Assembly (NCBI GenBank): GCA_016125475.1 | Contig: WGLR01000004.1 | Span: 1-64,000 of the forward strand | Source of the DNA: Betaproteobacteria bacterium | GTDB lineage: Bacteria > Pseudomonadota > Gammaproteobacteria > Burkholderiales > Ga0077523 | Length of the DNA: 64,000 nt | Reading direction: 5' to 3' | Shown: positions 1 to 64,000 of the stretch, one piece after another | How the letters are laid out: each line of letters opens with the position of its first letter | Numbering within the stretch: the stretch's first letter is position 1 | Position numbers and translations under genes: made by a program | Notes under the pieces: generated by a model | Databases searched by the model: none | What the model was told of the DNA's origin: nothing | What the model saw: only the letters and a program-made list of their open reading frames with translations

Positions 1-90
1 ACACCGGCCATCGATGCCGTGGTGGAACTGCTCGGCCGTGAGACCGTGCTCGCACGCATCGAACTGGAGCGAGGCCGTATTCCCGACTGA
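1..90 (+). CDS. C-terminal end of a truncated upstream gene
   Basis: An open frame enters from the left edge and gives 29 residues ending GRIPD before a TGA at 88-90. The stretch TPAIDAVVELLGR resembles the C-terminal helix of ketopantoate-reductase-like (PanE/ApbA_C) proteins. That assignment is weak because almost the whole gene lies outside the window. It reads in the same direction as the old yellow enzyme downstream. Confidence 0.5.
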   Translation, partial: TPAIDAVVELLGRETVLARIELERGRIPD

Positions 91-155
91 CCGGTGGTGC
101 GGCGATCGTGATGTCCACGCGCCGGACTGCCTGACTTGTTCACATGGAGAGATCG

Positions 156-1274
156 ATGTCCGCAAGACTTTTCGAGCCCCTCGCGATCGGCGGGGTCACC
201 GTTCCCAACCGCATCGTCGTTGCCCCCATGTGCCAGTACAGCGCTCACGACGGGTGCGCGGATCCGGACTGGCATTCGCAGAATCTCATGAACCTCGCAA
301 TGTCCGGTGCGGGGCTCGTGATGATCGAAGCCACGGGCGTGGAGCGCCTCGGGCGCATCACCCACGGCTGTCTGGGGCTGTGGTCGGACGACAACCAGAG
401 CGCACTGGCGCGCGTGCTCGCGGCCGCCCGTCGTGTCGCGTTGCCAGGCACGCGATTCGGCATCCAGCTCGGTCACGCGGGGCGCAAGGCGTCGGCGCAG
501 CGGCCGTTCGAGGGCGGCAATCCGCTGTCGCCGCACGAGGATCCCTGGACGACGGTGTCCGCCTCGGCAGTGCCGTTCGATGCGTCGTGGCACGTGCCCG
601 AGGCCCTCGACGAGAGCGGCATCGATCGTGTCCAGAAGGCGTTCGTCGCGTCCACGCGCCGGGCCGTCGCGCTCGGCTTCGACGTCGTCGAGATGCACGC
701 GGCACACGGGTATCTCGTCCACCAGTTCTGTTCGCCCCTGTCCAACCGCCGTACGGACCGCTACGGCGGCAGCTTCGAGAACCGCATCCGTTTCGCACTG
801 GAGACGGCCGGGGAGATGCGGGTGGCGATGCCCGCGAATGTCGCGCTCGGTGCGCGCATCACCGGCTCCGACTGGTCACCCGAGGGAATCACCGTCGACG
901 AGGCCGTCGCGTTCGCTCGGGCACTGAAGGGCGCGGGGGTCGACTACGTCTGCGTCACGTCGGGGGGGCTCGTGCCTGGGGTGAAGATTCCGGTGGCGCC
1001 GGGCTATCAGCTGCCCTTCGCCGAACGCATCAAGGCGGAATCCGGGATCGTCACGCGCGCCGTGGGCATGATCGTTCAGCCACAGCAGGCCGAGTCGATC
1101 ATCGCGAGCGGCCAGGCCGACCAGGTGGCGCTCGCGCGCGGCTTCATCGACGATCCACGCTGGGGATGGCACGCGGCGCAGGCACTCGGCGCCGCGATGA
1201 CCTATCCTCCCCAGTACGACCGGGTCGGGCCTTCCAAGTGGCCCGGCGCGGCGCTCGCCCGTCCGGGAAGCTGA
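156..1274 (+). CDS. NADH:flavin oxidoreductase, old yellow enzyme family (YqjM/NamA-like)
   Basis: Predicted FMN-dependent ene-reductase of 372 residues that reduces activated C=C bonds with NAD(P)H in the cytoplasm. The N-terminus has the YqjM-class motif APMCQYS, with Cys at position 26, the redox-sensing cysteine position of YqjM. HAGRKAS and the substrate-binding HAAHGYLVHQF followed by SNRRTDRYGG are typical of the class. An in-frame ATG at 144 exists, but GGAGAG at 146-151 sits just before the ATG at 156, so 156 is the better start. Natural substrate unknown. An amidohydrolase follows after 36 bp on the same strand and may be co-transcribed. Confidence 0.9.
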   Translation: MSARLFEPLAIGGVTVPNRIVVAPMCQYSAHDGCADPDWHSQNLMNLAMSGAGLVMIEATGVERLGRITHGCLGLWSDDNQSALARVLAAARRVALPGTRFGIQLGHAGRKASAQRPFEGGNPLSPHEDPWTTVSASAVPFDASWHVPEALDESGIDRVQKAFVASTRRAVALGFDVVEMHAAHGYLVHQFCSPLSNRRTDRYGGSFENRIRFALETAGEMRVAMPANVALGARITGSDWSPEGITVDEAVAFARALKGAGVDYVCVTSGGLVPGVKIPVAPGYQLPFAERIKAESGIVTRAVGMIVQPQQAESIIASGQADQVALARGFIDDPRWGWHAAQALGAAMTYPPQYDRVGPSKWPGAALARPGS

Positions 1275-1310
1275 ACGTCACGCGACGGCTGTCGCGACAG
1301 GGAGCCACAG

Positions 1311-2564
1311 ATGGACAGCACGAGACGTCTCCTTCTCAAGTCCGCGTGTGTCGCGATCGGTGGTTCCGTGGCGGGCATCCGCGCGGGGGTGCTCGAGGCC
1401 GCCCAGCGCTACGATCTCGTGATCCGGGGCGGGGAGGTCATCGACCCCTCGCAGTCCCTGCGCGGGATGCGCGACGTCGGGATCCGCAACGGGCGGATCG
1501 CCGCCGTGGAATCGCAGATCGCGCCGGGCCTCGGGGATCACGAGATCGATGCGCGGGGCAAACTCGTCGTTCCGGGGCTCGTCGACCTGCACGCGCACGT
1601 GTATCCGCAGGGCAGTGCGATCGGGCTGCCTGCCGACGAACTGGTTCCGTACACGGGGACCACCACGTACGTGAGCGCGGGCGACGCGGGCGCGAACAAC
1701 TTTTCCGCGTTCAAGCATCTGGTGGCGGCCCAGACGCGCAGCCGGCTATATGCCTTCCTGAACATCTCCTCGATCGGGCTCGCGGGCTATCCCGTGGGCG
1801 AACTGCTCGACATCGACTACGCGGACGTCGACCTCGCCGCGCGCACGCTCGCCGAAAACCCGGAGATCCTGCTCGGCGTCAAGGTGCGCGAGTCGAAGAA
1901 CGTCGTCGGCAGCAACGGCCTCGAACCTCTGCGTCGCGCGATACTCGCAGCAGAGCGGTCCGGAACGGGGGCGCGGGTGATGTGCCACATCGGCGACGCC
2001 CCTGGTGACCTGTCGGATCTCCTCGACCTCCTGCGCCCGGGCGACATCCTGACGCATTCGTACAGCGGGGCAGGCAACAACACGGTCCGGGACGGACGCG
2101 TGCTCGCCGCGGCGATGGCCGCGAAGCAGCGGGGTGTGATCGTGGACGTCGGCCATGGGGCGGGAAGCTTCGATTTCACCGTGGCGGAGCCCGCGATCGC
2201 ACAGGGATTCGTTCCCGACACGATCAGCAGCGACATCCACGCACTGAGCGGCAATTCCCCGGGGCGGCCGTTCCTGCCGCGCGTCATGAGCAAGTTTCTG
2301 ACGCTCGGCTTCTCCGTCGAGGACGTCGTCGCGATGGCGACGATCAAGCCCGCGCGCGTGATCGATCGCGAGCCGCTGCTCGGCACGCTGCGGCCCGGGG
2401 CGTGGGCGGACGTCTCCATTCTGGATCTCGTGGAAGGGCCCGTGACGTTCGTCGACACGAAAGGAAACACCCGGTCCGGAAACCGGCAGTTCGTTCCGGT
2501 GAAGACCGTTCGCGCCGGGCGACCGTTCGGGGCGCCCTATCCGCAGCCGTTCGGGTTTCCCTGA
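1311..2564 (+). CDS. Amidohydrolase/deacetylase family metallohydrolase with Tat-like signal
   Basis: A 417-residue member of the amidohydrolase superfamily. The N-terminus (STRRLLLKSACVAIGG) looks like a twin-arginine export signal, so it is probably periplasmic. Metal-site elements are visible in order: DLHAH, the lysine in LLGVKVRESK that could be carbamylated, CHIGD, LTHSYSG and SSDIHALSG near the C-terminus. The later part resembles the subgroup annotated as amidohydrolase/deacetylase metallohydrolases rather than dihydroorotase or urease. Substrate cannot be inferred. It follows the old yellow enzyme closely. Confidence 0.82.
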   Translation: MDSTRRLLLKSACVAIGGSVAGIRAGVLEAAQRYDLVIRGGEVIDPSQSLRGMRDVGIRNGRIAAVESQIAPGLGDHEIDARGKLVVPGLVDLHAHVYPQGSAIGLPADELVPYTGTTTYVSAGDAGANNFSAFKHLVAAQTRSRLYAFLNISSIGLAGYPVGELLDIDYADVDLAARTLAENPEILLGVKVRESKNVVGSNGLEPLRRAILAAERSGTGARVMCHIGDAPGDLSDLLDLLRPGDILTHSYSGAGNNTVRDGRVLAAAMAAKQRGVIVDVGHGAGSFDFTVAEPAIAQGFVPDTISSDIHALSGNSPGRPFLPRVMSKFLTLGFSVEDVVAMATIKPARVIDREPLLGTLRPGAWADVSILDLVEGPVTFVDTKGNTRSGNRQFVPVKTVRAGRPFGAPYPQPFGFP

Positions 2565-2778
2565 ACGAGCAATTCCACGAAAGATTTCCGCACCGCGGCC
2601 GTTGATACGGGTGTCGGTCGCCTGAGGGCGATCGGCACCCATGCCTCGTCGCGGGGGGCGACGAGCAGCGAGACTCCGGCGTGTCCGGGCGCCTCGCGCC
2701 AATGCCTGTTGCATCGACGACGTACTTTCGTGCGTGCCCGATGCGGACGACTCAACCCGAACTTTCCGGAGAACTGCC

Positions 2779-3045
2779 GTGGCCCTGCCCCCGAAACTGC
2801 GTGACCGACTCGAGGAACTCGCGAACCTGGACCCTGAGGACCTGACGGGCTGGATGCACCTGTACACGCACGAAGCCCAGCAGATCCTCGCGATCGCGGA
2901 AGACGCGGAAGTGCTGCGGGCGATCCGTTCACTGGTCCTCGACCACAACGTGACGGGGCAGGCGCTCCGGACGCTGCTGGCTTCTCCGACGACGGAGACT
3001 CTCCAGGGGCTCGTCCAGGCGCCGCGCGAGAAGGCTTCGAGCTGA
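2779..3045 (+). CDS. Small hypothetical helical protein
   Basis: An 88-residue protein rich in Leu, Glu and Ala, predicted helical, with no recognised domain. An open frame extends upstream to an ATG at 2641, but that extension is arginine-rich like non-coding high-GC sequence. The GTG at 2779 has CGGAGA at 2767-2772 at normal spacing, so I choose it. The body (LTGWMHLYTHEAQQILAIAEDAEVL, shown here in part only as TGWMHLYTHE and ILAIAEDAEVL) has normal protein composition. Function unknown. Confidence 0.55.
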   Translation: MALPPKLRDRLEELANLDPEDLTGWMHLYTHEAQQILAIAEDAEVLRAIRSLVLDHNVTGQALRTLLASPTTETLQGLVQAPREKASS

Positions 3046-3128
3046 CTTCGCGAGAGGCGACCCGCATCGAAGGGACCGCCTCGATCATTCCGTGATGTCG
3101 AAGGCCCCCTGATGGCGCAACAGCGCCC

Positions 3129-3941
3129 TCAGGCGGGTACCGTCACGACCAGTCCGGCGTCGAATGCCCGGTTCTCGAATTTCACGACCGGCTGTTCACC
3201 GGTTTCCCGCGCCGTGGCCCAGTTCGACTTGCGGTACCCCATCGGGTTGGCGACGACGCGCGTGCCGTTCACGACGTAGTCGAAGCTGTCGTGGGTGTGC
3301 CCGTGCACCCAGAGCTTCGCTGTTCCCATCAGCGGCGTCAGATCCGACACGAACGCGGCGCTCGTGAGATTGTCGGCCCATCTCGGGTGGACGCTCTTCG
3401 GATGCGGCCCGTGATGCGTGACGACGATCGTGGCGCCGTCGAAGGGCTTCGCGAGTTCTGTTTCCAGGAACTGCCGGCATCTGCGATGAAGTTCGATGGA
3501 GCGCTCCGGTGTGAAGCGTGCTCCCGGTCCGTCCGCGATCGCACGAAAGTCCACCACGTACTTCAGGGATTCCGTGATGGCGTCCTCCACGCTCTGCTCG
3601 CCGAACAGCAGGAAGTCGGTCCAGAGCGTCGAGCCGACCACGCGCACGCCGTCCGCGGTCCACGTCGTGTTGTCGAGCAGGCGAACGTTCGGACTCGCCG
3701 CGCTGCGCGCCGCGAGCCGGGCGCCGGCCTCGCCGATATCGTCGTCGTAGAACTCGTGATTGCCGGGAACGTAGAGGACGGTGCGTTCGGGGAACGTACG
3801 TTCGGCCCAGTCGATCGCGCGGGTGCCGTTGTCGATGTCGCCTGCGAGGATCACGACGTCGGCGTCGGTCGGGGCGGGTGTCCAGGGCGGATGACGGTCC
3901 GAGTATTCGAGGTGCAGGTCGGACAGGATCTGAAGTTTCAT
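3129..3941 (-). CDS. Metallophosphoesterase (calcineurin-like)
   Basis: A 270-residue cytoplasmic calcineurin-like phosphoesterase. The dinuclear metal motifs appear in the canonical order: SDLHLEY (D-x-H), GDIDNG, GNHEFYDD, VTHHGPHP and GHTHDS. An open frame continues upstream, but the ATG at 3941 gives the exact family N-terminus (MKLQILSDLHLEY). It is divergent from the LysR gene at 4114. Substrate unknown; this class includes phosphodiesterases and protein phosphatases. Confidence 0.87.
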   Translation of the reverse strand: MKLQILSDLHLEYSDRHPPWTPAPTDADVVILAGDIDNGTRAIDWAERTFPERTVLYVPGNHEFYDDDIGEAGARLAARSAASPNVRLLDNTTWTADGVRVVGSTLWTDFLLFGEQSVEDAITESLKYVVDFRAIADGPGARFTPERSIELHRRCRQFLETELAKPFDGATIVVTHHGPHPKSVHPRWADNLTSAAFVSDLTPLMGTAKLWVHGHTHDSFDYVVNGTRVVANPMGYRKSNWATARETGEQPVVKFENRAFDAGLVVTVPA

Positions 3942-4113
3942 GATGTCGGGCAGTGTTGTCGGACGGTCACGCGTTTCCGGCCCGGTAGGCGGTCGACCGC
4001 GGGGGTAGAATCCGCGCGCACCCGGCCGTCGGACGCAGGGCGAGGATACTGCGAAGCCGCCGGCTCCGCCCGGCGGACCCTCTCGGGCCTGGAAACGCCT
4101 GCCTTCTGGAGCG

Positions 4114-5040
4114 ATGGAACTCAGACAACTGGAACTCTTCATCGCGATCGCGGAGGCCGGGTCCTTCTCGCGCGCGGCGCTGCGGCTCGATCTGGCCCAG
4201 CCGGTGCTGAGCCGTCACATCCGCGCGCTCGAACGCGAACTCGGCGCGGAGCTCTATCACCGCACGGGTCGCGGCATCGTGCTGACCGAAGCCGGGAAGA
4301 TCCTCGAGACGCACGCACGGGGTGTTCTCGAGACGGCGGCGAGCGCCCGTCGCGCGATCGATGCCCTCGGCGACACGCCGACGGGGCGTGTCGTGATCGG
4401 CATGCCACCGTCCGTCGGTGCGGTGCTCACGGCGCCGCTCGTCAGCCGGTTTCGCGCCGAGTTTCCGCAGGTCTCGCTCGGCATCATCGAGGGATTCAGC
4501 GGGCACGTGTTCGAGTGGCTGAGCATCGGCCGCATCGACGTGGCCGTCCTGTACAACGCACCGCGCTCGGGATCGCTCGGCAGCGAACCGCTCGTGACGG
4601 ACCAACTGTTCCTGCTCGGGCCGGCCGGAGATCCGGCGAATGTGGGCCCCGGGCCCGTCCGGGCATCGAGGCTTGCGAACATCCCGCTGATCCTGCCGAG
4701 CCGTCCACACGGGCTGCGCCTTCTCGTCGACGACTCCCTCGCGCAGATTCGCGTCGTGCCCAACGTCCAGGTGGAGATCGACGCGATGCCGTCGACGCTG
4801 AGCCTCGTCGAGGCGGGCATCGGCTACACGATCCTCTCGTATTCCTGTGTGCACCATCTCATCGAGGCAGGGCGCATCCGCTGCTGGTCGATCGTGGAAC
4901 CGACGATGACGCGGTCGCTCGTGGTCGCGACCTCGAATCAACGGCCGCTCACGAAGGCCGCGCGAGCGATTGTCGGGTTCGTGCGGAGTCAGGTGGAAGC
5001 GCTCATGGCGGAGGGGAGGTGGGTGCCGCCAGGGGGGTGA
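4114..5040 (+). CDS. LysR family transcriptional regulator
   Basis: A 308-residue LysR-type regulator. Residues 1-60 hold the winged helix-turn-helix (MELRQLELFIAIAEAGSFSR, then AQPVLSRHIRALERELGAEL). Residues from about 90 form the effector-binding domain (VVIGMPPSVG onward). The overall pattern is close to the Nac/CynR-like branch. It converges on the end of the leftward transport/catabolic operon at 5254-13701. It may regulate that operon, but LysR regulators more often sit next to the promoter end of their target, so this is only a possibility. Confidence 0.88.
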   Translation: MELRQLELFIAIAEAGSFSRAALRLDLAQPVLSRHIRALERELGAELYHRTGRGIVLTEAGKILETHARGVLETAASARRAIDALGDTPTGRVVIGMPPSVGAVLTAPLVSRFRAEFPQVSLGIIEGFSGHVFEWLSIGRIDVAVLYNAPRSGSLGSEPLVTDQLFLLGPAGDPANVGPGPVRASRLANIPLILPSRPHGLRLLVDDSLAQIRVVPNVQVEIDAMPSTLSLVEAGIGYTILSYSCVHHLIEAGRIRCWSIVEPTMTRSLVVATSNQRPLTKAARAIVGFVRSQVEALMAEGRWVPPGG

Positions 5041-5080
5041 GGCGTCCCCCGTCGAGGTCCCGCTCGCGCATGAGGAGGCG

Positions 5081-5190
5081 GGCAGGCGTTTCCCGGTGCG
5101 CGGTGCGCACCCTACGGGAGGACGGCTCCTGATGTCGTGCGTAGGGTGAGGTGGGCGGGCGTTCCCCGGTGCGCGGTGCGCACCCTACAG
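5081..5190. repeat. Duplicated intergenic repeat with inverted GTAGGGTG/CACCCTAC core
   Basis: Two near-identical copies of a unit (about 5081-5115 and 5157-5188) share the core CCCGGTGCGCGGTGCGCACC followed by CTAC. Between them lies GTAGGGTG at 5141-5148, the reverse complement of CACCCTAC at 5108-5115 and 5181-5188, so the RNA can fold. The element lies between the convergent lysR and lactonase genes, where REP-like elements and terminators are common. There is no T-run, so simple intrinsic termination is not supported. Confidence 0.75.
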
Positions 5191-5253
5191 GCCGGGAGTC
5201 CTGATGTTGCGGGTGGGCACGGCCCACGCGGTGGCGCCGGCTCCTTCGTTCTC

Positions 5254-6051
5254 CTACGTCTGCGGATCGACGTCCAGCCGGACGATCCAGTCCTCCATTC
5301 CGGGCTTTGCCACGGGGTAGCGATCCATCACGAGCGGGTCGTGACCCGGGACGATGTGTCGGGGCGACGACGCCAGTGCGCGCAGCCGCCCGTATCCTTC
5401 GAGCATGTCGCCGAGGTTGTAGAGGATCGGGAACGCGCGGTCCTGCTCCATGTGCGCGTAGAAGTGGCTCGCGTCCGACGCGAGCACCACCCAGCCCCGC
5501 CGCGTGCGCACACGCACGGACTGCAGGCCCTTCGTGTGTCCGCCGATGTGGTGCAGTTCGATGCCCGGTGCGAGTTCGCTCGCGCCGTCGTGAAACCGCA
5601 CGCGCTGCTCGAAGACGTTGCGCACCATCTGCACGACGTCTTCGGCCTCGTAGCCGTGGCGCATCATGTCGTGGCACATGCACCGGCCCGTCGCGAACTC
5701 CATCTCGCGGTCCTGCACGTGGTAGCAGGCCTTCGGGAACAGCGGCAGATTGCCCGCGTGGTCGTAGTGCATGTGCGTGATGACCACGTCCTCGACCTTC
5801 TCCGGTGCGATGCCGAGCGCCTGCAGGCCCTCCGCGACGGGGCGGATGATCTGGCGCCCGCGCTTCTGCGCCATCGCCTCGTTGAAGCCCGTGTCGACCA
5901 CGATCGTGCGATCCCGGTTCGAGATCACCCACACGTAGTAGTTGAGCGGCATCTCGGTGTCGTGGGAGTCTCCCCCGACGAAGTTCTCGGGGGAGCGGCG
6001 CATGTGGCGCGCGTACTTGATCGCGTGGACTTCGTAAGTCTCTTCCGTCAT
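5254..6051 (-). CDS. MBL-fold metallo-hydrolase, N-acyl homoserine lactonase-like
   Basis: A 265-residue metallo-beta-lactamase-fold hydrolase. The zinc motif HxHxDH appears as THMHYDHAG, with downstream ligand candidates in HIGGHTKG, SDASHFY and VPGHDP. The length and motif order fit the AHL-lactonase/lactone hydrolase branch. It is the last gene of the leftward transport operon, directly after a carboxymuconolactone-decarboxylase-like gene, which suggests lactone opening in catabolism rather than quorum quenching. ATG at 6051 gives the natural N-terminus (MTEETYEVHAIKYAR); the longer open frame upstream is an overlap with the neighbour. Confidence 0.85.
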   Translation of the reverse strand: MTEETYEVHAIKYARHMRRSPENFVGGDSHDTEMPLNYYVWVISNRDRTIVVDTGFNEAMAQKRGRQIIRPVAEGLQALGIAPEKVEDVVITHMHYDHAGNLPLFPKACYHVQDREMEFATGRCMCHDMMRHGYEAEDVVQMVRNVFEQRVRFHDGASELAPGIELHHIGGHTKGLQSVRVRTRRGWVVLASDASHFYAHMEQDRAFPILYNLGDMLEGYGRLRALASSPRHIVPGHDPLVMDRYPVAKPGMEDWIVRLDVDPQT

Positions 6052-6109
6052 CGATTCGTTCTCCTCGTTCTCGTCACCCGCACCGGGTCGTGGCTGGGGT
6101 CCGATCCTC

Positions 6110-6499
6110 TCACTTCGATTCGTTCTTCTCGTATTCGGCGATGGCCTCCCTCGCGGCCCGGAACGAGTCCACGCCGGCCGGGATGCCGCAGTAGATGGCG
6201 ACCTGCAGCAGCACCTCGCGGATCTCGGCCTTGCTGACGCCGTTTCGCAGCGCGCCGCCCACGTGCATCTTGAGCTCGTGCGGGCGGTTGAGCGCGGACA
6301 GCATCGCGAGGTTGAGCATGCTGCGCGTCTTCTTCGGCAGTTCCTCGCGCCCCCAGACCGCACCCCAGCAGTACTCGGTGACGAGGCGCTGAAGGGGCAT
6401 GTTGAAGTCGTCGGCGGCGGCGATGGACTTCTCCACGAACTCGGCACCCAGCACGGACTTGCGGATGGCGAGGCCGGTTTCGAAAAGATCGTCGTTCAT
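6110..6499 (-). CDS. Carboxymuconolactone decarboxylase family protein (PcaC-like)
   Basis: A 129-residue helical protein closely matching the 4-carboxymuconolactone decarboxylase pattern: GLAIRKSVLG, AADDFNMPLQ, VTEYCWGAVW, LNLAMLSALNRPHELKMHV and EVLLQVAIYCGIPA. PcaC decarboxylates gamma-carboxymuconolactone in the protocatechuate branch of the beta-ketoadipate pathway, but no other pca genes are visible here. The true substrate is probably a related lactone or keto acid. It sits 72 bp after the binding-protein gene and 58 bp before the lactonase. Confidence 0.87.
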   Translation of the reverse strand: MNDDLFETGLAIRKSVLGAEFVEKSIAAADDFNMPLQRLVTEYCWGAVWGREELPKKTRSMLNLAMLSALNRPHELKMHVGGALRNGVSKAEIREVLLQVAIYCGIPAGVDSFRAAREAIAEYEKNESK

Positions 6500-6571
6500 G
6501 GCGTTTCTCCTGTGGATCGAAAGAAGCGGAAAGAGCCGGGACGATCGGGATCGACCGCCCCGGAGTGAGTG

Positions 6572-7810
6572 TCAGTGTCTGGGCCAGATCGGCGCGGCGA
6601 CGGCGTCCTTCGCGGGGAACACGGTCACGGGAATGCCGTTCTGCCACTGGACGATCATGAGGCTCGCGCCTTCACGGCGGCCGTTCGCGTCGAATCTGAG
6701 CCTGCCGTTGCCGGGGTAGTACACGGCCGGGCCGCCCTCGATGTCCATCTCGCGCAGCGCCTTCGCGACGGCCTCGCGGTCCGCCTTGCCCGCCGCCTCG
6801 AGCGCGGCCTTGAAGATCCACATGTCACCGTAGGTGGTCACGAAGTGCTGCGTGGGCCAAGGCTGCTGCGTCTTGCGCTTCACGTCGGCGATGAAGTCCT
6901 TCTGGGCCGCGGTGGTCCAGTCCGCGACGACGGACATCACGCCCTCGAGCTGGGCGACGTCCATGTTGGCGCGCAGATCGGGGTCGAGGATGGCGGCGCC
7001 GTTCGAGATCGTGGGCAGCCGCCCCTTGCCGAGACCGAACTCGTTCATCTTCTCGAGCAGGAGCTTCGCGTCGGAGATCGCGGTGGGAAGCAGGAACAGC
7101 ACGTCCGGCCGTGCGGAGCGCACGCGCTGCACGAGTGGCGTCGCGTTCGACAGAGGCGGCGTGAACACTTCGTCGACAACGAGCTTCAGCCCGAGCTTCT
7201 TCAGCTGATGGTCCTTGATCGGTTTCACGAACGCGAACGAGGCCGCCGTGTTGTCCATCACGATGCCGATCTTCTTCGGGCGCTTGCCAGACGCCTTCTG
7301 GGCCATCTCCATGATCGCGGGCAGCGAACCCTCGGCCTGCTGGTCGCCGGTCGCGGATGTCTGGAAGACATACCTGAAGCCGCGCGAAGTGATGAGGTCG
7401 GAATACGAGAACGTCACGACGGGCAGCTTCGCGCGCTCGGTGACCTCGGTGACCGCGAGCGTGAAGGAACTCAGGTACGCACCCGTGGCGACCACGAGGT
7501 CCGGGGCATTGGCGACCATGCGCTGGGCTGCGTTCTTCGCCTTCTCGACGGTGTCGCCGGTGTCGAACACCGAGAGCTTCAGCTTCGCGCCGCCGAGGGA
7601 CCGGATGCCGCCCTCGGCGTTGATGCGCTCGATCGCCAGATCCGCGGCGAGCTTCATGACTTCCCCCTGCCGCGCCCACGGACCGGACATCGGGGCGATG
7701 AGGCCGACCTCGACGTCCTGGGCCGCTCCCGACACGCCGGACCACGACGCCGTGACGACGGCTGCGGCGATTGCCGCGTACTTCGCCAGTCTGCTGATTC
7801 CCGTCTTCAT
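6572..7810 (-). CDS. ABC transporter substrate-binding protein (LivK-type)
   Basis: A 412-residue periplasmic binding protein of the branched-chain amino acid/amide class. It has an N-terminal signal peptide (about residues 1-30, ending VSGAAQ), then GLIAPMSGPWARQGEVMK, the usual ligand-binding start. It captures the substrate for the LivHMGF-type importer encoded directly upstream. The family binds aromatic acids, urea, amides and dicarboxylates as well as amino acids, so the ligand is open. Confidence 0.9.
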   Translation of the reverse strand: MKTGISRLAKYAAIAAAVVTASWSGVSGAAQDVEVGLIAPMSGPWARQGEVMKLAADLAIERINAEGGIRSLGGAKLKLSVFDTGDTVEKAKNAAQRMVANAPDLVVATGAYLSSFTLAVTEVTERAKLPVVTFSYSDLITSRGFRYVFQTSATGDQQAEGSLPAIMEMAQKASGKRPKKIGIVMDNTAASFAFVKPIKDHQLKKLGLKLVVDEVFTPPLSNATPLVQRVRSARPDVLFLLPTAISDAKLLLEKMNEFGLGKGRLPTISNGAAILDPDLRANMDVAQLEGVMSVVADWTTAAQKDFIADVKRKTQQPWPTQHFVTTYGDMWIFKAALEAAGKADREAVAKALREMDIEGGPAVYYPGNGRLRFDANGRREGASLMIVQWQNGIPVTVFPAKDAVAAPIWPRH

Positions 7811-7864
7811 CTCATCCTCCCATCTCGTGTCGGCGCGCGAGGCGCCCGTCGCCCTTTTCCGGGC

Positions 7865-8572
7865 TCACATGCCAAGGTACGCCTGTCGCACCCGGTCGTC
7901 GCTGTTCAGCGCTTCCGGCGTGCCTTCCAGGACGATGCGCCCGGCTTCGATCACGTAGCCGCGGTCGGCAAAGTGCAGTGCCTCCGCGACGCGCTGTTCG
8001 ACGAGGAGTACCGTCACGCCCGCGTCCGAGTGGATCGCGAGGATCCGCTCGAATATCTCGTCCGCCACCGCGGGGGCCAGACCCATCGACGGTTCGTCGA
8101 GCATGAGCAGGCGTGGCGCGGAGGCGAGCCCTCGGGCGATCGCTAGCATCTGCTGCTGCCCCCCCGACAGCGCGCCGGCGAGCGAGCGCGTCCGCTGCGC
8201 GAGAACGGGGAACCACGCGAAGATGCGGTCGAGGCTCTCGCGCCACCGGGCCCGCGCGTGCGCCGAATACGCGCCCATCTCGAGGTTCTCGAACACGGTC
8301 AGTGACGGGAACACCTGCCTGCCTTCCGGCACGTGGGCGATGCCGCGGTGCGCACGCGCCGCCGGCGGCACGGCCAGGAGATCCGCGTCGTCGAAGCGGA
8401 TCTGCCCGCCCGACGGCCGGACGATGCCGGAGATCGTCTTGAACAGCGTCGTCTTGCCGGCGCCGTTCGGGCCCACGATCGCGACGAACTCGCCCTCGGC
8501 GACCCGCAGGTGGACGTCGCGCAGGACGGGGAGGCCGCCGTAGCCCGCGCACAGGCCCGTGATCTCAAGCAC
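7865..8572 (-). CDS. livF: ABC transporter ATP-binding protein (LivF-type)
   Basis: A 235-residue cytoplasmic ATPase subunit. Walker A is GPNGAGKTT at 34-42, the signature is LSGGQQQM, Walker B is LLMLDEPS, and the H-loop region is VLLVEQR. An upstream ATG at 8605 is possible. The GTG at 8572 has GGAGG seven bases before it and overlaps the livMG stop by 8 bp, so I choose GTG. The overlap implies translational coupling to the fused permease/ATPase. Confidence 0.92.
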   Translation of the reverse strand: MLEITGLCAGYGGLPVLRDVHLRVAEGEFVAIVGPNGAGKTTLFKTISGIVRPSGGQIRFDDADLLAVPPAARAHRGIAHVPEGRQVFPSLTVFENLEMGAYSAHARARWRESLDRIFAWFPVLAQRTRSLAGALSGGQQQMLAIARGLASAPRLLMLDEPSMGLAPAVADEIFERILAIHSDAGVTVLLVEQRVAEALHFADRGYVIEAGRIVLEGTPEALNSDDRVRQAYLGM

Positions 8573-10331
8573 TCGCCGTCCTCCAGCGCTTGCCGAGGTA
8601 GGCATCCACGACGGCGGGGTCGCGCGTGACTTCGGCGGGCGTGCCGTCGGTGAGCACGGCGCCGCCGTCCAGCACGACGAAGCGGTCCACGAGGCGGACC
8701 ATGGCCTGCATGGTGTGTTCGATGATCACGATCGTGATGCCGCGATCCGCGAGGCGTCGCACGACCTGCGTCACGTCCTCGACCTCCGTCGCGCCGAGGC
8801 CGGCGAGCGTTTCGTCGAGCAGCAGGATTCTCGGATTGCCCGCGAGTGCGCGCGCGAGTTCGAGCAGGCGGAGTTCCCGATTCGTGAGCACGCCGGCGAG
8901 CTTCCCGATGGCGTGCTGCAGGCCGACGGCCTCGAGGGCCGTCATCGCGAGTGTCTGGGCCTCTTCGTCCGACCGGGCGCGCACGTACGCCCCGACGATC
9001 ACGTTGTCGAGCACGGTCATGCGCCGGAAGGGCTTCACGACCTGGAACGTCCTGCCGATGCCCGACGCGCAGAGCGCGTACGGACGCCTGCCCGACACCT
9101 CGCGACCGTCCAGCAGGATGCTGCCGGAGTCGGGCCGGATGAAGCCGTTCAGCAGGTTGAAGAGCGTCGTCTTGCCCGCACCGTTCGGGCCGATGATGCC
9201 GAGGATCTCGCCGGAGCGGACCTGAAGGCTCACGTCGCGGATCGCCTGCAGGCCGCCGAAGGACTTCGAGACGTGGCGCACGTCCAGCAACGTCGGACCG
9301 GGTTCCGGCCGCGGCGGGCGCTGATCCGTCTGCGGCGTCCCGGCGGAAGTCACGATGTCGGCGTGCGCGGCAGGCGCGCGTCGGCGGTCGAGGATGTCCT
9401 TGAACTTCCAGAAGACGCCTTCCGGCGCGAGCAGGATCACGGCGATGATCGCGATGCCGTAGACGACGCCCTGGATGCCCGGCACGACGTTGCCGAGGTT
9501 CGCCTGCAGCAGTTCGCTGAGCGGCACGAGCACCACGGCGCCGAGCACGGGGCCCCAGAGGGTTCCCACACCGCCGAACATCGTCACGATGAGCGCCTGG
9601 GCGGAGACGAGCATGCCGAACACCGCGGCGGGTGTCACGACGAGCAGCACGACCGCGTAGAAGCCGCCTGCAATTCCCGCGACGGCGCCGCTCAGCACGA
9701 TCGCGCGGAGCTTCCACTCGAGGGTACGGATGCCGGCCGCCTCCGCGGCGGCCTCGTCCTGCTTGATCGCGACGAGCGACTTGCCGAAGCGCGACCGCTC
9801 GATGCGGTCCGCGACCAGCATCGTCGCGACGGCCAGCGCGAGGGCGATCCACGCGTAGAGGCGGTGATCGGCGAACTGCATGTAGCGCGCGGCGTGCTCG
9901 CGCACCATCGGCAGCGCGAGTTCCTGATAGCCGAGCCACTCGAACACGTAGAGCAGGGCGAGCGGGTAGGCGAGCATGGCGAGCGCGAAATAGTGACCGC
10001 GCAGGCGGAAGGTCGGCAGGCCGATGATCAGGCCCGCGAGGCCGCCGACGATGCCCGCGCACGGGATGCCGAGCCACGGCGAGAGGTTCCACTCTATCTG
10101 GGCGAGCGCGACGAAGTACGCGCCGAGACCGAAGAACGCCGCGTGGCCGAACGACACGAGTCCGCTGTATCCGCTGAAGAGGTTCCACGCGAGGCCCATC
10201 ACCGCCCAGACCGGCACGACGGTGAGGATCAGCTGATAGTAGGAGTTCTCCGCGAACGCCGTGACGAGCGCGTAGACGAGTGCGAAGGCGGCGATGAAAC
10301 CGAGGCGACGGACGGAGCCGGGAGATCTCAT
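8565..10331 (-). CDS. Fused LivM permease and LivG ATPase
   Basis: A 588-residue fusion. Residues 1 to about 325 form the LivM-type permease with many membrane segments (for example AVMGLAWNLFSGYSGLVSFG). A hydrophilic, proline-rich linker follows (TPQTDQRPPRPEPGPT), and the last ~250 residues form a LivG-type ATPase. Walker A is GPNGAGKTT and Walker B is ILLLDETLAG. The ABC signature is degenerate: LTNRELRLLELARAL stands where LSYGQ-like sequence is usual. Such fusions are known in this transporter family. It ends 3 bp before livH in transcription order and overlaps livF. Confidence 0.92.
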   Translation of the reverse strand: MRSPGSVRRLGFIAAFALVYALVTAFAENSYYQLILTVVPVWAVMGLAWNLFSGYSGLVSFGHAAFFGLGAYFVALAQIEWNLSPWLGIPCAGIVGGLAGLIIGLPTFRLRGHYFALAMLAYPLALLYVFEWLGYQELALPMVREHAARYMQFADHRLYAWIALALAVATMLVADRIERSRFGKSLVAIKQDEAAAEAAGIRTLEWKLRAIVLSGAVAGIAGGFYAVVLLVVTPAAVFGMLVSAQALIVTMFGGVGTLWGPVLGAVVLVPLSELLQANLGNVVPGIQGVVYGIAIIAVILLAPEGVFWKFKDILDRRRAPAAHADIVTSAGTPQTDQRPPRPEPGPTLLDVRHVSKSFGGLQAIRDVSLQVRSGEILGIIGPNGAGKTTLFNLLNGFIRPDSGSILLDGREVSGRRPYALCASGIGRTFQVVKPFRRMTVLDNVIVGAYVRARSDEEAQTLAMTALEAVGLQHAIGKLAGVLTNRELRLLELARALAGNPRILLLDETLAGLGATEVEDVTQVVRRLADRGITIVIIEHTMQAMVRLVDRFVVLDGGAVLTDGTPAEVTRDPAVVDAYLGKRWRTASA

Positions 10332-10334
10332 CGA

Positions 10335-11300
10335 TCAGGCCCGACGCAGCGAGGCGCCGAACAGGCCCTGCGGCCGCAGCAGCACGATCGCGAGGAACAC
10401 GACGAAGATCGCGGTGTTCTGGAGCTGGATGGGCAGGAACAGCGTGGAGAGCTGCTGCACGAGCCCGATCGTGAGGCCGCCGAAGAAGGCGCCCGACACG
10501 CTGCCGAGCCCGCCGAGTACGACCCCGGCGTACATGATGATCACGTACTCGAGCCCGACGTACGGCTGGAAAGGGCTGCCGGACGCGAGCAGGCCGCCGC
10601 CGATCGCGGTGATCGCGCAGCCGAATCCGAACGCGAGGCGGTGGGCGCGCTCGACGTCGATGCCCATGTACACGGCCGCCTCGGGGTTGTCGGCCGCCGC
10701 GCGCAGTGACTTGCCGAGGCGCGAGCGCCCCATGAGCAGCACGAACGCGATCACGACGACGACGGCGATGATCGCGGCGTACGTCTGTCCCTGGTTCACG
10801 AAGATCTCCACCATGTCGCCGTAGAGCGGGCCGATGTCCCACGCACTCGAGGAGAGCGGGGTGGAGATGGACACGGGGGCCGAGCCGAACACGAACAGCC
10901 CGCCGTTCTGGAGCACGAGCGCGATGCCGAGCGTGAGGATCAGCTGTGCGTAGTGGCCTTCGGATTCGAGCGCCGCGCCGCGCATGCCCGTGACGCGGCT
11001 CACGAGGAACCGGTGCACCGCGACGCCCGCGACGAACACGGCCGGGCCCGCGAGCAGCGCAGCCAGGTAGGGGTCTGCAGCCTCCCCGAGCAAGGCGTGC
11101 GCGCCGAGCAGTCCGAACGCGTAGTACGCGGCGTACATGCCGAGCATCATGAAGTCGCCCTGCGCGAAGTTGATCACGCGCATCACGCCGAAGATCAGGC
11201 TGAGACCGACGCACATGAGGCCGTAGAGCGCGCCCGTGAGCAGGCCGGCCACGAGGGACTGGAGCAGATTCTCGACGAAGAGCGGCAGATCGAATTCCAT
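10335..11300 (-). CDS. livH: ABC transporter permease (LivH-type)
   Basis: A 321-residue inner-membrane permease with about eight hydrophobic segments. Family landmarks include GALYGLMCVGLSLIFGVMRV and FAQGDFMMLGMY near the N-terminus and GGLGSVSGAFFGGLTIG near the C-terminus. It pairs with the LivM half of the fused protein to form the channel. It lies 81 bp after the PrpD-like gene and 3 bp before livMG, so it belongs to the same operon. Confidence 0.92.
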   Translation of the reverse strand: MEFDLPLFVENLLQSLVAGLLTGALYGLMCVGLSLIFGVMRVINFAQGDFMMLGMYAAYYAFGLLGAHALLGEAADPYLAALLAGPAVFVAGVAVHRFLVSRVTGMRGAALESEGHYAQLILTLGIALVLQNGGLFVFGSAPVSISTPLSSSAWDIGPLYGDMVEIFVNQGQTYAAIIAVVVVIAFVLLMGRSRLGKSLRAAADNPEAAVYMGIDVERAHRLAFGFGCAITAIGGGLLASGSPFQPYVGLEYVIIMYAGVVLGGLGSVSGAFFGGLTIGLVQQLSTLFLPIQLQNTAIFVVFLAIVLLRPQGLFGASLRRA

Positions 11301-11380
11301 CGCGGGCGCCCGGTCAGGCGAGGAAATTCATGGGGTCTCGCCCCGCCGCGCCCGGCCGTGCGTCGCGGCCGGAGGCGACC

Positions 11381-12772
11381 TCACGCACCGTCCGCACGCA
11401 GGAGCCGCCCCAGCTCTCCCGCATCCCGGCAGTGTTCGATCCCGTCGATGAACGCCTCGACCGCTTCGGCCCGTGCCGCGCCGAGCCCCTCGCGAACGGC
11501 CTCGCGGAACCGCTGCGAGACTTCGTCGTCGGTGGCGTTCACGACGTCGTCCAGGCGCACGCCGTGCGTCTCGCCGTCCGCGGTCCGGATCTCGACCTCG
11601 CCCCCCTGGAGGCCCGGGTAGGCGCGCGTCATGCCGTCGTCGACCTCCAGCGTGGTGAGCGCGAGGAGCCTCGCAACGCGCGGGTCGCGCAGCAGCGTGA
11701 AGTTCTTCTCGGAGACGCCCCGCTCGACGAGCGCGGCCGCGACGTTGAACTGGATGCTCATCTTGCCCTGGAGCACGTGGTCGAACGGCCCGGTCGAGTC
11801 GCAGCCGGGATAGAGCTTGCCGGCACGCGGGACACGGATCCGGATGGCCGAAATCGCTTCGGGAGAGCACTGCGTCTCGCGGGCGATGCGCGCGGCGGCG
11901 AGACACGCGGTCTGCGCGAAATTGCAGGCCGGCACGGGCTTGTGATAGACGGACAGGATCTCGGGATCGGCCGCGAACGGCCGTACCTTCGGGCCGCCGT
12001 CCGTCTTGCCGAGTGCCGCGAACAGCCCCGCCTCGCCGTCGATGGCCGTGGGCGACGCGAACGCGCCGAGTTCGGCCAGGCCGACACATGCAACGGCGTT
12101 GCGCGCCGCGAAGCCGGCCTGGAAGAACATCTCGCTGCCGCCGGTGTACGCCCACTGGTTGAATCCGAGCGTGGTGTTCGCGCCGAGCGCCACCGCGGCG
12201 GCGAACCGGTCGGGGTCCAGGCGTCGCAGACGGCTTCCGGCAGCGGCGGCCGCGATCGGGCCCGTCACCCCCGTCGGGCGATGGATGCGCGCGACCCCGG
12301 CGTCGAGACACGCCCGCCCGATCTGGCCGCCGACCTCGTAGCCCGCGACGATCGCGGCGACGAACTCCGCACCGCTCACGGCCCGCGTCTCGGCGAGTGC
12401 GAGCACCGTCGGCAGCACGACGATGCCGAGGTGGCTGATGCTGCCCGAGTGCATGTCCTCCCGGACCAGCCCGTGGCCCATGACCGCGTTCGCGAACGCC
12501 GCGTCGCCGCCTGACACGTTCAGCGGGCTGCCGATGATGCTCGCGCCGGCTCCGGACACGGTGATGGCCAGGCCGCGGGCCTGATGCGCCCACGGCAGAT
12601 CACGGGACTCGAACGCGCAGCCGACGAGATCCTTCAGGCACACCTTGACCTTCGCGATCACGTCGGCACGCAGGTCGGAGAGCGCGACGGCGTGGCAGTC
12701 GCGCGCGATCCGGACGGCCGCCGGCGCGTCGGACGCGGCGCCCGCACCGGCGGGAAGCGGAAGGGAGGACAT
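11381..12772 (-). CDS. MmgE/PrpD family protein
   Basis: A 463-residue member of the MmgE/PrpD family, which includes 2-methylcitrate dehydratase and cis-aconitate decarboxylase. Recognisable landmarks are KDLVGCAFES, GSPLNVSGGDAAFANAVMGHG, EFVAAIVAGYEVGGQIG, HPTG-like RIHRPTGVTGP and AYPG near the end. The start at ATG 12772 lies 35 bp after the dehydrogenase stop. No prpB/prpC is present, so a methylcitrate-cycle role is not supported. More likely it is a dehydratase/isomerase in the catabolic operon. Confidence 0.85.
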   Translation of the reverse strand: MSSLPLPAGAGAASDAPAAVRIARDCHAVALSDLRADVIAKVKVCLKDLVGCAFESRDLPWAHQARGLAITVSGAGASIIGSPLNVSGGDAAFANAVMGHGLVREDMHSGSISHLGIVVLPTVLALAETRAVSGAEFVAAIVAGYEVGGQIGRACLDAGVARIHRPTGVTGPIAAAAAGSRLRRLDPDRFAAAVALGANTTLGFNQWAYTGGSEMFFQAGFAARNAVACVGLAELGAFASPTAIDGEAGLFAALGKTDGGPKVRPFAADPEILSVYHKPVPACNFAQTACLAAARIARETQCSPEAISAIRIRVPRAGKLYPGCDSTGPFDHVLQGKMSIQFNVAAALVERGVSEKNFTLLRDPRVARLLALTTLEVDDGMTRAYPGLQGGEVEIRTADGETHGVRLDDVVNATDDEVSQRFREAVREGLGAARAEAVEAFIDGIEHCRDAGELGRLLRADGA

Positions 12773-12807
12773 GGCGGATTGCTCCTGGGCAGAGGGGGAT
12801 GGGGTGG

Positions 12808-13701
12808 TCAGCCGCGGACCTCGACGCCCGCCCAGTTCTCGATGATCCGGCAGAGCGACGTGAAGTCCGAGTCGGCCCCGTACACGGCGTTGGTGACCGC
12901 GAGCATCTCGCGCACGGCTGCGCCGACCACCATGGGCACGCCGAGGGACTCGGCCTCGTCGATGCACAGGCGGACGTCCTTGTAGGAAAGCCCCGTCGCG
13001 AAACCGAAGTCGAAGGTGCCCGGCAGGACGGCCTTCGGGAACTTGTCCTGGCTGGCGCTGTTTCGGCCCGACCCGGCGTTGATCACGTCGATCATGACCT
13101 TCGGATCCAGCCCGGCCTTCACGCCCATGACCATGGCCTCGGACGTGACGGCGATCGCGGCCGCCGCCAGCAGGTTGTTCGCGAGCTTCATGGTCTGGGC
13201 CTGGCCGGCGCCCTCGCCCAGGTGGAACACCTTGCCGAACGTCGTGAGGACCGGCTGCAGCTCGTCGAAGACGGGCTTCGCGCAGGACACCATCACCGCG
13301 AGCGTGCCTTCCCGTGCGCCCTTCAGGCCGCCGCTGACCGGCGCGTCCGCATACACGATGCCCTTCGGAGCCAGGGCTTCCGACACGATCTTCGCCATCC
13401 GTGGTCCGATCGTCGAGAAGTCGACGACGCGTTTCGCCCGGGATCCTTCGGCGACGCCACCCGGACCGAGCGTGGCCTTCTGCACGATCTCCGGATTCGG
13501 GAGGCTCAGGAACACGACGTCGGCGCGACTGGCGACATCGGCGGGCGACGTCGCAGCCTCGGCGCCTGCGCGCACCATCGCGTCCACCGCCGGCGGGCTG
13601 GTGTCGAACACGCAGACGGCGTGGCCCGCGTCGATCAGCCGGGTGGACATCGGGTTGCCCATCTTCCCGACGCCGACGAATCCGTAGGTGCGCTTTTCCA
13701 T
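12808..13701 (-). CDS. NAD(P)-dependent beta-hydroxyacid dehydrogenase
   Basis: A 297-residue 3-hydroxyisobutyrate/tartronate-semialdehyde-type dehydrogenase. The Rossmann motif is GFVGVGKMGNPM at the N-terminus. The substrate motif is DAPVSGGLKGAREGTLAV, and the catalytic-lysine segment is MKLANNLL. A longer open frame extends upstream to 14271, but the ATG at 13701 gives the family N-terminus (MEKRTYGFVGVGKMG). It is the first gene of the leftward transport/catabolic operon, so the promoter should lie just right of 13701. Confidence 0.88.
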   Translation of the reverse strand: MEKRTYGFVGVGKMGNPMSTRLIDAGHAVCVFDTSPPAVDAMVRAGAEAATSPADVASRADVVFLSLPNPEIVQKATLGPGGVAEGSRAKRVVDFSTIGPRMAKIVSEALAPKGIVYADAPVSGGLKGAREGTLAVMVSCAKPVFDELQPVLTTFGKVFHLGEGAGQAQTMKLANNLLAAAAIAVTSEAMVMGVKAGLDPKVMIDVINAGSGRNSASQDKFPKAVLPGTFDFGFATGLSYKDVRLCIDEAESLGVPMVVGAAVREMLAVTNAVYGADSDFTSLCRIIENWAGVEVRG

Positions 13702-13992
13702 TTTCACCGCTCCGATGACTGGCAATGCACGGATGGTATCGGCCGAAGCTCCTGGGCGCATCCCTCCGGAACGCATACCTGTATGCACATCTCCCGCATA
13801 GCAGCCATGGTGCGACGCGACATCGCGCGCCTGCCGCACGACGTGCCGAGGCGCCCCCGTGGTGCGTGCATGCCCCGGGAACGGGCATCCGCTGCCCGCG
13901 ATGCACCGGCGTTGCGCTGCGGGACGTGCGTCACGCACCGTGACGCGGCGAGTCGGGCGTGACGGTTTCTTCACGGTGACGATCGTCTCGGA

Positions 13993-14017
13993 GCACGGAT
14001 GGCCTGGACATCCGTGC
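13993..14017. repeat. Perfect 9-bp inverted repeat
   Basis: GCACGGATG at 13993-14001 and CATCCGTGC at 14009-14017 are exact reverse complements around a 7-base spacer. There is no following T-run, so it could be an operator or a structured RNA hairpin rather than an intrinsic terminator. Confidence 0.7.
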
Positions 14018-14172
14018 GTTGTCCAGCTTCGGTACGCCGCGCGCCCGGTTGCGCACGCGACGAACACGGTCGACGGCGGATGGCCGTCCGAATGAACGAT
14101 GTGTCCGCTCGGCGGTCTCACTGCCGTGCAGGGAGACAGGTTCACAATACACGTGGTGTTTCGCAGCGACTG

Positions 14173-14214
14173 CCCCGACAGGCGCTTCCCGGCTCGAGCC
14201 GGACAGCGTCGGGG
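14173..14214. repeat. Nested long hairpin around a 14-bp palindrome
   Basis: CCCCGAC at 14173-14179 pairs with GTCGGGG at 14208-14214. Inside lies the perfect 14-bp palindrome CCGGCTCGAGCCGG at 14189-14202. The two stems are separated by an asymmetric internal loop, so the transcript of either strand could form a stable bulged hairpin. Function unknown. Confidence 0.7.
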
Positions 14215-14259
14215 TCGACCTCTTCCGGGGCGTATCGGCGTTCCGGGCGTCGAAGTATC

Positions 14260-14309
14260 ATGTCCGGACATTCATTCGCATGGCATGCCGTCGGGTTCGC
14301 GACGGCATG
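14260..14309. repeat. Palindrome ATGTCCGGACAT plus a perfect 10-bp stem-loop
   Basis: ATGTCCGGACAT at 14260-14271 is a perfect 12-bp palindrome. Thirteen bases later CATGCCGTCG (14284-14293) and CGACGGCATG (14300-14309) form an exact 10-bp stem with a 6-base loop. The pair could be a dimeric regulator site next to an RNA hairpin. Confidence 0.7.
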
Positions 14310-14856
14310 GTCTCGTGCGTCACGTTGCCGCGGCGATCGCCGGCCCCTCCTGTTCAACCACCGGTCGTGTCAGGTCTGGCAGCCGCCACCCTGCAGTGCC
14401 AGAAGTGGCGGGGTGCGGGTGATGTCCGTTCTGTTGCCGAATCCGACATGCATCACGACACATCGACGGCCACGCGCGACGTCCATCGGAACGTCTGCCG
14501 GCGTGCCTTCGCACGCCGACAACCGTGCGCGGGAACGCAGGAAGTGTCACGCTACGGTCGGTCGTGCCGATGCGTGTCGTGCGATTCGTGACATGCGTCA
14601 ACCCGTCGCCACGCACGGTACGGATCATGCAAGCAGTTCCCGAGGGAGCACGACGCACACGTGAACTTTTTTTCTCGCGGTATGCGTCATGCGCGCGCGG
14701 CGCGTTGAAGGACGGAGGGAAGGACTCGCGATCCGCGTGAATGGCTCAAGAAACCGGGTGGGCGAGTCGTTGTCAGAAACCGGAACCTGGACAACGAAGG
14801 TGCTAACAAAAGGGGGAAGCCGGAGCAGTTGAGTTGAATCGTCAAGGAGAGGTGTC

Positions 14857-16782
14857 ATGCTGAAGATTGCCGAGGGCTACAAGGCCAGATATCAGTCCGA
14901 ACAGGACGACGAGATGTCGCTCGAGGAATATCTGGACTTGTGCAGGCAGGATCCCAAGGTCTATGCGACAGCCGCCGAGCGCATGCTCGCGGCCATCGGC
15001 GAGCCGGAACTCGTGGACACCCGACTCGATCCCCGTCTGTCCCGCATTTTCGCGAACCGCATCATCAAGCGCTATCCCGCCTTCGCCGAGTTCTACGGCA
15101 TGGAGGACGCGGTCGCGCAGATCGTCGCGTTCTTCAAGCACGCCGCCCAGGGCCTCGAGGAGCGCAAGCAGATCCTCTACCTGCTCGGTCCGGTCGGTGG
15201 CGGGAAGTCGTCCATCGCGGAACGGCTCAAGCAGCTGATGGAGGCCTCCCCGATCTACGCCCTCAAGGGTTCGCCGGTGAACGAATCGCCGCTGGGGCTG
15301 TTCGCGCCGGAGGAATACGCGCAGACTCTCGAGGACGAATACGGAATCCCGCGCCGCTACCTGACCGGCATCATGTCGCCGTGGGCGATCAAGCGTCTCC
15401 GGGAATACGGGGGCGACGTCTCGCAGTTCAGGGTCGTCCGCGTGCAGCCGTCGGTGCTTCGTCAGGTCGCGATCGCGAAGACGGAGCCCGGCGACGAGAA
15501 CAACCAGGACATCTCGTCGCTGGTCGGCAAGGTCGACATCCGCAAGCTCGACAAGTTTGCCCAGGACGATCCGGACGCCTACAGCTATTCGGGCGGACTG
15601 TGTCTCGCGAACCAGGGGCTGCTCGAGTTCGTGGAGATGTTCAAGGCGCCGATCAAGATGCTGCACCCGCTGCTGACGGCCACGCAGGAGGGGAACTTCA
15701 AGGGAACCGAGGGCTTCTCCGCCATCCCGTTCAACGGGATCATCCTCGCGCACAGCAACGAGTCCGAGTGGCAGTCGTTCCGCAACAACCGCCACAACGA
15801 AGCCTTCCTCGACCGCATCTACATCGTGAAGGTGCCTTACTGCCTGCAGGTGTCGGAAGAGGTCAGGATCTACGAAAAGCTGCTGCGAAACAGCGCCTTG
15901 TCGAAAGCGCCGTGCGCGCCCGGCACGCTCGACATGATGGCGCAGTTCTCCGTGCTGTCGCGCCTCAAGGAACCGGAGAACTCGAGCATCTATTCGAAGA
16001 TGCGGGTGTACGACGGCGAGAGCCTCAAGGACGTCGACCCGCGCGCGAAGTCCTACCAGGAATATCGCGACTACGCGGGGCCCGACGAGGGGATGACGGG
16101 CGTCTCGACGCGTTTCGCGTACAAGATCCTGTCGACGGTGTTCAACTATGACCAGACCGAGGTTGCCGCCAACCCGGTGCACCTCATGTACGTGCTCGAA
16201 CAGCGCATCGGTCGCGAGGATTTTCCGGACGAGACGCGGCGTCGCTACCTCGAATTCATCAAGGGCTATCTCGGGCCGCGGTACGCGGAATTCATCGGCA
16301 AGGAGATCCAGACCGCCTACCTCGAGTCCTACTCGGAGTACGGCCAGAACATCTTCGACCGGTACGTGACCTACGCCGACTGCTGGATCCAGGACGAGGA
16401 CTTCCGGGATCCGGACACCGGAGAGTTCTTCGATCGCGCGGCGCTCAACACCGAACTCGAGAAGATCGAGAAGCCGGCCGGCATCGCGAACCCGAAGGAC
16501 TTCCGCAACGAGATCGTGAACTTCGTGCTGCGTGCCCGTGCGAACAATGCCGGGAAGAACCCGGTCTGGAGCAGTTACGAGAAGCTGCGCGAGGTGATCG
16601 AGAAGAAGATGTTCTCGAGCACCGAGGATCTCCTGCCGGTGATCTCGTTCAACGCGAAGGCGTCGACGGAAGACCAGAAGAAGCACCAGAACTTCGTTGA
16701 ACGCATGGTCGCGAAGGGGTATACGGAAAAGCAGGTGCGCCTACTTTCGGAGTGGTACCTGCGTGTGCAGAAGTCGTCCTGA
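14857..16782 (+). CDS. yeaG: PrkA-family serine protein kinase YeaG
   Basis: A 641-residue PrkA/YeaG protein: an N-terminal AAA-type ATPase domain (Walker A GPVGGGKS at 111-118) and a C-terminal kinase-like domain. In enterobacteria YeaG acts with YeaH in stress and nitrogen-starvation responses. The AAGGAG Shine-Dalgarno sequence nine bases before the ATG fixes the start. It heads the conserved trio yeaG-yeaH-ycgB, with 131 bp to yeaH. Confidence 0.95.
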   Translation: MLKIAEGYKARYQSEQDDEMSLEEYLDLCRQDPKVYATAAERMLAAIGEPELVDTRLDPRLSRIFANRIIKRYPAFAEFYGMEDAVAQIVAFFKHAAQGLEERKQILYLLGPVGGGKSSIAERLKQLMEASPIYALKGSPVNESPLGLFAPEEYAQTLEDEYGIPRRYLTGIMSPWAIKRLREYGGDVSQFRVVRVQPSVLRQVAIAKTEPGDENNQDISSLVGKVDIRKLDKFAQDDPDAYSYSGGLCLANQGLLEFVEMFKAPIKMLHPLLTATQEGNFKGTEGFSAIPFNGIILAHSNESEWQSFRNNRHNEAFLDRIYIVKVPYCLQVSEEVRIYEKLLRNSALSKAPCAPGTLDMMAQFSVLSRLKEPENSSIYSKMRVYDGESLKDVDPRAKSYQEYRDYAGPDEGMTGVSTRFAYKILSTVFNYDQTEVAANPVHLMYVLEQRIGREDFPDETRRRYLEFIKGYLGPRYAEFIGKEIQTAYLESYSEYGQNIFDRYVTYADCWIQDEDFRDPDTGEFFDRAALNTELEKIEKPAGIANPKDFRNEIVNFVLRARANNAGKNPVWSSYEKLREVIEKKMFSSTEDLLPVISFNAKASTEDQKKHQNFVERMVAKGYTEKQVRLLSEWYLRVQKSS

Positions 16783-16913
16783 CGGCCACGCGCCGCACCG
16801 CGTGCAGGCCGCGCGGTGCGGCGGCTGGCGCCTCGAGACGTCCGTCCCGACGCGGCGCCAGGGGCACGTGGTCATCGGCTTTCTCGCAGGTAACTTGCAG
16901 GGCAGGACTCTAG

Positions 16914-18194
16914 ATGAATCGCCTCGTTGATCGGAGACTCAACGGTCGCAATCGCAGTGCGGTGAACCGCCAGCGCTTCATCCGGCGCTACAAGGAACAC
17001 ATCCGCAAGTCCGTCAAGGGCATGATCGCGGAGCGCTCCATCACGGACATGGTGAAGGGCGGGGACGTGAAGGTTCCCGCGAAGGACCTCTCCGAGCCGG
17101 AATTCCGCTACGGTTCCGGCGGGGACTGGGAGAGCGTGCACCCCGGAAACCGGGAGTTCCTCTCGGGCGACCGCATCCCGCGACCGGATGGTGGAGGCGG
17201 CGGGGGCAGCGGGTCCCAGGGCGGTCCTGGCGAGAGCGTGGACGACTTCGTGTTCACGCTCTCGCGCGAGGAATTCCTGAGCATCTTCTTCGACGATCTC
17301 GAACTGCCGAACATGATGCGCACCGCGGTCGCCGAGGCGGACGACAAGCGACTCGTGCGCGCGGGTTACGTGAAGGAAGGGACGCCGTCCAACCTCAGCG
17401 TCCTGCGCACGATGAAGTCGGCTCTCGGTCGCCGGATCGCGCTGGCGGGTCCGATACGCGACGACCTCGAGCGTGCGCGGGAGGACCTGGAGCAGGCGCG
17501 GCAGGCGGATCGTCCCGCCGGAGAAATCCGGGGGCTCGAGGAACTTGTCGAGGAACTCGAGGCACGACTCGCCCGCATCCCGTTTCTCGATGAGGTCGAC
17601 CTGCGCTATCGCCACCGCGTCGCGGTGCCCCGGCCGGCGTCGCGTGCCGTGATGTTCTGTCTCATGGACGTGTCGGCGTCGATGGACGAGCGCAAGAAGG
17701 ATCTCGCCAAGCGCTTCTTCACGCTGCTCTATCTGTTCCTCACGCGCAAGTACGAACGCGTCGAGCTCGTGTTCATCCGCCACACGGACGAGGCACAGGA
17801 GGTCGACGAGGAAGCCTTCTTCTACGATCCGCAGAGCGGCGGGACCGTCGTGTTCTCCGCGCTGCAGCTCATGGACGAGATCTGCGAGGCGCGCTACCCG
17901 CGGTCGGAGTGGAACATCTACGCAGCCCAGGCATCGGATGGTGACGCGTTCGGCGCGGACCCGGCGAAGAGCGCCCGCTTCCTGCACGACGCGCTGCTGC
18001 CGCGGACCCGGTACTTCGCGTACATCGAGTGTCCGGACGAACATCAGACGGGCAGCAGCAGGCTCTGGGTCGAATACGAGGCCGTGGCGGACGCATCACG
18101 CAACTTCGCGATGCGCCGCGTGTTCGATCCAACGGAGATCTATCCCGTATTCCGTGATCTCTTCCGCAAGGATACGGCGGGGGTGGCAGCATGA
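16914..18194 (+). CDS. yeaH: YeaH/DUF444 family protein, von Willebrand A-like
   Basis: A 426-residue DUF444 protein and partner of the YeaG kinase. The N-terminus is basic (RLVDRRLNGRNRSAVNRQRF), followed by a low-complexity glycine-rich stretch at about 90-100. A VWA-like domain has the metal-site motif MDVSASM. The 3' end overlaps the start of ycgB by 4 bp (ATGA, 18191-18194), indicating translational coupling. Confidence 0.94.
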   Translation: MNRLVDRRLNGRNRSAVNRQRFIRRYKEHIRKSVKGMIAERSITDMVKGGDVKVPAKDLSEPEFRYGSGGDWESVHPGNREFLSGDRIPRPDGGGGGGSGSQGGPGESVDDFVFTLSREEFLSIFFDDLELPNMMRTAVAEADDKRLVRAGYVKEGTPSNLSVLRTMKSALGRRIALAGPIRDDLERAREDLEQARQADRPAGEIRGLEELVEELEARLARIPFLDEVDLRYRHRVAVPRPASRAVMFCLMDVSASMDERKKDLAKRFFTLLYLFLTRKYERVELVFIRHTDEAQEVDEEAFFYDPQSGGTVVFSALQLMDEICEARYPRSEWNIYAAQASDGDAFGADPAKSARFLHDALLPRTRYFAYIECPDEHQTGSSRLWVEYEAVADASRNFAMRRVFDPTEIYPVFRDLFRKDTAGVAA

Positions 18195-19699
18195 ACGCAC
18201 GCCACGAACCGATGCTGCCGCACGGTCCCGAGTGGGAATTCGAGGTGCTGGAGCAGTACGACGCGGTGATCGCGCGCACGGCCGCCGAGTTCGGGCTGGA
18301 CACCTATCCGAATCAGATCGAGATCATCAACTCCGAGCAGATGCTCGACGCCTACGCCTCCAGCGGGCTGCCGCTCGGCTACCCGCACTGGTCGTACGGC
18401 AAGGCCTTCATCCGCCACGAACAGTCCTACCGGAAGGGCTATCAGGGGCTCGCCTACGAGATCGTGATCAACTCCGACCCCTGCATCGCCTACCTGATGG
18501 AGGAGAATTCCCTCACGATGCAGGCGCTCGTGATCGCGCACGCGAGCTACGGCCACAATTCGTTCTTCAAGGGCAACTACCTCTTCCGGCAGTTCACTCA
18601 GGCGGACGCGATCCTCGACTACCTCGTGTTCGCGCGACGCTACGTCATGGAGTGCGAGGAGCGCTACGGCACCGAGGAAGTCGAGAACGTCATCGACTCG
18701 TGCCACGCCCTCATGAGCTACGGCGTCGATCGCTACCGGCGGCCGCAGCCGCACACCGCGAAGGAGATGGACGCGCGCCGGGAGGAGATCGCGGAGCACG
18801 AGCGCCGGCAGTTCAACGATCTCTGGCGCACCGTTCCCGTCGGGCGTTCCGGGGCCGCCTCACCGGTCGCGAGCGGCGGATTCCCGGGCGAACCGGAAGA
18901 GAACATCCTGTATTTCGTCGAGAAATTCTCGCCCCGTCTCGCGCCCTGGCAGCGGGAGCTCGTGCGCATCGTGCGCAAGCTCTCACAGTACTTCTATCCC
19001 CAGACGCAGACCAAGGTGATGAACGAGGGGTGGGCGACGTTCTGGCACTACACGCTGCTCAATCGCCTGTACGAGAAGCGGGTCGTGGACGAAGCGTTCA
19101 TGATCGAGTTCCTGCATCACCACACCAACGTCGTGGGCCAGCGGGGATTCGATCAGCAGGGGTACCACGGGATGAACCCGTACGCGCTCGGGTTCGCGAT
19201 GATGCAGGACATCCGGCGCATCTGCGAGAAGCCGACCGACGAGGACCGCGAGTGGTTTCCGGACCTCGTGGACACGGACTGGGTACGCACGCTCGATTTC
19301 GCGATGCGCAACTTCAAGGACGAGTCGTTCATCAGCCAGTATCTCTCGCCGCGGCTGATCCGCGAATTCCGACTGTTCGTGGTGGCCGACCACGCGGACG
19401 ACGACATGCTCGAGATCGACAGCATCCACGACGAGCACGGCTATCGCCGCGTCCGGCGCATGCTCGCGGAGCAGTACAAGCGCGAGAACCTGATGCCGGA
19501 CATCCAGGTCGTCCGTTTCGACCGCGACGGCGACCGCTCGCTGACGCTCCGGAACTCGATCTATCGGGGGCGTCCGCTCCGGGACGAGGAGGCCAACGAA
19601 GTCCTGCGGCACCTCGGCCGGCTCTGGGGCTTCACGGTGCGGCTCGAGGCCGTCGATGCCGGTGGCCGGATCGACGGCTTCCGCGAGTGGCGGCCGTGA
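18191..19699 (+). CDS. ycgB: SpoVR family protein YcgB
   Basis: A 502-residue SpoVR/YcgB protein, the third member of the yeaG-yeaH-ycgB module found widely in proteobacteria. Typical segments are HWSYGKAFIRHEQSYRKGYQ and NEGWATFWHYTLLNRLYEK. In Bacillus SpoVR affects spore cortex formation; in Gram-negative bacteria its biochemical role is unknown. A proline/glycine linker lies around residues 215-240. It converges with the di-haem cytochrome gene at 19711, leaving 11 bp. Confidence 0.94.
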   Translation: MNARHEPMLPHGPEWEFEVLEQYDAVIARTAAEFGLDTYPNQIEIINSEQMLDAYASSGLPLGYPHWSYGKAFIRHEQSYRKGYQGLAYEIVINSDPCIAYLMEENSLTMQALVIAHASYGHNSFFKGNYLFRQFTQADAILDYLVFARRYVMECEERYGTEEVENVIDSCHALMSYGVDRYRRPQPHTAKEMDARREEIAEHERRQFNDLWRTVPVGRSGAASPVASGGFPGEPEENILYFVEKFSPRLAPWQRELVRIVRKLSQYFYPQTQTKVMNEGWATFWHYTLLNRLYEKRVVDEAFMIEFLHHHTNVVGQRGFDQQGYHGMNPYALGFAMMQDIRRICEKPTDEDREWFPDLVDTDWVRTLDFAMRNFKDESFISQYLSPRLIREFRLFVVADHADDDMLEIDSIHDEHGYRRVRRMLAEQYKRENLMPDIQVVRFDRDGDRSLTLRNSIYRGRPLRDEEANEVLRHLGRLWGFTVRLEAVDAGGRIDGFREWRP

Positions 19700-19710
19700 G
19701 GCGTCGCGGT

Positions 19711-20685
19711 TCAGCGGCCCAGTGACGCCGTGTAGGCCGCGATCGCAATGATGTCGTCGTCCGAGAGACCCGAGACGACGGGCTTCATGAGAGCGGACCA
19801 CGTCCCGTTGCGTGCGCCGTTCCGCAGGTCGAAGAGCTGTCTGACGATGTAGCTCGGGGAGCGTCCGGCAAGGCCCGGCACCGGCCCGAGCCCCTCCAGC
19901 CCGGCGCCGTGACAGGTGCCGCAGGCGGCGAAGCGGCCGCCGTCTCCCGTCGTGACGAGGATGCGGCCCCGATCGATGCTGCCGGGCGGCACGTAGGCGA
20001 TGAATCCCGATTGCGAATCGCGCAGTTCCGTCCGCTCGACGTCCTCCGGTATCTCGACGATCCGGTGGCCGATCGGTTCCATCGCGCCGTGTTCGGACGG
20101 CATCAGCATCCATCCGGCGACGTGCGTCTTCGGAACCTCGGCAGACTCGACGACGCGGATCCACTGCCGCGACGCGAGTTTGGAGAAGTAGTCGGCCGCC
20201 GCGCGGACGTCCGCATCGGAGACGTGCTGCGCGGAATGGATCATGAAGTTCACGGGTACGGACCGAGGCTCGGAGCTCCGCCGCGCACCGCTCCTGAAGT
20301 CCTCAACCTGCTTGACCATGTACTCGGCGGGAAGACCCGCGAGACTTGCGTTCTCGGGCCTGCCGAGTCCGTTCGGCAGGTGGCAGAACGCGCATGCGTA
20401 CACGTCGGGCCTGCGACCGTGCGCGACGACGTCGGGCATGGGCGGGTGGTCGTCGCGATGCCAGTCGGGGACGTTGAAGAGATCGCGAAGCTGGCTCAGT
20501 GTGAAGGCCCTGTCGCTGCCCGGAACGTGGTGGAGGGTGCCGTCGTCCGCCGGCGGCTTGCCGCCGGGCGGGTTCACGACGAAAGCCCACGCGGGCAGTT
20601 CGTCCGCGGCGGCCGTGAAAGAGCCGGCCATGCCGGTCAGCCCGAGGAGCAGCAGGCCGATCGCACCAACGACACCCTTGTTCAT
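19711..20685 (-). CDS. Di-haem cytochrome c, secreted
   Basis: A 324-residue periplasmic cytochrome with two class I haem motifs, CAFCH and CGTCH, each followed by a domain ending near a Met ligand segment. The signal peptide spans about residues 1-27 (MNKGVVGAIGLLLLGLTG, ending TAAA). The ATG at 20685 has GGAGGAT just upstream and is preferred over a longer frame. Each half has the pattern Y(M/I)V(K/R)Q...F/L-D-x-R-x-G-A-R common in soluble electron-transfer cytochromes of gene-duplication origin. Partner enzyme unknown. Confidence 0.88.
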   Translation of the reverse strand: MNKGVVGAIGLLLLGLTGMAGSFTAAADELPAWAFVVNPPGGKPPADDGTLHHVPGSDRAFTLSQLRDLFNVPDWHRDDHPPMPDVVAHGRRPDVYACAFCHLPNGLGRPENASLAGLPAEYMVKQVEDFRSGARRSSEPRSVPVNFMIHSAQHVSDADVRAAADYFSKLASRQWIRVVESAEVPKTHVAGWMLMPSEHGAMEPIGHRIVEIPEDVERTELRDSQSGFIAYVPPGSIDRGRILVTTGDGGRFAACGTCHGAGLEGLGPVPGLAGRSPSYIVRQLFDLRNGARNGTWSALMKPVVSGLSDDDIIAIAAYTASLGR

Positions 20686-20961
20686 TGAGAATCCTCCCTT
20701 CGACGTTGCCGATGCCGCGGTACGGTGCCGCGGAGGCACGAGTCTACGATGGAGGCGGGGCGGGCTCCAGCGCCGGGCGACGCGAATGGCAGTAGACTAC
20801 CTGTCTGTCGCGCGGAAGGGTGTCGGGGCGGGCAGGCTCTCTCATGGCGCCTCGGCGTGTCGCCACCTTCCGCATGCGCGACGGACAGTCGCGACGAAGG
20901 GCCGGTTCCCGGCGTACGGGAGCGGCCCTGCACACGAATCTCGAAGGGGAGGATCCCATCC

Positions 20962-21390
20962 ATGACCGCACTGAAGCAGAAGTTTTCCGTGAGCTATGCG
21001 AAGGACGCCGTCTACAAGGACGGCCTGCGCGAGTTTCTCGAATACCGCGATCTGGGCATCGCGGACGCGACTCACGGCCAGTACCGTGCGCACGTGATCC
21101 GGGTGAAGGCCGATCACAGGGGGACCGACCACGACATGCACACGACCGGTCTGCACCAGCACATGTGCGACTTCCAGATGGTGTACGTGCTGAAGGGGTG
21201 GATCAGCTTCGTCTACGAGGGGCAGGAAGGCGAATTCACGTTCCGCGCAGGCGACTGCTTCCTGCAGCCGCCCGGCATCGTGCACAACGAACTGCGCTGC
21301 TCGGACGACCTCGAACTCATCGAGATCTATTCGCCGGCCGTCCACGAGACACGCGTCGTGGGGAAGATGCCGGAGTCGGCCGAGGCCTGA
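20962..21390 (+). CDS. Cupin domain protein
   Basis: A 142-residue single-domain cupin. The first motif region is HTTGLHQHMCDFQMVYVLKG (preceding GWISFVYEG) and the second is GDCFLQPPGIVHNEL, giving the usual His/Glu metal ligands. The ATG at 20962 is preceded by GGGGAGGAT at normal spacing, so the longer upstream frame is rejected. Function cannot be assigned beyond a metal-binding beta-barrel. It is divergent from the di-haem cytochrome across 276 bp. Confidence 0.85.
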   Translation: MTALKQKFSVSYAKDAVYKDGLREFLEYRDLGIADATHGQYRAHVIRVKADHRGTDHDMHTTGLHQHMCDFQMVYVLKGWISFVYEGQEGEFTFRAGDCFLQPPGIVHNELRCSDDLELIEIYSPAVHETRVVGKMPESAEA

Positions 21391-21396
21391 TGCACC

Positions 21397-21422
21397 CGGC
21401 CCGGCCGCGTGCGGCCGGGCCG
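21397..21422 (+). terminator. GC-rich stem-loop after the cupin gene
   Basis: CGGCCCGGCCGC (21397-21408) and GCGGCCGGGCCG (21411-21422) form a perfect 12-bp stem six bases after the cupin stop. A second hairpin, AAAGGGG/CCCCTTT at 21450-21473, follows. Neither has a clear U-run, so termination efficiency is uncertain. Confidence 0.5.
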
Positions 21423-21530
21423 TCGACGCCGGCTGGTAGACGTTCCGGGAAAGGGGGGTTATGCTTCCCCTTTCGCTGTCGTGCGGCCTTTCCCCGTTCG
21501 GGTGATCGCCACGCAGCACCTCGCTGAACA

Positions 21531-22415
21531 TTGCCACCGGTGTTCGAGACCGTCTTCTCCTTCCTTCTTCCGTGGGAGTTCTCCCCCACGGTGCTCGTTC
21601 TCTGCGCCGGAAGTGCACTGATCTACCTTCGCGGCCTGGTGCGGGGCCGTGGTCGCACCGACGCGCCGGGCTTCTGGCGCAACACGGCATTCGCGATCGG
21701 GCTGGTCTCGATGTACGCGTTCCTGCAGACCCATCTCGACTACCTGTCGCAGCACATGTTCTGGATCCACCGGCTGCAGCACCTCGTGCTGCATCACCTC
21801 GGTCCGTTCCTGATCGTGATGTCGGCCCCGCAGGTGACCATGCGGCTCGGCGCGCCCGAGTGGCTGCGCCGGTATGTGCTCGCTCCGGTCTGGCGCAATC
21901 CCGTCACGCAGGCCGGCTACCGGCTCCTCCAGAATCCCGTCATCGCGCCGGTGCTCTTCACGGGGCTCATCATCTTCTGGCTCACGCCGTCGATTCACTT
22001 CACGGCGATGCTGAGCCTGCCCCGGTACAACGTGATGAACTGGAGCATGGCCATCGACGGGCTCCTGTTCTGGTGGCTCATCGTCGGGCCGGAACACCAG
22101 GCGGGCCTGAGGTTTCTGGGTTACGGCAGGCGCATGCTGTTGCTGTGGGCGATCATGCTGCCCCAGATCGGGATCGGCGCCTACATCGCACTCACGAGCA
22201 AACTGCTCTACAGCGTCTATGGCGTATGCGGCCGCGCCTGGCCGATCGAGCCCATGACCGACCAGGGCATAGGCGGCCTCATCACCTGGATTCCCGCCTC
22301 GATGATGAGCGTCGTGGCCGCGCTCGTGGTGCTGGCCCGGTGGCGCAGGAGCGAACGCGCCGACGAGCCCGCCGGCACGCCCGGCGCGGTACTCGTGGAG
22401 GCGCCTTCGCGCTGA
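21531..22415 (+). CDS. Cytochrome c oxidase assembly factor CtaG (Caa3-type)
   Basis: A 294-residue membrane protein of the Caa3_CtaG family with about seven hydrophobic segments. The characteristic segment HMFWIHRLQHLVLHHLGPFL is rich in histidine. The family takes part in assembly of haem-copper oxidases. Start is uncertain: TTG 21531 or GTG 21540, neither with a strong ribosome binding site. Genes for PCu(A)C and Sco follow, so this is a copper-delivery operon. Confidence 0.85.
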   Translation: MPPVFETVFSFLLPWEFSPTVLVLCAGSALIYLRGLVRGRGRTDAPGFWRNTAFAIGLVSMYAFLQTHLDYLSQHMFWIHRLQHLVLHHLGPFLIVMSAPQVTMRLGAPEWLRRYVLAPVWRNPVTQAGYRLLQNPVIAPVLFTGLIIFWLTPSIHFTAMLSLPRYNVMNWSMAIDGLLFWWLIVGPEHQAGLRFLGYGRRMLLLWAIMLPQIGIGAYIALTSKLLYSVYGVCGRAWPIEPMTDQGIGGLITWIPASMMSVVAALVVLARWRRSERADEPAGTPGAVLVEAPSR

Positions 22416-22457
22416 CCGGGGACCGGTTTCGAATCTCTTCCTCCTTTCGAGAACCCG

Positions 22458-22943
22458 ATGAACCTCTCCATACCCCGCCGTGTCCGATTCGGCATGCTGA
22501 ACAATGTGTCGCGCCGTATCCTGCTGCTTGCCGTCCTGGCCGTTCCGTTCGCGCACGTCGCCCGCGCGGCCGATGTCGAGGTGAAGGTCGACAATGCGAG
22601 GATCCGCCTGCTGCCGGGGAATCTGCCGCTCGCCGGATACTTCGACATCACCAACACGGGGAAGAGCGTCGTCGTGCTCGAAGGGGCCTCGAGTTCGGCG
22701 TTTCACCATGTGATGATGCATCGGTCGGTTCGCAGCAACGGTCAGTCCGAGATGCACCACGTAGACAGTCTGGAGCTCGCTCCGGGACAGTCGCTTCACT
22801 TCGAGCCCGAGGGGCTTCACCTCATGCTGATGCACCGGACCCGCAAGCTGGCGGTTGGTGATCAGGTACCGATCACGCTCATGTTCGAGGGAGACCGCAC
22901 ACAGGAGGTCGTGTTCACGGTCAGGGGTGCCGGCACCCAATGA
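22458..22943 (+). CDS. Periplasmic copper chaperone PCu(A)C (first copy)
   Basis: A 161-residue secreted copper chaperone. The signal peptide ends near HVARAAD. The copper-binding pattern H-x-n-M...H-x-M is visible as HHVMMHRS, EMHHVD and EGLHLMLM. PCu(A)C delivers Cu(I) to the CuA or CuB site of cytochrome oxidase with Sco. An internal ATG at 22494 is a possible alternative start. The stop overlaps the sco start (ATGA at 22940-22943). Confidence 0.9.
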   Translation: MNLSIPRRVRFGMLNNVSRRILLLAVLAVPFAHVARAADVEVKVDNARIRLLPGNLPLAGYFDITNTGKSVVVLEGASSSAFHHVMMHRSVRSNGQSEMHHVDSLELAPGQSLHFEPEGLHLMLMHRTRKLAVGDQVPITLMFEGDRTQEVVFTVRGAGTQ

Positions 22944-23557
22944 TCGGACGGTTGCCGATGGTCCGGAAAATCGCGACCCTGCTCGCCATCACGGTCGCGT
23001 GCGCGCTCGGGGTGACGGGCTGCAGCAAGGACCCGATGAAGTGGGATCTCGTGAACATCACGGGGATCATGGAGCCCCTTGCGTTCTCCCTCACGGACGA
23101 CCACGGCCAGGCCGTCACCCAGGACGACTATCGCGGCAAGGTCGCGTTACTCTACTTCGGGTACACGCACTGTCCGGACGTCTGTCCGACCACGCTCGCG
23201 CGACTCTCGCAGGCACTTTCGACGATGGGATCGGACGCGGACAAGGTACGCGTGCTGTTCGTGACGGTTGATCCGAAGCGGGACACGGCCGATCTGCTGA
23301 AGACCTATACCGACTCGTTCGGGCCGCAGTTCGTCGGCCTGCGCACGGACGACCTCGACCGGCTGAAGGCCTTCAACAAGCGCTACCGCGTGACCTTCGG
23401 TTACGGCAAGCCGGACGCCGACGGCAACTACGAGGTCAGTCACAGCAGCGCGGTCTTCATCTTCGACCAGCAGGGCAAGGCGCGCCTGATCGCGGAAGCG
23501 ACGGACGACGTGCCGGCAATTGCCCACGATCTGAAGCAGCTGGTGTCCGGAAACTGA
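22940..23557 (+). CDS. SCO1/SenC family copper protein (first copy)
   Basis: A 205-residue thioredoxin-fold protein. The Sco copper motif CPDVCPTT and a downstream conserved His in VSHSSAVFIFD are present. The N-terminus is hydrophobic and contains GVTGC, a lipobox-like site. It is coupled by a 4-bp overlap to PCu(A)C. A second Sco of similar length lies at 61221-61814. Confidence 0.92.
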   Translation: MIGRLPMVRKIATLLAITVACALGVTGCSKDPMKWDLVNITGIMEPLAFSLTDDHGQAVTQDDYRGKVALLYFGYTHCPDVCPTTLARLSQALSTMGSDADKVRVLFVTVDPKRDTADLLKTYTDSFGPQFVGLRTDDLDRLKAFNKRYRVTFGYGKPDADGNYEVSHSSAVFIFDQQGKARLIAEATDDVPAIAHDLKQLVSGN

Positions 23558-24028
23558 TCCGGTCTGCCCGCCTGCGGACGGGATCCGCGGGGGGCATTAC
23601 CCGGGTCCCGCCGAGCGCCAGGTCGTGCCTCCCGCGACAGCGGCGGCCGGTGGACGTCCTGCGTGCAGGCGATCAGCGGGTTCACGCGGGTGCTCGAGTG
23701 ACCGGGATTCGGGGTTCCGCTCGCCTGAAGGGACTGCGACGCTCGAAGGGGCGCCGACCCGGAAACCGGCATGCCGGCACCGGGTCGTTCCCGTCGCGGG
23801 GGGAGCTGTTCCGGGCCACCGACCCGGCACATCTGACAGTTTCGCGGAAGCGGCGTAGCATGACCGGGGAGATTCCCGCGCACGGACGTGGCTGGGCGAG
23901 ACGGGTTGCCGCCACACGGTAGCCACGGGGATCCCCGGATCGCGGCTCGCAACCCGGTGACGGAATGACCGGTGACCGAGGCGCGAGCCTGTTCGAACAT
24001 CCCGCAGCGATCCGGACAGGAGGCGCTC
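23558..24028. other. 471-bp intergenic region before the PEP-CTERM gene
   Basis: No gene is visible. It contains GC-rich partial inverted repeats just after the sco stop and a promoter-like pair at 23833-23861. AGGAGG at 24018-24023 is the ribosome binding site of the next gene. Confidence 0.6.
23833..23861 (+). promoter_or_regulatory. Candidate sigma70 promoter for the TIGR03118-type gene
   Basis: CTGACA at 23833-23838 and TAGCAT at 23856-23861 are separated by 17 bp, close to -35 and -10 consensus. The distance to the ATG at 24029 is about 170 bp, leaving a long leader. Inferred from pattern only. Confidence 0.35.
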
Positions 24029-25159
24029 ATGCCCTTCGCTCGCCAGCACCCGTGCATCAGGTCGACCGCCTACGTTCTCGTCCTTCTCGGGACCACCATC
24101 GGTATGGTGGACGTGGCTTCGGCCGCCTATACCCGGACCGACCTCGTTGCCGACCAGCCAGGCGCCGCCAGCCTGGTGGACCCTCACCTCGTCAATGCCT
24201 GGGGGCTGTCCTACGGCCCGGGCGGTCCGTTCTGGATCAGCGCCAATGGCACCGGCGAGACGACCGTCTATGACGGCTCGGGCGCGACCATTCTCGCGCC
24301 GGTGTCGATTCCGCCGCTCGCGGGGAGTTCGCCGACCGGTCAGGTGTTCAACGGCGGCAGTGGCTTCGGCGGCAGCATCTTCCTGTTCGGAACGGAGGAG
24401 GGGGCCATCGCCGGCTGGAACGGTGGCGCCAGCGCGCTGACCCTGGTCGACAACGGCGGGAGTGGCGCGATCTACAAGGGGCTCGCGCTCGCCGGAACCG
24501 GGCAGGAGAAGCGACTCTACGCAGCCGACTTTCACAACGGCCGGATCGACAGTTTCGCCAGCGATTTCACTTCGGTGCTGCCCGGAGCGTTCGTGGACCC
24601 GACACTGCCTTCCGGGTACGCGCCATTCAACATCCAGAATCTCGGGGGCACGCTGTATGTCGCGTATGCGCTCCAGGATGCAGCCGGGCGTGACGAAGTC
24701 GCCGGTGCGGGGCTGGGTATCGTCGACGCTTTCGACGGCAGCGGAAATCTGCTGCGTCGCGTTGCAACGGGCGGTGCGCTCGACGCGCCGTGGGGCCTCG
24801 CACTCGCACCGACGGACTTCGGCGAGTTCGGCACCGCGCTGCTGGTCGGAAACTTCGGTGATGGCCTCATTCACGCGTACGACCCGGTGACCGGCGCGCT
24901 GCTCGGAACGATGCTCACGCCCCAGGCGACGCCGATCGTCATCGACGGACTCTGGGGGATCCTGTTCGGAAACGGCGGCAGTGCCGGGTCGACCAGCGAC
25001 CTGTATTTCGCGGCAGGTCCCGACGGCGAGGCGCACGGCCTGTTCGGCAGGTTGAGCGTCGCGGCGGCCGTTCCGGAACCGGAGATCTGTTTCGAACTGA
25101 CGTTGGGAATCGGATTGCTCGCCGTGACGCGAAGGCGTGTGCTCTCGCGCAGTGGATGA
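24029..25159 (+). CDS. TIGR03118-like secreted protein with PEP-CTERM signal
   Basis: A 376-residue exported protein of beta-propeller-like, glycine-rich sequence. It has an N-terminal signal peptide ending at VASAAY. The C-terminus has a PEP-CTERM sorting signal: VPEPE, a hydrophobic helix (LTLGIGLLAV) and a basic tail (TRRRVLSRSG). The segments LVADQPGAAS and LVNAWGLSYGPGGPFWIS match the TIGR03118 family. AGGAGG six bases before the ATG at 24029 selects this start. Expected to be processed by an exosortase encoded elsewhere. Confidence 0.85.
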   Translation: MPFARQHPCIRSTAYVLVLLGTTIGMVDVASAAYTRTDLVADQPGAASLVDPHLVNAWGLSYGPGGPFWISANGTGETTVYDGSGATILAPVSIPPLAGSSPTGQVFNGGSGFGGSIFLFGTEEGAIAGWNGGASALTLVDNGGSGAIYKGLALAGTGQEKRLYAADFHNGRIDSFASDFTSVLPGAFVDPTLPSGYAPFNIQNLGGTLYVAYALQDAAGRDEVAGAGLGIVDAFDGSGNLLRRVATGGALDAPWGLALAPTDFGEFGTALLVGNFGDGLIHAYDPVTGALLGTMLTPQATPIVIDGLWGILFGNGGSAGSTSDLYFAAGPDGEAHGLFGRLSVAAAVPEPEICFELTLGIGLLAVTRRRVLSRSG

Positions 25160-25187
25160 CAGGGTGCGGGAGCGCGGTCGAGCGGCG

Positions 25188-25433
25188 TCATGTTGCTGCC
25201 CTCGCGTCTTGGGCCCAATGGACCACGGTCGCGACGCAGCCATCAGGATCGTCGCGGATCTCATCGACCCAGAACCGCTTCACCTCCCACCCAGGTTCGA
25301 TGAGACGTTGATTGCGAATCTGATCTCTGAGACAGAACTAGCCGGTCCAGCTTCGGTGGTAGCGTTCGCCATCGACTTCGACACGGTCGCGACGGGGAAA
25401 TGATTGGCGACGGGCGCGATACATCACGACAGT
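25188..25433 (-). pseudogene. Decayed C-terminal fragment of a DUF559/Vsr-like nuclease domain
   Basis: On the minus strand one frame reads VEVDGERYHRSWTG, then an in-frame TAG at about 25338-25340, then RDQIRNQRLIEPGWEVKRFW and VDEIRDDPDGC, ending at a TGA at 25188-25190. The EVDGxxYH and GW-V-RFW-E-R-D patterns are hallmarks of the small endonuclease-like C-terminal domain found in DUF559/Vsr-like proteins and some AAA helicases. Only this domain remains, with an internal stop and no recognisable N-terminal part, so it is a relic. Domain identity is from motif memory. Confidence 0.6.
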
Positions 25434-25541
25434 GTTGGGTCGAGGCGCCCGAGCCTTGGTGCGTATCCGTCCCCGTCGATCATCGTATGGACACGGAGGT
25501 ACGCCCAAGTCCGCGGAGGACTCCGACACAGCACAAACAAA

Positions 25542-25573
25542 AACGGCTTGCATCTCTGCAAGCCGTTCTTTTT
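25542..25573 (-). terminator. Bidirectional intrinsic terminator of the tRNA operon
   Basis: AACGGCTTGCA (25542-25552) and TGCAAGCCGTT (25557-25567) form a perfect 11-bp stem with loop TCTC. T-runs follow in both directions: CTTTTT on the plus strand and TTTTTGTTTG on the minus strand. It lies 3 bp beyond the 3' end of tRNA-Glu, so it ends the leftward tRNA transcript. Confidence 0.88.
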
Positions 25574-25575
25574 AC

Positions 25576-25651
25576 TGGCGTCCCCACGGGGATTCGAACC
25601 CCGGTTACCGCCGTGAAAGGGCGATGTCCTAGGCCTCTAGACGATGGGGAC
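25576..25651 (-). tRNA. tRNA-Glu (TTC)
   Basis: A 76-nt cloverleaf on the minus strand including the encoded CCA. The acceptor starts GTCCCCA, the D-arm is CGTCTAGAGGCCTAGGACA, and the anticodon loop CTTTCAC carries TTC (25615-25617). The T-arm contains GGTTCGAATCC. The sequence closely resembles enterobacterial tRNA-Glu. It is second in a two-tRNA operon, 12 bp after tRNA-Ala. Confidence 0.97.
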
Positions 25652-25663
25652 CTGTTTTCCGTT

Positions 25664-25739
<76 letters not shown>

Positions 25740-25753
25740 CCGGAAAGCCGCGC

Positions 25754-25782
25754 ACTATACACAACGGGAACAGCCGAGTAAA
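25754..25782 (-). promoter_or_regulatory. Sigma70 promoter of the tRNA-Ala/tRNA-Glu operon
   Basis: On the minus strand TTTACT (25777-25782) and TATAGT (25754-25759) are separated by exactly 17 bp. The -10 ends 14 bases before the mature 5' end of tRNA-Ala. The GC-rich stretch after the -10 may be a stringent-type discriminator. Confidence 0.75.
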
Positions 25783-25806
25783 GGAACACGGCGCGTCACG
25801 CTGCCT

Positions 25807-25947
25807 TCAGTCTTCCTCGTCGAGTTCGTCCTCGTCTTCGTCCTCGAACTCGTCCAAGGCCTCGAGCTCGGAGTCGATCATGTCGCGGATCTCCATGAGG
25901 AGATTGCGCAGCGCTTCGTTCTGTTCCTTGAGTTCGGTCTTCGTCAT
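25807..25947 (-). CDS. Small highly acidic protein (46 aa)
   Basis: ATG at 25947 to TGA at 25807 encodes 46 residues: MTKTELKEQNEALRNLLMEI, a short helix with coiled-coil character, then a tail made almost only of Asp/Glu (FEDEDEDELDEED). GGGAG lies six bases before the start. The charge segregation and the good ribosome binding site argue for a real gene. It reads in the same direction as, and 144 bp after, the giant AsmA-like gene, and lies just upstream of the tRNA promoter. Function unknown. Confidence 0.68.
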   Translation of the reverse strand: MTKTELKEQNEALRNLLMEIRDMIDSELEALDEFEDEDEDELDEED

Positions 25948-26091
25948 GGTCTGCTCCCTCTTGCCGTTGGCCGGCCCGCCCGGAGCCGGTGGTTTCGGGA
26001 CCGATCGACCTCTTCAGATCGACCGATACGTGCCGGCAGGCCGGATGACTCGCGGCGATTATAGCCACAGGCCTGTCGCCGAGACATCCTC

Positions 26092-29000
26092 TCAGCGAAT
26101 CGTGAAATCGGCTCGGGTCGAGCCTGCCGTGCCCTTGCCGGATGTCGCGGGTGCTCCCACCTTCGGGTCCAGAATGAACACCCGATCGCCGGCGATGCGC
26201 CCATTTCGCGTCAGAACGTCGCGGACTGTCTGCGCGCGAAGCAGCGCGAGCTGGCGAAGCTCACCGTCCCGGATGACAATGTTCGTGACCATGAGTTTCC
26301 TCATCTCCTCGTCCGGGAGGCTTTTCTCGAAGCCGAAGATGTTCGTGGGTTTCGGAAACTTCTCCTGCCTGTATGCCTTCTTCAGCAGGCGCCCGTATTC
26401 GGCCGGCTCGTACGTCACCTCGTCGACCGATGCAGGCGCGGCACCCTGCCGCTTCAGCTCGATGAACTTCTGGGCCTTGAGCTTGCGCTCGAAGGCGTCC
26501 GTCCGCAGTGCCTCGGGGTCCTTGCCGGGGTCGGCGTGGCCGGTGATCTCCAGCTTGAGACTCGGCCGTTCGGCCAGCGCCTGCGCCAGCTTTTCCACCT
26601 TGGCTTCGCCGGCCGGGTCGAGTGCAGCGCTGCCGGGCGCGAAGTCGACGTAGGACAGCGTCGCGGCATCGTCGCCCAGAAGATGGCCCAGCATCGCGAA
26701 GGGCGCCGTCACGGCCTTCGTGAGCAGGTTCACGATGACACGCCAGATCACGCGCCCGAGCCGGAACTTCGGGTCGTCCAGGGATCCCGAAACCGGCACG
26801 TCGAGGTTGATTCGCCCTTCGGGGTCCTTCAGCAGCGAGACGGCGAACTTGACGGGCAGCTTCAGCGCATCCTTGCTCTGGACCTTGTCACCGAACGAGA
26901 ACTGATCGATGAAGGCCCTGTTGCTCGCTTCGAGCTTCCTGTCCTTCACCAGGTATCTGAGATCCAGCGACAGCTTCCCGCGCTCGATCGTGTAGCCGGC
27001 ATACCGTCCGGAGTAGGGCGTGAAGGGCGGCAGATCGATGTCGTGGAAGGAGACCGTGAGGTCCGCGAACAGGTCGCCGGCGAGCGGATTGATCTGTCCG
27101 GTGATCGACAGCGGTGACTGGCTCTCGAGCTTGCCGCGCAGCTCGACGTTCGCACGGGAATCCGGCGTCGACATGAGCCCGGTGACGTGGCCGCCGACGT
27201 CGGTCATGGTGGCGTGCACGTTCGGCTCGATGAGATGGTCGCTGAAGAGCACCTTGCCGCCCTGGAGCGTGATCTCGTCGATCCGGACGGGTGCAGCGGA
27301 CTGCGGGGCGCCTGCGCCCGCTTTCGCGGCTGGTCGCCCCCTTTCGGCGGCGGGCGCGGCCGCTTCGGCGCCGGCGCGTCGCGGGTGCAGCACCCGGGTG
27401 AGGTTCAGCGTGCCGTCCGGATCTATCTGCAACGCGGTCGTGAAGTCCGTCAGTGCGACCTTTCGGATGCGCAGTGCGAACGGCTCGCTCGCCAGATTGA
27501 CGTCTTCGAGAGACAGGGCATTCCAGGTCACGAGGTCGTTCTGCCCGGCGTCGCTCATCGCGAAGCGGGTGAGCGATGCGTTGCCGCGGTACCGGACGAC
27601 CGGGGCCGTCGAACCGGGCGTCGAGACGATGCGGAGCCGGCCGTCGAGCGACACCGATGCGCCGTTGATGCTTGCGTCCAGTCGGTCGCGCAGATAGGGC
27701 TGGAAGGGCACGGCATCGAGATTCGCGGCCTTGACGGTCATTTCCGCATCAAGCGGGGCCAGCGAGAGCGTGCCGTGCAGCGACACGCTGCCGTGCCCGT
27801 TCAAGCGGGTCGAGAGACTTGCCCGAGCCTTTCCCGGTCCGCCGATTACGAGGTCCTGCACGCGAAGGTGGATCGGACCCAGGGCGGTCTCCACGCGGGT
27901 ATCGGGGACCTGATCCTCGAAGTTCAGCGATCCGCGGTCCAGCGAGATGTCCTGCAGCGAGACTTTCCAGTGACCGGGCGGAGAATCCGGCGAGGGCGAG
28001 GGCGAGGGCGAGGGCGAGGGCGAGGGCGAGGGGCGAGCGGGCGACTCGCGCGCAGTGAACGGTTTCGCGACGCTGAGGCGGCCATCGCGGCCGCGTACGA
28101 CGCGCAGGCGCGGCGTATCGAGTGTCACGCTGCCGACGGTCACGTCACGATCGGGGAGATTCAGTGCGCCGCCGGTCGCCGCGAGACGTTTCAGTGTGAA
28201 GAAGTCCCGCTTCTCGCCCTTCAGTCGCACGCCGAGGTCCGCGATCACGATCGCGTTGTCGCTGACCTTCAGTGTGTGAGCCGGATCGTCGATGCGCGCG
28301 GACACGTGGCCGTTCCATTTCGCGGTACCCGAAGTGAGGTCGAACGGCAACGCGTCCCGGTAGTAGGCGGCGTACCGGCGCGGAGACAGGCCTTCGGCGG
28401 AGACGTCGAACGCGATCTCGCGGGTGGCGTGGGCGTACGTGCCTGCCACCGCGAGCGACTCCCCGGTCCTGGCCGTCATCGAGACTTCGACGCGTGCCGG
28501 AGCGGTACTCGCGGCGGTCGAGAAGTCCCGTACGGAAGCCGACACCGACGACACGTCGGCGTCGAACGGCGGTGACACGGCGTCGTCCCTGACGGTGACC
28601 CGGACGTCTCCGACGGTGATCGACCCCACGCGAATCTCCCGCGGTGCGGAGCGGCCGCGCGCCGGCCCGGTGGGCGCCGCGGGCGTCGCAGGGCCGGTCC
28701 GCGGACTGCCACTGTTCGTGCCCGTCCGTGCGAGAGCCGCGAGATCGAGCGATCCGGCCGCCGACCGATGTACGTGAATCCGGCCGCCCGCGAGCACCAC
28801 TGAGTCCAGAACCACTGCGGGCCCGAACACGTCGAACGCGTCGGTCTTCACATCCAGGCGGTCGACCGCGACGAGTGGCGTGCCCGCGAGTGTCGTGGTC
28901 GCGAGGCTTCGTATGCTCGCGGTGCCCTTCACGACGAGACGCGGAGGCTTTCCGGGCGGCTGCTCGAAGGCGAGCGTCGTGTCGAGGCTCGCGTGCGCCG

Positions 29001-29796
29001 ACTGCACGCGGTAAGGGAGGTCGAAGGGCAGATAGGTCAGGTAGTGCGTGAGGTCGACGTCGTCGAGTCTGAGGGCCACGGTCGACTCGCGCGCAGGACT
29101 GAAGGGCCGGGTCCTGCCATCGAGATGCAGGGGGGCTCCGTTCACGACCGCCGAGAACGACGGCTTCACGAAGACCTTTCCGAAGTAGGGCAGGTTGGAC
29201 ACGAAGGGAACGGTGAGCGACAGGTCCCGGACGGTGTGGCGCGTGCGTGCGGGCCGGTCGTCGAAGTCCAGAGCTCCCCCGACGATGCGGATGTTGTTCA
29301 GGGAGAAACGGGCCGGTTCGGTACGGCTGTCTGTCTCGTCCTTGCCGGCGAACTTCGCGACGAGGTCCGAGAAGTTGAACTGCCTGTCACCTGTCCGGAC
29401 CACGTTCACGTAGGGGTGCTCGAGAACGACTTCGGACAGGACGGGGGCGCGCCGGTAGATCGACTCCATCGAGGCGTCCAGCAGCAGGCGGTCGAATGCA
29501 ACAAACCGTGCGCTCGATCCGGGCTCGCGGATCGTGAACCCGTCGAGTTCCACCGTGAGCAGGAACGGGTTCACGTGGACCGCGTCCACGGACACCGTGC
29601 GCCCCAGTTCGCGTGCGAGGCGCGTCTCGAGCAGATACTTGACGAGTGGTGGTGCGCCGAAGAACCCGAAAGCGACCAGCGCGACGGCCGTTGCCGCAAC
29701 GCCGACGAGGGTTCTTCGCAGCCACGAGCGTTTCCGCGGCGGCACGGGCGCCGCCGGTTCGGTGGAAGGTCCGGGATTCCTGCCTGGCAGCCGCAT
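26092..29796 (-). CDS. DUF748/AsmA-like giant envelope protein with OmpA-like C-terminus
   Basis: A 1234-residue protein. An N-terminal membrane anchor at about residues 27-47 (LVGVAATAVALVAFGFFG) is followed by AsmA-type beta-rich repeats (LAR-ELGRTVSVDAVHVNPF). The C-terminal region has an OmpA-like segment (YVDFAPGSAALDPAGEAKVE, then LEITGHAD) for possible peptidoglycan contact. AsmA/DUF748 proteins are linked to phospholipid traffic or outer-membrane homeostasis. A Pro-Ser tract near residues 585-605 comes from a 6-bp DNA repeat. No close operon partner apart from the acidic small gene. Confidence 0.85.
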   Translation of the reverse strand: MRLPGRNPGPSTEPAAPVPPRKRSWLRRTLVGVAATAVALVAFGFFGAPPLVKYLLETRLARELGRTVSVDAVHVNPFLLTVELDGFTIREPGSSARFVAFDRLLLDASMESIYRRAPVLSEVVLEHPYVNVVRTGDRQFNFSDLVAKFAGKDETDSRTEPARFSLNNIRIVGGALDFDDRPARTRHTVRDLSLTVPFVSNLPYFGKVFVKPSFSAVVNGAPLHLDGRTRPFSPARESTVALRLDDVDLTHYLTYLPFDLPYRVQSAHASLDTTLAFEQPPGKPPRLVVKGTASIRSLATTTLAGTPLVAVDRLDVKTDAFDVFGPAVVLDSVVLAGGRIHVHRSAAGSLDLAALARTGTNSGSPRTGPATPAAPTGPARGRSAPREIRVGSITVGDVRVTVRDDAVSPPFDADVSSVSASVRDFSTAASTAPARVEVSMTARTGESLAVAGTYAHATREIAFDVSAEGLSPRRYAAYYRDALPFDLTSGTAKWNGHVSARIDDPAHTLKVSDNAIVIADLGVRLKGEKRDFFTLKRLAATGGALNLPDRDVTVGSVTLDTPRLRVVRGRDGRLSVAKPFTARESPARPSPSPSPSPSPSPSPDSPPGHWKVSLQDISLDRGSLNFEDQVPDTRVETALGPIHLRVQDLVIGGPGKARASLSTRLNGHGSVSLHGTLSLAPLDAEMTVKAANLDAVPFQPYLRDRLDASINGASVSLDGRLRIVSTPGSTAPVVRYRGNASLTRFAMSDAGQNDLVTWNALSLEDVNLASEPFALRIRKVALTDFTTALQIDPDGTLNLTRVLHPRRAGAEAAAPAAERGRPAAKAGAGAPQSAAPVRIDEITLQGGKVLFSDHLIEPNVHATMTDVGGHVTGLMSTPDSRANVELRGKLESQSPLSITGQINPLAGDLFADLTVSFHDIDLPPFTPYSGRYAGYTIERGKLSLDLRYLVKDRKLEASNRAFIDQFSFGDKVQSKDALKLPVKFAVSLLKDPEGRINLDVPVSGSLDDPKFRLGRVIWRVIVNLLTKAVTAPFAMLGHLLGDDAATLSYVDFAPGSAALDPAGEAKVEKLAQALAERPSLKLEITGHADPGKDPEALRTDAFERKLKAQKFIELKRQGAAPASVDEVTYEPAEYGRLLKKAYRQEKFPKPTNIFGFEKSLPDEEMRKLMVTNIVIRDGELRQLALLRAQTVRDVLTRNGRIAGDRVFILDPKVGAPATSGKGTAGSTRADFTIR
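27991..28032. repeat. Seven tandem copies of CGAGGG inside the DUF748 gene
   Basis: Seven perfect copies of the hexamer CGAGGG. Read on the coding (minus) strand they encode alternating Pro-Ser. Copy-number change would keep the frame and only alter linker length. Confidence 0.92.
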
Positions 29797-29973
29797 GGAT
29801 GCAATGTGTTCCGGGTGGAATACGGGTGCGGCCGTCCCGGCTTGCCGGGAAGGGCCGTCGCGGGCAGGTTACCCAATACCGCCCGAAACACAAGATGACC
29901 GATGTCACGGACGGGGCGTCGCGTGCGGTCAACGGATCGCCCGGCCCACCGTGGACGGGGCGGTCGGGCCGGG

Positions 29974-30516
29974 TCAGTGCAGCATCGGCTCGAGCCTGCG
30001 CATGACCTCGGGCGCGTCCGGTTCCGTGCGTGTCGCGAAGCTGTACACCGTACGCCCGTCCGGCGCGATCAGGTACTTGTGGAAGTTCCAGGTGGGCGCT
30101 TCGCCCGTGGCCGCCGCGAGCTGCCTGAAGAACGGATTCGCGTCCTTGCCGGAGACGGAGGACTTCGACGCCATGGGAAACTTGACCCCGTAGGTCATGC
30201 GGCAGAAGTCACCGATCTGCGCGTCGCTCTCGAGTTCCTGGCGGAAGTCGTTGGAGGGAAAGCCGAGGACGACGAGGCCCCTGGCCTTGTACTTCCCGTA
30301 CATGCCCTCGAGCTTCTCGAACTGGGGTGTGAAGCCGCACTTGCTGGCCGTGTTGACGACGAGGACCGGATGCCCGGCCAGCGCGCACAGGTCCAGCGTA
30401 TCCCCCTGCAGGGTCTTGATGCGGTGGTCTAGCAGCGGCGGGCACTGGGCCGCGAACGCGGGGCCGGCAGCGGCCAGGGAAGACAGCAGAACGGAACTCA
30501 GGAGAGCTTTCTTCAT
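29974..30516 (-). CDS. Glutathione peroxidase family protein, exported
   Basis: A 180-residue thiol peroxidase of the glutathione peroxidase fold. The active-site segment is VVNTASKCGFTPQFEKLEG with cysteine in place of selenocysteine. GFPSNDF and the WNFHKYLI motif (catalytic Trp, Asn) are present. A signal peptide (MKKALLSSVLLSSLAAAGPA, ending AFA) implies a periplasmic location. The ATG at 30516 is preferred over a longer frame because it gives the clean signal sequence. Confidence 0.9.
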   Translation of the reverse strand: MKKALLSSVLLSSLAAAGPAFAAQCPPLLDHRIKTLQGDTLDLCALAGHPVLVVNTASKCGFTPQFEKLEGMYGKYKARGLVVLGFPSNDFRQELESDAQIGDFCRMTYGVKFPMASKSSVSGKDANPFFRQLAAATGEAPTWNFHKYLIAPDGRTVYSFATRTEPDAPEVMRRLEPMLH

Positions 30517-30792
30517 GGTCGGGATCGCAGGGTCTGAAACGGAATGTGAGAGACGCTTCACGCGTGCAAAGTTCCGGCGGTGCGCAGTGGGCGGAATGGT
30601 GCGAAACTTCGTCGACGACGCGATGCGGCCGGGATCGGTTCAGCGCGCGGCGGATTCCAGCCGGGAGGTTCCGAACGTTCCACGACGATCGTGCAAGGGC
30701 TGCTCGATCGGGCATGAGCACCTTGCCGGACGCAGCGCGAACCGATCGGATCTACCCGGGTTTCAACGGTCAATTCGAAAAGGAGAACATCC

Positions 30793-31092
30793 GTGACGAA
30801 AATGTTGCTCGCTGTCGCCGTGGCGATGCTCGTGTCCGGCCCCGTGCTGGCCGAGAACGCCCAGCAATCGAGGATGAAGGAGTGCAACGTCGAAGCTAAG
30901 GACAAGGCGCTGTCCGGGGACGCACGCAAGTCGTTCATGAAGGAATGTCTCAGCGCCACGAAGTCGGAGCACAAGAAGGGGCTGACGGCGCAGCAGGAAA
31001 AGATGAAGTCCTGCAATGCCGAGGCGAAGACCAAGGGGCTCAAGGCTGGCGAGCGCAAGGCGTTCATGAAGGAGTGCCTGTCGTCCAAGTGA
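30793..31092 (+). CDS. PsiF-family secreted protein
   Basis: A 99-residue exported protein with two repeats of the PsiF pattern: RMKECNVEAKDKALSGDARK and KMKSCNAEAKTKGLKAGERK, each followed by F-M-K-E-C-L-S. Four conserved cysteines could form disulfides. PsiF of E. coli is phosphate-starvation inducible, with unknown activity. The start is GTG at 30793 with AGGAG eight bases upstream. A signal peptide ends at VLAEN. Confidence 0.88.
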   Translation: MTKMLLAVAVAMLVSGPVLAENAQQSRMKECNVEAKDKALSGDARKSFMKECLSATKSEHKKGLTAQQEKMKSCNAEAKTKGLKAGERKAFMKECLSSK

Positions 31093-31101
31093 CGCGTCGT
31101 G

Positions 31102-31128
31102 CGGGAGCGGCGGACCTCGCCGCTCCCG
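31102..31128 (+). terminator. Stem-loop after psiF-like gene
   Basis: CGGGAGCGGC (31102-31111) and GCCGCTCCCG (31119-31128) form a perfect 10-bp stem with a 7-base loop, 9 bp after the stop. It lacks a U-run. Confidence 0.5.
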
Positions 31129-31281
31129 ACGGGGCGGTGCGCGGAATCCTGCCGCAGACGCGAGACCTCCACCGCTCGCGGGACGGTCCCGCGACCGTGT
31201 CTCGCCGGCACGTGTCCCGTCCCGGTGCGATGGACGTCGTCGTGAGGCGTCCGCTACATTGACGGTGGTCCTTTTCGGGGT

Positions 31282-31734
31282 GTGGGGGATGCGGAGATGG
31301 GCAAGAAGGCGGGAAAGCGGGTCGACGACGCGTCGATGGAGAAGAAGAAGGAGAAGGACCGGGACAAGGTAGCCAGACGCCGCCCGGCCGAACAGGAGAC
31401 GCTGATGGTCGCGGTGGAGCGATGCCCGCCGCAGAGCCAGCTCGTCTTCGAGTGGGTCGTCGGAAACGGCCTCGGGGACGAGGCGGTTCCGGACGCACAG
31501 AAGGCCTACGAGCGCGCGTTCGAGCTGCGACTCGCGGCGGTGGAGCAGAAGGCCCGGGCGCCGCTGGGTGACGATTCGTGCGCGAAGGGCTGCGAGGCGC
31601 GGCATCGGTCGGTGGTCGGGCCCGTCTTCGGCCCGCAGTCGTGGCAGATCGACGCCAAGGTGTCGCCCCCGCGCGCGACGACGTGGAGCTGGGTCGGGTT
31701 CGTCACGGTGACGGACTGCGCACCGTGCGCCTGA
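31282..31734 (+). CDS. Hypothetical protein with charged N-terminus
   Basis: About 150 residues. A Lys/Arg/Glu-rich N-terminus (KKKEKDRDKVARRRP) precedes a more ordinary domain containing four cysteines (CPPQS, DSCAKGCEAR, TVTDCAPCA) and the aromatic segment ATTWSWVGFVTV. Starts are uncertain: GTG 31282 or ATG 31297. No recognised family. The even amino-acid mix in the second half supports coding, but independent evidence is thin. Confidence 0.5.
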   Translation: MGDAEMGKKAGKRVDDASMEKKKEKDRDKVARRRPAEQETLMVAVERCPPQSQLVFEWVVGNGLGDEAVPDAQKAYERAFELRLAAVEQKARAPLGDDSCAKGCEARHRSVVGPVFGPQSWQIDAKVSPPRATTWSWVGFVTVTDCAPCA

Positions 31735-32326
31735 GACGACCCGGAGCCGGCGCGAAAAGGCCCTGCCTGCGCTCGCACCGGGCCCCGCAACGGATCCGGA
31801 CCGGACCGTTTCGACCTCTCCGGGGGTGCTCCGGAGACATGACAGATTCATCCACAGAACCTGTGGACAAAGTTGTGGAAAGCGCACCGGATAACTTGAA
31901 AAAGTGCTTGCAGGCGGGGAACTTAGGTTTCCGAGCACACGATTTGGTCAGTCACTTTGTTCAAAAAAAACAAGAGTTTGTCAAGGTTCCCGGGGCGCAA
32001 TTTAAGGCTTGACGGGAGAGGGGGCGAGGTGATCGTGCTCTTCTTGATAACTTTGCTCTTGCACTTGACACGGCACGCCTGATTCGCTCCTCAAGCTATT
32101 CCGTGCGATCCGCAGCGATCGCAAATGCAACCCCAGCATCCATGCGCCATTGCGGCATCGAGGGGGCGCAGGTTCGTTGCTACGACGCCGTTCCTGCGAG
32201 GCACACCTGCCGTTGAGTTGGGCTCGCGGCCGAATTACAGTGTCGACGGACTCACGTATCAGACCCGGGTGGGGAGGCACCGGGTTGCGCCGCGAGTCGT
32301 CCGTTCCTGCCTGCTAGGAGATTGCC
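31735..32326. other. 592-bp intergenic region, AT-richer, with DnaA-box-like sequences
   Basis: No convincing gene. From about 31840 to 32100 the base composition drops visibly in GC compared with flanking DNA and contains A- and T-runs (for example an A8 run at 31963-31970). DnaA-box-like 9-mers lie at 31848-31870. The ribosome binding site AGGAGA for the next gene is at 32317-32322. Confidence 0.65.
31848..31894. promoter_or_regulatory. Cluster of DnaA-box-like 9-mers
   Basis: TCATCCACA (31848-31856, one mismatch to TTATCCACA) and TGTGGACAA (31862-31870, reverse complement TTGTCCACA, one mismatch) form an inverted pair. TGTGGAAAG follows at 31874-31882 on the reverse strand with two mismatches, and CCGGATAAC lies at 31887-31895. 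An AT-rich stretch follows. This arrangement resembles a DnaA-binding or origin-like region, but no dnaA, dnaN, gyrB or rpmH is in the window. Confidence 0.4.
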
Positions 32327-32674
32327 ATGCGCCCGCTGCTCGTCAGCCTGCCCTTCTGCTGCATCCTGTTCGCCCAGTCACCGTTCGCCCACGCCGACCG
32401 CATCTCGGACATGACGCGTGAGGAAAAGTGCGTGTACACCGCTCGGCTGCAGGTCGCGGCCGCGTATTACTTCACGCAGGGCAAGGCCCGGGAGGACGTC
32501 AAGATTCACTGGCACGGCGACGAGACGGAAAACGAGATCCAGTTCGTTACGCTGAACGTGGATGCCGGCTACGCGGCCATGAAGCGCGCCGTGGCCGCCT
32601 CGGGCCGCGGCATTCCGGTCGAGGTGATCGGCGACAAGGTCTACGAGACCTGCATGCGCGAAACCGCGCTCTGA
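32327..32674 (+). CDS. Hypothetical exported protein
   Basis: A 115-residue protein with a signal peptide (MRPLLVSLPFCCILFAQSPF, ending AHA) and a short mature domain with two cysteines (EEKCVYTARL, VYETCMRET). AGGAGA five bases before the ATG supports the start. No known family recognised. Confidence 0.75.
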   Translation: MRPLLVSLPFCCILFAQSPFAHADRISDMTREEKCVYTARLQVAAAYYFTQGKAREDVKIHWHGDETENEIQFVTLNVDAGYAAMKRAVAASGRGIPVEVIGDKVYETCMRETAL

Positions 32675-32763
32675 TCGCCCGCCAGGCGTCGGGGGACGTC
32701 AACGTTCCCCGGGGCAGGGCTTCCGTCCCACGGGTGAGTCGTGATGGACGAGGCGGAACGCGC

Positions 32764-33144
32764 TCAGGGTTCCGCCTCGGCGGCGTCAAAGTCGAGTTCG
32801 ACGCGGGCACCGTTCGGGTCGAAACAGAACAGCTGCCAGGTACCGGACTGGGCTTGCCGGCGCAGGTCGTACCGGATTCCGCTCTCCTCGAGGCGTCGTG
32901 TCACGCCGGCCAGATCGGTCGCAGTGAATGCCATGTGATCCAGCACGCCTTTCGGGTCCGCCGGAAGCGGCCGACCTGCAATCACGTGCAGGACAGGATT
33001 GCCGCCGACGTACAGCCAGACCCCCGGGAAGCCGAGGTCGGGCCGCGGCCCTTCTTCGAGCCCCATGACGTCCACGTAGAAATGGCGGGTGGCGTCGAGG
33101 TCGGACGTGAGCACCGTGAAGTGGTTCATGCCGTGTATCGTCAT
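32764..33144 (-). CDS. VOC family (glyoxalase/dioxygenase fold) protein
   Basis: A 126-residue single vicinal-oxygen-chelate domain. It starts MNHFTVLTSDLDATRHFYVD and has DHMAFTATDL and FDPNGARVELDF near the end, giving the usual His/Glu metal-ligand positions. Possible roles include glyoxalase-like isomerase, dioxygenase or resistance enzyme; none can be chosen. It is 34 bp downstream of the lipoprotein gene on the same strand. Confidence 0.85.
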   Translation of the reverse strand: MTIHGMNHFTVLTSDLDATRHFYVDVMGLEEGPRPDLGFPGVWLYVGGNPVLHVIAGRPLPADPKGVLDHMAFTATDLAGVTRRLEESGIRYDLRRQAQSGTWQLFCFDPNGARVELDFDAAEAEP

Positions 33145-33178
33145 CCGTTCGGCTCCTTGCGTGCGTCGGGACCACCCG

Positions 33179-33688
33179 TCACTTGGTCGTCGGAGGCATC
33201 GTGCCCCGCGTGCCGGCGGTCGGACGCGGGCTCATCGTGACGGTCACTTCGGAGCCCCGGAGCGTCGCCGGGGCGATCTCGACGGTCGCGGCGCGCTGTC
33301 CCTGTATGTACGTGAGCGTGGCGACCTTCCCCTGCACGGCCGTGACGAGTTCCCACCCGAACGCGGGCATCTGTTCGACATAATAGGAATACGCCATCGT
33401 CGACGAGCGATCGAGGACGAGGAGCATCCGGCCGAACCACTTGTCCGGTCCGCCGAGGATCACCGACCGTTCCGTGTTGATCTTCGTCCCGGGGGGAATG
33501 GGGATGTCGGTGACGGGCTGATAATTCGTGGACGACTGGGAGGCGCTTCCGCCGCCCGCGGAACCGGGGCGATCGGAGGAGGTGGCGGCCGTGCCGGAGG
33601 TCGTGGTGCAAGCCGCGAGCAGGACTGCGCCCGACAGTGCGGTCAGCACGAACAGCGCGGCGCGGGTTGCGTGAACGGGATTTCTCAT
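33179..33688 (-). CDS. Putative outer-membrane lipoprotein
   Basis: A 169-residue protein with a lipoprotein signal: hydrophobic segment then LLAAC, cysteine at about position 27. A Ser/Gly/Thr-rich linker follows. The mature part contains IPIPPGTKINTERSVILGG, YYVEQMPAFGWELVTAVQG and a beta-rich end. The sequence IPxPPGxxxxxxxSxIxG plus the M-x-x-x-GW pattern recurs in small lipoproteins of unknown role. It is divergent from the WYL regulator. Confidence 0.75.
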   Translation of the reverse strand: MRNPVHATRAALFVLTALSGAVLLAACTTTSGTAATSSDRPGSAGGGSASQSSTNYQPVTDIPIPPGTKINTERSVILGGPDKWFGRMLLVLDRSSTMAYSYYVEQMPAFGWELVTAVQGKVATLTYIQGQRAATVEIAPATLRGSEVTVTMSPRPTAGTRGTMPPTTK

Positions 33689-33794
33689 CGGTCTTTGTCG
33701 GTGGGCATCTCCGATCGATGATGCTGGGAGGATACTTTCGTGTCAACGACGGGGCCTGCGTCCGGCGCCGCGTCTTCACTCGAGTCGAAGCATC

Positions 33795-34793
33795 TTGGAC
33801 AGGACTGAACGTTTCTACCGCATCAAGCGTCTGCTGCAGTCGCGCCGGATCGTGACCATCGACACGTTTCTCGAGGAACTCGAGGTGTCCCGGGCCACGT
33901 TCAAGCGGGACATGGAATACCTGAGAAGTCGGCTCGAGGTTCCGATCGTCTGGGACCGTGACGCAGGTGGCTACCGGCTCGACGGCTCGGATCCCGATGC
34001 GGAACTGCCCGGGCTGTGGTTCAGCGCCCAGGAGGCGCACGCGCTCCTCACGATGCACCACCTGCTCGGGAGCATCGACCCCGGCATGCTGGACGATCAC
34101 CTGAAGCCGATCGGCGACCGCCTCGAGAAGCTGCTCGGCAGCCACGGCCACGCGGCGTCCGAGGTTCGCCGGCGCATCCGCCTGCTGCACGTGGCGCGCC
34201 GTCCGATCCACACGTCGCATTTCGGAACCCTCGCGCACGCGCTCCTCGAGCGACGGCGCGCCCGCATTCGTCATTTCAACCGCGGCACGTCCGAACGACT
34301 CGAACGGGACGTATCTCCGCAGCGACTCGTCTATTACCGGGACAACTGGTATCTGGACGCGTGGTGTCACCTGCGCGACGGACTCCGCAGCTTCGCGGTC
34401 GATGCGATCGAGACGGTGGAACTGTCGGAAGAGGTCGCCGTGGACGTTCCGGACCCGGTGATGGACCGCGAACTGGCCACCGGGTACGGGATCTTCTCCG
34501 GCAGTTCCGTCCGGTGGGCCGTCTTGCGGTTCAGCGCGGCGAGGGCGCGCTGGGTCGCGTCCGAGAAATGGCACAGGGACCAGCGGTCGCACTTCGAGGC
34601 GGACGGCCGCTTCGTGCTCGAGGTGCCGTTCAGCGACACGCGCGAGCTGCTCATGGACATCCTCAAGCACGGGCCGGACGTCGAGGTCCTGTCGCCTCCG
34701 GAACTGCGCGACGAGGTGTTCGCCCAGCTTCGCGCCGCGTGCGAGCGTTACATGCGCGAAAGTGGCTCATCCAGTGAGCCTGAGCGTCGGTAG
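33795..34793 (+). CDS. WYL-domain transcriptional regulator
   Basis: A 332-residue regulator. Residues 1-60 carry an HTH_11-like DNA-binding domain (DRTERFYRIKRLLQSRRIVT). The central WYL domain has the typical sequence VSPQRLVYYRDNWYLDAWCH, and a C-terminal extension (WCX-like) follows. WYL domains sense nucleotides or other small ligands and regulate DNA damage or defence systems in some bacteria. The start is TTG at 33795, chosen because it gives the family N-terminus; the ribosome binding site is weak. No defence genes are next to it. Confidence 0.85.
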   Translation: MDRTERFYRIKRLLQSRRIVTIDTFLEELEVSRATFKRDMEYLRSRLEVPIVWDRDAGGYRLDGSDPDAELPGLWFSAQEAHALLTMHHLLGSIDPGMLDDHLKPIGDRLEKLLGSHGHAASEVRRRIRLLHVARRPIHTSHFGTLAHALLERRRARIRHFNRGTSERLERDVSPQRLVYYRDNWYLDAWCHLRDGLRSFAVDAIETVELSEEVAVDVPDPVMDRELATGYGIFSGSSVRWAVLRFSAARARWVASEKWHRDQRSHFEADGRFVLEVPFSDTRELLMDILKHGPDVEVLSPPELRDEVFAQLRAACERYMRESGSSSEPERR

Positions 34794-34841
34794 AGTGGAA
34801 CGCATCCCCGCCGCCGGCGGGCAGCTTTCGAGGAGTGAACG

Positions 34842-35018
34842 ATGCGTCCTTTCGATTCCGTTCGTGCAGGCCGTGCCCTGCGCGTTGTCATTGCGCGGTC
34901 CGGTGCTTCGGTGGAACTGACCCGGACAGTCCGGCACAGGGGGCAGCGGGGGCCGGTCGACTGGGATGTTCCGACCGTGGTCCGGCGACGCATGCGCCAG
35001 GACGGCCGGCCGCTCTGA
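34842..35018 (+). CDS. Possible small basic protein (58 aa)
   Basis: ATG at 34842 preceded by GAGGAG at 34830-34835 starts a 58-residue frame ending TGA at 35018. The product is Arg-rich (TVVRRRMRQDGRPL) but contains ordinary segments (SVRAGRALRVVIARSGASVE). It lies 48 bp after the WYL regulator and converges with the alcohol dehydrogenase. Arg-richness is also expected by chance in GC-rich DNA, so this is tentative. Confidence 0.4.
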   Translation: MRPFDSVRAGRALRVVIARSGASVELTRTVRHRGQRGPVDWDVPTVVRRRMRQDGRPL

Positions 35019-35033
35019 CGGGCGGGCGCGCGC

Positions 35034-36026
35034 TCACGCAGACGAGGGCGTCAGCACGGCGGCCCCCGTCAGCGTGCCGTTTCTGAGCGACTCGAGCGCG
35101 CGGTTCGCGTCGTCGAGGGCGAACGTCTCGATCGTCGTGCGCACCGGGACTGCAGCCGCGATCTCGAGAAATTCCTCGCCGTCCGCGCGTGTGAGATTCG
35201 CCACCGAGACGACGTTTCGCTCGCCCCAGAGGATCTCGTACGGAAAGGACGGAATGTCGCTCATGTGGATGCCACCGCAGACGACTGTCCCGCCCTTCCT
35301 CACGGCGCGCAGTGCCGCCGGCACCAGGGCGCCCACCGGTGCAAACAGGACGGCCGCGTCGAGCGCGACCGGGCAGGGTTCGTCCGAGCCACCGGCCCAG
35401 AGTGCGCCGTGGCTTCGCGCGAACGTCTGGGCGGCGTGATCCCCCGGTCGCGTGAATGCGTACAGCTCTCTGCCTTCCCAGTGCGCGACCTGCGCGAGGA
35501 TGTGGGCGGCTGCCCCGAAGCCGTAGATGCCGATGCGGCGGGCGTCGCCCGCCTTGCGCAGGCAGCGGTGGCCGATGAGCCCGGCACAGAGCAGGGGGGC
35601 CGCCTCTGCATCCGGAAGCCCTTCCGGCAGCGGGAACGTGTATCTGGCATCGGCGGTCACGAATTCGGCATACCCGCCGGGGAGGTCGTAGCCGGTGAAC
35701 CTCGCGCGGTCGCACAGGTTCTCCCGTCCGCTGCGGCAGTAGTCACACGTTCCGCAGGTCCACCCGAGCCACGGCACGCCCACGCGCTGGCCGATCTCGA
35801 TGTCCTTCACCCCGGTGCCGGTCGCACGCACGATCCCCACGACCTCGTGGCCCGGCACGATGCCGTGGTCCCGCGCGGGGAGTTCCCCGTCGACGATGTG
35901 CAGGTCGGTGCGGCAGACACCGCACGCTGTCACTTCGATCAGGACCTGCCCGGCATCCGGAGACGGCTTCGGCAGGTCGCGAAGCACGAGTGGCTGATGC
36001 GGTGCATCGAGCACCATGGCTTTCAT
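35034..36026 (-). CDS. Zinc-dependent alcohol dehydrogenase
   Basis: A 330-residue medium-chain dehydrogenase/reductase. The catalytic zinc ligands are in CGVCRTDLH and PGHEVVG. The structural zinc cluster is CGTCDYCRSGRENLC. The cofactor motif is GIYGFGAAAHILAQ. The segment DGELP...HGIVPGHEVVG matches the AdhA-type branch. The ATG at 36026 gives the family N-terminus (MKAMVLDAPHQPLVLRDLP); the longer frame upstream is rejected. Substrate alcohol unknown. Confidence 0.9.
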   Translation of the reverse strand: MKAMVLDAPHQPLVLRDLPKPSPDAGQVLIEVTACGVCRTDLHIVDGELPARDHGIVPGHEVVGIVRATGTGVKDIEIGQRVGVPWLGWTCGTCDYCRSGRENLCDRARFTGYDLPGGYAEFVTADARYTFPLPEGLPDAEAAPLLCAGLIGHRCLRKAGDARRIGIYGFGAAAHILAQVAHWEGRELYAFTRPGDHAAQTFARSHGALWAGGSDEPCPVALDAAVLFAPVGALVPAALRAVRKGGTVVCGGIHMSDIPSFPYEILWGERNVVSVANLTRADGEEFLEIAAAVPVRTTIETFALDDANRALESLRNGTLTGAAVLTPSSA

Positions 36027-36255
36027 CGTGGGGGGGCTCCCTGCCGTCGCTGACGTCGTGGTGAGGGGCACGATAGGCAGAATCCCGGCGCGGCACAAGA
36101 CGTTGCGTCGTGCCGATCGGTCCGGCAGGCCACCCGATCCGGTGTCGCCCGGACCGGTTCGGGCGTCTGTCGCGCAGATCGGACCGGCAGGCGCGCAGAG
36201 AGGTCCGCGCGGCCACCCGGGCCGCCGGGCCTCTCTACCCGCGAGGCGCCTGGTC

Positions 36256-36768
36256 TTACGGAAATGCGGGCAGGTTGGGTTCGATGCCGCCGTACCGGTC
36301 TTCGGGGTGTTCCCGGCGAACGAGCGCCTCGACATCGTCGACACGCCTGTAGGGCACGTCGACCATCATCAGGTACTTGCCGTCCTGGATTTCCTTTTCG
36401 AACGCGAGCAGATGCGAGTTGGGCACGCTCGCCGCGACCAGGCTGGCGACCCAGCTCCCGAACAGGGCGCCTCCCAGTGTCGTGAGAAGGATCGTGACGG
36501 GCTCGAAGTCGTAATGGATCCACGGGAGCAGCACGAGCGCCACGCCCAGTGCGAGGCCCCCCACCGCACCGATCACGAGCCCGAGTTCCGCGCCGTGGAC
36601 GATGTCGGTCTTCTGCAGCACGTTCGCCTCGTGCAGGCCGTCCATGGGGGCGTCGCGTCTTGCAAGCGTGTGGATGCGGCCTTCGGGAATGCGGGCCAGC
36701 AGCAGGTCGTTCATGGTCTTCTGGGCGGCCTGCAGGTTCGGACAGATGACGTACAGTCTGCGTCGCAT
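36256..36768 (-). CDS. DUF1269-like two-TM membrane protein
   Basis: A 170-residue protein. The N-terminal cytoplasmic part (MRRRLYVICPNLQAAQKTMN) precedes two membrane segments (LGLVIGAVGGLALGVALVLL and TTLGGALFGSWVASLVAASV), with a short C-terminal tail (GKYLMMVDVPYRRVDDVEAL). This topology is that of the DUF1269/general stress-related membrane proteins. AAGGAGGTG lies immediately upstream, a near-perfect ribosome binding site. Function unknown. Confidence 0.75.
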   Translation of the reverse strand: MRRRLYVICPNLQAAQKTMNDLLLARIPEGRIHTLARRDAPMDGLHEANVLQKTDIVHGAELGLVIGAVGGLALGVALVLLPWIHYDFEPVTILLTTLGGALFGSWVASLVAASVPNSHLLAFEKEIQDGKYLMMVDVPYRRVDDVEALVRREHPEDRYGGIEPNLPAFP

Positions 36769-36978
36769 GGGCACCTCCTTTCCGTCGGGGCGCAGGATTC
36801 GCGAGGACGCTTCGACGCTCATCCCGGCGCTTCCCGGGTGTGGTCTTGTCGGTTGCGGTCCCGGCGTGCCGCCAGGTCACATGACTGCGGCGTACGTGCT
36901 CGCGCAGGACTCAGGTGTTTCGACCCCGGCCGGCCCGTCGCGTTCGCGTGGAATGGAGATCCGATGGCGCCGGGCAAG

Positions 36979-37012
36979 AAAAAACGCCGTCGGGCGAATT
37001 GCCCGACGGCGT
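36979..37012 (-). terminator. Intrinsic terminator of efp
   Basis: ACGCCGTCGGGC (36984-36995) and GCCCGACGGCGT (37001-37012) form a perfect 12-bp stem with loop GAATT. In the leftward direction it is followed by a run of six T residues. It lies 24 bp after the efp stop. Confidence 0.93.
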
Positions 37013-37036
37013 CCGGGAAAGCGATTGCGGAACGGA

Positions 37037-37597
37037 TCAGGCCGCGATGCGGCGGCGGTATTCGCCCGTGCGCGTGTCGATCTCGATCCGGTCACCGGTC
37101 GCGCAGAAGAGTGGCACCGATACCTCGAAGCCCGTGTTGATCTTCGCCGGCTTCAGCACCTTGCCGGACGTGTCGCCGCGCACCGCGGGCTCGGTGTAGG
37201 TGATCTCACGCACGACCGAAGCCGGCATCTCCACGGAAATCGCGCGACCCTGATAGAACACGACCTCGCACTCGAGCCCGTCCTCGAGGTAGTTGAGCGC
37301 GTCGCCCATGTTGTCCTTCTCGACCTCGTACTGGTTGTACTCTGCGTCCATGAAGACGTACATGGGGTCGGCGAAGTAGGAGTACGTGCAGTCCTTGCGG
37401 TCGAGCACGACGACGTCGAACTTCTCGTCCGCACGATAGACGCTCTCCGAGGTGGAACCCGTGAGCAGGTTCTTGAACTTCATCTTCACCACGGACGCGT
37501 TGCGTCCGGACTTGTTGAACTCGGCGCGCTGCACCACGAGCGGGTCGTTCCCGACCATGATCACGTTGCCGACGCGCACTTCCTGGGCGGTCTTCAT
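37037..37597 (-). CDS. efp: Elongation factor P, Arg32 type
   Basis: A 186-residue translation factor that relieves ribosome stalling at polyproline stretches. The three OB-like domains are full length. The modified loop reads [12 protein letters not shown], placing Arg at position 32, the residue rhamnosylated by EarP in Neisseria and Pseudomonas. E. coli-type EF-P has Lys34 in the loop modified by EpmA/EpmB. The gene for EarP is 59 bp upstream in the same direction. A strong terminator ends the unit. Confidence 0.97.
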
Positions 37598-37656
37598 AGG
37601 GAGCCTTGCTAAAAAGCGGATTGACGGGGGTAAGGGTTTGAAAACTAGACCGAAGA

Positions 37657-38814
37657 TTATAGCCGCTCGACACTGAATCTGACCAGATTGCCGGCGAGAT
37701 CTCCGAGGGCGCGCAGACCGGCCGTCCACGCGGCGTTGTGGGCGCGAAGGTCGTCCCGCAGGTTCCAGAAGCGTCGCCACGCGGCTCCGATCACGGACGC
37801 CGACGTTTCTCCGCGGTTCCACAGCCGCCAGAACTCCCGGACAGCCGCGATCGCGTCGTCGTCCAGACCTGCCCCGTACCGGGTCACGAACGCGTGCATC
37901 TTCGCCCAGTGCGCGCCCCCTTCCTGGGCGTAGATGTTCCAGACGAACGGACTCTCCGCCCACTGCGCGCGCACGAAGGAGTCCTCGCCGCGCACGAAGT
38001 TGCAGTCGCTCGCCCAGAGCAGCCGGTCGTAACCGGGCTGGGTCTGGAACGGCAGGACACGCAGATCGAGCGCGTCGAGGCCGAACCGCTCCCCGGCGTG
38101 CGCTTCGGTCCGGCCGAAGACCGAAAGGGCGTCGGGCAGGATGCGGCTTTCCGGGACGAGCACGCAGACGGGCTCGCTCCCCTCGGCCCACGCACGAAGC
38201 AGCGCGGGTACGGCCGGGCCGCCGTAGCCGAAGAGGGAAATGACCGACGTGCCGTCCGGCGGAGGAACCATGCCCCATGCCTGCCACAGGCGGGCCCGGG
38301 CGGACGCATCACCGAGGAAGTCCCGGCGCTGCGTCACGAGGTCCCGCTCGCAGAGGACGCCACCGGTGTTCTCCGTGAAGCCGGGGAAGAAGAAATGGCG
38401 CACGAGCGGAAATCGCGGGTGCCTCGACGGGACGCGATGGCAGTCCTCGATCCAGTCTTCCGCGCTCAGATACTCGAGATTGATCCAGACCGGCGCGTGC
38501 CGACGCCGGGCCATCGCCTCGAGATAGGCTTCCGGGGCGCGTGACCCGAAGGCGTCGATCGCGACGTCGGCAGGGTCCCCGAAGGACAGGGGGCTGGTCC
38601 ACTTGCGGATCGTGACGCCGGCGACTTCCTGCGACTCGAGCGCGGGCGAGACATCCGCGCAGAGCACGTGAAACGTCTCGAGGTCGTCCACGAAGAGCCG
38701 CACCCGCGCGCCGTGCTCGGCGTGCAGCTGGCGCGCGAGGCGCCACGAGACGCCGACGTCGCCGAAATGGTCGACGACGTTGCAGAAGATGTCCCACGAC
38801 ACCGCGGCGGTCAT
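37657..38814 (-). CDS. earP: EF-P arginine rhamnosyltransferase EarP
   Basis: A 385-residue GT-B glycosyltransferase (formerly DUF2331) that transfers rhamnose from dTDP-L-rhamnose to Arg32 of EF-P. The N-terminus [20 protein letters not shown] contains the two conserved aspartates (D15 and D19 here). The nucleotide-sugar-binding motif [10 protein letters not shown] is near the C-terminus. The ATG at 38814 gives the standard N-terminus. It directly precedes efp, so enzyme and substrate are likely co-expressed. Confidence 0.96.
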
Positions 38815-38866
38815 GCGCGACCGCGGCGCCCGATGGCGCAGTCCGGCCAGGGCCGCCGCGTCGTGG

Positions 38867-39469
38867 TCAGTACTTGACCGAACATCCGTAGGCTGTCGTC
38901 GAGGGCTCGGAGACCGCCTTGCCGGCGAGCGCCTCGTCGAGCGCCGCCGCCACGAAGTTTCTCGCCCGGGCAATGTCTTCCTGACGCCAGGTCGGCATGT
39001 CGTCGATCGCGCCCGCGTAGATCACGGTGCCCTCGGGATCGATCACGAACATGTGCGGCGTCGCCTTCGCTCCGAAAGCTCGCCCGACACGGCCGTCCTC
39101 GTCGAGCATCAGGGCCGCGGAACGCATCTTCCACTCGCGGGCGATCGCGCGGGAGTGTTCGGCATCCCGGTAGTCCGCGTGCTTCCGGCTCGTGGAGTTG
39201 ACGGTGAGCCAGACCACGTTCCGCGCGGCGTATCGGCCCTGCAGGGCCTGCATGTTCCCGCTCTCGTAGTGCTTCTGGACGAACGGGCACCCGCGATTGA
39301 ACCACTCGAGCACCACGAACCTGCCCCGATAGTCCGCGAGGCGATGCGTCCTGCCCTCGACGTCCGCCAGGGAAAAGTCGGGTGCGGGCTTGCCGGGCAC
39401 GGCGGCCGCGAACGATGGCCCGCAGACGAGCGCCGCCAGCACCACCAGAGCACGCATCGATTCTTTCAT
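38867..39469 (-). CDS. Exported redoxin/TlpA-like protein
   Basis: About 200 residues of AhpC/TlpA-type thioredoxin fold. A signal peptide ends at SFAAA. The active site is WFNRGCPFVQKHYE, with a single cysteine and no CxxC, typical of the redoxin group with CPFVQKHY. A C-terminal cysteine (YGCSVKY) is also present. The ATG at 39469 shares a base with the dsbD stop (TGATG), so it is translationally coupled to the upstream reductase, which may supply electrons to it. GTG 39472 and ATG 39457 are alternative starts. Confidence 0.85.
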   Translation of the reverse strand: MKESMRALVVLAALVCGPSFAAAVPGKPAPDFSLADVEGRTHRLADYRGRFVVLEWFNRGCPFVQKHYESGNMQALQGRYAARNVVWLTVNSTSRKHADYRDAEHSRAIAREWKMRSAALMLDEDGRVGRAFGAKATPHMFVIDPEGTVIYAGAIDDMPTWRQEDIARARNFVAAALDEALAGKAVSEPSTTAYGCSVKY

Positions 39470-41628
39470 CACCGGTTTCCTCCACTCGGGTTGTCACCCG
39501 GAGACGCCGTCGCGCGGTCGATCGCAGCCATAACGATGTCGCGCGTCAGCAGTTCGGGCAGCAGTTCCGGCGCACCGCCGCCGGCAGGATAGAAGACGTA
39601 GACCGGCACGCCGCTGCGGCCGAGTCGGGCGAGTGCGCGTCCGATCTCGTCGTCCCGATTGGTCCAGTCGGCGAGCAGCCGCGTGACACCGTGCGACTCG
39701 AATGCGCGCACCACGGGCTCGGTGTCGAGCACCACCCGCTTGTTGACCTGGCACGTCACGCACCAGGCCGCCGTGAAGTCCACGAAGACCGGGCCTGCGG
39801 CCCGAGCGGTCGCGAGTGCCGCTTCGGAATACGGCGTCCACGACCCCTCCGCCTGTCGTCCCGGCAGCGCGGGCGGCTCGGCGGGCGGCCATCCGAAGAG
39901 GACGGCGCTCGCCACGAACACTGCCGCCACGAGGCCGCCGCGCCACGGTGTCCGGTCGCCGAATCGTCGCCAGGCCCAGGCCGCCGCCGCGAGCAGGACG
40001 AGCGCGGCCAGCAGCCGGGCGCTGGCGGAAGTGCCCAGCTGTTCGCCGTACACCCAGACCAGCCACACGACCGTCAGGTAGAGCGGGAACGCGAGGAACT
40101 GCTTCAGGGATTCCATCCACCGCCCCGGACGCGGGAGCCACCGGGTCAGGGCCGGAAAGATCGACAGCAGCACGTACGGTGCTCCCATTCCGAGCGCGAG
40201 CGCCGTGAACACCGCCATGGAGGTCGCCGCGGGCTGCGTGAGCGCGAATCCGAGGGCCGCCCCCATGAAGGGCGCGGTGCAGGGTGTCGCGATCGCGGTG
40301 GCGAGCATCCCGCTCAGGAACGCACCGCCGAGCCCGTCGCGCTCGCGCACGGTGCCGGCGAGTGTCTGAAGCCGCGTGCCGATCTCGAAGACGCCGCTCA
40401 GGTTCAGCGCGAGCAGGAAGAACAGGACCGCGAGGGTGGCAATGATCGGGGGGGACTGCAGCTGGTAGCCCCAGCCCAGCGCCTCGCCGCTCGCGCGAAG
40501 CCCCAGCAGGAACGCGGCAACCAGCCAGAAGCACACCACGATCCCGGCGGCGAAAGACAGGCCGTGCCGGCGCAGGTCGCGCCGGTCACCGTGCGCGTGT
40601 TCGACGAATCCGAGCACCTTGATCGAGACCACCGGAAAGACGCACGGCATCAGGTTGAGGATCAGCCCGCCGACGAACGCGAAGGCCACGGCGGCCGCGA
40701 GGCCGAGATCCTTGCCTGAAACCGTCGCGCCGCGGATCTCGTCGGCCGTCATGCCGGCTTCGGGTGCTGCGGCTTTCACGTCGGGGACACCGCCCGGATA
40801 CGGCACGGAGACCTCCGCGGCTCGCACGAGACCCTCGTCGTCGAGTCCCGGTTCCGCGACGAGCAGGCCCTCGATGGCCCGGACATCGCCCCCGAACGTC
40901 GGTGCCGCCATGAGCAGGAGCCTGTAGCCCTGGTCCGTCCGCTCGAGGGTCTGCGCGGACGGGTTGTCGATGACGTCGGGCGTTTCGGGGAAGAACGCGG
41001 CCCGCGTGAGCGGCCGTGCACCGGCTTGTCCGGGCCTGAGGTCGAGCACGATGTTGCGGGGTGTGACCGACGCGCTGACCCGCCACCCCGTGAGTGCGTG
41101 GGGGATGCGCGCCCGCTCGGCCTCGATTTTCGGTCCCCAGACAGGATCGGGGCGGGAGGCGCCGGCCGCCGTCGGGACCGTGAGTTCGAGGGTGGCGCCG
41201 CCGGGCAGGCAGACTTCCTTGCAGATGAGCCAGTCCGCCTGGGCGCGGAGCGGCAGGGGTTTGCCGGCGGGCCACGAGGCGGGCACCGAAACGTCGGTGA
41301 GGAGCAGCAGGTCGCCCTCGTACCCGTAGTTCGTGAGCGGCCCGACGTCGATGCGTTCGGGAACGGGCCACTGGATCGGGCCTGCGGTGACACCGTCCGG
41401 GAGCCGCCACGCGATGCGGGTGGCCATGCCGGAGTCGCCGGGGTTCTTCCAGTAGGTGTGCCAGCCGGGATCGTGCACCAGGTGGAGGCCCACGGTGACC
41501 ACCTCACCGGGCCGTGCCACGGCGGCCGAGGACACGAGATCCGCCATCGCGTTCGGGACTCTGACGGGAGCAGCCGCTGCCGCGGACGCGACTGCGAGCA
41601 GCAGTCCGGAGAGGAAAAACTTCAGCAT
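39469..41628 (-). CDS. Protein-disulfide reductase DsbD/ScsB family
   Basis: A 719-residue inner-membrane reductant transporter. It has a signal peptide, then an N-terminal periplasmic domain (HDPGWHTYWKNPGDSGMATR, with cysteine pair DWLICKEVCLPG). A DsbD transmembrane domain of about eight helices follows (NLMPCVFPVVSIKVLGF, then TPCTAPFMGAALGFAL). The C-terminal thioredoxin domain carries the active site AAWCVTCQ. Electrons pass from cytoplasmic thioredoxin to periplasmic partners. The N-terminal domain is ScsB-like rather than classical DsbD alpha. Coupled to the redoxin gene downstream. Confidence 0.9.
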   Translation of the reverse strand: MLKFFLSGLLLAVASAAAAAPVRVPNAMADLVSSAAVARPGEVVTVGLHLVHDPGWHTYWKNPGDSGMATRIAWRLPDGVTAGPIQWPVPERIDVGPLTNYGYEGDLLLLTDVSVPASWPAGKPLPLRAQADWLICKEVCLPGGATLELTVPTAAGASRPDPVWGPKIEAERARIPHALTGWRVSASVTPRNIVLDLRPGQAGARPLTRAAFFPETPDVIDNPSAQTLERTDQGYRLLLMAAPTFGGDVRAIEGLLVAEPGLDDEGLVRAAEVSVPYPGGVPDVKAAAPEAGMTADEIRGATVSGKDLGLAAAVAFAFVGGLILNLMPCVFPVVSIKVLGFVEHAHGDRRDLRRHGLSFAAGIVVCFWLVAAFLLGLRASGEALGWGYQLQSPPIIATLAVLFFLLALNLSGVFEIGTRLQTLAGTVRERDGLGGAFLSGMLATAIATPCTAPFMGAALGFALTQPAATSMAVFTALALGMGAPYVLLSIFPALTRWLPRPGRWMESLKQFLAFPLYLTVVWLVWVYGEQLGTSASARLLAALVLLAAAAWAWRRFGDRTPWRGGLVAAVFVASAVLFGWPPAEPPALPGRQAEGSWTPYSEAALATARAAGPVFVDFTAAWCVTCQVNKRVVLDTEPVVRAFESHGVTRLLADWTNRDDEIGRALARLGRSGVPVYVFYPAGGGAPELLPELLTRDIVMAAIDRATASPGDNPSGGNR

Positions 41629-41739
41629 GGAGACGATTCCAGGTCGGCGCGCCGGTAAGACGTTCCGGGCGGGCGCGAGTTCACCACGAGAGCGCCTTCG
41701 GGGCAAGGACGGCCCGCCCTTGCGGACTGCCCGCCGGTA

Positions 41740-42831
<1,092 letters not shown>

Positions 42832-42934
42832 CGTGTGGTCGGTGTGCCGGCTCGCGGGCCTGCGTCTGCGGAGTGTCGTCGGGGCGCACCGTTCGTGTGC
42901 CCATCCTTGAAGATGGTGCCGGCCGGACCCGCCT

Positions 42935-44299
42935 TCAATCCGTCTCGCACCACTTCTCGACCGTATAGCGGGAAACGCGGACGTCCGAGGCCCAGAAATC
43001 CGCCGGCAGCCCTGCCTTCCGCTTCAGGTGGCCCAGAAATGCCGCCGGATCCGGCAGGCTGTCCCAGACCTGCGGGAGGAACGTGCCGCGATGGCCGGCG
43101 TATTCGAGCACCAGCCCGTCGACGCCGGGCCGCAGTCGGGAGAGCAGTTCGGGCTCGGACGAGAACGCGACGGGTTCCTGGGCCGAGAGCACGCTCACCT
43201 CCACGCGGATGCCGTCGAACTCGCGCAGGGAGAGGGGACGGAAGCGCGGATCGAGGAACGCGGCGGACCGCGCGTTGTTCTTGACGTCGTCCACGAGGGG
43301 CCGGTGCGCTTCCAGACTGCCGATGCAACCGCGCAGGGCGCCTTCGCGCGTGAGCGTCACGAAGCTCGCGCCGTGCACGCGCAGGAACGGAGAATCTTCC
43401 CGGGCGGTGAGGGAAAGGCCCAGTTGTCTCGCGATCGTCGCCCGCGCGATCCGGAGCAGCGTGTCGCCCCTGTCGTCGGTGGCGTTCTTCGCGGTCGTGC
43501 CGCCGTCGGCGTAGGCCGCGATCGACGCGTAGCCCACGACCTGCCGGCGGTCGCCCGCCGTGTCGCCCGAGTTCCGGAGATCGAGCAGTTCCAGACGCAG
43601 CCCCCGGCGCCGTGCCACCAGCGTCAGTGCGTTGACGGGCGTTGCGCCGCACGCGTGGGCGTGATCGATGTCTGCCGCGAGCGCGAGCACCTCGCGCACG
43701 GTCTGCTGGTCGGTCCGGCGGGCCACGTCGTAGGGCAGGTAGTGGGAGAGGTCCGAACTCACGACCACGAGCGTGTGTTCGTCGCCCCAGACGCGCTCGA
43801 GCACTTCCGCGACCGCCGTGGGCGACGCGTCACCGACCGCGAGCGGCAGCAGCCGGAAATCGCCGAGGGTTTCCTGCAGGAACGGCAGATGGACCTCGAG
43901 CGAGTGCTCGAGCGCGTGGGCCTCCGGGCTCACGACCACCTGTGGCAGGTCGGCGATCGCCCGGACGGCCTCCGTGTCGACGTCGATCGATCCGAGCGGC
44001 GTCTCGAAGCGCGTCGCGCCGGGCAGGGCGACCCCGCGAACGGGCACACGATGCGTCGGGCCGAGGAGCACGACGGTGTGCACGCGACCGCGCAGTGGCG
44101 CGATCCGCGCGTAGGCGCTCGCAGCCACGGGGCCGGAATAGACATAGCCCGCGTGCGGTGCGATCAGCGCCTTCGGTGGCGGTTCGTCGCGGTGGGGTCT
44201 CGCATCGTCGAGCAGCCGCTGCACGTCGCGGTGCAGGACCGCGGGGTCCGCCGGGTAGAAGGTTCCGGCCACCGCCGGATGCCGCACTTCGGTTTGCAT
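42935..44299 (-). CDS. AmmeMemoRadiSam proteins B and A fused (Memo-AMMECR1)
   Basis: A 454-residue fusion. Residues 1 to about 265 are a Memo-like domain, distantly related to nonhaem iron dioxygenases (VAGTFYPADPAVL, IAPHAGYVYSGP, VSSDLSHYLPYD, HACGATPVNA). After a short linker, residues ~280-454 are an AMMECR1 domain with the signature LRGCIGSLEAHRPLVDDV. Both families are conserved in archaea and eukaryotes with unresolved function. The fusion and the adjacent radical SAM gene make a complete AmmeMemoRadiSam module. A TetR gene is divergent on the other side. Confidence 0.93.
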   Translation of the reverse strand: MQTEVRHPAVAGTFYPADPAVLHRDVQRLLDDARPHRDEPPPKALIAPHAGYVYSGPVAASAYARIAPLRGRVHTVVLLGPTHRVPVRGVALPGATRFETPLGSIDVDTEAVRAIADLPQVVVSPEAHALEHSLEVHLPFLQETLGDFRLLPLAVGDASPTAVAEVLERVWGDEHTLVVVSSDLSHYLPYDVARRTDQQTVREVLALAADIDHAHACGATPVNALTLVARRRGLRLELLDLRNSGDTAGDRRQVVGYASIAAYADGGTTAKNATDDRGDTLLRIARATIARQLGLSLTAREDSPFLRVHGASFVTLTREGALRGCIGSLEAHRPLVDDVKNNARSAAFLDPRFRPLSLREFDGIRVEVSVLSAQEPVAFSSEPELLSRLRPGVDGLVLEYAGHRGTFLPQVWDSLPDPAAFLGHLKRKAGLPADFWASDVRVSRYTVEKWCETD

Positions 44300-44381
44300 C
44301 GCACGCTCCAGTCGTCCCGCAGGACGCTCGACGAGTCACGCATGGGTGACTCGCACCGTGGCAGGTCGGGAGTGTCGAGCC

Positions 44382-44411
44382 TTGACCCGCCTGCGCAGGG
44401 GTCACTATAAT
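44382..44411 (+). promoter_or_regulatory. Sigma70 promoter of the TetR gene
   Basis: TTGACC (44382-44387) and the perfect -10 TATAAT (44406-44411) are separated by 18 bp. The -10 lies 36 bp before the ATG of the TetR regulator. It is one of the best consensus promoters in the window. Confidence 0.78.
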
Positions 44412-44447
44412 CTGTCCTCAAGGGCCATCCGCGGGAATCACGACATC

Positions 44448-45122
44448 ATGTCCAAAGCCTCCGCCCCGACGACGGCGCGCTGGACGCGTCGCAAGGATGC
44501 GCGCCCGGCCGAACTGCTTGCCGCGGCGCTCGACATCTTCGTGGAGAAAGGCTACGCGGCCACCCGGCTCGACGATGTCGCGCGGCGCGCAGGCGTCAGC
44601 AAGGGAACCCTCTACCTCTACTATGACGGCAAGGAAAGCCTTTTCAAGGCCGTCATCCGGACCGGACTCATTCCCGCGATCCAGCGTGGCGAGCAGGTGT
44701 TCGACGAGCACCTCGGCACCATGACCGAACTGCTCGAGAAGATCATCTTCGGCTGGTGGGAATCGGTCGGCACCTCGCAGCTGAGCGGCATTCCGAAGCT
44801 GATGTTCGCGGAGGCCAAGAATTTCCCGGAACTCGCGGAGTTCTACTACCAGGAGGTGATCAGCCGCGGCTACGGTCTCGTGCAGCGCGTGCTCGTCGAG
44901 GGACGGCAGCGGGGCGAGTTCGTGGAGGTCGATCCGCGCTACGGTACCCGTCTCGTCCTGGCCCCGCTCGTGTTCCTTCTCCTCTGGCGGCATTCGTTCA
45001 GTGCTTGCGAGCCGCAGCCCATCGACCCCGAGGCGTTTCTCCGGTTGCACCTGACGCTCGTGCTGGACGGTCTGCGCGTGGGGCCGCGCACGCCCGTCGC
45101 GGCCGGATCGGCTGCCTCGTGA
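44448..45122 (+). CDS. TetR/AcrR family transcriptional regulator
   Basis: A 224-residue regulator. The helix-turn-helix is in residues ~20-70: ILFVEKGYAATRLDDVARR-like DIFVEKGYAATRLDDVARRA, followed by GVSKGTLYLYYDGKESLF. The C-terminal ligand domain is variable. It lies immediately upstream of the RND efflux operon on the same strand, the normal position for a repressor of a drug efflux pump. The ATG at 44448 is chosen over the longer frame because it follows the promoter. Confidence 0.9.
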   Translation: MSKASAPTTARWTRRKDARPAELLAAALDIFVEKGYAATRLDDVARRAGVSKGTLYLYYDGKESLFKAVIRTGLIPAIQRGEQVFDEHLGTMTELLEKIIFGWWESVGTSQLSGIPKLMFAEAKNFPELAEFYYQEVISRGYGLVQRVLVEGRQRGEFVEVDPRYGTRLVLAPLVFLLLWRHSFSACEPQPIDPEAFLRLHLTLVLDGLRVGPRTPVAAGSAAS

Positions 45123-45348
45123 CCTGACGGCATCCGGCGCGAGCGCGGCACGTGCCTCCCGCACGGATGCGCCGGGGCGTGCTGCCCTGCATGCTTGCTA
45201 TCATCGCGAACCCGGGTCCGTCGCATGCCGCCACGACGGGGCCATGCCGCCGGTCCGCGAACGGGCCCGTCGCGGGATCTTCCCGGTTTCGCGGGCGCGG
45301 TGCAGGGGGCCGCGGGCCCTTGCCGACCTGCAGTTGGAGCTTACACAT

Positions 45349-46434
45349 ATGACAGGTGCTGACGCGCGATTCGCCGCGTGGCTGATCGCGATGACCTGCC
45401 TTGCCGGGTGCAAGCCGGCCGAACCACCGCCGGAACCGCCGCGCGCCGTGAACGTGGTGCGGATCGAGGCCGGAAAGGGTGCGAACACCGCGAACTACAC
45501 CGGCGACGTCCGTGCGCGTTACGAGACCGCGCTCGGCTTCCGGGTCGGCGGCAAGATCGCGTCCCGGCTCGTCGACGTCGGGGACGTCGTGCGGAAGGGA
45601 CAGGTGCTCATGCGGCTGGACCCCTCGGACCAGCGCCTGAGCGAGCAGGCCGCGGGCGACGCGCTGAGCGCCGCCCGTGCGTCGCACGACCAGGCCGTCA
45701 CGGACTTCAAGCGATTCGAAGACCTGTTCCGGCGCGGCTTCATCAGCGCGGCCGAGTTCGACCGGCACAGGACCACCCTCGATGTCGCGACGGCTCGTCT
45801 GTCGGAAGCGCGTGCCCAGCTGGACATGGCGCGCAACCAGGCGGACTACACGACCCTGCACGCACAGGCCGACGGCGTGGTGACACTTGTCGACGCCGAG
45901 GCCGGACAGGTCGTCGGGCCCGGTCAGCCGGTCGTGCGCGTGGCGCGCCCCGGCCAGAAGGAAGTGGCGTTCAGCGTGCCGGAGAACCAGCTCGATCGCG
46001 TACACAGCGGCGTCTCCGTTCGCGTGGATCTCTGGGCCCTTCCGGGTCACGCGTATGCGGGGCGCGTGCGCGAGGTCTCGCCCGTGGCGGATCCGGTCAC
46101 GCGCACGTATCTCGCGAAGGCATCCATCACCGACGCCGACCGCCAGGTGCAACTCGGCATGACGGCCGCCGTGCACGTCGAGGAGGGCGAGTCCCCGTCC
46201 GTGATCCGCCTGCCGACGACCGCACTGTTCCAGAAGGGTGACGACACGGCCGTCTGGGTCGTGGATCCCGCGAGCAGCCAGGTCACCCTGAGGCCCGTGA
46301 AGGTCGGCCGCTACGCGGAAGACTACATCACGGTCGTCGAGGGTCTCGAACCCGGCCAGATGGTCGTGCGCGCCGGTGTGCAGAAGCTCTTCCCGAACCA
46401 GAAGGTCAGGGTCCTCGCCGATCGCGCCCAATGA
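45349..46434 (+). CDS. RND efflux periplasmic adaptor subunit (lipoprotein)
   Basis: A 361-residue membrane fusion protein. The lipobox LAGC puts the acylated cysteine at residue 21. The barrel-hairpin pattern is clear: YTGDVRARYETALGFRVGGK, then a coiled-coil hairpin (ALSAARASHDQAVTDFKRFE) and the return strand TLHAQADGVVTLVDAEAGQV. It bridges the inner-membrane pump to an outer-membrane channel, and no TolC-like gene is adjacent. The ATG at 45349 has TTGGAGC upstream. The stop overlaps the pump start by 4 bp. Confidence 0.92.
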   Translation: MTGADARFAAWLIAMTCLAGCKPAEPPPEPPRAVNVVRIEAGKGANTANYTGDVRARYETALGFRVGGKIASRLVDVGDVVRKGQVLMRLDPSDQRLSEQAAGDALSAARASHDQAVTDFKRFEDLFRRGFISAAEFDRHRTTLDVATARLSEARAQLDMARNQADYTTLHAQADGVVTLVDAEAGQVVGPGQPVVRVARPGQKEVAFSVPENQLDRVHSGVSVRVDLWALPGHAYAGRVREVSPVADPVTRTYLAKASITDADRQVQLGMTAAVHVEEGESPSVIRLPTTALFQKGDDTAVWVVDPASSQVTLRPVKVGRYAEDYITVVEGLEPGQMVVRAGVQKLFPNQKVRVLADRAQ

Positions 46435-49400
46435 TCCCGACCCGACCGAACATCTCGAAGTGGGCGCTCGAGCACCCGATGCTGGTGTTCTACTTCATGG
46501 TGGCGTTCGCGGTCGCGGGCGTGTACTCGTATCTGAAGCTCGGCCAGGCCGAGGATCCGGATTTCACGTTCAAGATCATGGTCGTGCGCACGCTCTGGCC
46601 GGGGGCGACCGCGCGCGAGGTCGAACTCGAGGTGACCGAACGGCTGGAGAAGAAGCTCGAGGAAGTGCCGTATCTCGACTATACGAAGAGCTTCTCGCGG
46701 CCGGGCGAGTCGCTCATCTTCGTGCACCTGAAGGACGGTGCGCCGCCGAAGGAAGTCCCGAACGCCTGGTACCAGGTCAGGAAGAAACTCTTCGACATCC
46801 ACTACACGCTGCCCTCGGGGGTGCGCGGCCCGTTCTTCAACGACGAGTTCGGGGACACCTTCGGCAACATCTACGCGTTCACGAGCGACAGCTACTCGTT
46901 CGCGGAGATGCGCGACTACGTCGAGGACGCGCGGCGCGAACTGCTCCAGGTAAAGGACGTCGGCAAGGCGGAGATCCTCGGGGAGCAGCCCGAAAAGATC
47001 TGGATCGAGGTCTCGCATCGCAAGCTCGCGACGCTGGGCATCGATCCGATGAGCCTGTTCGCGGTCCTGCGTGCGCAGAACGAGATGACTCCCGCAGGCC
47101 GTTTCGAGACGCCGAACGACCGCGTGTTCGTGCGCGTGTCGGGCGACTTCAAGTCGGTCGAGAGCATCCGCGAGATCGGCATCGAGGCCAACGGCCGCCT
47201 CTTTCGCCTCGGCGACATCGCCACCGTGCGGCGGGGATACGCCGACCCGCCGGAAGTCCTCATGCGGTTCAACGGCCACCCGTGCATGGGGCTCGCCGTG
47301 TCCATGCGCAAGGGCGGGGACATCATCGCGATGGGGCACGCGCTCGCGCGCACGATGGACCGCCTGCGGGCGGAGCTGCCCGTCGGCATCGAGGTCCACC
47401 GCGTCGCGGACCAGCCGACCGTCGTGTCGCGCTCGATACACGAGTTCATGCGCACCCTCGGCGAGGCCGTGGTCATCGTGCTCGCGGTGAGCTTCCTGTC
47501 GCTCGGGCTGCGGACCGGCGTGGTCGTCGCGCTGTCCATCCCGCTCGTGCTCGCGATCACCTTCCTGTGCATGCGCATCTTCGGCATCGACCTGCAGCGG
47601 ATCTCGCTCGGGGCGCTCATCATCGCGCTCGGCCTGCTCGTGGACGACGCGATCATCGCGGTCGAGATGATGGCCATCAAGATGGAACAGGGCTGGGATC
47701 GCCTGCGGGCGGGGGCCTTCGCCTACACGTCGACGGCCCCGTCCATGCTCACCGGCACGCTCATCACGGCAGCCGGCTTCCTGCCCGTGGGGCTCGCCAA
47801 ATCGAACGCAGGCGAATACACGTTCTCGATCTTCGCGGTGGTGAGCATCGCGCTGCTCGTGTCCTGGGTGGTCGCGGTCGTCTTCATTCCGTACATGGGG
47901 TTCCACCTCCTGCCCGACTACACGCGTCAGACGCAGGCGCCCGGACTGATCTCCCGGCTCGCGGCCCGGCTCTGGTCACGCGACGCGAAGCACCCCGACA
48001 CGCGTGCGACGGAAGGGGAGGCTCACGAGAAGGATGTGTATCAGGGGCCGTTCTACCGGCGGTTCCGCGCCGTGGTGACATGGTGCGTGACGTATCGCAA
48101 GACCGTCATCCTGGCCACGATCGGCTCGTTCCTGCTCGCGGTGGCCGCCTTCGGGTTCGTGCAGCAGCAGTTCTTTCCGTCCGCGAACCGGCCCGAACTG
48201 GTCGCGGACCTCTGGCTTCCCGAAGGGTCGTCGATTCACGCGACGGCGGCCGAGGCGACGCGGTTCGAGGCGATCCTCGAGAAGGATCCCGACATCGAGA
48301 AGTTCGTGAGCTACGTCGGCTCGGGCAGTCCGCGCTTCTATCTGCCGCTCGACCAGCAGCTCGCGAGCGCGAACATCGCGGAATTCGTCATCACCGCGAA
48401 GACGCCGGACGTGAGGGACCGTCTTCAGGAGCGCCTCGTCTCCGCGCTCGAGGAGCACTTCACGCGCGTGCGCTTCCGCGTCAATCCGCTCCAGAACGGG
48501 CCGCCGGTGGCTTACCCGGTCGTGTTCCGCGTGATGGGCACCAACTTCGACACGTTGCGGGAGATCGCCCAAAAGGTGGCGAAGGTGATGCGCGCGAATC
48601 CGAACACGCGTGGCGTGCACTTCGACTGGAACGAGAAGATCAAGACCGTGAGGCTCGAGGTCGACCAGAACAAGGCCCGCCTCATCGGCATGAACTCGCA
48701 GCGGCTGTCCAGCGCACTCAATTCGCTGCTGACCGGGTATTCGATCACCGAGTTCCGCGAGCGCGACAAGCTCATCGAGGTGCTCGCGCGTGCGGACGCC
48801 GACGAGCGTCACAGCCTCGCCGACATGGGGGACATCAACGTGCCCACGCAGAGCAACCGATGGGTACCCCTGTCGCAGATCGCACGGATCCACTACGGGC
48901 TCGAGGAGGGCCTCATCTGGCGGCGGGAGCGGCTGCCCACGATCTCGGTCCAGGGTGACGTGCATGGCGCGATCCAGGCGCCCGTCGTCTCGAACCAGAT
49001 CGATCCGGAACTCGACGCGATCCGCGCCACGCTGCCGCCGGGCTACCGCATCGAGATGGGCGGTGCCATCGAGGAATCCGCGAAGGGGCAGGGGTCCGTC
49101 GTCGCCGTGCTGCCGCTCATGCTGATCACGGTCGTCACGCTGCTCATGGTGCATCTGCAGAGCATCAAGAAGTCGCTGCTCGTGCTCGTGACCGCGCCAC
49201 TCGGCATCATCGGCGTGAGCCTCTTCCTGCTCGCGGGAAGGGTACCCTTCGGTTTCGTCGCGATGCTCGGCTTCATCGCGCTGTCCGGAATGATCATGCG
49301 CAATTCGATCATCCTCGTGGACCAGATAGACCAGGACATCGCTGCCGGGCACGAACCCTGGAATGCGATCATCGACGCGACCGTGCGGCGATTCCGGCCG

Positions 49401-49592
49401 ATCATGCTCACGGCAGCCGCAGCGATCCTCGCGATGATTCCGCTCTCGCGTTCGAATTTCTGGGGACCGATGGCGGTTTCCATCATGGGGGGCCTGCTCG
49501 TGGCCACCGTCCTGACCCTTCTCGTGCTGCCGTCGCTCTACGCCGTAGCGTTCGGCGTGAAGCGCCCGGCAGCCGAATCCAACCGGACCTGA
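46431..49592 (+). CDS. RND efflux transporter permease (AcrB/HAE1-like)
   Basis: A 1053-residue proton-driven efflux pump with the twelve-helix, two-half architecture. The TM4 proton relay LGLLVDDAIIAVEMMAIKME carries the two aspartates. The N-terminus is ALEHPMLVFYFMVAFAVAGV, and the TM10-12 part ends VATVLTLLVLPSLYAVAFGV. It belongs to the HAE1 family rather than the heavy-metal CzcA group by its DxD relay context, but substrate is not predictable. Coupled by ATGA overlap to the adaptor; a gamma-glutamyltransferase gene begins 6 bases after its stop. Confidence 0.93.
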   Translation: MIPTRPNISKWALEHPMLVFYFMVAFAVAGVYSYLKLGQAEDPDFTFKIMVVRTLWPGATAREVELEVTERLEKKLEEVPYLDYTKSFSRPGESLIFVHLKDGAPPKEVPNAWYQVRKKLFDIHYTLPSGVRGPFFNDEFGDTFGNIYAFTSDSYSFAEMRDYVEDARRELLQVKDVGKAEILGEQPEKIWIEVSHRKLATLGIDPMSLFAVLRAQNEMTPAGRFETPNDRVFVRVSGDFKSVESIREIGIEANGRLFRLGDIATVRRGYADPPEVLMRFNGHPCMGLAVSMRKGGDIIAMGHALARTMDRLRAELPVGIEVHRVADQPTVVSRSIHEFMRTLGEAVVIVLAVSFLSLGLRTGVVVALSIPLVLAITFLCMRIFGIDLQRISLGALIIALGLLVDDAIIAVEMMAIKMEQGWDRLRAGAFAYTSTAPSMLTGTLITAAGFLPVGLAKSNAGEYTFSIFAVVSIALLVSWVVAVVFIPYMGFHLLPDYTRQTQAPGLISRLAARLWSRDAKHPDTRATEGEAHEKDVYQGPFYRRFRAVVTWCVTYRKTVILATIGSFLLAVAAFGFVQQQFFPSANRPELVADLWLPEGSSIHATAAEATRFEAILEKDPDIEKFVSYVGSGSPRFYLPLDQQLASANIAEFVITAKTPDVRDRLQERLVSALEEHFTRVRFRVNPLQNGPPVAYPVVFRVMGTNFDTLREIAQKVAKVMRANPNTRGVHFDWNEKIKTVRLEVDQNKARLIGMNSQRLSSALNSLLTGYSITEFRERDKLIEVLARADADERHSLADMGDINVPTQSNRWVPLSQIARIHYGLEEGLIWRRERLPTISVQGDVHGAIQAPVVSNQIDPELDAIRATLPPGYRIEMGGAIEESAKGQGSVVAVLPLMLITVVTLLMVHLQSIKKSLLVLVTAPLGIIGVSLFLLAGRVPFGFVAMLGFIALSGMIMRNSIILVDQIDQDIAAGHEPWNAIIDATVRRFRPIMLTAAAAILAMIPLSRSNFWGPMAVSIMGGLLVATVLTLLVLPSLYAVAFGVKRPAAESNRT

Positions 49593-49597
49593 CACCG

Positions 49598-51322
49598 ATG
49601 AACACACCCACGATCCCGCCGAGACTCCTTTCCTTCGCCCGAGCGCGGAGGGAATCCGCCAGGGCCTTCTTCGTCGTCCTGTTCGCCTGCCTGGTGACCG
49701 GCACCGGCGCCGCCGATGCGGCGCAGCGCTACGCGGTGGCGAGTGCGCATCCCCTCGCGACCCGCGTCGGCGAGGAGGTGCTCGCGAACGGGGGGAATGC
49801 CTTCGACGCCGCGATCGCGGTCACCGCGGCGCTCGCGGTGGTGGAGCCGTACTCGTCCGGCTTCGGAGGCGGCGGATTCTTCCTGCTGCACCGGGCATCG
49901 GACGGTCGCGACATCGTGGTCGACGCGCGCGAGATGGCGCCCATCGCGGCGACGCGCGACATGTACCTCGACGCGAACGGCGACCCCGTCCCGCGGGCCT
50001 CTCTCGACGGCGCGAAGGCAGCCGGCATCCCGGGCGTACCCGCGGGCCTCGCCTACATCGCGCAGCACTACGGTTCGCGCCCGCTCGCGCAGATGGTCGC
50101 GCCCGCGATCGCGCTCGCGAAGGATGGCTTCGCGGTCGGCGCGCGCTACCAGAGGGCGGCGCACTGGCGCGAGCAGGTGCTGCGACGCGACGAGCGGACC
50201 TCGGCGACCTTCCTCGTGAACGGTGACATTCCCGAGGCCGGTCACGTCGTGAAGCAGCCGGATTTCGCGCACACGCTCGAGGCGTTCGCGAGCGAGGGGG
50301 CGGACGGCTTCTACCGCGGACCGGTCGCCGCGGAGATGGTGCGCGCCGTGCGCGCCGGCGGGGGCATCTGGACCGCAGCGGATCTCGAGGGCTACCACGT
50401 GGTGGAGCGGGAGCCCTACCGGTTCACGTATCGTGGTGCGCGGATCGTCACCACCCCCCTCCCGTCGAGTGGTGGCCTCACGCTCGCGCAGGCCCTCCAC
50501 ATCATCGAGTGCTTCGATCTCTCCAGGCTGTCCGAGACCGACCGCGTGCACGTGATCGTCGAGGCCATGCGGCGCGCCTATCAGGATCGCGCGCGCTATC
50601 TGGGCGATGCCGATTTCGTGAGCGTGCCGCGAGAGCGTCTCGGCAGTCGCGAGTACGCGAAAGAGCGTGCCGCCTCGATCGACATGGCCCACGCGACGCC
50701 GAGTGCGTCGCTCGATCCGGCACCCGCGGTGCACGAAGGCACGAACACGACGCACTTCTCGATCATCGACGCGCAGGGCAACCGGGTCGCGGCGACGCTC
50801 AGCATCAACGCGCCGTTCGGCTCCGGGCTCGTCGCGGGTGCATCCGGCGTGCTGCTGAACAACGAGATGGACGATTTCGCGATCGCACCGCACCGTCCGA
50901 ACCTGTATGGTCTGACGGGAGCCTTCGCGAACAGCATCGCGCCCCGAAAACGTCCCCTGTCGAGCATGTCACCCACGTTCGTGGAGGATTCGCGGGGCGT
51001 CCTGGTCTTCGGCACGCCCGGAGGCTCGCGCATCATCAGCATGGTGCTGCTCGGGATACTCGACTACGTCGGCTCGCCGAAGGTCGACATCGAGCACGTC
51101 GTCGCCGCGCCGCGCTATCACCACCAGTACCTGCCCGACCACATCGAGTACGAACTGGGCACGTTCTCGGAGGCATGGGCCGACGCCCTCCGCGCAAAGG
51201 GGCACGTCGTCCAGGAGGGACGGCGACGATGGGGCAACATGCAGGCCGTCTTCGTCGACGCCGTCACGGGAGACGTCACGGCGGCGAGCGATCCGCGCGG
51301 CAAGGCGGGCCATCTCTTCTGA
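49598..51322 (+). CDS. ggt: Gamma-glutamyltransferase
   Basis: A 574-residue N-terminal nucleophile hydrolase that cleaves gamma-glutamyl bonds of glutathione in the periplasm. It has a signal segment (VVLFACLVTGTGAADA) and autoprocesses before the catalytic threonine: TNTTHFSIID, with Thr384 as the predicted nucleophile. The substrate-binding GxGG-type pattern SGFGGGGFFLLH is present. The gap to the RND pump is 5 bp, so they are almost certainly co-transcribed, an unusual pairing. It may recycle glutathione conjugates exported by the pump. Confidence 0.92.
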   Translation: MNTPTIPPRLLSFARARRESARAFFVVLFACLVTGTGAADAAQRYAVASAHPLATRVGEEVLANGGNAFDAAIAVTAALAVVEPYSSGFGGGGFFLLHRASDGRDIVVDAREMAPIAATRDMYLDANGDPVPRASLDGAKAAGIPGVPAGLAYIAQHYGSRPLAQMVAPAIALAKDGFAVGARYQRAAHWREQVLRRDERTSATFLVNGDIPEAGHVVKQPDFAHTLEAFASEGADGFYRGPVAAEMVRAVRAGGGIWTAADLEGYHVVEREPYRFTYRGARIVTTPLPSSGGLTLAQALHIIECFDLSRLSETDRVHVIVEAMRRAYQDRARYLGDADFVSVPRERLGSREYAKERAASIDMAHATPSASLDPAPAVHEGTNTTHFSIIDAQGNRVAATLSINAPFGSGLVAGASGVLLNNEMDDFAIAPHRPNLYGLTGAFANSIAPRKRPLSSMSPTFVEDSRGVLVFGTPGGSRIISMVLLGILDYVGSPKVDIEHVVAAPRYHHQYLPDHIEYELGTFSEAWADALRAKGHVVQEGRRRWGNMQAVFVDAVTGDVTAASDPRGKAGHLF

Positions 51323-51440
51323 GAGCCGGCGCGGACGGCCGCAGGGTCGGGCTGGAACGATCACACGACGCGGAACGAGAGACGCGGCTGCCTATGCGAA
51401 AATCCGCGTCTGGCGTGCCATGGGCATGAACGGAGGAAGA

Positions 51441-52655
51441 ATGATCGATCGAAGACGTTTTCTGCAGGGCGTGGCCGGAGCCGGCCTCGGGGGCGCGCTG
51501 CCGCTTTCCCGCGCGGCGCCGTATTACGGTCCGGAGGGACTGCCCGCAGGAACGCTCGCGTCCGCCACCTACGACACGCTGCCGGGCAAGCTGCCGCTCA
51601 TCAAGAAGTCGTTCCGCCCGCCCAACTACGAGACGCCGGTCCACTATTTCAACGAGGTGTTCACGCCGAACGACGCGTTCTTCGTGCGCTATCACCTCTC
51701 GAACATCCCCGAGGTCGCCGCGGACACGTGGAAGCTCTCGATCGGAGGCGATGCGGCGTCGGCGGAGGCCGCGTTCACGCTCGCCGATCTGAAGGGCGAC
51801 TTCGAGCAGGTCGAAATGGCCGCGGTCTGCCAGTGTTCCGGCAATCGTCGCGGCCTCTCGGAGCCTCACGTGCCGGGCGTCGAGTGGGGTTACGGCGCGA
51901 TGGGCAATGCGCGCTGGAAGGGCGTGCGGCTCGGGGACGTCCTGCGCAAGGTCGGTGTGAAGGCCGGAGCGCTCGAGGTCGCGTACGACGGGGCAGACGG
52001 TCCCGTGAACGACAAGACGCCGGACTTCCGGAAGAGCATCCCGGTCTGGAAGGCGCTCGACGAAAACACGCTGCTCGTCTACGAGATGAACGGCGAGCCC
52101 CTGCCGCACTGGAACGGATTTCCGGTCCGGCTGCTCGTCGCGGGCTGGACGGCGACCTACTGGATGAAGCACCTCACGCGGATCGAGGTCAGGTCGCGTC
52201 CGCTCGAGGACTTCTGGATGAACCCCGCCTACCGGATTCCCAAGGGCCGGTTTCCGATCGTGGACCGTTTCGTCTCGCAGGAGACCGACACGAACACGCC
52301 CATCACGGAGATGGTCGTGAACTCGCTCATCACGAACATCCACGAACACAGTCTCTACCGCGCCGGCTCGCCCCTGTTCATTCGCGGCATCGCGTGGGAC
52401 GGTGGCTACGGCGTCACGCGCGTGGACGTTTCGACCGACGGAGGGCGGACGTGGATGCCCTCGATGCTCGGCGACGATCACGGCCGGTTCTCGTTCCGGC
52501 AGTGGACGTACGCGTTTCGTCCGGCGCCCGGCAAGTACGAGGTGATGGCACGGGCGACCAACCGGGTGGGTGCAACGCAGACGTCCGAACTCGTGTTCAA
52601 TCCCGCGGGCTACCACAACAACGTGATGCAGACCGTCACGATCCAGGTCCGCTGA
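51441..52655 (+). CDS. sorA: Sulfite:cytochrome c oxidoreductase, molybdopterin subunit (SorA-like)
   Basis: A 404-residue periplasmic molybdoenzyme of the sulfite oxidase family. The Tat signal is DRRRFLQGVAGAGLGG. The Mo-coordinating cysteine is in AVCQCSGNRRG at about residue 132. A C-terminal dimerisation domain carries GGRTWMPS and GYHNNVMQTV. It oxidises sulfite to sulfate, passing electrons to the small cytochrome encoded next. The ATG at 51441 has GGAGG upstream and is preferred over ATGs at 51420 and 51426. Confidence 0.9.
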   Translation: MIDRRRFLQGVAGAGLGGALPLSRAAPYYGPEGLPAGTLASATYDTLPGKLPLIKKSFRPPNYETPVHYFNEVFTPNDAFFVRYHLSNIPEVAADTWKLSIGGDAASAEAAFTLADLKGDFEQVEMAAVCQCSGNRRGLSEPHVPGVEWGYGAMGNARWKGVRLGDVLRKVGVKAGALEVAYDGADGPVNDKTPDFRKSIPVWKALDENTLLVYEMNGEPLPHWNGFPVRLLVAGWTATYWMKHLTRIEVRSRPLEDFWMNPAYRIPKGRFPIVDRFVSQETDTNTPITEMVVNSLITNIHEHSLYRAGSPLFIRGIAWDGGYGVTRVDVSTDGGRTWMPSMLGDDHGRFSFRQWTYAFRPAPGKYEVMARATNRVGATQTSELVFNPAGYHNNVMQTVTIQVR

Positions 52656-52666
52656 AGGAGAAGCCG

Positions 52667-52945
52667 ATGCGAACACTCGCGGTGCTGATGCTGGCGCTGA
52701 CGGCCTCGACGGCCCATGCGGGAGAGGACGCGATCACGCTGAAGGATGGTCCCGGGCGTGCGCTCGTCGAGGCCAACTGCGTGATGTGCCACAGTCTCGA
52801 CTACGTGCCGATGAACTCCCCGATCCTCGATCGGCAGGGCTGGGAGCGCACGGTGAACAAGATGATCCGGGTGATGGGCGCGCCGATTCCGTCCGGCGAC
52901 GTGCCTGCGATCGTCGACTACCTCGCGACCCAGTACGGGAAATGA
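52667..52945 (+). CDS. sorB: Monohaem cytochrome c subunit (SorB-like)
   Basis: A 92-residue exported cytochrome c with signal peptide ending at THAGE. The haem motif is CVMCHSLDY, and the axial methionine is likely within [10 protein letters not shown]. It lies 11 bp after sorA, with GAAGGAG before the ATG at 52667. It accepts electrons from SorA. Confidence 0.9.
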
Positions 52946-52952
52946 TCTGACC

Positions 52953-53948
52953 ATGGCCAGCGCAACGACGCCCACGATGAAGACCACCTTCCTCGATTTC
53001 GAGCAGCCGATCGCCGAGCTCGAGCAGAAGATCGAGGAACTGCGCTACGTGCAGGACGATTCCGCCGTGGACATCTCGGAGGAAATCTCCCGGCTGCGGA
53101 AGAAGAGCAACACGCTCACGAAGGAGATCTACGCAAAGCTCACGGCGTGGCAGATCTCCCAGGTGGCCCGGCATCCGCAGCGCCCCTACACGCTCGACTA
53201 CGTGCGCAACCTGTTCACGGACTTCGACGAGCTGCACGGCGACCGCGCCTTCGCGGAGGATCCCTCGATCATCGGCGGGCTCGCGCGTTTCGGTGGCCAG
53301 CCCTGCGTCGTGATCGGGCACCAGAAGGGCCGGGACACGAAGGAGAAGATCTACCGGAACTTCGGCATGCCGAAGCCCGAGGGCTACCGGAAGGCACTGC
53401 GCCTCATGAAGCTCGCGGAGAAGTTCAGCCTGCCCGTCTTCACGTTCGTGGACACGCCCGGGGCCTATCCGGGCGTCGGCGCGGAGGAACGCGGACAGTC
53501 CGAGGCGATCGGCCGCAACCTCTTCGTGTTGGCCGAGCTGCGCGTGCCGGTGATCTGCACGGTGATCGGCGAGGGCGGGTCGGGCGGCGCGCTCGCGATC
53601 GCCGTCGGGGACTACGTGATGATGCTGCAGTACGCGATCTACTCCGTGATCTCGCCGGAAGGGTGTGCGTCGATCCTCTGGAAGAGTGCCGACAAGGCGC
53701 CCGAGGCTGCCGAGATTCTCGGCATCACCGCGAGCCGCCTCAAGACACTGGGGCTCATCGACAAGGTCATCAACGAGCCCCTCGGCGGCGCGCACCGGGA
53801 TCACGGTGCGACGATGCAGTCGGTGCGTCGCGCGCTCGCGGATGCGCTCAAGGACGCGCAGAAGCTCTCGGTGGACGAACTGATCGAGGCACGTTTCCAG
53901 AAGCTCGTCGGGCACGGCAAGTTCAAGGAGATGATTCCCTCGCGTTGA
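52953..53948 (+). CDS. accA: Acetyl-CoA carboxylase carboxyltransferase subunit alpha
   Basis: A 331-residue AccA. It has the N-terminal helical segment ([20 protein letters not shown]) and the crotonase-like core ([51 protein letters not shown]). With AccD it carries out the carboxyl transfer step of fatty-acid synthesis. The start is ATG 52953, or ATG 52977. It lies 7 bp after sorB and 10 bp before tilS. Confidence 0.97.
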
Positions 53949-53958
53949 GGGAACGCCC

Positions 53959-55302
53959 GTGTCCGCGCGCTCCTTCCAGGACGAGGCGCTCGTCGAACGG
54001 GTGCGTGTGGTGCTGGACGCGCTGCGGCTCGGCGGCACGCGCGTCGCGGTCGGGCTGAGTGGTGGTGTCGATTCCGTGGTGCTGCTCCACCTGCTTGCCG
54101 AGCTCGCACCCGCCGTCGCGATCGACCTGTCGGCGATCCACGTCCATCACGGACTCAGTCCTCGTGCCGACGACTGGACGGAACACTGTGTCCGTCTGTG
54201 TGCGTCGCTCGGTGTGCCGCTCACCGTCGAACACGTCCGCGTGGCGCGCAGCGACCGTCGCGGTGTCGAAGCGGCCGCCCGCGCCGCCCGTTACCGCTGT
54301 TACGACGCCTTGCGCGTGGACGCCGTGGCGCTTGCCCACCATCTCGACGACCAGGCCGAAACCGTGCTGCTCCAGCTGCTGCGCGGGGCTGGTGTCTCGG
54401 GCCTGGCCGCCATGCCGCTCGAGCGTTCGCTCGCCAGCGGCATTCGCCTCGTGCGGCCGCTCATCGGAATCCGCCGGACGGCGATCGAGGCGCACGCCCG
54501 CGTCGCCGGACTCCAGTGGGTCCGGGACGAGTCGAACGACGACGTGCGGTACCTCCGCAACTTCGTTCGGCGTGATTTGCTGCCGCTGCTCGCGACCCGG
54601 TTTCCTGGCTATCGGGAGACGCTCGGACGTGCTGCCCGCAACGCGGCCGACGCACGCCATCTCGCGGATCGCCTCGCCGACATGGATCTGGAATCGTGTG
54701 CGGTCGACGACGGCCTGAGCATTCCCTCGATCCACCGTCTGGACCTCGTCCGGCAGGTGAACGTGATGCGGGCCTGGCTCGCGCGACACGGCGTCACGAG
54801 CCCTTCGCGGGAGGCGCTCCTCGCGGGCCTGCAGCAGCTTCGGGACGCGTCACCGGACGGGCAGCCCGTGCTGGAGGCCGGCTGCCACCGGGTCGTGCGC
54901 CATCGGGATCGCATCGTGATTCGCGAGAGATCCGCGGCGTCTCTCCCGTGGCAGTTCGCCTGGCACGGAGAGGGCATCGTGTCGCTGCCCGACGGACGGG
55001 AGGTCCACTTCGACGCGGTGATCGGCGAGGGGCTCGGTGCGGCGGCACTCGCCGGGGGGGCCGTCACGCTGAGTACGCGTCAGGGCGGCGAGCGCATGGC
55101 CGTGGCGCCGGACCGGCCGCGCCGCACGCTCAAGAACCTCTTCCAGGAAGCCGGGATGCCCCCGTGGGAACGTTCGAGGATGGTGCTCGTCTTCGTCGGC
55201 GATCGGCTCGTCCACGTCGTCGGTCTCGCGACCGATCCGGCGTTCGCGTGTGCGCCTGGCGAGCCGGGCTACCGCCTTCGCGTCGCGGGACCGCACGGCT
55301 GA
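53959..55302 (+). CDS. tilS: tRNA(Ile)-lysidine synthetase
   Basis: A 447-residue N-type ATP pyrophosphatase that converts C34 to lysidine in tRNA-Ile(CAU). The PP-loop is VGLSGGVDSVVLLH. Further landmarks are IHVHHGLSPRADDWTEHC, AARAARYRCYDAL, LAHHLDDQAETVLLQLLRG and the C-terminal KNLFQEAGMPPWERSRMVLV. The start is GTG at 53959. It follows accA by 10 bp, an arrangement common in betaproteobacteria. Confidence 0.96.
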   Translation: MSARSFQDEALVERVRVVLDALRLGGTRVAVGLSGGVDSVVLLHLLAELAPAVAIDLSAIHVHHGLSPRADDWTEHCVRLCASLGVPLTVEHVRVARSDRRGVEAAARAARYRCYDALRVDAVALAHHLDDQAETVLLQLLRGAGVSGLAAMPLERSLASGIRLVRPLIGIRRTAIEAHARVAGLQWVRDESNDDVRYLRNFVRRDLLPLLATRFPGYRETLGRAARNAADARHLADRLADMDLESCAVDDGLSIPSIHRLDLVRQVNVMRAWLARHGVTSPSREALLAGLQQLRDASPDGQPVLEAGCHRVVRHRDRIVIRERSAASLPWQFAWHGEGIVSLPDGREVHFDAVIGEGLGAAALAGGAVTLSTRQGGERMAVAPDRPRRTLKNLFQEAGMPPWERSRMVLVFVGDRLVHVVGLATDPAFACAPGEPGYRLRVAGPHG

Positions 55303-55327
55303 CCGCGCATCCGGCCGGCGTACCGGT

Positions 55328-56098
55328 TCAGAGGGCCGACAGCCCGCCGTCCGCCAGATAGATGCCACCCGTGCTGAAGCCGGCTTCGTCCGAAGCCAGG
55401 AACAGCATGAGATTCGCGATCTCCTCCGGCGTGCCGTATCTGCGGAGCGGAATGCCCGCGGCGATGGTGTCGTGCACGTCGCCGGGTGCGTGAGGCGACC
55501 GGGATTGCTCGATGCTGCGCATCATCCTGGTCTCGATCGGCCCGGGCAGGACGCAGTTCACGCGAATCCCGTGTGGCGCGCACTCGAGGGACGCCGTGCG
55601 CATCATGCCGATCTCGGCATGCTTGCTCGCGACGTAGGCAGCATTGCCGATCCCGCGTGCCTTGATGCCGCCGATGGACGAGGTGATCACGATGCTGCCG
55701 CCACCCCGGCGCCGCAGCGCGACGATGGCCTGCTTCAGCCCCAGAAAGACGCCGCGCACGTTGATGGCCATCACCCGATCGAAGTCCTCGACGGGGTAGT
55801 CCTCGATCTCCGAGATGACTCCTTCGTAGCCCGCGTTCGCGACGAAGACGTCCACGCCCCCGAAATGCGTCGTGGCGGCCTCGAAGATCCGCGCGTTGTC
55901 CTCGGGCAGCGAGACGTCCGCCGCGACGTGGATCACGTCGCCGGCGTTCGCGAGTGTCGCCGTTTCGCGCAGGGCGTCCTCGCTGCGCCCCGCGAGGACG
56001 AGTTTCGCTCCCTCGGTGGCGAAGCGCACCGCGGCTGCGCGGCCGATGCCACTCCCCGCACCGGTGATCACTGCGACCTTTCCGTCGAGCCTGCCCAT
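55328..56098 (-). CDS. Short-chain dehydrogenase/reductase
   Basis: A 256-residue classical SDR. The cofactor motif is TGAGSGIGRAAA, the active-site Ser is in SIVITSSIGG and the Tyr/Lys pair in YVASKHAEIG. The acidic residue after the second strand (LAGRSEDAL) is absent, so NADP may be preferred. GGAGG directly before the ATG at 56098 selects this start. It converges with tilS. Confidence 0.92.
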   Translation of the reverse strand: MGRLDGKVAVITGAGSGIGRAAAVRFATEGAKLVLAGRSEDALRETATLANAGDVIHVAADVSLPEDNARIFEAATTHFGGVDVFVANAGYEGVISEIEDYPVEDFDRVMAINVRGVFLGLKQAIVALRRRGGGSIVITSSIGGIKARGIGNAAYVASKHAEIGMMRTASLECAPHGIRVNCVLPGPIETRMMRSIEQSRSPHAPGDVHDTIAAGIPLRRYGTPEEIANLMLFLASDEAGFSTGGIYLADGGLSAL

Positions 56099-56194
56099 GG
56101 CCTCCTCCGATGTGCGCATCCGAAACGCCACGAGGCTAACACCGATCCTCCCGGGCCGTTCGGGGGACCGGGCTTCCGGTCCGGTGCGAGCCGC

Positions 56195-56842
56195 TCACGC
56201 ATGGGGTCGAAGGCCGACCGTCTGGGACACGATCACGTGCTGGTCGTGGGTGAGTCCGAGGGCGTCGGCGATCGCATCGCGATCGATCCAGGCCCGCAGC
56301 ACCGTGGCGAGACCGGTGGCAGCCGCGACGAGGTAGACGTTCTGTGCGATGGCCCCCGCCGCGATCGCCGCATAGGTTTCCCGCTGGGCCGCTGGCACCA
56401 TGCGCATGCGCGCGTGGTCCGCGACGTAGACGAGATCCAGAGGGGCGTCGTCCACGAAATCCTGATAGCCGGTCACGCGACGCACGTCGGCCGGGGCGAC
56501 CGGCTCGAGTCTGTGCGCGTCGGCGTCGTAGCGGTACGCGCCGTCCGGCAGCGCTGCGTAGACATCGATCTCCTGTGCATTCAGTGCGGACGGTGCCGTC
56601 CGTCCCCCGTCGTCGCGGTTGCGTCCGCACGCGCACCAGAGCAGCTGCGACAACACCTCCGGAGGCAGTGCGTCGCGCGCGAACGCGCGCTCGGAGCGAC
56701 GGTTCGCGAGCGCCTCGAACAGGGACATGCCACCGATGCGGAGGGGGACCGGGAGTGTGATCGCGTGAGTCGCGTCACCGACCGTTGGTTTCGGGCGCAA
56801 CCGGCCCATCATGCCCAGTGCGACCTTGCCGAGCGTGCTCAT
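56195..56842 (-). CDS. Nitroreductase-family FMN protein
   Basis: A 215-residue nitroreductase/SagB-like protein. RRSERAFARDALPPEVLSQL and LLWCACGRNR are the FMN-binding start, and PSALNAQEIDVYAAL and AQNVYLVAAATGLATVLRAW complete the fold. It may oxidise or reduce small nitro- or quinone-type compounds; the natural substrate is unknown. It is 96 bp from the SDR gene, in the same direction. Confidence 0.88.
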   Translation of the reverse strand: MSTLGKVALGMMGRLRPKPTVGDATHAITLPVPLRIGGMSLFEALANRRSERAFARDALPPEVLSQLLWCACGRNRDDGGRTAPSALNAQEIDVYAALPDGAYRYDADAHRLEPVAPADVRRVTGYQDFVDDAPLDLVYVADHARMRMVPAAQRETYAAIAAGAIAQNVYLVAAATGLATVLRAWIDRDAIADALGLTHDQHVIVSQTVGLRPHA

Positions 56843-56962
56843 GGTGCGTCGTCCTCCGTCGGAATCGGACCTCGACGCTAGCGCAGGTGGCCACGAGGGG
56901 CCTTGACGGGGCGCAAGGACCCTGCGGCGGGGGAGGCCGCCCGGCGCAATGCAGGTCGGGCG

Positions 56963-57541
56963 TCACCCGAGCGGGCGTACGCCGATCAGTACGCCGTGGA
57001 GATAGAACGCGAACGCGGCCCACGCAACGACGCCGACGACGATCGCGACGACGGTGGACCCGATGGTTCCCGGCGTGCGGACAGTGCCGGCAGTGCGGTC
57101 CCGTCGCCGGGCGGCACGGAAGTCGAGGACGGCCCAGAGCAGGAAGGCACCGAAGAGCACGATGTCCGCGAGGCGGCCGTTCGAGAGCAGGTGCGCGAGC
57201 GCCCAGACCTTCACGCCGGCGACCATCGGGTGACCGATCGCGCTCCTGATGCGGTTGCGCGGCACGTAGGCCGATGCGAGGAGCACGAAGGCCACGAGCG
57301 TGAGCAGGGCCGTGACGTGTGCCGTCCAGAGCGGTGGATGCCAGATCATGACCGGGGCCGCGCGGGTTCGCGCGATGCCCAGGCAGATCAGCACGAACCC
57401 CGCCACAGAAACCACACTGTAGAGGCCTTTCCACGGGCCTTCGCCGATGCGTGCGATACAGCCGCGACGCCAGTCTTCCGCGAATATCCGCACGGAATGC
57501 GCGCCGAGGAACAGGACCAGACCGAGAACGAGAAGCGTCAT
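56963..57541 (-). CDS. NnrU family membrane protein
   Basis: A 192-residue membrane protein with five to six hydrophobic segments. LGLVLFLGAHSVRIFAEDWR and GHPMVAGVKVWALAHLLSNG are the NnrU signature. The family is associated with denitrification gene clusters, but no nor or nir genes are visible here. It has also been linked to carotenoid isomerase-like folds. The ATG at 57541 gives the family start. Confidence 0.88.
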   Translation of the reverse strand: MTLLVLGLVLFLGAHSVRIFAEDWRRGCIARIGEGPWKGLYSVVSVAGFVLICLGIARTRAAPVMIWHPPLWTAHVTALLTLVAFVLLASAYVPRNRIRSAIGHPMVAGVKVWALAHLLSNGRLADIVLFGAFLLWAVLDFRAARRRDRTAGTVRTPGTIGSTVVAIVVGVVAWAAFAFYLHGVLIGVRPLG

Positions 57542-57668
57542 GCGGGATCTCCCTGAGGGAAGGGGGGCGTGCGCAGCCGGACGCGATCGTACCTGTCGCG
57601 ATGCGTCCGCGCGATGACACGGAGTCCGGGTGTATGCGCCCGGACCCCGGCAGGATGCCCGTGCCGTG

Positions 57669-58199
57669 TCATGCCCATCCCAGCGCGCCGAGCACGCCGC
57701 CCGCGGCGATGAGCCACAGCAGGTGCACCCGGGTTCGCCAGACGGCGAGTGCGGCTCCCACCGTGACGAGCACGTGCCCCCAGCCCGGCGTGTTGACGGT
57801 GAGCAGCCACGAGGTGGCGAACAGCAGTCCGATGACGATCGGTGCCATGCCCGCCTTGAACGCACGCACGCTGAGCCACTCCCGGCGCGCGTGACCCCAC
57901 CGCGCCACGATAAGCGCCAGCGTGGTCGAGGGCAGCATGATGCCGACGAGCGTCGTGGCCGCGCCCGCGAGGCCCGCGGCCTGGTAGCCCATGACCGCGA
58001 CGAACAGGATGTTGGGCCCCGGCGATGCCTGTGCGATCGCGATGGACGCGGCGAACTGGGCGTTCGTGAGCAGTCCCATCTGGCCGACGAGCACGCGCTG
58101 CATGTCGGGTGCGACCGTGATGCCGCCGCCGATCGAAAGCAGGGAGAGCAGCAGGAAATGTCCGAAGAGGCTCGGCCAGTCGACCGGCGGGGGGGTCAT
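57669..58199 (-). CDS. Chromate transporter, second short subunit
   Basis: A 176-residue ChrA-type half transporter. It begins LFGHFLLLSLLSIGGGITVA and carries the conserved GPNIL motif in ASPGPNILFVAVMGYQ. Short ChrA proteins work as pairs of opposite topology. It is coupled to the other half by a 4-bp overlap (58196-58199). Confidence 0.9.
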   Translation of the reverse strand: MTPPPVDWPSLFGHFLLLSLLSIGGGITVAPDMQRVLVGQMGLLTNAQFAASIAIAQASPGPNILFVAVMGYQAAGLAGAATTLVGIMLPSTTLALIVARWGHARREWLSVRAFKAGMAPIVIGLLFATSWLLTVNTPGWGHVLVTVGAALAVWRTRVHLLWLIAAGGVLGALGWA

Positions 58200-58774
58200 C
58201 GCGACGCACGAAGACGGTGGGCGGCGACGGAACAGCCGACGATCCCGAGCCCCAGCAATACCCAGACGAGCGGCCAGCGGGCGATCGCGACGAGCAGGAA
58301 CGCGACGACCGCGAGCGTCGTGCTCACGGGGATGCCAAGCGGACCGACCCGGAGGCCCTGCACGAGCTTGAGTGCCGTCCCGGCGATGAGTCCCGCGGCG
58401 ACGGCCCCCATGCCCCGCAGTGCGCCCGCCACGGCCGGCACGGACGCGAACTGCGCGTAGGCCGTGGTGAGCGTGAGCACGATGACGAGCGGCACGGCCA
58501 TCATGCCTGCCAGTGCCGCGAACGCGCCGCGCCAGCCGAAGAACCGGTCACCGACCATGAGTGCGACGTTGCACACGTTCGGCCCGGGCAGCACCTGGCC
58601 GATCGCGAGAATCTCGACGAACTGCTCGTTCGAGAGCCAGCGCCTCTGCTCGCAGAGGACGCGCTGGGCGACGGCGAGCACGCCGCCGAACCCCTGGAGC
58701 GCGAGCGCCGTGAACGTGGTGAACAGTTCCCACGGCGAGGCGGGCGTTCGGAGGTCGGGCTGATCGTCGGACAT
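58196..58774 (-). CDS. Chromate transporter, first short subunit
   Basis: A 192-residue ChrA-type half transporter. Its signature GFGGVLAVAQRVLCEQRRWL and GQVLPGPNVCNVALMVGDRF match the chromate transporter family. With the second half it would form one functional efflux unit for chromate, or another oxyanion. It is the promoter-proximal gene of the pair. Confidence 0.9.
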   Translation of the reverse strand: MSDDQPDLRTPASPWELFTTFTALALQGFGGVLAVAQRVLCEQRRWLSNEQFVEILAIGQVLPGPNVCNVALMVGDRFFGWRGAFAALAGMMAVPLVIVLTLTTAYAQFASVPAVAGALRGMGAVAAGLIAGTALKLVQGLRVGPLGIPVSTTLAVVAFLLVAIARWPLVWVLLGLGIVGCSVAAHRLRASR

Positions 58775-58789
58775 GACCGCCGTGTCGGC

Positions 58790-59254
58790 TCAGGCCGGTG
58801 CGGGCAGGCGCGTGGCCTGCCACGACACGAACTGCAGAACGTTCGCACGTCGCGCCCAGATCGCGTGGAACAGCAGATCGAGGGTCAGGTCCTGTCCGTG
58901 AGCGGTGACCTCGAAGGTCGTGCTGCCCGTGACGATGCCGAGGCAGCCGTAACACCGGACCGCGACGTCGCCGAGCGTCATCGTCCGGTACCGGACGATG
59001 CCCGAGCGCATCGATTCGATGAAGGAGGCCTTCGTGTCGACCGTCGTGCCGGAGTGGATGTAGACGAGATCGTCCCCGAACAGGCGTTCCATCGCGAGGA
59101 AGTCGTTCGCCACCTGCGCTTCGTACCGCGCGTTCTCCGCGGCGAGGACTTCCGCGACCGTGACGGCACCGACGCAGTCTCGCGGGCCGCTCCCCTCCTG
59201 CAGCGCGCCGAGGCGCAGCGGCAGCAGGTACCACTTCGTGAACTCGCCGAACAT
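58790..59254 (-). CDS. NTF2-like (SnoaL-fold) protein
   Basis: A 154-residue protein of the NTF2-like superfamily. The segment EVLAAENARYEAQVANDFLA, then LFGDDLVYIHSGTTVDTKAS and VLQFVSWQATRLP match the DUF4440/SnoaL-3 group. Enzymes of this fold are isomerases or dehydratases, but no catalytic identity is apparent. It lies 15 bp upstream of the chromate transporters and may share their transcript. Confidence 0.8.
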   Translation of the reverse strand: MFGEFTKWYLLPLRLGALQEGSGPRDCVGAVTVAEVLAAENARYEAQVANDFLAMERLFGDDLVYIHSGTTVDTKASFIESMRSGIVRYRTMTLGDVAVRCYGCLGIVTGSTTFEVTAHGQDLTLDLLFHAIWARRANVLQFVSWQATRLPAPA

Positions 59255-59377
59255 GATGGTTCTCCGATGGGATCCGCCGGCAGGCGCCGGCAGCCGATCG
59301 AATATGCCGGAGCGCCGGTCGCAGCGTCAACGGTACCGGGCCCGGGATCGCCGTCCCGGTCGGCTTCGTCCCGCGCC

Positions 59378-60328
59378 TCAGAAGCGGCGGGTGGCACCGA
59401 CCACGAGCGACCAGTCGAAGGTGAGCTGTGCGCCGCGCGTGTTCCGGTAGGCCGGCAGTTCGGCGAATGCGTAAAGGTCGGTGAGCGGGTTCAGTCCCCA
59501 GCTGAGGCCCGGGACGACGTGCACCTGCGTGTTCCCCGTGAGGTCCGGTTCCGCGGCCGTGCCGGTGTCCTGTCCCTTCCGCGTGGCGACCAGCTGGGCG
59601 ACGCCGGTCACGTGCAGCGAGAGGGGAAACCGGTAGCCGCCGCTCACGGTGAAGAGGTTGCCGGGACGGTAGCCATCACTGGTCGCGACCGCGACCTGTC
59701 CCGTGACCTGCCCGAACCAGAACGCGCCGTTGCGGCCGGGCCGCGTCACGAATACCCCGAGCAGGAGATCAGTGCTGCCCGTGCCGGGCTGGAGCGAACG
59801 CTCTGCGACCACGCCGTCGGCATTCGCGACCCGGTGGCTGCCCGTGGGAAGCTTGAGTCCGGCCTGAATGCCCCAGGCCTCGCTGGGCTCCTCCTCGTCG
59901 ACGTCACGCCATGAGATCGAGACCTTTGCGTCACCGAGCCTCGTGAAGTCCCATCTCTCGAGTGCGGGCGTACCCTCCGGATCCGCAACGTGCGTGTGCA
60001 CGCGATCGAGGACGGACATCAGGAGCGTCGCGGACCAGTGCGGGGACAGGGTGTAGTCCAGCCCGGCCACGAGGTTCCGGTTGATCGTCCGGGTTTCCCG
60101 TGCCGCTTCGTCACCCGCGGCGTCGGCGCGCCGCGTGCCGGCCCAGGGTCTGTTCTGGTCGATGTACTCGTAGTGCAGGTCGATCCGGCCGTTGCCCGCC
60201 GTCGGCGGAATGCCCTGCAGGTTCCAGTTGGTCGGGACGGCGCACACGGCCGATCCGCAGTTTGCCTTTGCATCGCCGCACAGGAGGGCGAGCGCCAGAG
60301 AGACCGTTGCCGCGCGGACGGTTCGCAT
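59378..60328 (-). CDS. Outer-membrane beta-barrel protein
   Basis: A 316-residue exported protein with a signal peptide ending CGDAKAN, followed by alternating beta-strand sequence and a terminal Phe in WSLVVGATRRF, the usual beta-barrel assembly signal. Phrases such as GLKLPTGSHRVAN and QPGTGSTDLLLGVFV are typical of the outer-membrane transporter/MetA-pathway-like family. Function unknown. It may share a transcript with the S4 protein, 88 bp upstream. Confidence 0.8.
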   Translation of the reverse strand: MRTVRAATVSLALALLCGDAKANCGSAVCAVPTNWNLQGIPPTAGNGRIDLHYEYIDQNRPWAGTRRADAAGDEAARETRTINRNLVAGLDYTLSPHWSATLLMSVLDRVHTHVADPEGTPALERWDFTRLGDAKVSISWRDVDEEEPSEAWGIQAGLKLPTGSHRVANADGVVAERSLQPGTGSTDLLLGVFVTRPGRNGAFWFGQVTGQVAVATSDGYRPGNLFTVSGGYRFPLSLHVTGVAQLVATRKGQDTGTAAEPDLTGNTQVHVVPGLSWGLNPLTDLYAFAELPAYRNTRGAQLTFDWSLVVGATRRF

Positions 60329-60416
60329 GTGTCGTCGGATGGGGTGGAAGGGATGGGCCGGGAATGCTAGCGGCCGACGGGCCCCGACGGGTGCGACACG
60401 ATGTCGCACCGCGTGA

Positions 60417-60644
60417 TCATGCGGTGGTGGATGCCGCCACGAGAACGATCTCGGTGTCCTCGAAACGAACGCGCTGGCCGGCACGCAGCTTCGCGCGCTT
60501 GCGCAGCTCGACGCGGCCGTCCACGCGAACCCGGCCCTCGACCGTGGCCGCGTGTGCGGCACCGCCCGACGGCGCGACGCCCGCCGCCTTGAGCAGCTGG
60601 TCGAGCTGGATGTGGTCTCCTCGGACAGGGAATTCGATGGTCAA
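60417..60644 (-). CDS. S4-domain RNA-binding protein
   Basis: A 75-residue protein made almost entirely of one S4 RNA-binding domain: LDQLLKAAGVAPSGGAAHAA, then VRVDGRVELRKRAKLRAGQR. It resembles E. coli YbcJ. The best start I can find is TTG at 60644, giving MTIEFPVRGDHIQ; no ATG is available in the right place and the ribosome binding site is weak. Confidence 0.78.
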   Translation of the reverse strand: MTIEFPVRGDHIQLDQLLKAAGVAPSGGAAHAATVEGRVRVDGRVELRKRAKLRAGQRVRFEDTEIVLVAASTTA

Positions 60645-60729
60645 GGTGTGGTTCCGAAGGTGAGTGTGCCTCGCCGGGGGCGTCGATCGCCGTCGCGGAT
60701 GAGGGTGGCGGGCCGGCGTGAAGGGGCGG

Positions 60730-61185
60730 TCAGTGGTCGTGCATTCCGTGCGCGTGGGAGGCGCCCAGGGGAACCGCGTGCGCCTCGACCTCGATCGTCT
60801 CGCGTGACTTGTCCGGCATCTCGACCACGATCGAAAGCGGGACCGTGTCCCCGGCATGGATGGGTCGGCGCAGATCGAACAGCATCACGTGGAAACCGCC
60901 GGGTTTGAGCGTGACGGTCCTGCCCGCGGGCAGGTCGATCCCGTCGACGGCCCGCATCCGCATCATGTTGTCGGTCATCGTCATCTCGTGGAGTTCCACC
61001 GTACCCGCGAGCGGGCAGCGCGCACCGACCAGCCGGGCATCGCGATCGCTCACGATCTGCATGAAGGCACCGGTGGTCTTCTGGTGCGGAACGGTGGCGC
61101 GTATCCAGGCATCCTTCACGACGACGCCGGCCAGCGCGGGCGCGGAGACGAGTGCGGCGATCACGGCCAGTGCGATTCTTTTCAT
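60730..61185 (-). CDS. Periplasmic copper chaperone PCu(A)C (second copy)
   Basis: A 151-residue exported copper chaperone. The signal peptide is MKRIALAVIAALVSAPALAG. Copper-binding residues are in VELHEMTMTDNMMRMRAVDG and PGGFHVMLFDL. The C-terminal tail is His-rich (HAHGMHDH). It is shorter and more canonical than the copy at 22458. It follows the second Sco gene by 35 bp. Confidence 0.92.
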   Translation of the reverse strand: MKRIALAVIAALVSAPALAGVVVKDAWIRATVPHQKTTGAFMQIVSDRDARLVGARCPLAGTVELHEMTMTDNMMRMRAVDGIDLPAGRTVTLKPGGFHVMLFDLRRPIHAGDTVPLSIVVEMPDKSRETIEVEAHAVPLGASHAHGMHDH

Positions 61186-61220
61186 GGTTGTTTCCCGGGA
61201 TTGAGAGTGGGCAGGGTGAG

Positions 61221-61814
61221 TCAGGACGATGTCTTCAGGAGCGTCCGGATGTCCTCGGCGACGTCCTGCGCGCGTTCCTCGTGCCGCACCGCGAGCCGCA
61301 GACGGCCCTGCGGATCGATCACGTAGCTCATCGCCGTGTGATCCATCGTGTAGGAACTGCCGGTCGGGACCTTGCGGTAGAAGACCCGGAACTCGTCCGC
61401 GGCCTTCTTCGTTGCCGCGGCGTCGCCGTAGAGTCCGATGAAGCTCGGGTCGAAGGCGTGGGTGTACTCCCGCAGGATTTCCGGTGTGTCCCGCTCGGGG
61501 TCCACGGTCACGAACAGGACCTGGAGACGGTCGCCCTCGGATCCGAGGAGCTTCCTGATCCGGACGGCACGTGCAAGTGTGGTGGGGCACACGTCCGGAC
61601 ACTGGGTGAAGCCGAAGAAGAGCATCACCACCTTGCCGCGGAAGTCCGCGAGAGACCGGGGATTGCCGTCCGGGTCGGTGAGATGGAAGTCCTTCCCGAA
61701 ATCGGCTCCGGTCACGTCGACCGAGTTGAAGTGGGGGGCGTCGGGATTGCAGCCTGCGAGCGCGAGCGTCAGCGTCAGTCCCGCGCAGCAAGCGAGCCAC
61801 GAGCGACGGTTCAT
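61221..61814 (-). CDS. SCO1/SenC family copper lipoprotein (second copy)
   Basis: A 197-residue thioredoxin-fold Sco protein. The lipobox LALAGC suggests attachment to a membrane. The copper motif is GFTQCPDVCPTTLARAV, and the conserved His lies in YTMDHTAMSYVID. The ATG at 61814 is preferred; 61826 is an alternative. Directly upstream of PCu(A)C, it forms the second such pair in this window. Confidence 0.92.
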   Translation of the reverse strand: MNRRSWLACCAGLTLTLALAGCNPDAPHFNSVDVTGADFGKDFHLTDPDGNPRSLADFRGKVVMLFFGFTQCPDVCPTTLARAVRIRKLLGSEGDRLQVLFVTVDPERDTPEILREYTHAFDPSFIGLYGDAAATKKAADEFRVFYRKVPTGSSYTMDHTAMSYVIDPQGRLRLAVRHEERAQDVAEDIRTLLKTSS

Positions 61815-62343
61815 CGCTGGACCCATGCACGCGGCGACACGTCGCGCGCCGCGAAATCATGGCGTCGCGCTGCGGGACGCACCGCGCGCCGAACGAGAGG
61901 TCGGGAATGTCCGGGCGGGACGATGAGGCAAGTCGGCATGAGTGCTTCCTGGATCGAACTATCGGACGGGATGCGGATGGTCCACGGTGCGTGGATCCGT
62001 TTCCCGGCATCGGCGGTACACGCTCCCGGGTCCGTGATGGTCACGGACGCGCCGGACTGCCGGCCGGGCGCACGCCGTACCGGCAGCGCTCCGCGCGGGC
62101 GAAGCGGTCGTTACGAATGTCGGGAAAGGCGCCGCGAGATCCCCGGTCCGGGTGCTGGCTCGCGCGCGATGGTCTTTCGTGGACGTCACCATGAAAGTGT
62201 ATCACCGCGACCCGGCACGCTGGCCCGAAAGGCTCACGCTTTGACAGGTTTGTGCAAATGGATCTAGTCTTGCCGAAGGACACGCAGAGGTCCGTTCCCC
62301 AAGAGATACCGGAACGAGGGAAGAAGGCATCTCGAAGGAGACC
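61815..62343. other. 529-bp divergent intergenic region
   Basis: No gene is convincing here. The right end carries a sigma70-like promoter (62241-62270) and the ribosome binding site GAAGGAGACC for the PEP-CTERM gene. A leftward promoter for sco is expected in the left half but none stands out. Confidence 0.55.
62241..62270 (+). promoter_or_regulatory. Sigma70 promoter for the PEP-CTERM gene
   Basis: A perfect -35 TTGACA (62241-62246) is followed after 18 bp by TAGTCT (62265-62270). The ATG at 62344 lies 73 bp downstream, with GGAGACC ahead of it. Confidence 0.65.
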
Positions 62344-63375
62344 ATGATGCATTCCGCCAGATGGCTGCGACCGCTCCTGGGCGCGTGCGTGGCATTCGCC
62401 TCGACGGTGGCGCTCGGCCAGACTTTCACGATCGATCACGGGGACGGCGATGCCGCCGGCAGGATCCACTATCCGGACGTCTATCCGGGCCATCCGCCCC
62501 CTCCTGACACCCTGGACCCCTTGTCGTTGCCGTCGGACCCGCTCGCTTTCGCGCGCAACTCTGCGCAGTTGTTCGGCGTGTTCGACGCGCGTACGGCCGC
62601 GTTCCAGAACGCATCCGGCATCAACGCGGTCTTCGCCGAGACCAGCGGCTTTCCGCGGGAACTGGGCCTCGACTACACCGCGAGTGCCGCCACGAATTAT
62701 CACGTCGTGTTCAAGTCCGACGACACCGTCGCGGGGCAATCGATTCCGTTCGATTTCACGATCGACAGCGGGCAGATGCGCATCGACGATTTCGCGAGTT
62801 TCTTGCCATTCGCTTCGTTCGGTGGCGCATTCGTCACGGCCGAGATCACCATCGATGGCCGCACCTGGCGCTTCACTCAGCGGCTCACCAGGGACGAGAC
62901 CACCGGCCTGCCCGTGGTGACCGAGGGATTCCTCGGCAATCGCGACGATTTCGGGCTCGGTGTCTTCCCGGTTCTGACCCCGACGGTTGCGGGTCCGGAC
63001 GTGATCGTCGATGTCCCGGCCATTCACGGGACGATCATGCTGGATGGAGGCAGCTTCCGTGCATCCGGCGTCGCGTTCGACTACTCGATGGAGGCCGAGG
63101 TAACCATGGTGCCGAGGACGGACGGAAGCGGCACGACGACGGGGCTCGCCGGAATCAGCGATCCGTTCGCGTTCGGCACACCGGCCGATGCCGGTGACGA
63201 CCTGGGCGGCAGCTTCGGTCAGGAGGGTGTCCGTTTCACCCTTGCCGGGCAGTCGCTCGCGAGCCTTCCCGTCTCGGCGGTACCCGAACCCGGCACGTCG
63301 GTGCTGCTGGCGCTGGGTCTGCTGGGCGTGACGTGGGGGGTGCGAAGTCGCGTGCGGGCGACTTCCGTTCCGTAG
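62344..63375 (+). CDS. PEP-CTERM sorted secreted protein
   Basis: A 343-residue exported protein. The N-terminal signal peptide is followed by a mature part of unknown fold, rich in beta-type sequence (DDFASFLPFASFGGAFVTAE). The C-terminal sorting signal is VPEPGTSVLLALGLLGVTWG followed by basic residues (VRSRVRATSVP). AAGGAGACC before the ATG supports the start. No exosortase gene is visible in the window. Confidence 0.85.
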   Translation: MMHSARWLRPLLGACVAFASTVALGQTFTIDHGDGDAAGRIHYPDVYPGHPPPPDTLDPLSLPSDPLAFARNSAQLFGVFDARTAAFQNASGINAVFAETSGFPRELGLDYTASAATNYHVVFKSDDTVAGQSIPFDFTIDSGQMRIDDFASFLPFASFGGAFVTAEITIDGRTWRFTQRLTRDETTGLPVVTEGFLGNRDDFGLGVFPVLTPTVAGPDVIVDVPAIHGTIMLDGGSFRASGVAFDYSMEAEVTMVPRTDGSGTTTGLAGISDPFAFGTPADAGDDLGGSFGQEGVRFTLAGQSLASLPVSAVPEPGTSVLLALGLLGVTWGVRSRVRATSVP

Positions 63376-63521
63376 GGTCAAGTCTGGCTCATGCGGTCGC
63401 GATCGCGCGGACGGGCCGCCCAGCGAAGTACCAGGGAAGGAGGGCGCTGAACCGGTGCCGCGCGCGACAGGGCTAGTGAAGGGCCCTGTCACGCGTGACG
63501 GGTGTACGGGTCACCGGTGGA

Positions 63522-63953
63522 TCACCAGATGATCTTCTTCGGGTCGCCCTGGTAGAGGGAGCGGATGTAGGCGATGACCTTCCAGATCTGGTCGGGCTTG
63601 AGTTCCTTCGACCACGAGACCATGACCGTTCCCTTCCGGCCTTCGGATATCGTCTTGAACAGTGTCTTGTCGGTGGGAACGTAGATCCACTCGTCATCGA
63701 CCAGGCTGGGACCGACCCCGCCTTCCGCGACTCCGCCGTGGCAGCTGTAGCAGCCTGTCTTGCGCCAGAGCTTTCGTCCTTCCTCGATTGCCGCGGGATT
63801 ACCCGTGTACGGATTGTGCTCCTCGCTGTCTCCGGTGACGGGCCGCGCCTGGTCCGGCGTGTCGGCGCCTCCCGCGCCCGCACGGGCGACGGAGGGCACG
63901 ACGGCCAGCGCCAGTGCGACGGACAGGGAACAGGAAACGATGCGTCCGATCAT
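63522..63953 (-). CDS. Monohaem cytochrome c, exported
   Basis: A 143-residue class I cytochrome c. The signal peptide (IVSCSLSVALALAVVPSVAR, ending AGA) precedes the haem motif CYSCHGG. VMVSWSKELKPDQIWKVIAY provides the distal Met and the C-terminal helix. Start ATG 63953 has GAGG upstream at long spacing; ATG 63971 is also possible. It faces away from the next gene beyond the right edge. Confidence 0.88.
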   Translation of the reverse strand: MIGRIVSCSLSVALALAVVPSVARAGAGGADTPDQARPVTGDSEEHNPYTGNPAAIEEGRKLWRKTGCYSCHGGVAEGGVGPSLVDDEWIYVPTDKTLFKTISEGRKGTVMVSWSKELKPDQIWKVIAYIRSLYQGDPKKIIW

Positions 63954-64000
63954 GACTGGGTCGTACCTCATTTGGGCCGGCCGGGTGGGGCCGGCCGAAT

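Follow-up and report, generated by a model that had tools for sequence, protein, structure and literature searches.

The closest described relatives of the locus analysed here belong to the AmmeMemoRadiSam system, which comprises protein B (Memo, TIGR04336), protein A (AMMECR1, TIGR04335) and a radical SAM enzyme (TIGR04337). RefSeq uses the gene names amrB and amrS, and one passage of a published study lists amrS, amrB and amrA together (PMC9062700). A passage in another refers to the 'recently-described Memo-Ammecr1 systems' and cites Burroughs et al. 2019 (PMC7159879), a work (J Biol Chem 294:10211) that is also cited in a passage of PMC7694686; as the citing passage presents them, these systems show the same association of Memo, AMMECR1 and a radical SAM enzyme that is found here. 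Memo-like proteins fused to RiPP recognition elements have been predicted as well, according to a passage of PMC12710340. Excerpts of a study of human MEMO1 report that the protein uses H49, H81 and C244 to bind iron or copper, that its C244S and H49A variants show no iron binding, that a glutamate occupies the cysteine position in the extradiol dioxygenases LigB, DesB and aminophenol dioxygenase, that MEMO1 had no dioxygenase activity on the substrates tried and that its primary molecular function is unknown (PMC11081632). In the openly licensed literature, the name AmmeMemoRadiSam occurred once in each of five papers, AMMECR1 together with a radical SAM enzyme appeared in passing mention only, and the search listings held nothing on the bacterial AmmeMemoRadiSam reaction; the statement in the initial annotation of this DNA that the reaction is not established was fair, since no paper establishing it was found there. 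RefSeq also holds a 464-aa homologue from Ideonella dechloratans that matches 99% of our fusion, is labelled amrB and adjoins amrS. On the 709-kb plasmid unnamed1 that carries it (L250), the fused gene and amrS lie near arsenic resistance genes, and the record calls the fused protein only protein B, which hides its A half.

We analysed a window of 64,000 nucleotides, positions 1 to 64,000 of contig WGLR01000004.1 in an assembly of a Betaproteobacteria bacterium (GCA_016125475.1). The initial annotation had described a Memo domain fused to an AMMECR1 domain, with a radical SAM enzyme 103 bp downstream, as a compact AmmeMemoRadiSam module, and each element of that description was borne out. The fusion frame has an ATG start, 454 codons and no internal stop, its two halves match TIGR04336 and TIGR04335, and Pfam concurs (PF01875, 182.5 bits; PF01871, 153.6 bits); the radical SAM gene follows on the same strand after a gap at 42832-42934, and the motifs IAPHAGYVYSG, SSDLSHYL, LRGCIG and CNLACKFCQNW are all present in the translations. 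Scores so far above the curated cut-offs are not due to chance. The window's genome contains one match each to B, A and the radical SAM family (from the genome search and, for the radical SAM family, from the searches of relatives). A scan of 41400-44700 for terminator-like sites had a single hit, inside the fusion on the other strand (shuffle mean 1.3), and none in the gap before the radical SAM gene; no Rfam family reached its gathering threshold in 40000-46500. With all three families far over their cut-offs, clustered and on one strand, the locus is almost certainly an AmmeMemoRadiSam system; it is a complete, ordinary module, which differs from the system in general in that B and A form one polypeptide, itself a common state.

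Table 1. Positions of the module, its conserved residues and its neighbours in the window, with the loci that carry a spermidine-synthase-like gene.
Feature	Position	Strand	Evidence
Memo-AMMECR1 fusion gene (AmmeMemoRadiSam B + A, one 454-aa chain)	42935..44299	-	Intact frame; two families far over cut-off
Memo / protein B domain, residues 6-261	43517..44284	-	TIGR04336, 271.9 bits (NCBIfam curated cut-off 26); same place in genome search
AMMECR1 / protein A domain, residues 280-450	42950..43462	-	TIGR04335, 195 bits (NCBIfam curated cut-off 99); same place in genome search
His49 codon, equivalent of human MEMO1 ligand H49	44153..44155	-	Profile alignment to 7kq8; H in 60/60
His83 codon, equivalent of human MEMO1 ligand H81	44051..44053	-	Profile alignment to 7kq8; H in 60/60
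Cys217 codon, equivalent of human MEMO1 ligand C244	43649..43651	-	C in 60/60
Cys325 codon, AMMECR1 LRGCIG motif	43325..43327	-	C in 59/60 fusions
AmmeMemoRadiSam radical SAM enzyme (AmrS), 363 aa	41740..42831	-	TIGR04337, 634.3 bits (cut-off 220)
Radical SAM CX3CX2C cluster motif, Cys90/Cys94/Cys97	42541..42564	-	Each C in 61/61
N-terminal Cys group C25/C28/C32/C42, possible extra metal site	42706..42759	-	C25, C32, C42 in 61/61; C28 in 58/61
C-terminal Cys group C307/C310/C333/C336, possible extra metal site	41824..41913	-	C307, C333, C336 in 61/61; C310 in 53/61, D in 8
DsbD-like gene	39469-41706	-	
Redoxin-like gene	38867-39472	-	
EarP	37657-38973	-	458.7 bits
EF-P	37037-37609	-	
Spermidine-synthase-like gene directly after the fusion (other loci)	L026, L028, L030, L036, L037, L042, L043, L044, L046, L047, L053, L054, L061		

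The three parts also keep company in other genomes. We compared 80 related loci, the best 80 of 314 confirmed stretches found with the window protein in named genomes; a phylum sample of 398 genomes searched with the B family alone (107 matched, 105 of them over the cut-off), in which 118 of the 129 listed matches were classified and 11 were left out as fragments (G164, G177, G206, G149, G093) or as below the cut-off (G319, G394 and the second match in G304); and 60 relatives, in which 31 of 33 matches were classified (those in G414, partial, and G418, below the cut-off, were omitted). B and A were fused or lay nearby on the same strand at all 80 related loci and at 110 of the 118 phylum-sample loci; fused forms always ran B then A, and a separate A gene was on the strand of B at every locus where one was found. 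In the same orientation, a radical SAM gene came no more than 350 bp after A at 59 of the 80 related loci, about 2.2-2.4 kb after A at eight and upstream at three; it was divergent at one locus and not found at nine, three of which have less than 1 kb of contig after A. Counting matches over the cut-offs, 32 of the 60 relatives had both B and the radical SAM family and 28 had neither, with A in the same 32 plus G443. Across the 398 phylum genomes the corresponding numbers were 95 with both, 10 with B only (of 105 with B), 6 with the radical SAM family only (of 101 with it) and 287 with neither, and the very small co-occurrence P values are only indicative because related genomes are not independent. 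The earlier proposals of a link between A and B and of a tie to the radical SAM enzyme are thus supported by gene linkage and, for the latter, also by co-occurrence. A occurs without B and without the radical SAM enzyme in relative G443 and without B in the control genome of Haloferax volcanii, and B occurs without A in that of Thermus composti; either can therefore have a role of its own outside the complete module. At L173, L174 and L175 the TIGR04337 members are divergent, their frames are longer (495-542 aa) and the fetched sequence showed no Memo gene; these may represent a variant system.

To place the Memo half beside its human relative, the fusion profile (89 sequences, 72 after near-copy removal, 60 of those used) was aligned to the solved MEMO1 chains; a single-sequence comparison matched the fusion to human MEMO1 at 70.9 bits over residues 6-187. 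By this alignment H49, H83 and C217 are the predicted two histidines and one cysteine of a MEMO1-type metal site. The C217 column holds serine in the C244S mutant chain 7m8h and cysteine in 7kq8, and all three residues are also invariant in the 48 separate B proteins of a second alignment, in whose 63 fused rows H49 and H83 are histidine in 59 and gaps in four. Further Memo residues, H132, D183, H186 and Y257, are invariant in 60/60 fusions and 48/48 separate B proteins; in the AMMECR1 half, D350, R352 and F353 are invariant in 60/60 fusions, and C325 is cysteine in 63/63 fused and 48/48 separate A proteins of the second alignment. The window protein therefore has the Memo family and the His/His/Cys ligands in common with human MEMO1 (7kq8, 7l5c, 7m8h), whose solved chains, unlike the fusion, are the Memo domain alone. 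A LigB-type extradiol dioxygenase was considered and rejected, since a cysteine at the third ligand position, present throughout the 60 fusions, does not give the 2-His-1-carboxylate iron site of those enzymes.

The domains, the unbroken frame, the conserved residues, the gene linkage and the co-occurrence are direct observations on this module; we infer, as to chemistry, step order and substrate alike, that its B, A and radical SAM parts on balance probably modify one cellular substrate. The division of labour that we propose among them is more tentative, a possibility somewhat short of probable. With a [4Fe-4S] cluster at C90/C94/C97, the radical SAM enzyme would cleave SAM and abstract a substrate hydrogen atom; the substrate or product would be bound or covalently held by the AMMECR1 half, which has conserved LRGCIG and DPRF motifs; and the Memo half would form a mononuclear metal site from H49/H83/C217, with iron or copper as in human MEMO1, that would serve a second, metal-dependent step and in general should not need O2. 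Fusion would keep B and A equimolar and adjacent, and the fusion and the radical SAM gene are presumably co-transcribed. As to oxygen, five of 14 control genomes contain B. Three of them belong to the strict anaerobes Thermotoga maritima, Methanocaldococcus jannaschii and Methanosarcina acetivorans, by which O2 should be dispensable for the general reaction; B also occurs in the aerobes Thermus and Sulfolobus, the other two, and in the window's host, so O2-using chemistry is possible in some members. Four COX1-family matches in the window's genome indicate that the host can probably respire oxygen. The 2019 abstract of Burroughs et al. reportedly points to nucleotide-base and isoprenoid modification.

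Alternatively, catalysis might fall to the radical SAM enzyme alone, and Memo might buffer metal or regulate redox state, the role proposed for human MEMO1. The human protein lends this reading its support, binding Fe and Cu through the same triad with, in the excerpts of the study, no enzymatic substrate found (PMC11081632). However, both the co-occurrence and close linkage of Memo with one radical SAM family and the invariance of H132, D183, H186 and Y257 look to us like the marks of an enzyme, and we regard a buffering or regulatory role as unlikely.

A more specific version of substrate modification by the module comes from a 111-row tree of 63 fused and 48 separate forms, which covers the 80 loci, the window and 30 relatives and was built by a quick method with SH-aLRT support only. 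One clade of 19 rows is mostly from Desulfobacterota, with Chitinivibrionales, Magnetococcales and an Epsilonproteobacterium, and in 13 of these 19 loci (Table 1) a gene for a spermidine-synthase-like membrane protein comes directly after the fusion; two of the other six have less than 0.5 kb of contig left. In eight of the 13 the radical SAM gene is next, which gives a four-enzyme operon. The L030 member, the only one scanned, scored 56.4 bits with PF01564, had six NCBIfam matches that were all below their cut-offs (the nearest, MFS_SpdSyn, at 35.4 against 40) and has hydrophobic segments flanking the spermidine-synthase-like domain; the other members were assigned by BLAST clustering. The gene was beside none of the 61 remaining loci of the 80, one more example (L167) came from the phylum sample, and no paper on spermidine synthase together with AMMECR1 was found in the openly licensed literature. 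Because the fusion, this gene and the radical SAM gene share an operon in a Desulfobacterota-rich clade, AmmeMemoRadiSam could be an O2-independent, SAM-consuming pathway for an amine- or aminopropyl-bearing small molecule or membrane lipid, with the window as its compact core, though we consider this quite unlikely and the lead does not apply to the window directly.

Several genomes of the phylum sample carry a second, divergent Memo-AMMECR1 fusion (L157-L166, L168-L172, L176), many of them with a second radical SAM gene that has a GVW ending and an Asp at the C310 position; L157, L160, L161, L162 and L176 also have a neighbour cluster whose scanned member contains Gate domains (PF07670). The genome search had flagged one TGA within many of these second-copy radical SAM genes. 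Selenocysteine was checked for by reading TGA as U and rejected, as in the cases inspected the TGA was an ordinary stop just past the GVW ending.

Beside the fusion in the window lies a divergent TetR-HlyD-AcrB efflux set (44346-49592, +), so in the window's genus TetR might control the module as part of an efflux regulon. The set is retained in that genus, with HlyD and AcrB at 9/9 and TetR at 8/9 same-genus loci, and the window's intergenic stretch contains a palindrome, CGAGTCAC-N6-GTGACTCG. A near-consensus promoter, TTGACC-18-TATAAT, lies at 44382-44411 (+), and a weaker promoter-like site lies upstream of the fusion at 44647-44620 (-). Against a shared regulon, the spacing differs between loci and reaches about 5 kb in L138, L139 and L145; order-level loci have a TetR match in 1/11 and HlyD or AcrB in 0/11; and of eight relatives' intergenic stretches, three have another palindrome, ACTGACCGGTCAGT, which overlaps the tetR promoter side. 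No common TetR operator was established from the intergenic stretches of the window and these eight. Only four of the 80 related loci (L018, L046, L055, L080) have matches to one or two of TetR, HlyD and AcrB, all distant (23-29% identity). We consider control of the module by this regulator very unlikely. Further along, the frame at 49598-51322 (+) resembles a gamma-glutamyltranspeptidase by eye, and seven fetched loci have a cluster whose scanned member is PF01019. Neighbours at 120 loci were clustered, and the representatives scanned for 10 of the clusters belonged mostly to generic families (GGDEF-EAL, ABC transporter, histidine kinase, AAA, TPR) that suggested no function to us; judging by where it lies in L008 and on which strand, another cluster, of 39 loci, was taken for an antisense shadow of the radical SAM gene.

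The proposed role of the radical SAM enzyme as a catalyst acting on the module's own substrate has to be weighed against its resemblance to activases. Its closest solved structure is pyruvate formate-lyase (PFL) activating enzyme (3c8f, E 3.2e-18 with a profile), with which it has the radical SAM core in common, and its secondary NCBIfam matches, all far below their cut-offs, are mostly activases, plus MoaA and a few others. From this it could be argued that the enzyme is a glycyl-radical-enzyme activase and Memo-AMMECR1 only an accessory. However, the glycyl radical domain PF01228 had no match in the window's own genome, an absence that is strong and not absolute because the assembly is 96.7% complete, while the same search was positive in three of 14 control genomes, including E. 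coli; without such a domain in the genome, the PFL-activase-like enzyme probably acts on something else, and an activase role is highly improbable. Unlike PFL-activating enzyme, the window's family also has additional N- and C-terminal cysteine groups (alignment of 61 sequences, from 103 found and 93 kept), whose conservation marks them as possible extra metal sites.

The initial annotation had also noted DsbD, redoxin, earP and efp genes next on the same strand, which coordinates and family matches confirm, and had tentatively raised a redox or protein-modification link. Same strand and close spacing in the window would suit a module that works with these genes in redox chemistry or EF-P modification, and in L138 the same four genes reappear, beginning about 4 kb beyond the radical SAM gene. 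That is the single case among nine same-genus loci, for which 1/7 is the fair figure because the sequence of L137 and L145 stops at the radical SAM gene or no more than 0.75 kb from it; none of the four genes was found at the 80 related loci (tblastn E 1e-5, flanks of up to 10 kb, shorter at contig ends) or at 11 order-level loci, these sets overlapping slightly (L137/L003, L139/L007 and L152/L065 are the same places). The co-occurrence check that had been suggested for dsbD, redoxin and earP was therefore negative, and a functional link to these neighbours is barely credible. EF-P adjoins its rhamnosyltransferase EarP (37037-38973, -) as an ordinary pair of its own, and the window EF-P carries SGRNAS, which we take to be the region of the modified Arg.

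The fusion itself is neither new nor rare. Two more same-genus genomes, only 79% and 64% complete, had none of B, A and the radical SAM enzyme, and the fused state is stable in the window's genus. In the phylum sample 58 of 118 loci were fused, 52 separate and eight had B with no detected A, some of these near contig ends. The relatives gave 14 fused and 17 separate. The tree requires at least 13 switches between the fused and the separate state (six or more if only well supported branches are counted; shuffled labels average 36), so the B-A pair has been fused or split repeatedly. The novelty that the initial annotation implied is not supported for a fusion that is common, recurrent and already in RefSeq, and the window is one more example of a known system and a known kind of fusion, not a new system. 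A frameshift or assembly error, for which nothing speaks beyond about half of the sampled loci having separate genes, has practically no chance of explaining the fused frame, given fusion at 9/9 same-genus loci (58-69% identity for the seven included in the alignment) and at 49 of the 80 related loci (31 separate; a set that leans towards fusions because the query was itself fused), and a fused homologue annotated by RefSeq in a complete plasmid.

The arrangement of this module is real, already named and common, and makes a useful, unsurprising example. AMMECR1, which is disease-linked, is to our knowledge as unexplained as MEMO1, and both domains are widespread. With the human metal ligands conserved, the bacterial fusion and its dedicated radical SAM partner offer a convenient form in which to seek the ancestral reaction.
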